Source: a virus. Taken from it: DNA of 22,574 bases. A program made the position numbers and the translations under genes. Below the pieces are notes generated by a model. It was given only the letters and a program-made list of their open reading frames with translations, was not told where the DNA came from and did no database searches. The DNA lies in the IMG/VR virus record IMGVR_UViG_3300030116_000757, positions 6,876 through 29,449 of that record; one strand, 5' to 3'. Below are positions 1 to 22,574 of the stretch, one piece after another (position 1 is the stretch's first letter; the number at the start of each line of letters is the position of its first letter).

Positions 1-1
1 A

Positions 2-187
2 GGTGCAGTTAATTTTGAATGGATAACACCAAACTTAACAAGCAAACCACAGTGGGAGATCGTGAGCGAAGGAGATGCCTTTTCTCTAACGGAAAACTTT
101 ATGGCTCCTGGTTTAGACGCAGTAAGCATAATAAATCGAACACAAACAATAGAAACAACACAAACTTCTACAACCTTGTTTCAATAG
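2..187 (+). CDS. C-terminal end of an unrecognised protein (5' partial)
   Basis: An uninterrupted reading frame enters from the left edge and ends at TAG (185-187), giving 61 residues beginning GAVNFEWITPNLTSKPQWEI and ending in a Thr/Ser/Gln-rich tail. The composition (aromatics spaced along a beta-like chain, then a T/Q-rich end) looks like true coding sequence and not an overlapping shadow. It shares about 170 bases with the frame of the next gene, one frame apart, so part of one of the two frames may not be translated as drawn. No domain is recognised from this fragment. It lies on the plus strand, opposite to the structural operon, and probably belongs with the following secreted-type protein in a small rightward transcript. 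The partial status limits confidence. Confidence 0.6.
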   Translation, partial: GAVNFEWITPNLTSKPQWEIVSEGDAFSLTENFMAPGLDAVSIINRTQTIETTQTSTTLFQ

Positions 188-786
188 GACTTTTATTTGC
201 TAGTCCTGTTTATGCCGAGACAACTATAAGTAACCCCCAATCGAGTACTCAATCGACAATAGTTAACCAAGGATTTCAATCCATAAGCGGATCTTTCCCA
301 ACTCATAGATATAGCAACGGTATTCAATGCCAAACACCTACTCTTAGTTTCAATCCCTTCATAACAAAAGGAGAATACTACAACACTCCTAGAAGCACCA
401 TACAAAGAACAAATATTTATAACCAAGCAAAAGATAGCGAAACTGGTCAGCTTACAAACCCTGGTGAAATACTTTACATAGCAGAACAGGAAAGATTAGA
501 TCAGATAAACCATAATTTTTCATATGGAGCGACTATTAGTATTCAAGTTCCATTAGGAAAAAGATTTAATGATGAGTGCATAAAAGCAGCCCAAACTTAT
601 AGGAAATATCAGGAGTTTCTACTTGATGCAAAGCGTTTAGAGGTTAATCTTAATCGTGCGAAGCTATGTAGTACAATGTTGCAAAATGGAATAAAATTTG
701 TAGGTGAAGATGCAGTTTCTTGTCGCAATATTGTTTTAACTACGATTCCAAATCAAGTTATCCCACATACTCACAAATTAAAATAG
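19..786 (+). CDS. Secreted-type protein with signal peptide, function unknown
   Basis: A 255-residue frame. Residues about 50-66 form a hydrophobic signal-peptide core ending in an AxA-like site (SPVYA before ETT), preceded by a Lys/Arg/Asn-rich stretch, so the mature protein of about 190 residues should be exported or membrane-associated. The mature part has four cysteines (in NGIQCQT, DECIKAA, KLCSTM and VSCRN), a Gly-rich region, and an alpha-helical C-terminal third rich in Lys and Glu. The start is doubtful: ATG 19 and GTG 52 are the only ordinary in-frame starts before the signal core, and both lie inside the upstream gene that ends at 187, giving an unusually long n-region of 38-49 residues. 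No clear ribosome binding site precedes either. I do not recognise the family. The stop codon lies inside the first arm of a terminator-like hairpin, and the gene converges on the minus-strand operon. Confidence 0.7.
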   Translation: MDNTKLNKQTTVGDRERRRCLFSNGKLYGSWFRRSKHNKSNTNNRNNTNFYNLVSIGLLFASPVYAETTISNPQSSTQSTIVNQGFQSISGSFPTHRYSNGIQCQTPTLSFNPFITKGEYYNTPRSTIQRTNIYNQAKDSETGQLTNPGEILYIAEQERLDQINHNFSYGATISIQVPLGKRFNDECIKAAQTYRKYQEFLLDAKRLEVNLNRAKLCSTMLQNGIKFVGEDAVSCRNIVLTTIPNQVIPHTHKLK

Positions 787-812
787 ACAAGCTACGGGTA
801 TTTACTTGTCTA
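784..812 (-). terminator. Terminator-like hairpin at the convergent junction
   Basis: An uninterrupted 8-bp stem (TAGACAAG 784-791, CTTGTCTA 805-812) closes a 13-base loop. Read on the minus strand it is followed by TTTTAATTT, a fair U-rich tail, which would end the leftward structural transcript. On the plus strand the following bases are AAATAAG, so it would work poorly in that direction as an intrinsic terminator. The loop is large and the stem AT-containing, so strength is uncertain. Confidence 0.5.
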
Positions 813-816
813 AATA

Positions 817-894
817 AGCAACTGCCGAGAAAGTAACCACTACAAGTATTACTCAACCTCTTTTCATCTGGGTACCAAACCAGAGACAGGTGCT
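817..894 (-). ncRNA. Candidate structured RNA, three-way junction, copy A
   Basis: Outer stem: AGCA 817-820 with TGCT 891-894, one mismatch, then CTG 822-824 with CAG 887-889. Inside are two hairpins: AGTAA 832-836 with TTACT 849-853, and TCTGG 867-871 with CCAGA 880-884. Strand is uncertain because all pairs are Watson-Crick; minus is preferred because a U-tailed hairpin follows on that strand, which would place the element in the 3' end of the leftward transcript. I do not recognise a known riboswitch, ribozyme or tRNA core in it. Confidence 0.45.
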
Positions 895-898
895 AAAT

Positions 899-967
899 AA
901 GCAACTGGCGACTAGGCTTAAATCCTAACGTCTTCTCATTATGGAGCGACCCATAAGACAGATGCTT
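899..967 (-). ncRNA. Candidate structured RNA, three-way junction, copy B
   Basis: It has the same plan as copy A with different bases. Outer stem: AAGCA 899-903 with TGCTT 963-967, one A/A mismatch, then CTG 905-907 with CAG 959-961. Inner hairpins: TAGG 913-916 with CCTA 924-927, and TTATGG 939-944 with CCATAA 951-956. Both inner stems differ in sequence from copy A yet still pair, which is what selection on structure would leave. It begins 5 bases after the stop codon of the adjacent minus-strand gene on the transcript. Confidence 0.45.
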
Positions 968-971
968 AATA

Positions 972-1625
972 TCATTCTACATCTTTTTTCTTCTTTGTAA
1001 GCTTTTTTATAATATTTTTTACTAAGGGTTTAACAAGTTGAAGAATCGCAGGTGTAGTTGCTGCCACACTTGCTATTAAAGCTGTTGATACCACAACAGA
1101 AGACGTAGGTATATATTGGTCAACAAACGGTACTTCTTCCCAGATTGCATCACAGGAACCCTCCAATAGCCCACGCTCCCATTTTACCAAACGCTCAATG
1201 CGAAGCTCATTACGCCAATCCCCAGGTCTATATGGTGCGTTTTTAGGTGGGCAGGGTACTAACTCGATCTCTTCCTCCTCTTCTTTCTGTCCTAAATTAA
1301 TATTTACTCCACTTGCTTTTGGTTGAAAATTATATGTACCTTCTGTTTCTATAGTGTCTTGTGCATCATAAACAATAGGTCTAAATGTTTTAGCTTCTGG
1401 TTGTACTTTGATTGGTTGTGTGCCAGCGATTGCCTGACCATTGGGACAAGTGGCATAAGCCTTTCTGCCATGAAAAATTATAGTTGGGTTTTCTGATAGT
1501 TCTATGTCTCTATTAGTTAAATCACACGCAGGGTTTTCGCCTACCAATACAGTTTCAGGTACATATGGCGTTTCTGGTATATTTATTTTTGGTATTTTTA
1601 TCTCAGGTATTTTAATCGTAGGCAT
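972..1625 (-). CDS. Tail-anchored membrane protein, function unknown
   Basis: 217 residues. The N-terminus is a short-period Ile/Pro/Lys repeat (MPTIKIPEIKIPKINIPETP), followed by a domain with two cysteines (NPACDLT and ATCPNGQ), an acidic run (EEEEEIE) and a segment with two more Cys (VPCPPKN, EGSCDAIW). Residues about 174-200 are hydrophobic (SSVVVSTALIASVAATTPAI) and are followed by a lysine-rich tail, as in a C-terminal membrane anchor with the bulk of the protein on the other face. The start overlaps the previous stop as TAATG, implying translational coupling. It is the last gene of the leftward transcript before the repeat elements. No family is recognised. Placement next to two more small membrane proteins could fit a lysis or host-surface cassette, but nothing diagnostic (holin, endolysin or spanin lipobox) is visible. 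Confidence 0.8.
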   Translation of the reverse strand: MPTIKIPEIKIPKINIPETPYVPETVLVGENPACDLTNRDIELSENPTIIFHGRKAYATCPNGQAIAGTQPIKVQPEAKTFRPIVYDAQDTIETEGTYNFQPKASGVNINLGQKEEEEEIELVPCPPKNAPYRPGDWRNELRIERLVKWERGLLEGSCDAIWEEVPFVDQYIPTSSVVVSTALIASVAATTPAILQLVKPLVKNIIKKLTKKKKDVE

Positions 1626-2167
1626 TAACAGTCGTTGAAGTCAGAAGCCATATTACCTCCTATCTTACCGCCTTCTCTTCTTGCTGTGTTAGTTGCAAAG
1701 CCAGATAAGAACCAGCCAACGATAGGAACATTAGCTAATGAACTAGATAAACCTGATCCAGTAGCTACTGACGTTCCAATAAGCTGTCCTGTAGATTCTC
1801 CTTTTGCTCTTTCTTTTATGCAAGCTATTTGTTTTGCTGTAAGCTCACCATTATTGACAATAGTTACATCCTTTTCACCAGCTATCCTTTGAGTTTCTTT
1901 TGTGACATAAGACTTGCTTGCACCTAAGAACCCTGCTGGCTTTCTTGTATTTTCAATAGAAGCAATAATCTTTGGATCGTGCATCCTATGTCTTATTTTA
2001 TAGCTATCTTTATCAGCTTCAATTTCATATGTAGAGTATTTGCTTACAGGTAAATCAAAAATTGGTAGATTTGGCTTTTTACTTAAAAGGTTGATTGTAT
2101 AAAAGTTGGAGGCAACAAAGACAGTTCCAAGTCCTATAGATACTCCTTTAATGATATTGCTATTCAT
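1625..2167 (-). CDS. Small membrane-associated protein with Gly-rich C-terminus
   Basis: 180 residues. One N-terminal hydrophobic segment, about 8-28 (GVSIGLGTVFVASNFYTINLL), reads as a signal anchor. The central part is charged and soluble-looking, and residues about 125-175 are rich in Gly, Ser and Ala with a second hydrophobic stretch (LANVPIVGWFLSGFA), resembling glycine-zipper-type membrane-active regions. Cysteines occur only late (QIACIKE and the terminal DC). It starts 7 bases after the previous stop and couples to the next gene by TAATG at 1625. No family is recognised. Pore formation or envelope interaction is a guess from composition only. Confidence 0.75.
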   Translation of the reverse strand: MNSNIIKGVSIGLGTVFVASNFYTINLLSKKPNLPIFDLPVSKYSTYEIEADKDSYKIRHRMHDPKIIASIENTRKPAGFLGASKSYVTKETQRIAGEKDVTIVNNGELTAKQIACIKERAKGESTGQLIGTSVATGSGLSSSLANVPIVGWFLSGFATNTARREGGKIGGNMASDFNDC

Positions 2168-2173
2168 AAAAAC

Positions 2174-2506
2174 TTAGAGTTTAGGTACACCAGGTACTGT
2201 CCAGTTTTTATCAGGTACAGAGGTTCCTGTCATATCAGGTAAACCTTGATCTAATACTTTTGGCATCATTCCAGATACGTTAGCCATTATCTCCTTCATT
2301 ACCTGGGATTTGAAATTCTCACTAGTTACATACTTGTAACCGAAGTACGCTCCACCACTCATGGAGGCTACCATGATAAAAGAAACAATACTTAAAACAT
2401 TAGCGATCTTTTGGAACATGATTAAATTTGCGATACTTAAAGCACTTTCATTTACAAGTGTGCTTGTGTTACTACTAATTGTAGCTCTGTCACCTTTATA
2501 CGTCAC
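2174..2506 (-). CDS. Single-span membrane protein, function unknown
   Basis: 110 residues from a GTG start at 2506, with no good ribosome binding site. An alternative ATG at residue 29 (MFQKIANV) would give an 82-residue protein starting just before the membrane span and is equally reasonable. The only strong feature is a hydrophobic span at about residues 35-58 (LSIVSFIMVASMSGGAYFGY); the C-terminal half is polar, ending in a Pro-rich tail (WTVPGVPKL). Frame continuity upstream of the GTG gives no ordinary start. It is the first of three consecutive leftward membrane-type genes and probably acts with them. One span with a cytoplasmic or periplasmic tail could be holin-like or a spanin subunit, but there is no direct evidence. 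Confidence 0.7.
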   Translation of the reverse strand: MTYKGDRATISSNTSTLVNESALSIANLIMFQKIANVLSIVSFIMVASMSGGAYFGYKYVTSENFKSQVMKEIMANVSGMMPKVLDQGLPDMTGTSVPDKNWTVPGVPKL

Positions 2507-2541
2507 TATGAGTTTAATGACAAGGCAAATGACTACTGAAA

Positions 2542-2670
2542 CTAAGTAGCTTTTTTCCTACGATAAAACCTTGTCTTACAAGCATTAGAACAATATTTTC
2601 TTCTTTGCTCTGTTGTAGCAAACACTTTACCGCAGAATTTACACTGCTTTTGTATTATTTCGCAATAGAC
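2542..2670 (-). CDS. Zinc-finger extension reached by -1 frameshift (codons after the slip)
   Basis: 42 codons plus TAG in the -1 frame relative to the preceding coiled-coil gene. The translation contains CKFCGKVF ... YCSNACKTRFYRRKK, that is Cys-x2-Cys, about 14 residues, Cys-x3-Cys and a basic tail: a typical four-cysteine zinc-binding knuckle with nucleic-acid-binding flavour. Upstream in this frame there is a TAG near 2699-2697, and between it and the first Cys there is no ATG, GTG or TTG, so independent initiation looks unavailable. Joined to the coiled-coil part through the slippery site at 2670-2676 it gives a protein of about 94 residues (52 + 42). The alternative is a homopolymer sequencing error or a true inactivating frameshift. 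Confidence 0.65.
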   Translation of the reverse strand, partial: VYCEIIQKQCKFCGKVFATTEQRRKYCSNACKTRFYRRKKAT

Positions 2671-2825
2671 TTTTTTTCGGTTTCTGCCTCTGCCCTATCT
2701 TCAAGTTTAGCTTCTAATCTAATAATTTCGTCACGACAATTGTTAGCAACCTGTACAGCGTGTTCTTGATTATTTTTTAATTCTTGTATGCGTTGTTGTA
2801 GTTCTGCATCTGTTTTACGAGCCAT
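2655..2825 (-). CDS. Short coiled-coil protein, zero frame
   Basis: 56 residues starting MARKTDAELQQRIQELKNN and ending SIAK at TAA 2655-2657. Almost the whole chain is predicted alpha-helical, with heptad-like Leu/Ile spacing (LQQRIQEL, IIRLEAKL), so it should form a coiled coil. ATG at 2825 is the only reasonable start; no clear ribosome binding site precedes it. It is too short for standard gene callers and leaves the 2507-2869 gap otherwise unexplained. Near its end it carries the heptamer A AAA AAG, in register for -1 slippage into the zinc-finger frame; the zero-frame product would be the unshifted short form. Lying between the tail-fibre chaperone-like gene and the membrane cassette, it could be an accessory or regulatory protein; function unknown. 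Confidence 0.65.
   Translation of the reverse strand: MARKTDAELQQRIQELKNNQEHAVQVANNCRDEIIRLEAKLEDRAEAETEKKSIAK
2670..2690 (-). promoter_or_regulatory. Programmed -1 frameshift signal, A AAA AAG with SD-like GAGG
   Basis: On the minus strand the heptamer A AAA AAG (2676 to 2670) is in the X XXY YYZ register of the coiled-coil frame, the same heptamer as in E. coli dnaX. GAGG (2690 to 2687) lies exactly 10 bases upstream, where an internal Shine-Dalgarno-like element stimulates slippage in dnaX. Downstream, GCAG/CTGC could form only a weak stem. Confidence 0.55.
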
Positions 2826-2869
2826 AAGTAAATTGTATGTTTCTTATAGTGTAACAGCAGTTAATAATC

Positions 2870-3307
2870 TTAGCTAGGTTCTGTAGGCCAAGTAATATTA
2901 TATGGATCTGTTTGTGTTTGAGGAATTTGTCTAAGCTCATTTCTATAATTTTTCCAGGCATCTGACAAGGTAAGGTCACTACTAGCTCTCCAATCTGTTT
3001 CTTCTAATAAACTATTTCTTCTATTTCTAACTATTTTCCATTCTTGTGTTTTTAACGCAGCTTGCTCATCTGCTGTTGTAGATTCAACTTTTACATTATA
3101 AGCTTTACCATCTTGAACATAGGCATCTACTGTAGATAGCTTTTGTGTTGGTGCTGTAAAAGTAAGAGTTTCTATAAATTCAACAACATTATTAGCTGAC
3201 AAAAAATCTGCATTAATACCAGTAGAACTAAAACTTGTATTAGGAAATAACTGCTGGATCGTACCAGTGCTTTTTACAGTAGTACCGTCAATAATTGCGT
3301 ATTTCAT
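2870..3307 (-). CDS. Tail-fibre assembly chaperone-like protein
   Basis: 145 residues. The C-terminal half carries the signature of small phage tail assembly chaperones found beside fibre genes: RNSLLEETDWRASSDLTLSD followed by WKNYRNELRQIP and a terminal WP-x-EP (RNxLLxxTDW ... W..YR..LR.IP ... WPxxP). The N-terminal half resembles the beta-strand region of such proteins (MKYAIIDG, valine- and threonine-rich). In this family the protein assists folding or attachment of tail fibres; the domain match is made by eye. It is the last gene after the fibre cluster on the transcript, which fits. A possible own promoter lies just upstream. Confidence 0.7.
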   Translation of the reverse strand: MKYAIIDGTTVKSTGTIQQLFPNTSFSSTGINADFLSANNVVEFIETLTFTAPTQKLSTVDAYVQDGKAYNVKVESTTADEQAALKTQEWKIVRNRRNSLLEETDWRASSDLTLSDAWKNYRNELRQIPQTQTDPYNITWPTEPS

Positions 3308-3336
3308 AATTAAGTCATTAAATATATTCTTTTTCT

Positions 3337-3365
3337 ATTATATACAAACTTTAAATTATGATTAA
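3337..3365 (-). promoter_or_regulatory. Weak candidate sigma-70-type promoter
   Basis: A perfect TATAAT (3342 to 3337, minus strand) sits about 30 bases upstream of the ATG at 3307, in the only sizable gap (3308-3361) of this part of the operon. At 17 bases upstream the -35 position reads TTAATC, a poor match. In AT-rich DNA this may be chance. Confidence 0.2.
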
Positions 3366-4339
3366 GCATCACCACTAAATACAAATCCTACATGGTTAGT
3401 AAGGTTATTATCACCAGCTTTTGTACCGTTCCAAAAAACAAAATTGCATGAATTATCACCTGCATTTTGATTACCCATACCAAAAGCAGGATGTGTTGAC
3501 TGATTTACACCTTCTGCTCCATCGACATCAAACGGATCATAAGAACCTCCATCTCCTTCTGAGTAAGATGAATTAGTGCCTGTCGGTATTGCAAATCCAA
3601 AAATACCGTCATCTTTAGAAAATTCAGGTGGAGAATGAGTAGACCTATAACCAGTAGAATCAGCCTCTGAATTATTACTAAAGTTCCATCCAACTTTACC
3701 AGCAGTTGTATTGGAATAAATAGTTCCTGAAGGGTCTATTGCAATAGGGTAAATGTTTAAAAGATCACTTCCTTCATCTCCTGCTGGATAAAAAATATCT
3801 CTTACTTTTACAAGTCCAGTACCTGACCAAAGACTTTGCCTACCTTTGTTAGCTGTAGACGTACCCTGATGTTGAGTGCCACTTTCATTTACTGAGCCTA
3901 CGGAACCTCCAATAAATATCCATAATAAAATACCATCAAAATTAGTACCATCAAACTGTGCCATAGCCATCCATTTTTTACCGTCTATAACACTTAAACC
4001 TTCAGCACTACCACCATCCATATCCACAATAGTATTGCCTGTAGATACAATGTTTGCTGGATTTGAAGAACTGGAGTTTACATTTATACCAAGACCAGTG
4101 TGTGTACCTTTACCACCTGCAACTGTATTTATTGTTAAATCTTCTGCACAATTTTGATACCCAATTACTGCAAATACGTTAAAAGCAGAATTTTGTGCTT
4201 CGATTAAACTTTGTATAGATTGTAAATTTGATGGTGAAGGAACAGTTGCAGATCCTAAAGACGTAGCAAGTGATTTTATATCTCCAAAAATTGTAGCACC
4301 AGAATTACCAGCAGCAGCACGAAGTCTATGCGATCTCAC
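3362..4339 (-). CDS. Putative receptor-binding / adhesin protein, unrecognised fold
   Basis: 325 residues from GTG at 4339, overlapping the previous stop as GTGA, so probably made by translational coupling. It begins MRSHRLRAAAGNSG and is then rich in Gly, Ser, Asn and Asp, with aromatics concentrated in the last two thirds (LLWIFIGGSVG, WSGTG, VGWNFSNN, NFVFWNGTK) and ends HVGFVFSGDA. This suggests a single beta-rich globular head, typical of distal fibre proteins, without the collagen or repeat elements of its neighbours. Two cysteines (YQNCAED and NSCNFVF). No enzyme motif is seen. Because it directly follows a fibre with a conserved N-terminal module, it may be the receptor-binding tip, or a virion decoration, associated with that fibre. 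Family not recognised. Confidence 0.65.
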   Translation of the reverse strand: MRSHRLRAAAGNSGATIFGDIKSLATSLGSATVPSPSNLQSIQSLIEAQNSAFNVFAVIGYQNCAEDLTINTVAGGKGTHTGLGINVNSSSSNPANIVSTGNTIVDMDGGSAEGLSVIDGKKWMAMAQFDGTNFDGILLWIFIGGSVGSVNESGTQHQGTSTANKGRQSLWSGTGLVKVRDIFYPAGDEGSDLLNIYPIAIDPSGTIYSNTTAGKVGWNFSNNSEADSTGYRSTHSPPEFSKDDGIFGFAIPTGTNSSYSEGDGGSYDPFDVDGAEGVNQSTHPAFGMGNQNAGDNSCNFVFWNGTKAGDNNLTNHVGFVFSGDA

Positions 4340-4902
4340 GAAAGATCTCCTACTGTTGCACCATATAATTGACTTCCTACTTTAAATAATTCTATTGCTG
4401 TAGCATTAGCACCGCCAAGTGTAGGTGCAGAACCACCACTCCACTTCATTGTAGGCCACGTCAAAGTATAGTTGGAACTACTTGCAGTTACTATGAGAAG
4501 CATTGATTGACCAGTAGTTAAACTATCAGTTGCAGTTCTATTTGCTCCTAAAGTCCATGTTTGAACCATTCCATTATCAGGATCTAAAGCAACAGAAGAA
4601 GCGTCAGTAATAGCAAATATATTTTCATTTATTGCATCTTCAAAGACAACAGAACCTGTAAACGTACCACCTGCTAATGGCATTTTTGTTGCATCTGTCT
4701 GTGCTGGTAAAGAAGTTAAAGCTGAACCATCTCCGCTAAATGATGTTGCAGTACATGCTCCTGTAATAGATATGCCAGTTGCACTTGTGACTAATTTTTG
4801 GTTTCCAGAGTGTTTTAGTGCAACACTAGAGTCTGAGGCAATAGATACTGCATTATTAGAGTTAGATATATGTTGTATTTCTTCTACTTTTATTGTTGAC
4901 AT
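4336..4902 (-). CDS. Tail fibre protein, paralogue with shared N-terminal module
   Basis: 188 residues. Residues 1-66 (MSTIKVEEIQHISNSNNAVS ... ATSFSGDGSALTSLP) align well with the start of the next fibre upstream (MSKLKVDDIQ ... ATTFSGSGASLTSLP), marking a shared virion-attachment or shaft module. Residues 75-90 contain PLAGGTFTGSVVF, a motif common in phage fibre repeats. The last ~80 residues form a small beta-rich domain (LTTGQSMLLIVTASSSNYTL ... WPTMKWSG), of a type often found in fibre-end domains with unknown ligand. It ends in a GTGA overlap with the following adhesin-like gene, so the two are probably produced at linked levels. Confidence 0.75.
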   Translation of the reverse strand: MSTIKVEEIQHISNSNNAVSIASDSSVALKHSGNQKLVTSATGISITGACTATSFSGDGSALTSLPAQTDATKMPLAGGTFTGSVVFEDAINENIFAITDASSVALDPDNGMVQTWTLGANRTATDSLTTGQSMLLIVTASSSNYTLTWPTMKWSGGSAPTLGGANATAIELFKVGSQLYGATVGDLS

Positions 4903-4958
4903 AATAATTTACTGCTTTTACTTGATTTTACTATTAATTTTATAATTTGTCCTCTTGA

Positions 4959-5675
4959 CTATGTTGCAACAATTCTAAATCCACCAAAATAAGTCTGTGC
5001 AAGTTCTGTAGGTTGTGTTGAACCTTCATTATGATAAACTTTTAAACGCACAGTGTCATTTACAGCTAGACTTAACATTATTGATGTATTCATTCCATAA
5101 ATTCCATTACTTTCAGTGGATTGGGCTCTTATTTCATCATAAATAGCAGGTGTATCATTATTTTTACTTATACCAACACGAACTAAATCATCAGATTGTA
5201 TATCATCAATACCTACAGCACCAAAAACATAATAAATACCAGCTTGTCCAGTTTGCACTGTGTAGATACCAGTAATTCCGTTCCAGCCACTACCATTACC
5301 AGTTGGATCAATTTCATATTGATTTAAGTAGGTAATTGTTGTCCAGGTTGCGTTAGGAATATCATAATTACCACTTTGATTTGCATACCAACATGGAGGT
5401 GCTGGACTGCTACCACCACTGATATTTGTTAAGTTTGAACCATCAATAGCTGGTAATGTACCTGTCAGGTTTGCTGCTGGTAAAGAAGTTAAACTTGCAC
5501 CAGACCCTGAAAAAGTTGTTGCTGTACACGTTCCACTGACGGTTACCCCTGTCGCTGTCGTAGTTAATTTAGCGGATGCACTGTGTTTTAGAGAAACAGA
5601 AGAATCAGACGCAAGTGATATTCCATCACTATCACTTTGCCTAGATTGTATATCATCTACTTTTAGTTTTGACAT
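4959..5675 (-). CDS. Tail fibre protein with C1q/TNF-like C-terminal head
   Basis: 238 residues. The N-terminal ~70 residues repeat the module of its paralogue (MSKLKVDDIQ, ASDSSVSLKHS, TATGVTVSGTCTATTFSG). A short linker follows (NLTGTLPAIDGSNLTNISGG), also present near the end of the 838-residue fibre. From about residue 95 to the end the pattern is that of a C1q-like jelly roll: GIYTVQTGQAGIYYVFGAVG, then VRVGISKNN, SIMLSLAVNDTVRLKVYHN and a final FGGFRIVAT. Such heads are trimeric beta sandwiches and usually bind receptors. This would be a second receptor-binding tip; the domain call rests on pattern recognition. No ribosome binding site is evident. Confidence 0.75.
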   Translation of the reverse strand: MSKLKVDDIQSRQSDSDGISLASDSSVSLKHSASAKLTTTATGVTVSGTCTATTFSGSGASLTSLPAANLTGTLPAIDGSNLTNISGGSSPAPPCWYANQSGNYDIPNATWTTITYLNQYEIDPTGNGSGWNGITGIYTVQTGQAGIYYVFGAVGIDDIQSDDLVRVGISKNNDTPAIYDEIRAQSTESNGIYGMNTSIMLSLAVNDTVRLKVYHNEGSTQPTELAQTYFGGFRIVAT

Positions 5676-5702
5676 AATACTTAAATGTACATTGTTATAA
5701 GT

Positions 5703-7508
5703 TTACCCTCCTTCAAGGGTTTTTACTCTAGTTGATAACTCCTTTATAGCATTTACAAGAATTGGTACAAGTCTTTCGTATTTTAATCCATAACTCATAC
5801 CATCTTCAGTTAAATCACAAATTAAAGAATCTTCATTATTTGAACCATATCCATTAGCTTTTTCCACTTCTAATGCTTCTTGTGCTAAAAAACCAATATG
5901 TAAATCAGGTCTTTTCTTTGATCCATCTGGTGTTCCAAAAGGCATTTCATCTGTTCCATACCATACTCTTCTATCCCATCTGTAAGTAACAGGTCTTAAT
6001 GCTTCAATCCAATTTAAGCCAATATTAAAACTTGTAACGTCTGTTTTATCCCTAGAATCTGAAGAAGATATTGAAGTATCTGCACAATAGAAAAAACCTA
6101 TATTTAAATCACCTAAAACTAATCTGTTATTACCAGTTGTAATATTTCCACCTGGTGCGTTAGAAGTACCAGCGTCATTTCCAATTAGCACGTTATTTTG
6201 ACCAGAAGTTAGATTCATTCCAGCTTGATAGCCAACGCAAGTATTTTCATCACCATCATTCTCGTTAAGACTATATGCAGCTTTGTACCCAACAGCTACA
6301 TTTCTTTTTACATCAACATCTTGTGAAGAGGCACCTCTCATTGCTCCCCAGCCAACAGCTACATTTTGATAACCTTGTCCATATTTAAAAGCGTTTTGTC
6401 CTATTGCTACATTTGCATAAGAACCAGCAGCATCCTCATCTGACATTACGCCATAACCTATAGCAACATTTTGATAGCCTGTCGTTATTCCTTTACCAGC
6501 TTCATTTCCATAAATCGTATTGTAATATCCAGTAGTAAGACTATTTGCCGCACTATGACCCACAGATGTATTACCTTGTGCTCCTGCATTTGTCCCCCCA
6601 CCAATATAAAGACTTGAACTGTCACCTTTTATTTCAAAAGATCCAATACCAGGTATCCTAACTTTTTCTATTTCACCATCACCACTAGCTGCACCTATTG
6701 TTAATTCTTTTGTTGCAGTTGCACTACTAGCATCACTAAGTTTACCAATACAGATATTATTACTTCCTGTAGTAATATTTGACCCTGCACGATCACCTAT
6801 AAATACGTTATTTGTGCCTGTACTGACATTATTACCAGCTTGATTTCCGATAGCTACTGTATAGTCAGCAACAGTAGCTTGATAAAGTGCAAGCTCACCA
6901 ATAGCAACAGCTTTAGCTGAAGTTGTAGATGCTCTTGCAGCACGATTACCAATATAAACATTTCCTCCATTACCAGTAGTTGCATTTTCACCAGCTTCAC
7001 TACCAACAAAAACATTGCCATTTTGTGTAGTAGTAGTTGTACCAGCTTTATAGCCTATAGAAACTGTCCTATCGCCTGTAGTCATTGCTGTGCCAGCATC
7101 ATATCCAATTAAAGTATTGTAAAGAGCATCAGTTCCAGTAAAACTATCTCCAGCATTAGTACCTGCAACAGTATTAAACTGTGCGTCAGAAGTAACCCCA
7201 GCAGCCACATCTGCAAATTCCAACTGTCCAACTGCTGAAGTTCCACTACCACTTGCAATACTTTTAACTTTTAAATACTTATCTGCTGCAATATTATTAT
7301 CTGGCAAAATCATTGTATAAGACTGACCAGCACTATGAGCAGGAGATTTTAACTTTACACCATGACTTTGTGCAGAGCAGTTTAACTGCAATATCGCATC
7401 ATCACCACCAGCACCTTTTACCTCTAACGCACCAGTACCGTTAGGAATAACTCTTACATTCCCATTCGTGGTATCAGTTTGAATTTCATCAACAATAACT
7501 TTTGACAT
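5703..7508 (-). CDS. Trimeric tail fibre with YadA-like repeats and S74 self-cleaving chaperone
   Basis: 601 residues. It begins MSKVIVDEIQTDT, a shorter version of the attachment module of the two following fibres. Residues about 115-275 and 305-460 contain many copies of a roughly 12-16 residue repeat of the type NVAIGxxAGxxxTTG (NVFVGSEAGENATTG, NVYIGNRAA, YTVAIGNQAGNNVSTG, NVAIGYG), the left-handed beta-roll repeat of trimeric adhesin heads. Residues about 482-601 are a peptidase S74 intramolecular chaperone: SSDSRDKTDV (catalytic S-D-x-R-x-K type), ALRPVTYRWD, GFLAQE, YERLVPILVNAIKEL and a C-terminal coiled coil. In this family the chaperone trimerises the fibre and then cuts itself off just before the catalytic Ser. 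It is probably a mature trimeric fibre of about 480 residues. Confidence 0.85.
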   Translation of the reverse strand: MSKVIVDEIQTDTTNGNVRVIPNGTGALEVKGAGGDDAILQLNCSAQSHGVKLKSPAHSAGQSYTMILPDNNIAADKYLKVKSIASGSGTSAVGQLEFADVAAGVTSDAQFNTVAGTNAGDSFTGTDALYNTLIGYDAGTAMTTGDRTVSIGYKAGTTTTTQNGNVFVGSEAGENATTGNGGNVYIGNRAARASTTSAKAVAIGELALYQATVADYTVAIGNQAGNNVSTGTNNVFIGDRAGSNITTGSNNICIGKLSDASSATATKELTIGAASGDGEIEKVRIPGIGSFEIKGDSSSLYIGGGTNAGAQGNTSVGHSAANSLTTGYYNTIYGNEAGKGITTGYQNVAIGYGVMSDEDAAGSYANVAIGQNAFKYGQGYQNVAVGWGAMRGASSQDVDVKRNVAVGYKAAYSLNENDGDENTCVGYQAGMNLTSGQNNVLIGNDAGTSNAPGGNITTGNNRLVLGDLNIGFFYCADTSISSSDSRDKTDVTSFNIGLNWIEALRPVTYRWDRRVWYGTDEMPFGTPDGSKKRPDLHIGFLAQEALEVEKANGYGSNNEDSLICDLTEDGMSYGLKYERLVPILVNAIKELSTRVKTLEGG

Positions 7509-7529
7509 GATTTTTAAATAAGAAAGAAG

Positions 7530-10046
7530 TTAAACAAACGTCATGGTAGAGCTTGCACTTACTGTAAGGGTAGCACCAGAAGCAATAGTCATAGGACTAG
7601 CTGCAACATAGTTAAAATTCGCTGTTGTAGTAAAGCTGTTATCCATTTGGTTCTCTGCCTCAACAAATAATTTTTCGTTTGAACTGCCAACTAAACCTCC
7701 AGAAAGGCCAGTTAAGTTTGAACCATCTATTGCAGGTAAAGTACCAGTAATATTAGCTGCTGGTATTGATGTTAAGTTTGCTGCCGAAGCTTGTGGTAAT
7801 GTAGCAGGGAATCTAGCATCTGGTATTGTTCCAGAACTTAAATTAGTTGCGTTTAAAGCGGAACCGTCAATATATCCAGCACCGTTAGTAATTGCATTAT
7901 TGTTAAGAGAAATATTTGCTGAACCGTCAAAAGCAACTCCAGCTATATTTCTTGCTGTTGTTAATGTTGCTGCTGATCCTGTTGTATTTTGGTTTCCAGC
8001 AGTATTAACACCAGGTAAATCTATATTTGCCGATCCATCAAAACTAACACCGCCGATATTACGAGCATTTGCAAGTGTAGCTGCGGTTGTAGCTGCAATA
8101 CCTAGAGCATCTATGTCAGATTTTGTTTGATCTGCTGTAGCTCCAGTTTCGATACCATTTAGTTTTGTATGGTCAGCATCAGTAAATACATTACTATCAG
8201 TAGCACTTTCTACTAAAGTTCTAATCTCTGCTGCGGTTTGATCGGCTGTTGCTGATGCCTCAATACCTGATAATTTTGTTTGCTCTGCATCCGTAAAAGC
8301 ATTTGTATTGCTATTACTTTCGTATGCTGTTTTTATTTCAGTAGCAGTCTGATCCGCAGTAGCACCACTTTCTATTGCATTAAGTTTTGTATGGTCAGCA
8401 TCTGTAAAAGTATTAGAATCTGAAGCTGCCTCTACTGCTGCTGCTATCTGTGCAGCAGTTATAGCTCCTGTATTACCATTAACAGATAAAACCTGGTCTG
8501 TAGGTGTCAATAACTCTGTGAAATCTGCCATTGTGCCAGCAGTTCCACTGTTTCTCACATAAGACTTATTCTGATCTGATCTAACAACAATATCTCCTTC
8601 TTGGGTCGTAAGAGCTAAATGTGCAGATTGATTTGCTGCTGTCTGTACAGTAGTAAGTGCTATTTGATCGACATTAAAAGTAGTACCAGATAAACTCAAA
8701 CCTGTTCCAGCAGTGTATGTTGTGTCACTACTATTAGCAAGAACATAAGCTTTTACCGATTGTTGTGTTGGTACTTTAGTATCGCTGTCAGATGCCATGT
8801 TATCTTCATCAATAACAAAGCTCATTGCAGCAGTTGTAGTATCAGTATTCATCACCGCACCAGCAGCGTCTACATTAGTTGCATCTGTAACATCTGCACT
8901 AGCTTCTATTGCAGTAAGTTTTGATTTCTCAGCATCTGTAAAAGCATTAGTGTCAGAATTATTTTCATAAGCTGTTTTTATTTCCGCATCTGTTTGGTCA
9001 GCAGTAGCAGATGCTTCAATTCCATTTAACTTTGTATGATCTGCGTCAGTGAATACATTGGAATCTGTAGCCGCCTCTACAAGAGTTCTTATTTCACTAG
9101 CTGTCTGATCTGCGGTAGCACTAGCCTCTATGCCTGTTAATTTAGTTTTTTCAGCGTCAGTAAAGGCATTAGTGTTTGCATTTGCTTCATATGCTGTCTT
9201 AATCTCTGCGTCAGTTTGATCTGCGGTGGCATTACTCTCTATTCCATCTAATTTTGTTTTATCTGCTGAACTCATTGAACCAGCAGCAGATGTTGTAGCT
9301 GCTGAAATACTGATAGCTGGAGTTGCACCACCAGAAGAAACTATAGGAGTTGTGCCTGTAACTGAAGTAACACCACCAGCAGAACCAGACGCTGCGGCTG
9401 TAATCCTTCCCTGTGCATCAACTGTAATATTTGTATTTGTATAACTACCAGCAGTAACAGAAGTATCAGCTAATTTAGCAGCAGTAACAACATCATTATC
9501 TATAGTAAAAGTAGCACCAGAATTACTAACAACAATATCTCCCTTATCTCCATCACTGATCGCTCCGTCGGCTCCGTCATTCCCTGGTATCCCTTGAATT
9601 CCTTGTATTCCTTGAATTCCTTGTATTCCTTGTATTCCTTGATCGCCTTTAGGAATTGTAAAATCAAAAGTAGCAGCAGTAGATGATCCAGAATTAGTAA
9701 CACTAGCCGAAGATCCAGCAGCACCTGTAGTCACTGTTCCAATAGCTATAGTTGCAGCAGCACCATCACTGCCATCACTTCCAGCAACACCCTGTATACC
9801 TTGACTGCCAGTATTTCCAGTATTTCCGGTATCCCCTTTTGGAATTGTAAAGTTTAAAATTGCTGCTGTTGTAGTTCCAACATTTGTAACTGAAGCATTT
9901 GTACCAGCGTTTCCTGTTGTTACTGTACCTATAGTAACTGTTGCAGAACCCTCGCCTTGTTCACCCTGCTGTCCAGCTACACCTGGTATACCCTGTACTC
10001 CTTGAGTAACAATTTCAACAATGGCAATAGGATTAGATGAACTCAT
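7530..10046 (-). CDS. Long collagen-like, repeat-rich tail fibre
   Basis: 838 residues; the start overlaps the previous stop as ATGA. Order of modules: a short N-terminal segment; Gly-X-Y collagen stretches (about 16-33, 70-95, 133-162); between them two copies of a 35-residue unit (IGTVTTG ... FTIPKG, about 38-71 and 101-134); then alternating ~37-residue repeats (about 261-384 and 537-643) of two types, EIKTAYEAN.NTNAFTDAEKT and EIRTLVEAATDSNVFTDADHT, each joined by GIEASATADQT; a middle domain with VPTQQSVKAYV and an LSGTTFNV beta segment; paired ARNI.GV.FDGSANI repeats (660-715); and a C-terminal beta strand region. Everything indicates a long homotrimeric shaft. No chaperone domain is present, so trimerisation may rely on the collagen zipper or on the assembly chaperone-like protein encoded downstream. 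Confidence 0.85.
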   Translation of the reverse strand: MSSSNPIAIVEIVTQGVQGIPGVAGQQGEQGEGSATVTIGTVTTGNAGTNASVTNVGTTTAAILNFTIPKGDTGNTGNTGSQGIQGVAGSDGSDGAAATIAIGTVTTGAAGSSASVTNSGSSTAATFDFTIPKGDQGIQGIQGIQGIQGIQGIPGNDGADGAISDGDKGDIVVSNSGATFTIDNDVVTAAKLADTSVTAGSYTNTNITVDAQGRITAAASGSAGGVTSVTGTTPIVSSGGATPAISISAATTSAAGSMSSADKTKLDGIESNATADQTDAEIKTAYEANANTNAFTDAEKTKLTGIEASATADQTASEIRTLVEAATDSNVFTDADHTKLNGIEASATADQTDAEIKTAYENNSDTNAFTDAEKSKLTAIEASADVTDATNVDAAGAVMNTDTTTAAMSFVIDEDNMASDSDTKVPTQQSVKAYVLANSSDTTYTAGTGLSLSGTTFNVDQIALTTVQTAANQSAHLALTTQEGDIVVRSDQNKSYVRNSGTAGTMADFTELLTPTDQVLSVNGNTGAITAAQIAAAVEAASDSNTFTDADHTKLNAIESGATADQTATEIKTAYESNSNTNAFTDAEQTKLSGIEASATADQTAAEIRTLVESATDSNVFTDADHTKLNGIETGATADQTKSDIDALGIAATTAATLANARNIGGVSFDGSANIDLPGVNTAGNQNTTGSAATLTTARNIAGVAFDGSANISLNNNAITNGAGYIDGSALNATNLSSGTIPDARFPATLPQASAANLTSIPAANITGTLPAIDGSNLTGLSGGLVGSSNEKLFVEAENQMDNSFTTTANFNYVAASPMTIASGATLTVSASSTMTFV
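8118..8438 (-). repeat. Second block of ~111-base coding repeats in the long fibre
   Basis: Encodes residues about 537-643 of the 838-residue fibre: copies of the two alternating repeat types (TNAFTDAEQTKL and SNTFTDADHTKL / SNVFTDADHTKL) separated by ATADQT. The period is 37 codons. The alternation of the two types matches the first block, so the pair (74 codons) seems to be the duplicated unit. Confidence 0.8.
8895..9266 (-). repeat. First block of ~111-base coding repeats in the long fibre
   Basis: Encodes residues about 261-384: three and a half copies in the order AYE-type, LVE-type, AYE-type, linked by GIEASATADQT. Related repeats are widespread in phage fibres. The nucleotide copies have diverged at third positions, so the array is not a very recent expansion. 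Confidence 0.8.
9588..9641 (-). repeat. 9-base microsatellite, six units, in the collagen segment
   Basis: Six consecutive 9-base units of the form CAAGGAATA/T (the last CAAGGGATA) on the minus strand, encoding Gly-Ile-Gln repeats. Near-perfect identity between units makes slipped-strand gain or loss possible; every change would stay in frame and only change the length of the collagen shaft. Confidence 0.9.
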
Positions 10047-10384
10047 GTTGTGTGTCCCTCACTTATAGTTAGTGTTCCTTCCAAATAATACATCTTATTC
10101 CCACTCGGATCTGTTAATAAAATATCATATTCTAACTTTTCTAATGGAAAATTTTTTGTATCTGTATCATTTAATTTTATATCTATAGTTCCATTAGCTC
10201 TATCTGTATATGTAACTGCAAAATCAGCATATTTTATTGTATGATCTTTATTCCATACTTCAGAATCTACTGTAAAACCTGTTAAATTTACTGCTGTACC
10301 ATTAGAATCTTTAAAAATTAAACGTACAGGAAAATCTGCATTCCTTTGTACTGTAAAATTCTTTTTTTGTGGTTGATTTGGCAT
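10043..10384 (-). CDS. Small beta-sandwich protein, possibly baseplate/fibre adaptor
   Basis: 113 residues, with TAATG coupling to the gene before and ATGA coupling to the gene after, so it is tightly embedded between two fibre genes. The pattern FTVQRNADFPVRLIFKDSNG, then VNLTGFTVDSEVWNK, a central ITY/TDRANGTIDIKL strand pair and YDILLTDPSGNKMYYLEGTL looks like an immunoglobulin-like beta sandwich, reminiscent of the N-terminal domain of baseplate upper (BppU-type) proteins. A likely role is attaching the following long fibre, or the preceding S74 fibre, to the tail tip. The family match is by eye and not certain; no catalytic residues are evident. Confidence 0.65.
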   Translation of the reverse strand: MPNQPQKKNFTVQRNADFPVRLIFKDSNGTAVNLTGFTVDSEVWNKDHTIKYADFAVTYTDRANGTIDIKLNDTDTKNFPLEKLEYDILLTDPSGNKMYYLEGTLTISEGHTT

Positions 10385-11757
10385 TAGCTTGCTTCAAGTG
10401 CAGCGACTTTAGTCTCTAATGTTTCTATCTTAGCAACTGCCTCTTGTAATGCAGCAACCAGCATGGGAGTAAATCTGCTGTAATCTAGCCCTTGATAATC
10501 AGGCTCGTTTTCTTCTGGATTGCTATAACTTTTTTTTGTGCCATCTTTTACTCCAGTTACTATATGGTCATAATACCCTGTCTCTTGAACTTCATGTGCA
10601 ATAAAACCATTGTCATAACCAAGATCAGGGTTATTTTTCCATCTAAATAAAACAGGTCGTAATGCCTTGATTTTTGTTATAGCATCATCAATATTAGATA
10701 CATCTTGTTTTAATCTATAATCACTAGGTGGATTATAAGTTACTGTACTTCCATTAGTATTAATATTTCCAACAGCACTATTGTTGTACTGAAATTCTAT
10801 TAAATTACCAGTACCAGAAGCACTTAGGCGGTGAATAAATAAAGCTGTACCATAACCAGTTCCATTCTTAACAAGAGTTAAACCTTCAAAAGCAGTAGTT
10901 TGTATATTAAAACAAGCACCAGCAGTAGTTAAAGCATTAGTAGCGAGACTACCGTTAGAAGTAAGAGAGCCAGAGTGTTCAATTTTCCACCTTTCTATAG
11001 GTGCTGTTTCTGGTGTAGTAGTTGCATCACCACCTGTAGAAAATGCTATGTTACCTTGATTAGGATTTTGATTCTGTATAAGTAAAGATCCATTATTTGA
11101 ATCAGAAGATCTGTGCAATAAAATTGAATCCCCTGTAGCTCCAGCACCCCTTATTAATCTAAGACCAAAATCATTGCCAAGAGTTGTTGCATCGGTTGAA
11201 AAATCAAGATAAGCATTATAAGAAGCATCTGAGTTTATTTGCAAGTAAGCGTCTGAACCTGTTTTTGCAATCTCAATATCAGACTTAGATTCAAATGAAG
11301 TTGTATTAAAATTGAAACGATTGCTTCCAGCACAAGATATTCCTACTGTATTATTAGCACTCCTATATAATCCTGTATCTGTATCTACAGCGAATGATAT
11401 ATCAGGTGTACTTTCACTATTTGTATGATTATGTGCTAAAAATTGTCCTGTCATAGGTGCAGTGCTACCACCTGTTCTTGGTAATAAACCAAGATTAGTT
11501 TCAGTCACATCACCTATTGTGATAAAAGCTGAGTTAGCACCATTCCTCATTTTCAAAAGTGGTGGGTTTTCAGTTGTATTTATGTGTAATTGATATGCAG
11601 CTAAATTAGCTGCACCAGTTGGATCACCAGCAGCACTGTTTAAAGTTCTAAGAGATTCAAATATATCTTTCATTGCTGTTCTTACAGCTAATCCAGTACC
11701 ATTATCAGGTGAGAAATTACTTGCGTTTTCTTTACCAGTTGCGTTAACTCTTGCCAT
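10384..11757 (-). CDS. Tail fibre / tailspike with S74 self-cleaving chaperone
   Basis: 457 residues. The N-terminal ~110 residues are a probable tail-attachment region (MARVNATGKENASNFSPD..). A central beta-rich part contains DTDTGLYRSANNTVGIS and a stem of short strands. Residues about 345-457 are a peptidase S74 chaperone: SDYRLKQDVSNIDDA (catalytic S-D-x-R-L-K), ALRPVLFRWK, GFIAHEVQE, YSRFTPMLVAALQEA and a final coiled coil (KIETLETKVAALEA). In characterised members the domain drives trimer folding, then releases itself by cleavage before the motif Ser. An SD-like AGGGAG lies about 10 bases before the ATG, at the end of J. It is the first fibre gene after J, a position often held by side-fibre genes. 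Confidence 0.85.
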   Translation of the reverse strand: MARVNATGKENASNFSPDNGTGLAVRTAMKDIFESLRTLNSAAGDPTGAANLAAYQLHINTTENPPLLKMRNGANSAFITIGDVTETNLGLLPRTGGSTAPMTGQFLAHNHTNSESTPDISFAVDTDTGLYRSANNTVGISCAGSNRFNFNTTSFESKSDIEIAKTGSDAYLQINSDASYNAYLDFSTDATTLGNDFGLRLIRGAGATGDSILLHRSSDSNNGSLLIQNQNPNQGNIAFSTGGDATTTPETAPIERWKIEHSGSLTSNGSLATNALTTAGACFNIQTTAFEGLTLVKNGTGYGTALFIHRLSASGTGNLIEFQYNNSAVGNINTNGSTVTYNPPSDYRLKQDVSNIDDAITKIKALRPVLFRWKNNPDLGYDNGFIAHEVQETGYYDHIVTGVKDGTKKSYSNPEENEPDYQGLDYSRFTPMLVAALQEAVAKIETLETKVAALEAS

Positions 11758-11761
11758 AAAT

Positions 11762-14700
11762 TTATGCTCCCTTACCGTATCCTAACGCTTGAAACGTAAA
11801 TAACACATCAGTAGGGTTATTTGATGAATCTTTAAACAATATTGTAAAGCCTGTACCAGAAACCGCACTCAAAACATAAGTACCACCTAAAGGCATATCT
11901 TCAGGAGATACTACGATAGATGGCTTAAAAGCATTTACACCACCAATAGTTACACTTGTGCCTGTAAAAAATGGTTTAGCAAAAGTAACAGATTTACCAC
12001 TAGAAGATGTTCCTGACTGTTGCGGTGCTGAAGTAATACTACCGCCAGATTGATATTTATTTTCAGTTCTAGAAGGTAAAAAGGCATCAAAACCTAACTC
12101 TTCAAACTTCATGTTCTCATTTACATCTAAAGAAATAATATTACCTGTAAATTTAAATGATCTAGCACTAAAAGAACCATTTGTTAAATTTTGTGCATCT
12201 GTATAACTTGATGCGTCTTGTGATGTTTCTACTTGTAATTTTGCTTTTAAACGCTCACTACCTTGTCCATCAAAATTTTCTCTAGCATCAAGGTCAGCAA
12301 TAGAATCAAATAAATCAGAAACTAAAACACCAGAACTTAATATATGCCTTTTAAGTCTTATGTTTGTAAATACACCTTGCAAATCAAATACAGATGCAAA
12401 CTCGTAAGAACCAGTTAGTGATGTTGCAGGGTTCGTTAGTTGTAAAGCATTAGAAACTACACTTAAATTATTTTTTGAACCAGAAAAACTTGGTTGTTCT
12501 CTTTGACTTAAAATTAAAACCTCGTCTGTCATTTCAGGTAATGATAATTCTACCTTTGCCTCTGTCTCTGATAATCTATCACCTAAGTCTTTAAATTTAA
12601 GGCTATAAGTACCTTGTAAAGCTGGCACGATAGCTTCGTTACTTGCTCCGCTTATTTCTACACTAAGGTCATCAGAATCTGCGAAAGTAGCTAATGCTTT
12701 TGTACGAGGTGTATGCCTAACAACACAAGATCCACCAAATTCGACATCAAGACTTGTAGTTTTAGTCCAAGTTAATTTTACCTGTGCGTTATTAATTGGT
12801 TCTATCTCTAAATTTTGTGGATTCTCTGGTTTTGCTGTAAGTCCTATTGTATCAACTGTTGTTTCAGTAGGAGTAGCACTACGTTCACCTTTAATATTTA
12901 TTGTATAAATTTGTATTTTGTAATTACCAGCCTCAGAAGGTAAAACCTCAAATTCTGATTGTTGTGTATTAACAACTATAGGATTTTCTTCATCTTTTGT
13001 ATAAACTAATTGATAACCTGATGCACCTGTAACAGATTCCCAATCTATAAATAGTTTTGGCACTGGTCTATTATTATTTAGAACGATTATTTCTTGTATA
13101 GCTTTTGTTCCATCTGCCTTATCGATTATTTGTGGTGATGGTAATAAACCTGAAATTACATTTATATTTTTTACTGGTAATTGTTCTCCATCTTCTATAG
13201 CAGCATATTTGCCTTCATTAAAATTAATAGCAGAAACAGTATATGTTCTATTTGTTTCCTCTTTAATATTAAGTATTCTATATGCTTGTACGTTAACTGC
13301 TGCTGAATTAATAACAAATGGACTGTTATTAACAGGTAAATTATTTGAACTAAAATTAGATGAAATATTTACTATATTTCCATTGTAAGAGGTTATAGTT
13401 TTTGTTATTACAGTCCCATCAGCTAAAAGACAACTTATTTCTGGATTATCATTTAAAGGTGGTAAATCTGTAGCTGTAGCACTATCAATAGTAACTGTTG
13501 ATGTTGTTGAACTTTTTACGATACCACCTCTTCTGATACCTGATTTAACCCTATCTGCTATACCAATAATATTACCAATTCTTAATATAGAACCAGCAGC
13601 AATATTTGTTGTAAATGCAACTGTCTCAACTTGATTTTGTTGTGTATGTAAAAACCATTTACCAACACGTTGTGCCATACCTCTAGAAGTAATACCAAAA
13701 GTATTTAAATTTTTTGTATGTGTTCCATATTTTGCTTGTGCAACACTGTCTTTAACAGTTACATAATCAATTTCTTGAGTATCGAGATCAAATAAAGATA
13801 CGTTTATAACATTAAATCTAGTTTTAGAAGATGCTCCAGAATATGTAAAATTACCATCAACTACATTTGCATTGTTAAATACGTAATCAAAAGTTAATTC
13901 ACTAGGTGCATCTGGATTTTTTGGTGCGTCTTGTGCAATTTTTATAGTACCTTCTTCATAATATGGTATTGCTCTCATTACTGAACAAATATCTTTTATA
14001 AGAGACAAAGCATCACGCCTATTATTAATATTCACATTCAATGAAAAACGTGGTTCAAGGCCATTATTACCATCATCAACTAAAGCACTACAATATTTAC
14101 TTACACCGTAAAAAGTGTATGGATCTAATTCACTTTCTGGAATACCACAACCATATTGTTGTTCAGTATTTCTATCAGCTTGTGTTATTAATAAATCATA
14201 CAAGATCCATGCAGGGTCACTGCACCATGCTTTTTGAGTTTTAAAAGTACCATTAAAATTACCACTATAAGTAAGCCTTCCATTTGAGTAATCGACTGTT
14301 GCATTATGTGGTATCTTTACAAGTTTTCCTCTAATACGAAAATATCTAGCTGGTGTATTTTGAAATAATTCAGAGCTAAATCTTAAAGCAGAATACGCTA
14401 CGTGTGGATAATTGTTAGGTTCTCTTATAAATTCTCTTACTTCTGCTAATCGCATTGTGTTGAAAGTATTATCGTCACCTTCATCATTAAATCTTTCAAC
14501 GCTTACGACTACTGGAAAAAAAGCATTAGTAACACCAGTATTTTTGTTATAACCCGCTACAGTTCTTAAATCTATCCCATAATCTCTACTATATGGATTA
14601 AAACTTTTTCCTGACACTAAATCATTAATAACAGTTACTGCATTACCATTATTTGGATTTACCTTACATAGCACTCTTACCTCAGTAGAATCTCTATTAC

Positions 14701-15205
14701 CATTTTCTGTATTTAGCTTAAAAAAATTATCAAATTTAACTTTTACCTGGACAGTATCTATATTCACATTAGTAATTGTTGCTGATCTAGGTGTAGGTGT
14801 ACCTCCTACTGGAAAAGAACATATTTCATTTTTATCGCCTGTTAAAACTTCTTGACTTTGTGAAGTTGCAGCAAATAAAACAGTATTATTAGCTGTTCCA
14901 TCTTGCATTTCAAAACGAAATCTATCCAATGGGTAATTAAATTCTGATGCAAGTGGACTTGTATTATCAGCATCAGCCTGTAATACAGCAATTTTATTTA
15001 AAAATAAATCTTTTAGTAAGCAATTTTTATATTCAGTGCTTGTTTTATCTGTAATTCTTGTCGTTGCTTTACTAGCAGATGCAGATCCTTCTATTTCACC
15101 TTCTGATAAAACATCAACTACAGTAGCAAAATCAATAGATTTTAACTTGCCAGCTTCTGTTAAGTCACTAATTATAACTCTATTATCTGGTAGATCTAAA
15201 GTCAT
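11762..15205 (-). CDS. J: Central tail tip / host specificity protein J-like
   Basis: 1147 residues, close to lambda gpJ length (1132). The N-terminus (SIDFATVVDVLSEGEIEG, NKIAVLQ, then TVQVKVKF and the long conserved region with PHVAYSALRFSSELF and RYFRIRGKLVKIPHN) is the gpJ tip core that closes the tail tube. AWCSDPAWILYDLLI and IKDICSVMRAIPYYEEGTIK are typical of this family. Two fibronectin-III-like domains follow (roughly 700-785 and 790-890: FIDWESVTGASGYQLVYTKD, KLTWTKT), then a fibre-like C-terminal part that would face the receptor. GAGGAG at 15217-15212, six bases before the ATG and inside the end of the I gene, is the best ribosome binding site in the window. It follows I as in lambda. 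Confidence 0.92.
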   Translation of the reverse strand: MTLDLPDNRVIISDLTEAGKLKSIDFATVVDVLSEGEIEGSASASKATTRITDKTSTEYKNCLLKDLFLNKIAVLQADADNTSPLASEFNYPLDRFRFEMQDGTANNTVLFAATSQSQEVLTGDKNEICSFPVGGTPTPRSATITNVNIDTVQVKVKFDNFFKLNTENGNRDSTEVRVLCKVNPNNGNAVTVINDLVSGKSFNPYSRDYGIDLRTVAGYNKNTGVTNAFFPVVVSVERFNDEGDDNTFNTMRLAEVREFIREPNNYPHVAYSALRFSSELFQNTPARYFRIRGKLVKIPHNATVDYSNGRLTYSGNFNGTFKTQKAWCSDPAWILYDLLITQADRNTEQQYGCGIPESELDPYTFYGVSKYCSALVDDGNNGLEPRFSLNVNINNRRDALSLIKDICSVMRAIPYYEEGTIKIAQDAPKNPDAPSELTFDYVFNNANVVDGNFTYSGASSKTRFNVINVSLFDLDTQEIDYVTVKDSVAQAKYGTHTKNLNTFGITSRGMAQRVGKWFLHTQQNQVETVAFTTNIAAGSILRIGNIIGIADRVKSGIRRGGIVKSSTTSTVTIDSATATDLPPLNDNPEISCLLADGTVITKTITSYNGNIVNISSNFSSNNLPVNNSPFVINSAAVNVQAYRILNIKEETNRTYTVSAINFNEGKYAAIEDGEQLPVKNINVISGLLPSPQIIDKADGTKAIQEIIVLNNNRPVPKLFIDWESVTGASGYQLVYTKDEENPIVVNTQQSEFEVLPSEAGNYKIQIYTINIKGERSATPTETTVDTIGLTAKPENPQNLEIEPINNAQVKLTWTKTTSLDVEFGGSCVVRHTPRTKALATFADSDDLSVEISGASNEAIVPALQGTYSLKFKDLGDRLSETEAKVELSLPEMTDEVLILSQREQPSFSGSKNNLSVVSNALQLTNPATSLTGSYEFASVFDLQGVFTNIRLKRHILSSGVLVSDLFDSIADLDARENFDGQGSERLKAKLQVETSQDASSYTDAQNLTNGSFSARSFKFTGNIISLDVNENMKFEELGFDAFLPSRTENKYQSGGSITSAPQQSGTSSSGKSVTFAKPFFTGTSVTIGGVNAFKPSIVVSPEDMPLGGTYVLSAVSGTGFTILFKDSSNNPTDVLFTFQALGYGKGA

Positions 15206-15208
15206 TAT

Positions 15209-15799
15209 TTACTCCTCTGCTACTACCTGGAAAGTATCAACTGAAGAACTAACTAATGTACTACCAACTAAAATTTCACCATAAGCAATATTTATTGGTA
15301 CACCTTGTTTAGAGTTATTTAATAAACCTGTAAAAGAAAAACTAGGATCATTAGGGTCTTCTTGCCTTCTTAAATTTGGATTTATAGGATCTGGTGTTAA
15401 AAGATCAGTTACACCAGAAATTAATAAATTACTACCTACTACTGTAAAGGCTGTTGCAACTGCGGTATTTGTAATAGTTATACCAAAAATTGTTGCACCT
15501 CCTCCTAATGCAAATAAAAGTCCCCCAGCAGCAAATTTAAATATATCAAATAAGTCAAGTTCTCCATGTACAACAGGTATTATTTTTATATCATTTTCAG
15601 TACGTAAGTCTAATAATTCAGGTGAAATTCTTATATTTCCAGCCATTACACAATATTCTTGATATTTCATATGTTCTTCTACACCGTTAAAATTGTTATG
15701 CAAAAAACTAAAAGCTTCTCTAGGACTTTTAGCTGCAATCTCAAAACTAGATTCACCAACAAATTTTCTTAATCTTCCATAAATTGTTAATTTAATCAT
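15209..15799 (-). CDS. I: Tail assembly protein I-like, N-terminal beta-grasp domain
   Basis: 196 residues. Residues 1-80 (MIKLTIYGRLRKFVGESSFE ... IKIIPVVHG) match the ubiquitin/ThiS-like beta-grasp domain at the start of lambda gpI. A strongly hydrophobic, Gly-rich stretch follows (about 88-130: FKFAAGGLLFALGGGATIFG, AFTVVGSNLLISGVTDLL), then a linker LTPDPINPNLRR and a C-terminal segment (GVPINIAYGEILVGS) usual for the family. gpI acts in assembly of the tail tip with J. The start overlaps the end of the JAMM peptidase gene by 8 bases. In comparative work, gpI-type beta-grasp domains are repeatedly paired with JAMM peptidases, and that pairing is kept here. Confidence 0.88.
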   Translation of the reverse strand: MIKLTIYGRLRKFVGESSFEIAAKSPREAFSFLHNNFNGVEEHMKYQEYCVMAGNIRISPELLDLRTENDIKIIPVVHGELDLFDIFKFAAGGLLFALGGGATIFGITITNTAVATAFTVVGSNLLISGVTDLLTPDPINPNLRRQEDPNDPSFSFTGLLNNSKQGVPINIAYGEILVGSTLVSSSVDTFQVVAEE

Positions 15800-16139
15800 T
15801 TATTTCAGAAGGATATACAACAATAATAGACTGAGATTTAGGTTCAACAAGGTAAAAAGGTAAATCTAAATACTTACAAGCCATTCTATCAGCATGACTA
15901 AATACCATTTCACCATCTGGATGGCTATGTATTATTCCAAGTACTTCTCCTAAATCTTCACCGTTAGCATAATCTATTGGATCAATAACAAAGGATTTTT
16001 CTTTGTATGAACCTGATATATTTTTACATTTCCAATATATTTCATTGCCTTCTACATTCAATAATAATCCGCAACACTCTTGAGGATATACTTCTTCTGC
16101 GTGCTGAAAAGCATCTTTTGACCAAATGTATTCTGTCAT
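15792..16139 (-). CDS. K: JAMM/MPN+ metallopeptidase, K-like, lacking NlpC/P60 domain
   Basis: 115 residues. The full zinc-metallopeptidase JAMM motif is present: Glu21 (PQECCGLLL), His71-Ser-His73 (IIHSHP), seven residues, Ser81-x2-Asp84 (SHAD). This corresponds to the N-terminal half of lambda gpK only; the second half of gpK, an NlpC/P60 cell-wall hydrolase, is missing here and is not found separately in the window. Likely roles are processing of the beta-grasp domain of the adjacent I protein or of another tip component during tail assembly. The catalytic set is intact, so it should be active. It starts by TAATG overlap with L and overlaps I by 8 bases. Confidence 0.88.
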   Translation of the reverse strand: MTEYIWSKDAFQHAEEVYPQECCGLLLNVEGNEIYWKCKNISGSYKEKSFVIDPIDYANGEDLGEVLGIIHSHPDGEMVFSHADRMACKYLDLPFYLVEPKSQSIIVVYPSEIND

Positions 16140-16780
16140 TAAATAAACCTACCTACTGCGGGAAATAAATCTCTTGTAATTACTCTTTGTGGTACTATTC
16201 TATTTTCTAAATCATGTGCTGCTGTTAATTCAAATTGTACTATCTGTCTATTTTCAATAGCTTTTCTATCTATAACATATATTTCATCTTTTAATCTATC
16301 GCTAGTACCATTACTTGTATCTACTGTAGTGTTAAAAGGGTTTGAACCAGATGTAAAATTTGCGTCATCTAGTGAAGATGCTAGTGGTAATTTTCTTGTT
16401 ATTTTTCCGTCTATTAAATCATTATGAGGTGTCACTGCATTAACAAGATTTAAAAAATCACTCATTGTAATTTGGGTTCCGTTAGTAGGGTTATAAACAA
16501 TACCACCTAAATTAGAAAAAGTTATTGTAGGTCTTGATACAACGCCAGAACTTTGTTTTTCAAATCCTTCTGCTGACAATGCAACTCTTTGATATGTAAC
16601 ATTTTGATACTCAATTTCGCCAAAGTTATTTAAATTAGCACCTGCGTGAAATCTATATAGAGTAGGTAAATTATTAGGATTGCCTGTAGTAATATGTTTA
16701 CCAACAATTAGTTCTAATTCAAAAAGTTCAATTATAGAACTAGGATTTATTTTATTTAATTCAACAAATGGTATAGCCAT
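16139..16780 (-). CDS. L: Minor tail protein L-like, without the cysteine C-terminus
   Basis: 213 residues. The N-terminal region (PSSIIELFELELIVG, LYRFHAGANLNNFGEIEYQN, YQRVALSAEGFEKQSSGVVS, PTITFSNLGG) is the recognisable core of lambda gpL-type tail-tip proteins. The end reads VIDRKAIENRQIVQFELTAA then VPQRVITRDLFPAVGRFI and stops. In lambda and many relatives the region after this point contains four cysteines that bind an Fe-S cluster; this protein contains no cysteine at all, so that part is absent. It lies between M and the K-like gene with TAATG overlaps on both sides, the usual place for a tip protein. Confidence 0.85.
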   Translation of the reverse strand: MAIPFVELNKINPSSIIELFELELIVGKHITTGNPNNLPTLYRFHAGANLNNFGEIEYQNVTYQRVALSAEGFEKQSSGVVSRPTITFSNLGGIVYNPTNGTQITMSDFLNLVNAVTPHNDLIDGKITRKLPLASSLDDANFTSGSNPFNTTVDTSNGTSDRLKDEIYVIDRKAIENRQIVQFELTAAHDLENRIVPQRVITRDLFPAVGRFI

Positions 16781-17133
16781 TAAGGTTCAAATACTTCCCT
16801 AAAAACTACTTTAACAGTAGCTAAGTTTGCATAATTAATTGTTTTTTTGTATTTAGAGTCAATTACAAAATTACCAGCAACACCATTAGATGGTGTATAT
16901 ACAAAACTATCAGCATTTGTAGCTCTATCGTTTAAAAAATTAATTAATGTATCACTTTGAGACTCAGTTATATTACTAAAAGTAAGTGATAATCTTCTTG
17001 CATTTTGATTTAGTCCTTCTGTTAATCTTTGTTCAAAACCATCACCAAAATTTATAGTGTTAATTTTTGGACTATGTTCAATTTCTAGACCATAATCAGG
17101 ACTTAATCCAACATCATTATCGAAATTAGCCAT
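16780..17133 (-). CDS. M: Minor tail protein M-like
   Basis: 117 residues, near lambda gpM length (109). The strings LEIEHSPKINTINFGDGFEQ, RRLSLTFSNIT, SQSDTLINFLNDR and a final VVFREVFEP are the pattern of the gpM / phage minor tail family: an FGDGFEQR turn followed by strands similar to a tube-type domain. It probably forms a ring at the distal end of the tail, between the tube and the L/J tip. Both ends are coupled by TAATG overlaps to the tape measure and L genes. No unusual features. Confidence 0.85.
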   Translation of the reverse strand: MANFDNDVGLSPDYGLEIEHSPKINTINFGDGFEQRLTEGLNQNARRLSLTFSNITESQSDTLINFLNDRATNADSFVYTPSNGVAGNFVIDSKYKKTINYANLATVKVVFREVFEP

Positions 17134-18770
17134 TATGCAAGCAATCCTCCTGTACGTTTTTGATTTATTATTTCACTTTGTATAGCAGCAGCAAGTTGTT
17201 TGCCAAATTCATTAGCATTTGTATCATTTCCTTGTACAGAAGTACCAGAAGCATCGACATTAACAACAACATTAGTAGTGCCGCCTAATTTATGATTTGG
17301 AATTATAGTACCTGCCCTATCAGGTACAAAAAGTTCTGCACCTCTTTCTCCTACAATTGAAGCCCTACCAACAGGTGGCCTACCACCATTTGCATAACCT
17401 GCTGCACCTCTATTAAAACCTTCAAATACATCCTTACCTCCACTACCTGCCATACCACCAAAAAACCCTGCTGCAAAATTTAATAAAGGTCTAGTTATTG
17501 ATTGTTGTATTGCTATACGTGCCATGTCAGCAATTATTGCGTTAGCTAGGTTTTTAAAATTTAATTTACCTGTCATAACAAAATCTACTAATGCATCTTC
17601 CATACCTTTTATTCCTTTAACAACAACATCTGCCATAGATTCTTGTATTGTTTTTATACTATCGTTAAATGTTTTAAGTTTATTTTGCATCTGTGTACCG
17701 AAAGATTTTGTAATCTCTTCAGAAAAATCTTTAAGACTTTTTGTACCTTCTCTAAAATATGTGGCAGGTGCATTTTCTTCACCTGTAAAAATTTGCTTAA
17801 ATACATCCATATCTTTTTTTAACTGGTCATTAGTTTCTTTTAAGCCACCACCTAAAGCTGAACCAACACCACCTAAATTACCTTTACGTAATTGATTTAA
17901 TGCACTTGTTATAGATTTAATTGTTGTTGCTAAAAATCTAAAGCCAGCAACTACTGTGAATACAGAACTTGATATTATTTTTAGTCCAACTTCAAAGCCT
18001 TTAAAAAAAGCATCAAAATCATTATCCGAACTTAATATATTACTAAACATTTTTACTAAATTATTTAATGTAGGTAACAATGCATCAACTAATTGTTTTC
18101 TAAATCCGTCAAACCTTATTGCTAATACTGCTATCTGGTCATTAAAAAATTCTGCGTTCTGTGCAAATTCATCAGATACTGCATAATTAAATTCTGTTAG
18201 TGCTGCACTACCTCCATTTAATAAATTAATTAAACTTGCACCTGATCTACCAAATATTTCCATAGATATAGCTGCTTTTGTTGCACCGTCTGGTAAATCT
18301 GCAAATCTATCGGCTATTTCTCCTAAAACTGTTTCACTGCTTTTAAGATTTCCTTCACTATCTCTAACACTAAGTCCTAATGCATTAAAACTATCAGCAT
18401 ATGTTGCAACACCTTGATCTGCCTCCCTCATAGATTGTGCTAACCTTCTTAATCCTTTATCTATAGTTTCTTGACTAATACCAGCTAATTTACCTGCGTT
18501 TACATATGCTTGTAAATTATTTGCAGCTATCCCTGTTTGATCCGATAACTTACCAAAACTATCTGCACTATCTATCGCACCTTTAACAAGTCCTACGAAA
18601 GCTCCTCCAGAAACAATTAAACCAAATGTTGCAAAAGTTTTATTAAGGCCACCCATAGCAAGCCTTAAATTTTTAACTTTACCTGATACACCCTGCATAG
18701 AGTTACCAAGTCTTTTTATAGAGGCTGCACCTACAGTTTTTGCTGCTACTACTAAATCAAACTTTGCCAT
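17133..18770 (-). CDS. H: Tape measure protein
   Basis: 545 residues, short for a lambda-like H (853). At the commonly used ~0.15 nm per residue this predicts a tail near 80 nm. Residues 1-40 are basic and helical, about 46-67 hydrophobic (ATFGLIVSGGAFVGLVKGAI), 70-200 resemble the phage tail tape measure domain (DSFGKLSDQTGIAANNLQAY ... AISMEIFGRSGASLINLLNG), about 262-285 is a second hydrophobic segment (IISSSVFTVVAGFRFLAT), and the C-terminal ~170 residues match the lambda-type tape measure end (FKNLANAIIADMARIAIQQS ... GGRPPVGRASIVGERGAELF). It starts one base after the TAA of the G-T frame and has no clear ribosome binding site, so it may depend on translation of the G-T fusion. Confidence 0.92.
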   Translation of the reverse strand: MAKFDLVVAAKTVGAASIKRLGNSMQGVSGKVKNLRLAMGGLNKTFATFGLIVSGGAFVGLVKGAIDSADSFGKLSDQTGIAANNLQAYVNAGKLAGISQETIDKGLRRLAQSMREADQGVATYADSFNALGLSVRDSEGNLKSSETVLGEIADRFADLPDGATKAAISMEIFGRSGASLINLLNGGSAALTEFNYAVSDEFAQNAEFFNDQIAVLAIRFDGFRKQLVDALLPTLNNLVKMFSNILSSDNDFDAFFKGFEVGLKIISSSVFTVVAGFRFLATTIKSITSALNQLRKGNLGGVGSALGGGLKETNDQLKKDMDVFKQIFTGEENAPATYFREGTKSLKDFSEEITKSFGTQMQNKLKTFNDSIKTIQESMADVVVKGIKGMEDALVDFVMTGKLNFKNLANAIIADMARIAIQQSITRPLLNFAAGFFGGMAGSGGKDVFEGFNRGAAGYANGGRPPVGRASIVGERGAELFVPDRAGTIIPNHKLGGTTNVVVNVDASGTSVQGNDTNANEFGKQLAAAIQSEIINQKRTGGLLA

Positions 18771-18771
18771 A

Positions 18772-19092
18772 TTATTTTTCTTTATTTAATGCTTGTAATG
18801 CTGCTGCTTCTATTATCTGTATGTTTTCCAGCATAGCAATACTATCTTTACTATATATTTTAATCATTTCTATCACAGATGTATAGTCTAAACCAATAAT
18901 CCCACTCATTCCTACACGCCATTGCGTTTGACAACGTAAAAACATTTCTACATATTGCCAATTATTTTGTAAGACATAAAAGTTATTATCTATATCTTTT
19001 TTTTCTGTTATTACCCCTAATACCGCATCATCTTCTGCTGTTTTATCAATGACAGTTGAACCTACAGCCCAATATTCACCTGCCTCTGTTAG
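18772..19092 (-). CDS. T: Tail assembly chaperone T domain, made only as G-T fusion
   Basis: 106 codons plus TAA in the -1 frame of the G gene. The frame reads LTEAGEYWAVGSTVIDKTAE ... VEMFLRCQTQWRVGMSGIIG LDY ..., the conserved R-x-x-x-W-R-x-x-x-S-G-x-x-G-L-D-Y region of gpT-like tail chaperones, and ends two bases before the tape measure ATG. There is no ATG, GTG or TTG start at its beginning; it is joined to G through the slippery A AAA AAC at 19098-19092, giving a fusion of about 219 residues (113 + 106). In lambda, G-T binds both the tape measure protein (via G) and tail tube subunits (via T) and must be made at a few percent of G. Gene callers would miss this frame. Confidence 0.88.
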   Translation of the reverse strand, partial: LTEAGEYWAVGSTVIDKTAEDDAVLGVITEKKDIDNNFYVLQNNWQYVEMFLRCQTQWRVGMSGIIGLDYTSVIEMIKIYSKDSIAMLENIQIIEAAALQALNKEK

Positions 19093-19430
19093 TTTTTTTT
19101 GTATATTTCCTCATTTGATTCTATAAATGTCATACCAACAGCAGTTGCAAATCCCCTAACTTCTAATAATTTATTTAAGGTGCTTTTATTGAAAGGTACT
19201 TCTGAACCGTCTGATGCTTCCATATCTTCCCAACCTACTAATACCTCTTTAGTAACATCTACTTCGTCTATTTGTTTATCTTCTACCATTTTTATCATTT
19301 CTCTAAATCTAGATTGTGAAATATTTTTAAAATGTGCATTAAATATTTCTGTAGAAACCTCACCATCTTTGTTTACTTTGACTTCTACTTTCCATTTATA
19401 AAATGGACTTTGATCTATAACAAAAGGCAT
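19089..19430 (-). CDS. G: Tail assembly chaperone G-like
   Basis: 113 residues, MPFVIDQSPFYKWKVEVKVN ... YKKN. The N-terminal strand pair and the acidic helical centre (FREMIKMVEDKQIDEVDVTK, LVGWEDMEASDGSEVPF) are typical of lambda gpG-type chaperones, which coat the tape measure protein during tail assembly and are absent from the mature virion. The last codons AAA AAA AAC TAA place the stop immediately after the slippery heptamer. The position between the tube protein and the tape measure gene is the invariant one for this chaperone pair. The leader (19431-19483) has no obvious ribosome binding site. Confidence 0.85.
   Translation of the reverse strand: MPFVIDQSPFYKWKVEVKVNKDGEVSTEIFNAHFKNISQSRFREMIKMVEDKQIDEVDVTKEVLVGWEDMEASDGSEVPFNKSTLNKLLEVRGFATAVGMTFIESNEEIYKKN
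19092..19112 (-). promoter_or_regulatory. Programmed -1 frameshift signal of G-T, A AAA AAC
   Basis: Minus-strand heptamer A AAA AAC (19098 to 19092) in the X XXY YYZ register, followed at once by TAA. GAGG (19112 to 19109) lies exactly 10 bases upstream, a position where SD-like elements stimulate -1 slippage. The eight-A run may add slippage. Confidence 0.8.
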
Positions 19431-19483
19431 AAAAATTATGTATCTATTGTCTAGGGTAAACCCTTTTTATAAACTATGCAACT

Positions 19484-20419
19484 CTAGGTATACACTAATG
19501 AAAACTCATTTTGTCCAGCAGATGTAGGTGTTGCATAAAAAGGTAAGCTTAACATTGTAATACCATCTGATTCTTCGTATGATGGTTGACCTAAATCAGT
19601 TTGTGGACAAGAAACTGTTATCTTATTACCTGCTGTAGTGCCATGTAACCATGTGTTTGTGCCAGTTGATGTGCCAGTATAATCTGTAAAAAAGTTATGG
19701 CTTGATAATGCAACATTTTCTATAACTGCTGTACCTGATGGCCTACGATCAGTTATTAATACTTCTTTTGTACCACCAACTAATTCTCTATATATAACCT
19801 CATTATTAAAATCTAATGACCAGGATTGTAATGCTGCTGCAAAGCCAAATATTGCAAAATTAGAAGTACTGCCATTTTTAAATATAAGTGGTGTTGCCTG
19901 ATTGCTAGTTGTAACAGATGGTAAAGCATCATCAGTAGGTGCTGAAAATAAACCAGTTAAAGAAAAAGATATACGTGGTATTGAATTAACCTCGCAATTA
20001 ATACTAAATGTACCTCTGCAACCTTTAACAATTTGCCTTATACCATCATAATTAACAAATAATGTCACGCTGTCAGATGGTGTTGCTACAGGTGCGTATG
20101 TAACTGTATTTCCACCGCTTATTGTTTCTGATAAACCACACGCTTTTAAAATTGCTCCGTATTTTGGTGCAGTTCCAGCAGTTCCAGAACCTGCCATTTC
20201 CACATCAAAAGTTACATTTACTCTTGTATTAGCAGGTATAACTTCATAGTTACCCATATATGGCCTTATTAAATCTCTACTAACCTCATCACTTACAATA
20301 GGTTCTATATTTAAATCTATTACCTGTACATAGTTAGCACTACCTGTTGGATTAGGATTTGTGCCATAACTAGATTCTGATTTAGCTAATATGCTTCTTT
20401 TTCTGTGTAACTTAGCCAT
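19484..20419 (-). CDS. V: Major tail tube protein
   Basis: 311 residues. The N-terminus (RKRSILAKSESSYGTNPNPT ... NYVQVIDLNIEPIVSDEVSR) is characteristic of long-tailed phage tube proteins. Then come strands VNVTFDVEMAGSGTAGTAPK, YGAILKACGLSET, VTLFVNYDGIRQIVKGCRGT FS, and a C-terminal half with ISFSLTGLFSAPTDDALPSV and LPFYATPTSAGQNEFSLVYT. The YGAILKACGL and GCRGTF-type motifs are the basis for the call. Tube subunits stack as hexamers around the tape measure. It sits between the tail terminator and the G chaperone as expected. There is no clear ribosome binding site before the ATG; the 55-base leader contains an inverted repeat and AT-rich stretches and might hold a promoter, as this product is needed in large amounts. 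Confidence 0.88.
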   Translation of the reverse strand: MAKLHRKRSILAKSESSYGTNPNPTGSANYVQVIDLNIEPIVSDEVSRDLIRPYMGNYEVIPANTRVNVTFDVEMAGSGTAGTAPKYGAILKACGLSETISGGNTVTYAPVATPSDSVTLFVNYDGIRQIVKGCRGTFSINCEVNSIPRISFSLTGLFSAPTDDALPSVTTSNQATPLIFKNGSTSNFAIFGFAAALQSWSLDFNNEVIYRELVGGTKEVLITDRRPSGTAVIENVALSSHNFFTDYTGTSTGTNTWLHGTTAGNKITVSCPQTDLGQPSYEESDGITMLSLPFYATPTSAGQNEFSLVYT

Positions 20420-20437
20420 TGGTAGGTTTATTCAGTA

Positions 20438-20470
20438 TGTTTATATAATATATGCTTTTAGTAATAAACA
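20438..20470. repeat. 7-bp inverted repeat in the leader of the tube gene
   Basis: TGTTTAT at 20438-20444 is the reverse complement of ATAAACA at 20464-20470, around a 19-base AT-rich centre. It occupies most of the 20420-20474 gap before the highly expressed tube gene. It might be a weak RNA hairpin or operator; chance is quite possible at this base composition. Confidence 0.25.
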
Positions 20471-20474
20471 CCAT

Positions 20475-20900
20475 CTATTGCGTTAAATCATTAATTTCTG
20501 TTCTATAACGCACTATATATTCTACTCCTATAACGCCACCTGGTTGATCTGCGTCTAATAATTCAAAGGATGTATCAGAAGGTTGTATATCTATTGCTAA
20601 ATTATTTACTGTCAAATCTGCCATAATTTTACTATGTAAACTTTCTACAGTTGCATCTGCCACGCTATCAGGTATATCACCTCTCACTATAACACTAACT
20701 CTGACTGTTAAAAAATGATCTAAAGTAGGTAGTGATGTATTTTGCTCAATAGTATCACTAACAGGTTCTAATATTAATGCAGGTGATTCACCTCTTGTTA
20801 AAGGCACTGTTCTACTTCTATATATACGTGTACTAACTCCTGTAGTATTTGCAAGTACTGTAAGAAGTCTTGCCATTATTGATTCTCTTTTAGTAGTCAT
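20475..20900 (-). CDS. Tail terminator protein, gpU-like
   Basis: 141 residues. The pattern VYR/IYRSRTVPLTRGESPALI, LEPVSD, a central LDHFLTVRVSVIVRGD strand, then HSKIMADLTVNN and a final GVEYIVRYRTEINDLT matches the small proteins that cap the tail tube at the head-proximal end and set the stop of tube growth. ATG at 20900 overlaps the TGA of the previous gene (ATGA), supporting this start, although Met9 (MARLLTVL) could also serve. It lies directly before the tube gene, as U lies before V in lambda. Confidence 0.75.
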   Translation of the reverse strand: MTTKRESIMARLLTVLANTTGVSTRIYRSRTVPLTRGESPALILEPVSDTIEQNTSLPTLDHFLTVRVSVIVRGDIPDSVADATVESLHSKIMADLTVNNLAIDIQPSDTSFELLDADQPGGVIGVEYIVRYRTEINDLTQ

Positions 20901-21184
20901 GTTTTTTGTATACTAATTTCACAAAAAATACCATCATCTAATTTTCTTAATTCTCTAACTGTATATGCAACATCATCAACTGTAATAGTTGCACCTGCAA
21001 TTAAATCACCGAAATCAGTTGTTTTAGCAGTTAGTTGATAATCTGTAGATACAATTCTGTCACCAGCTAAAACTAAATCAGGCTGTTCTAATATTGCTTT
21101 TGCAGTAGTATCACCTGAAGTACAACTAACACCAAAGTCATCAAGATATGCAGATTGTGTTGTGATGTCTTCTATAAGTGCCAT
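20897..21184 (-). CDS. Head-tail joining protein, gpFII-like
   Basis: 95 residues. MALIEDITTQSAYLDDFGVS, ILEQPDLVLAGDRIVST, LTAKTTDFGDL, AGATITVDDVAYTVRELRKL DDG and FCEISIQKT follow the layout of small beta-barrel head-tail connectors of the lambda gpFII group, which form the ring between the portal/adaptor and the tail. The position after the capsid gene fits. The start is one base from the preceding stop and the end overlaps the next start by four bases. Confidence 0.75.
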   Translation of the reverse strand: MALIEDITTQSAYLDDFGVSCTSGDTTAKAILEQPDLVLAGDRIVSTDYQLTAKTTDFGDLIAGATITVDDVAYTVRELRKLDDGIFCEISIQKT

Positions 21185-21349
21185 TTAAGTTTTTGTTGTA
21201 ATTTTTTTTGCTTTTGGTTTTGGTGTATATATTACAACTCTACCCATAGTTATCAACAATTCTGCATCAGAGTTAGAAATGTCATATGTTTTACCAGCCT
21301 CTAGGCTTACACCACTAGCACAAACATTTTTAATACATTTAATTTTCAT
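21185..21349 (-). CDS. Small head-region protein of 54 residues
   Basis: ATG at 21349, TAA at 21185-21187. The protein begins MKIKCIKNVCASGVSLEAGK, continues TYDISNSDAELLITMGRVVI and ends in a Lys/Pro/Thr-rich tail. The short beta-rich form with a G-x-x-Y-x-x-x-x-x-x-A-x-x-L-I-x-x-G-R-V pattern is common in tiny proteins encoded just after phage capsid genes and is thought to be connected with head completion; the place equals that of FI in lambda, without evident similarity. The ATG immediately abuts the U-tract of an intrinsic terminator, so its mRNA comes from read-through and carries no SD in the normal place. Function unknown. Confidence 0.75.
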   Translation of the reverse strand: MKIKCIKNVCASGVSLEAGKTYDISNSDAELLITMGRVVIYTPKPKAKKITTKT

Positions 21350-21375
21350 AAAAAAAAGGGGTTGTTACACCCCTT
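21350..21375 (-). terminator. Strong intrinsic terminator after the capsid gene
   Basis: On the minus strand AAGGGGT (21375-21369), a six-base loop, ACCCCTT (21362-21356), followed by five or more Ts: a 7-bp GC-rich stem with a U-tract, the best terminator in the window. It lies 12 bases after the capsid stop codon and runs into the ATG of the next gene, so it would limit, not abolish, expression of head completion and tail genes relative to capsid. Confidence 0.85.
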
Positions 21376-21381
21376 ATATTA

Positions 21382-21397
21382 AACCACTTATGTGGTT
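21382..21397 (-). other. 6-bp hairpin spanning the capsid stop codon
   Basis: AACCAC (21382-21387) pairs with GTGGTT (21392-21397) around a four-base loop that contains most of the stop codon of the capsid gene. It sits six bases from the terminator stem, making two hairpins in tandem. It might protect the 3' end of the capsid mRNA; this is inference. Confidence 0.5.
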
Positions 21398-22574
21398 ACG
21401 TCTAAGATTGCAGCGAATGACTGTGCATGACGTACAGCTACATCAAATGCAACTACACCTTTTATAGAAACTAGGTTCTTAGCAAAATCATCACTGTCCT
21501 CACCTGCGGTAATTTCAATTCCAGATCCGTATAGACCTAAAATTGCTTGTGAGAAGTCACCCATAACAACAGCAGAACAAGTACCTGATGTTGTACCTTT
21601 TGTAAGATTGCTAGGTACTTGGTTTGTCATAGCTAATGGGTATCCATTAACAGCAACTGGTGTAGCACCTCTACCTAACGCCTGTAGGTTGTTATTTACT
21701 AAATACTCACCACCAGATGTCTTAAGTTTCTTAATTGCACCCATCACTTTAGCATTGGTTACATAAGAAATATTATCTGCATTGACACCTGCGTTATCTT
21801 CCATGATTGCAGTTTCTAGGTCTATTAAGGCATCTACTGTAATAGCACCACCATTAGTACCCATTGCAACAGAACCAATACCAGATGTTTGCATAATACC
21901 TGTAGGCTGTCCTGATGAACCAGTACCATTAAGTATTCCTAAATCAATACCTAAATTAATACCCTCAGAAATGTCTCTCCTTACAAGATCTTCAATGCCT
22001 GGTGTTGCTTGTATAAGCATATTCCTAGAAAACTTAGACATTGTGCCTAATGTTTTTGGAGTCATTGAAATCTGGTCAAATGTACTTTCTGACTGAGATA
22101 GTGCAGCAGTTTCACTTGATAAGAAACCAGTGGAAGCTACACCTGATCTTCTAGGAATTGCAACATCTCCAACAAGGCCAGAAAGTGTTTGTACACCTAG
22201 ACCAACCATCACTGTTGAATTGCGTAATGCTTCTATAAAATCATCAGCTAGTAAATCTGTTGCTACGATGTTTCCACCAGTTGTTGCACCAGAAGTAACA
22301 TATGTAGCTCTCTGTACTAAACCACTATAAGGGATGTATAAAGATCCGTTTCTTGTACCCTTACCTGAGTCTTTTGCAATTTGTTGTGAAATTTCTCTAG
22401 CAAAACCAGATGATTTATCAGACCAATCACCTGTTAAAAGACCTCTTATACCAGCAGAAACTTTGTAGTCTTTTGCATACTGTTTTCTTTCTTTTGGTGA
22501 AAGCTGTTCTTCAATAGGCTTTGCTGTTTCTACAGGCTTTGCATCTATTCTTTCTAAGATAGCTGCTCTGCATG
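21388..22574 (-). CDS. Major capsid protein, HK97 fold (N-terminus cut by window edge)
   Basis: 394 residues are visible, and the frame stays open to the right edge, well beyond the internal Met at 22212. The visible start (ILERIDAKPVETAKPIEEQL) is a charged helical linker typical of the scaffold/delta region before the mature capsid domain. Then come the N-arm and core: RNGSLYIPYSG, DLLADDFIEALRNSTVMVGL, IPRRSGVASTGFLSSETAAL, FDQISMTPKTLGTMSKFSRN, the hallmark LNGTGSSGQPTGIMQTSGIG, then YVTNAKVMGAIKKLKTSGGE, the A-domain region MGDFSQAILGLYGSGIEITA and the terminal FDVAVRHAQSFAAI. The protein forms the icosahedral shell. A protease, if used, would be encoded to the right, outside the window. 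The transcript ends in the terminator described above. Confidence 0.93.
   Translation of the reverse strand, partial: CRAAILERIDAKPVETAKPIEEQLSPKERKQYAKDYKVSAGIRGLLTGDWSDKSSGFAREISQQIAKDSGKGTRNGSLYIPYSGLVQRATYVTSGATTGGNIVATDLLADDFIEALRNSTVMVGLGVQTLSGLVGDVAIPRRSGVASTGFLSSETAALSQSESTFDQISMTPKTLGTMSKFSRNMLIQATPGIEDLVRRDISEGINLGIDLGILNGTGSSGQPTGIMQTSGIGSVAMGTNGGAITVDALIDLETAIMEDNAGVNADNISYVTNAKVMGAIKKLKTSGGEYLVNNNLQALGRGATPVAVNGYPLAMTNQVPSNLTKGTTSGTCSAVVMGDFSQAILGLYGSGIEITAGEDSDDFAKNLVSIKGVVAFDVAVRHAQSFAAILDVTT

Follow-up and report, generated by a model that had tools for sequence, protein, structure and literature searches.

Tandem three-way-junction elements in a cassette slot between two convergent operons of an uncultivated virus

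Results

The locus and its flanking genes

The window, by which we mean the whole stretch of 22,574 nucleotides that was analysed, is part of a 35,332-base uncultivated virus record (G000); a short stretch of unknown bases lies immediately ahead of its start (G000:C1; L286, around 6870). Among named phages, those closest to it are the Prochlorococcus siphophages MED4-117, MED4-184 and P-HS2 (74% over 199 bases). A related 41-kb contig (L213), carrying the modules gamma, xi and B2 that are considered below, lies within the Prochlorococcus single-cell genome AG-418-M08, and for this reason Prochlorococcus is a likely host of the virus group.

The late (structural-gene) operon extends for ~28 kb on the minus strand. 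The head, tail and fibre genes are all on this strand in a series that closes with phrog_570, and inspection of the proteins indicates that the TerS, TerL and portal genes are likely members of the same operon. Within the window, the tail-fibre gene contains 111-base repeats and collagen-like Gly-X-Y repeats (8111-9302 and 9583-9641). The late operon terminates head-on against a plus strand operon of small, nuclease-like and secreted proteins, the last of which, phrog_848, is probably a secreted protein of cyanophages. Since one operon ends with phrog_570 and the other with phrog_848, the interval between them, hereafter the slot, is the shared 3' end of both. The features of this region are as follows.

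19..786, + strand: phrog_848 gene, end of the + operon (PHROG E 7e-49; 410 phage records, nearly all from cyanophages)
784..812, - strand: type A hairpin, stem TAGACAAG/CTTGTCTA, then UAUUUUAAUUUG on the - strand (fold z -3.6)
787..971, no strand assigned: cassette slot between the two convergent stop codons, 185 nt in the window, empty to several hundred nt in relatives
816..896, no strand assigned (read as - by position and U-tail): alpha1 three-way-junction element, copy 1 (covariance model R1, 85.9 bits; covariation)
899..968, no strand assigned (read as - by position and U-tail): alpha2 three-way-junction element, copy 2 (R1, 80.5 bits)
972..1625, - strand: phrog_570 gene, last gene of the late operon (PHROG E 3e-12; relatives)

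The type A hairpin, which occurs in most relatives, overlaps the end of phrog_848 in such a way that the stop codon of this gene falls within the stem and its last codons supply a U-rich tail on the minus strand. Its loop has a conserved ACCCGU on the same strand. It has the sequence features of an intrinsic terminator (a stem of 8-9 pairs, -9.6 kcal/mol, z -3.6, and the minus strand tail UUUUAAUUUG); a stricter terminator rule with a loop of <=8 gave no match within the window. From these features we read it as a putative terminator or 3'-end hairpin of the late transcript.

Two tandem three-way junctions with covarying stems

A previous sequence-only reading had described, at 810-970, an ~83-base tandem repeat forming two three-way junctions. 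Both junctions are present with the stems that it named, at 816-896 and 899-968 and with starts 83 nt apart; the third element of the region, the hairpin at 784-812, had escaped it. The helices of alpha1 are P1 (817-824/887-894), P2a (827-829/858-860), P2b (832-836/849-853) and P3 (867-871/880-884), and those of alpha2 are P1 (900-907/959-966), P2a (910-912/930-932), P2b (913-916/924-927) and P3 (939-944/951-956). The two types are distinguished by the lower part of P2, which is GAG/CTC in alpha1 and GAC/GTC in alpha2, with one additional divergent copy in locus L050. The unpaired stretches TCTTYKCAT and GACAG are kept, and the 70 nt of alpha2 are identical in four other loci (L041, L074, L075, L100).

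The folding energy of a single copy is unremarkable on either strand (z -1.2 to -1.7). Because single copies fold barely better than their shuffles, one genome is not convincing and relatives were needed to establish the fold. Nor are the energies of the modules in general very informative when compared with shuffles, the family means being z -1.3 on the plus strand and -1.6 on the minus strand. Loci were therefore gathered through the relatives of the phrog_570 protein, of the phrog_848 protein and of the alpha element itself, with the module families delimited by hand-written patterns; chance matches in unrelated DNA were excluded (L080, L082 and L091 from the first pattern; L097 and about half of the loci found with the alpha1-core pattern). 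The sequence-only reading had predicted that further copies with preserved pairing should exist. The covariance model R1 found 39 copies, including the two of the window, and a sequence pattern added three more (L272, L276, L279), which makes 42 in total for the window and the viral contigs related to it. Among the loci fetched, about 1.3 Mb in all, no alpha copy lay outside the gap between phrog_848 (+) and phrog_570 (-). A search with R1 of 201 genomes of the host family returned no match, which is a weak negative, an empty answer from such a search having little weight.

The pairing is maintained by two-sided changes. In the alignment of 23 copies (A1), 96.2% of the cells are paired and double changes occur in 10 of the 21 pairs; there are 71 double-change cells, compared with 29.5 +/- 3.9 after column shuffles and <=11 when the partners are slid. 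RNAalifold predicted the junction from this alignment, with double changes in 9 of 18 pairs. A re-alignment of 31 model matches (A3) agrees with the result from A1; the helix pairs have 95.7% of cells paired and 85 double-change cells, versus 34 shuffled and <=10 slid. Many of these double changes distinguish the paralogous types alpha1 and alpha2 and are consequently not independent of one another, but several occur within a type: T-A/C-G and A-T/G-C in P3, and G-C/A-T and C-G/T-A in P1. The two tandem three-way junctions are thus confirmed, and the compensatory pairing that had been proposed from one genome is borne out by its relatives.

The slot as a cassette site

Comparison of relatives revealed a property that the sequence-only reading had missed, namely that the slot is a site of exchangeable cassettes. 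Among the 168 loci that have both flanking genes, its size ranges from overlapping stop codons to several hundred bases, and is rarely larger. It is empty or overlapped in 33 of the 168 (in L187 and L190 the sequence runs ...AAATTAAAATAATTATTT, with the two stops abutting), and its modules are accordingly dispensable. Filled slots contain the hairpin A, or a pair of hairpins, or between one and four modules from a set of about 16 different folds. By signature patterns, which make the counts approximate, 133 distinct slots contain A in 71 cases, B2 in 30, alpha in 22, the X type in 14, gamma in 8, and about a dozen rarer folds; 27 of these slots have one complex module, 10 have two, 5 have three and 2 have four.

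The contents of the slot can be common to phages whose flanking proteins are 31-40% identical. The window and L099 have 92% of 187 slot bases in common, with amino-acid identities of 33% for phrog_848 and 38% for phrog_570; for the window and L074 the corresponding values are 95% of 86 slot bases, 31% and 39%. Exchange is a more likely cause of this than extreme constraint, since the combinations of modules differ between phages.

Such exchange among divergent phages, with its swapped modules and its empty and filled sites, would also be expected if the elements acted as DNA, as small mobile inverted-repeat cassettes or recombination sites at a hotspot, the pairing then serving to form DNA hairpins; the palindromic ends (AATAAG...CTTA) are compatible with this. 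We nonetheless judge it very improbable: alpha is confined to the slot throughout the loci fetched (~1.3 Mb), no gene adjoining the slot was identified as a recombinase, and the strong one-sided G-U bias presented below points to selection on the RNA of one strand for several modules. A dispersed mobile inverted-repeat element of the MITE or REP kind was rejected on the same distribution, as it should occupy several genomic sites.

In the isolate P-HS2 the slot has 128 bases and no significant fold, so that the elements of interest may be lacking from the isolates available. The cyanomyoviruses examined have the convergent phrog_848/phrog_570 pair; their genes overlap, and there is no slot. 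In P-SSM2, SynMITS9220M01, S-PRM1 and S-ShM2 (L127-L130) this is the T4-GC 235/234 pair, whose frames overlap by 86-218 bases.

The strand on which the modules act

Where one strand has a G-U pair the other has C-A, and this provides a test of the strand on which a fold has been selected. In 20 distinct stems of the A hairpin there are 11 G-U cells on the minus strand and 1 on the plus strand; for gamma, X2, kappa, xi and B2, with the count restricted to pairs predicted on both strands, the G-U types number 13 on the minus strand and none on the plus strand. The minus strand is thus well supported as the strand of the RNA for these neighbouring modules (A, gamma, X2, kappa, xi, B2), a claim that does not extend to alpha. 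The shared pairs of alpha have 1 G-U type on the minus strand and 2 on the plus strand, and its base-pair probabilities are similar on both. The sequence-only reading had taken the folds to be on the plus strand; alpha itself has no clear bias.

We therefore considered whether the elements act on the plus strand, where they would be a terminator or 3' UTR for the operon that ends in phrog_848, or whether the slot serves both operons, with alpha on the plus strand and A on the minus strand. Alpha does fold more consistently on the plus strand, its consensus energy being -12.5 kcal/mol there and -7.8 on the minus strand, where the alpha2 junction is often not the preferred fold; four alpha copies have a U-G pair on the plus strand in P1, and the T-tail of the B2 hairpin is directed to that strand. 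The rare modules mu, eta and Xlong also fold slightly better on it. We nevertheless regard this explanation as unlikely, because the G-U pairs of the other modules favor the minus strand, the U-tails that follow alpha are on the minus strand, and terminator-like signals on the plus strand exceed their background by a factor of just 1.6.

These signals were scored by a simple rule, under which a hairpin followed by U's is present on the minus strand of 80 of 105 unique slots, compared with 11.6% of matched windows, and on the plus strand of 29 of 105, compared with 17.4%. The 8 nt past the closing stem contain a mean of 4.2 T on the minus strand and 2.8 on the plus strand in 61 distinct module occurrences, and 4.6 and 2.4, respectively, for alpha. 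In the equivalent slot of four sister phages (L272, L076, L010, L036) there are textbook minus strand terminators, with a stem and a U-run.

Discussion

A proposed role as exchangeable 3' ends of a late transcript

Cyanobacteria lack Rho, and in Synechococcus elongatus canonical terminators account for only a minority of the mapped ends (PMC13289151). With Rho absent and few canonical ends, special transcript-end elements are plausible in such hosts. We propose that the RNA modules in the slot are exchangeable terminators or 3'-end elements, by which the late mRNA acquires its 3' end and is protected there, a proposal on which our own judgement is evenly divided. Transcription of the late operon would proceed past the phrog_570 stop codon into the slot, where the RNA would fold alpha2, then alpha1 and finally the A hairpin. 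The U-rich stretch after each closing stem resembles that of an intrinsic terminator, and a row of modules might thus serve as serial terminators and 3' caps in a host group without Rho, alpha working on the same strand as its neighbours. That one closing stem could stand in for another at this site would explain the exchange of modules between phages as cassettes. Host RNase E is known to be induced by a cyanophage (PMC9692554).

This interpretation agrees best with one of the three guesses of the sequence-only reading, namely a structured RNA at the 3' end of the late transcript: the late operon finishes in the slot, and the G-U pairs and U-tails of the neighbours are on the strand of that operon, although alpha's own strand is without clear bias. 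Its guess of a processed small RNA is less probable and is taken up below. A packaging site, the remaining guess, is unlikely, since some 25 kb separate the slot from the likely terminase genes at the opposite end of the operon and many relatives have an empty slot.

Several observations speak against terminators. Unpaired bases need not be conserved in a plain terminator, yet they are kept in alpha and in the A loop. The G-U counts and consensus energy of alpha give no minus strand bias, the modules are dispensable and the P-HS2 slot has no significant fold. As an alternative, cleavage of the late transcript might release the modules as nuclease-resistant 3' fragments or stable small RNAs that have a separate function, for example as decoys or in binding a host or phage protein; the conserved loops and unpaired bases speak for this. 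The occurrence of many unrelated folds at a single site, where up to four stand in a row, and of modules common to phages with 31-40% identical flanking proteins suits this view, as does the analogy of the tandem junction folds of flavivirus 3' UTRs. On the other hand, the modules are always at the end of the operon, which is expected of a terminator and unnecessary for a free RNA, and their U-tails would be left unexplained; we hold this alternative only tentatively and think it somewhat improbable. Were it true, the changing repertoire would reflect an arms race or host specificity and not a set of interchangeable terminators. We are more doubtful still of a further possibility, namely that the late operon has at its 3' end a hypervariable RNA cassette site where at least 16 small folded RNAs are combined, between one and four to a row, and every one of them has a separate partner or target, which might be a host nuclease, an RNA polymerase factor or a defence system. 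Cyanophages would then trade RNA modules as others trade genes.

How cyanobacteria without Rho end and protect their transcripts is an open question (PMC13289151). Phages that end a 28-kb late operon head-on against another operon may have gathered several solutions to it, and the slot would then be a natural library of transcript-end solutions, with the empty slots as controls. Should the modules prove to have separate partners, they would make up an exchangeable RNA repertoire of a new kind among the viruses of the ocean.

Comparison with known systems

The alpha family is absent from Rfam, the RNA library searched, and no other slot module matched it. At the curated cut-offs there were no matches in the window and 15 related loci, and at E 0.5 twelve further loci gave two matches, each under the cut-off of its own family. 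ARAGORN found no tRNA or tmRNA in the window or in 17 loci. The core bases of a hammerhead are missing on either strand, and a pseudoknot of alpha has no obvious loop partner (both by inspection).

The nearest known kind is the intrinsic terminator, the sequence features of which are found in the A hairpin and only in part in alpha. Intrinsic terminators, including the tandem and bidirectional ones of phages, resemble the slot in their position between convergent operons, their closing stem with a U-rich minus strand tail and the excess of signals. The slot modules differ from them in that they include three-way junctions whose unpaired bases are conserved, that unrelated folds stand together in rows and that exchange is cassette-like, and the tails of alpha are often short and broken by A.

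Tandem three-way junctions that vary between relatives are also found in the viral 3' UTR of flaviviruses, as xrRNAs and the subgenomic 3' UTR RNAs. The likeness is one of layout only, the slot belonging to a DNA phage of a cyanobacterium, with other enzymes. In bacteria, the L17 downstream element and other 3' UTR motifs are covarying RNAs downstream of genes, a position considered "highly unusual" (Weinberg et al. 2010, PMC2864571); the slot has both properties in common with the L17 downstream element, but the genes and organisms differ. Three structured RNA motifs of marine cyanophages, manA, wcaG and PhotoRC-II, come from the same source (PMC2864571), in which manA and wcaG are regulatory elements tied to metabolic genes, manA being in 5' UTRs. 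Like the slot elements they are structured RNAs of marine cyanophages, but none of them matches the slot.

Larger slot contents

In four loci (L053, L068, L069, L184) there is a long X-type module of about 145-180 nt, the ends of which match the 62-nt X module and the middle of which is large and conserved; it is possibly a larger structured RNA. In the slot of L103, one arm of the epsilon module is interrupted by an insertion of roughly 150 bases, as if another element had landed there. The slots of L157, L188, L070, L105 and L108 have about 700 to 2,800 extra bases which apparently include additional genes, so that the slot also takes ordinary gene cargo.
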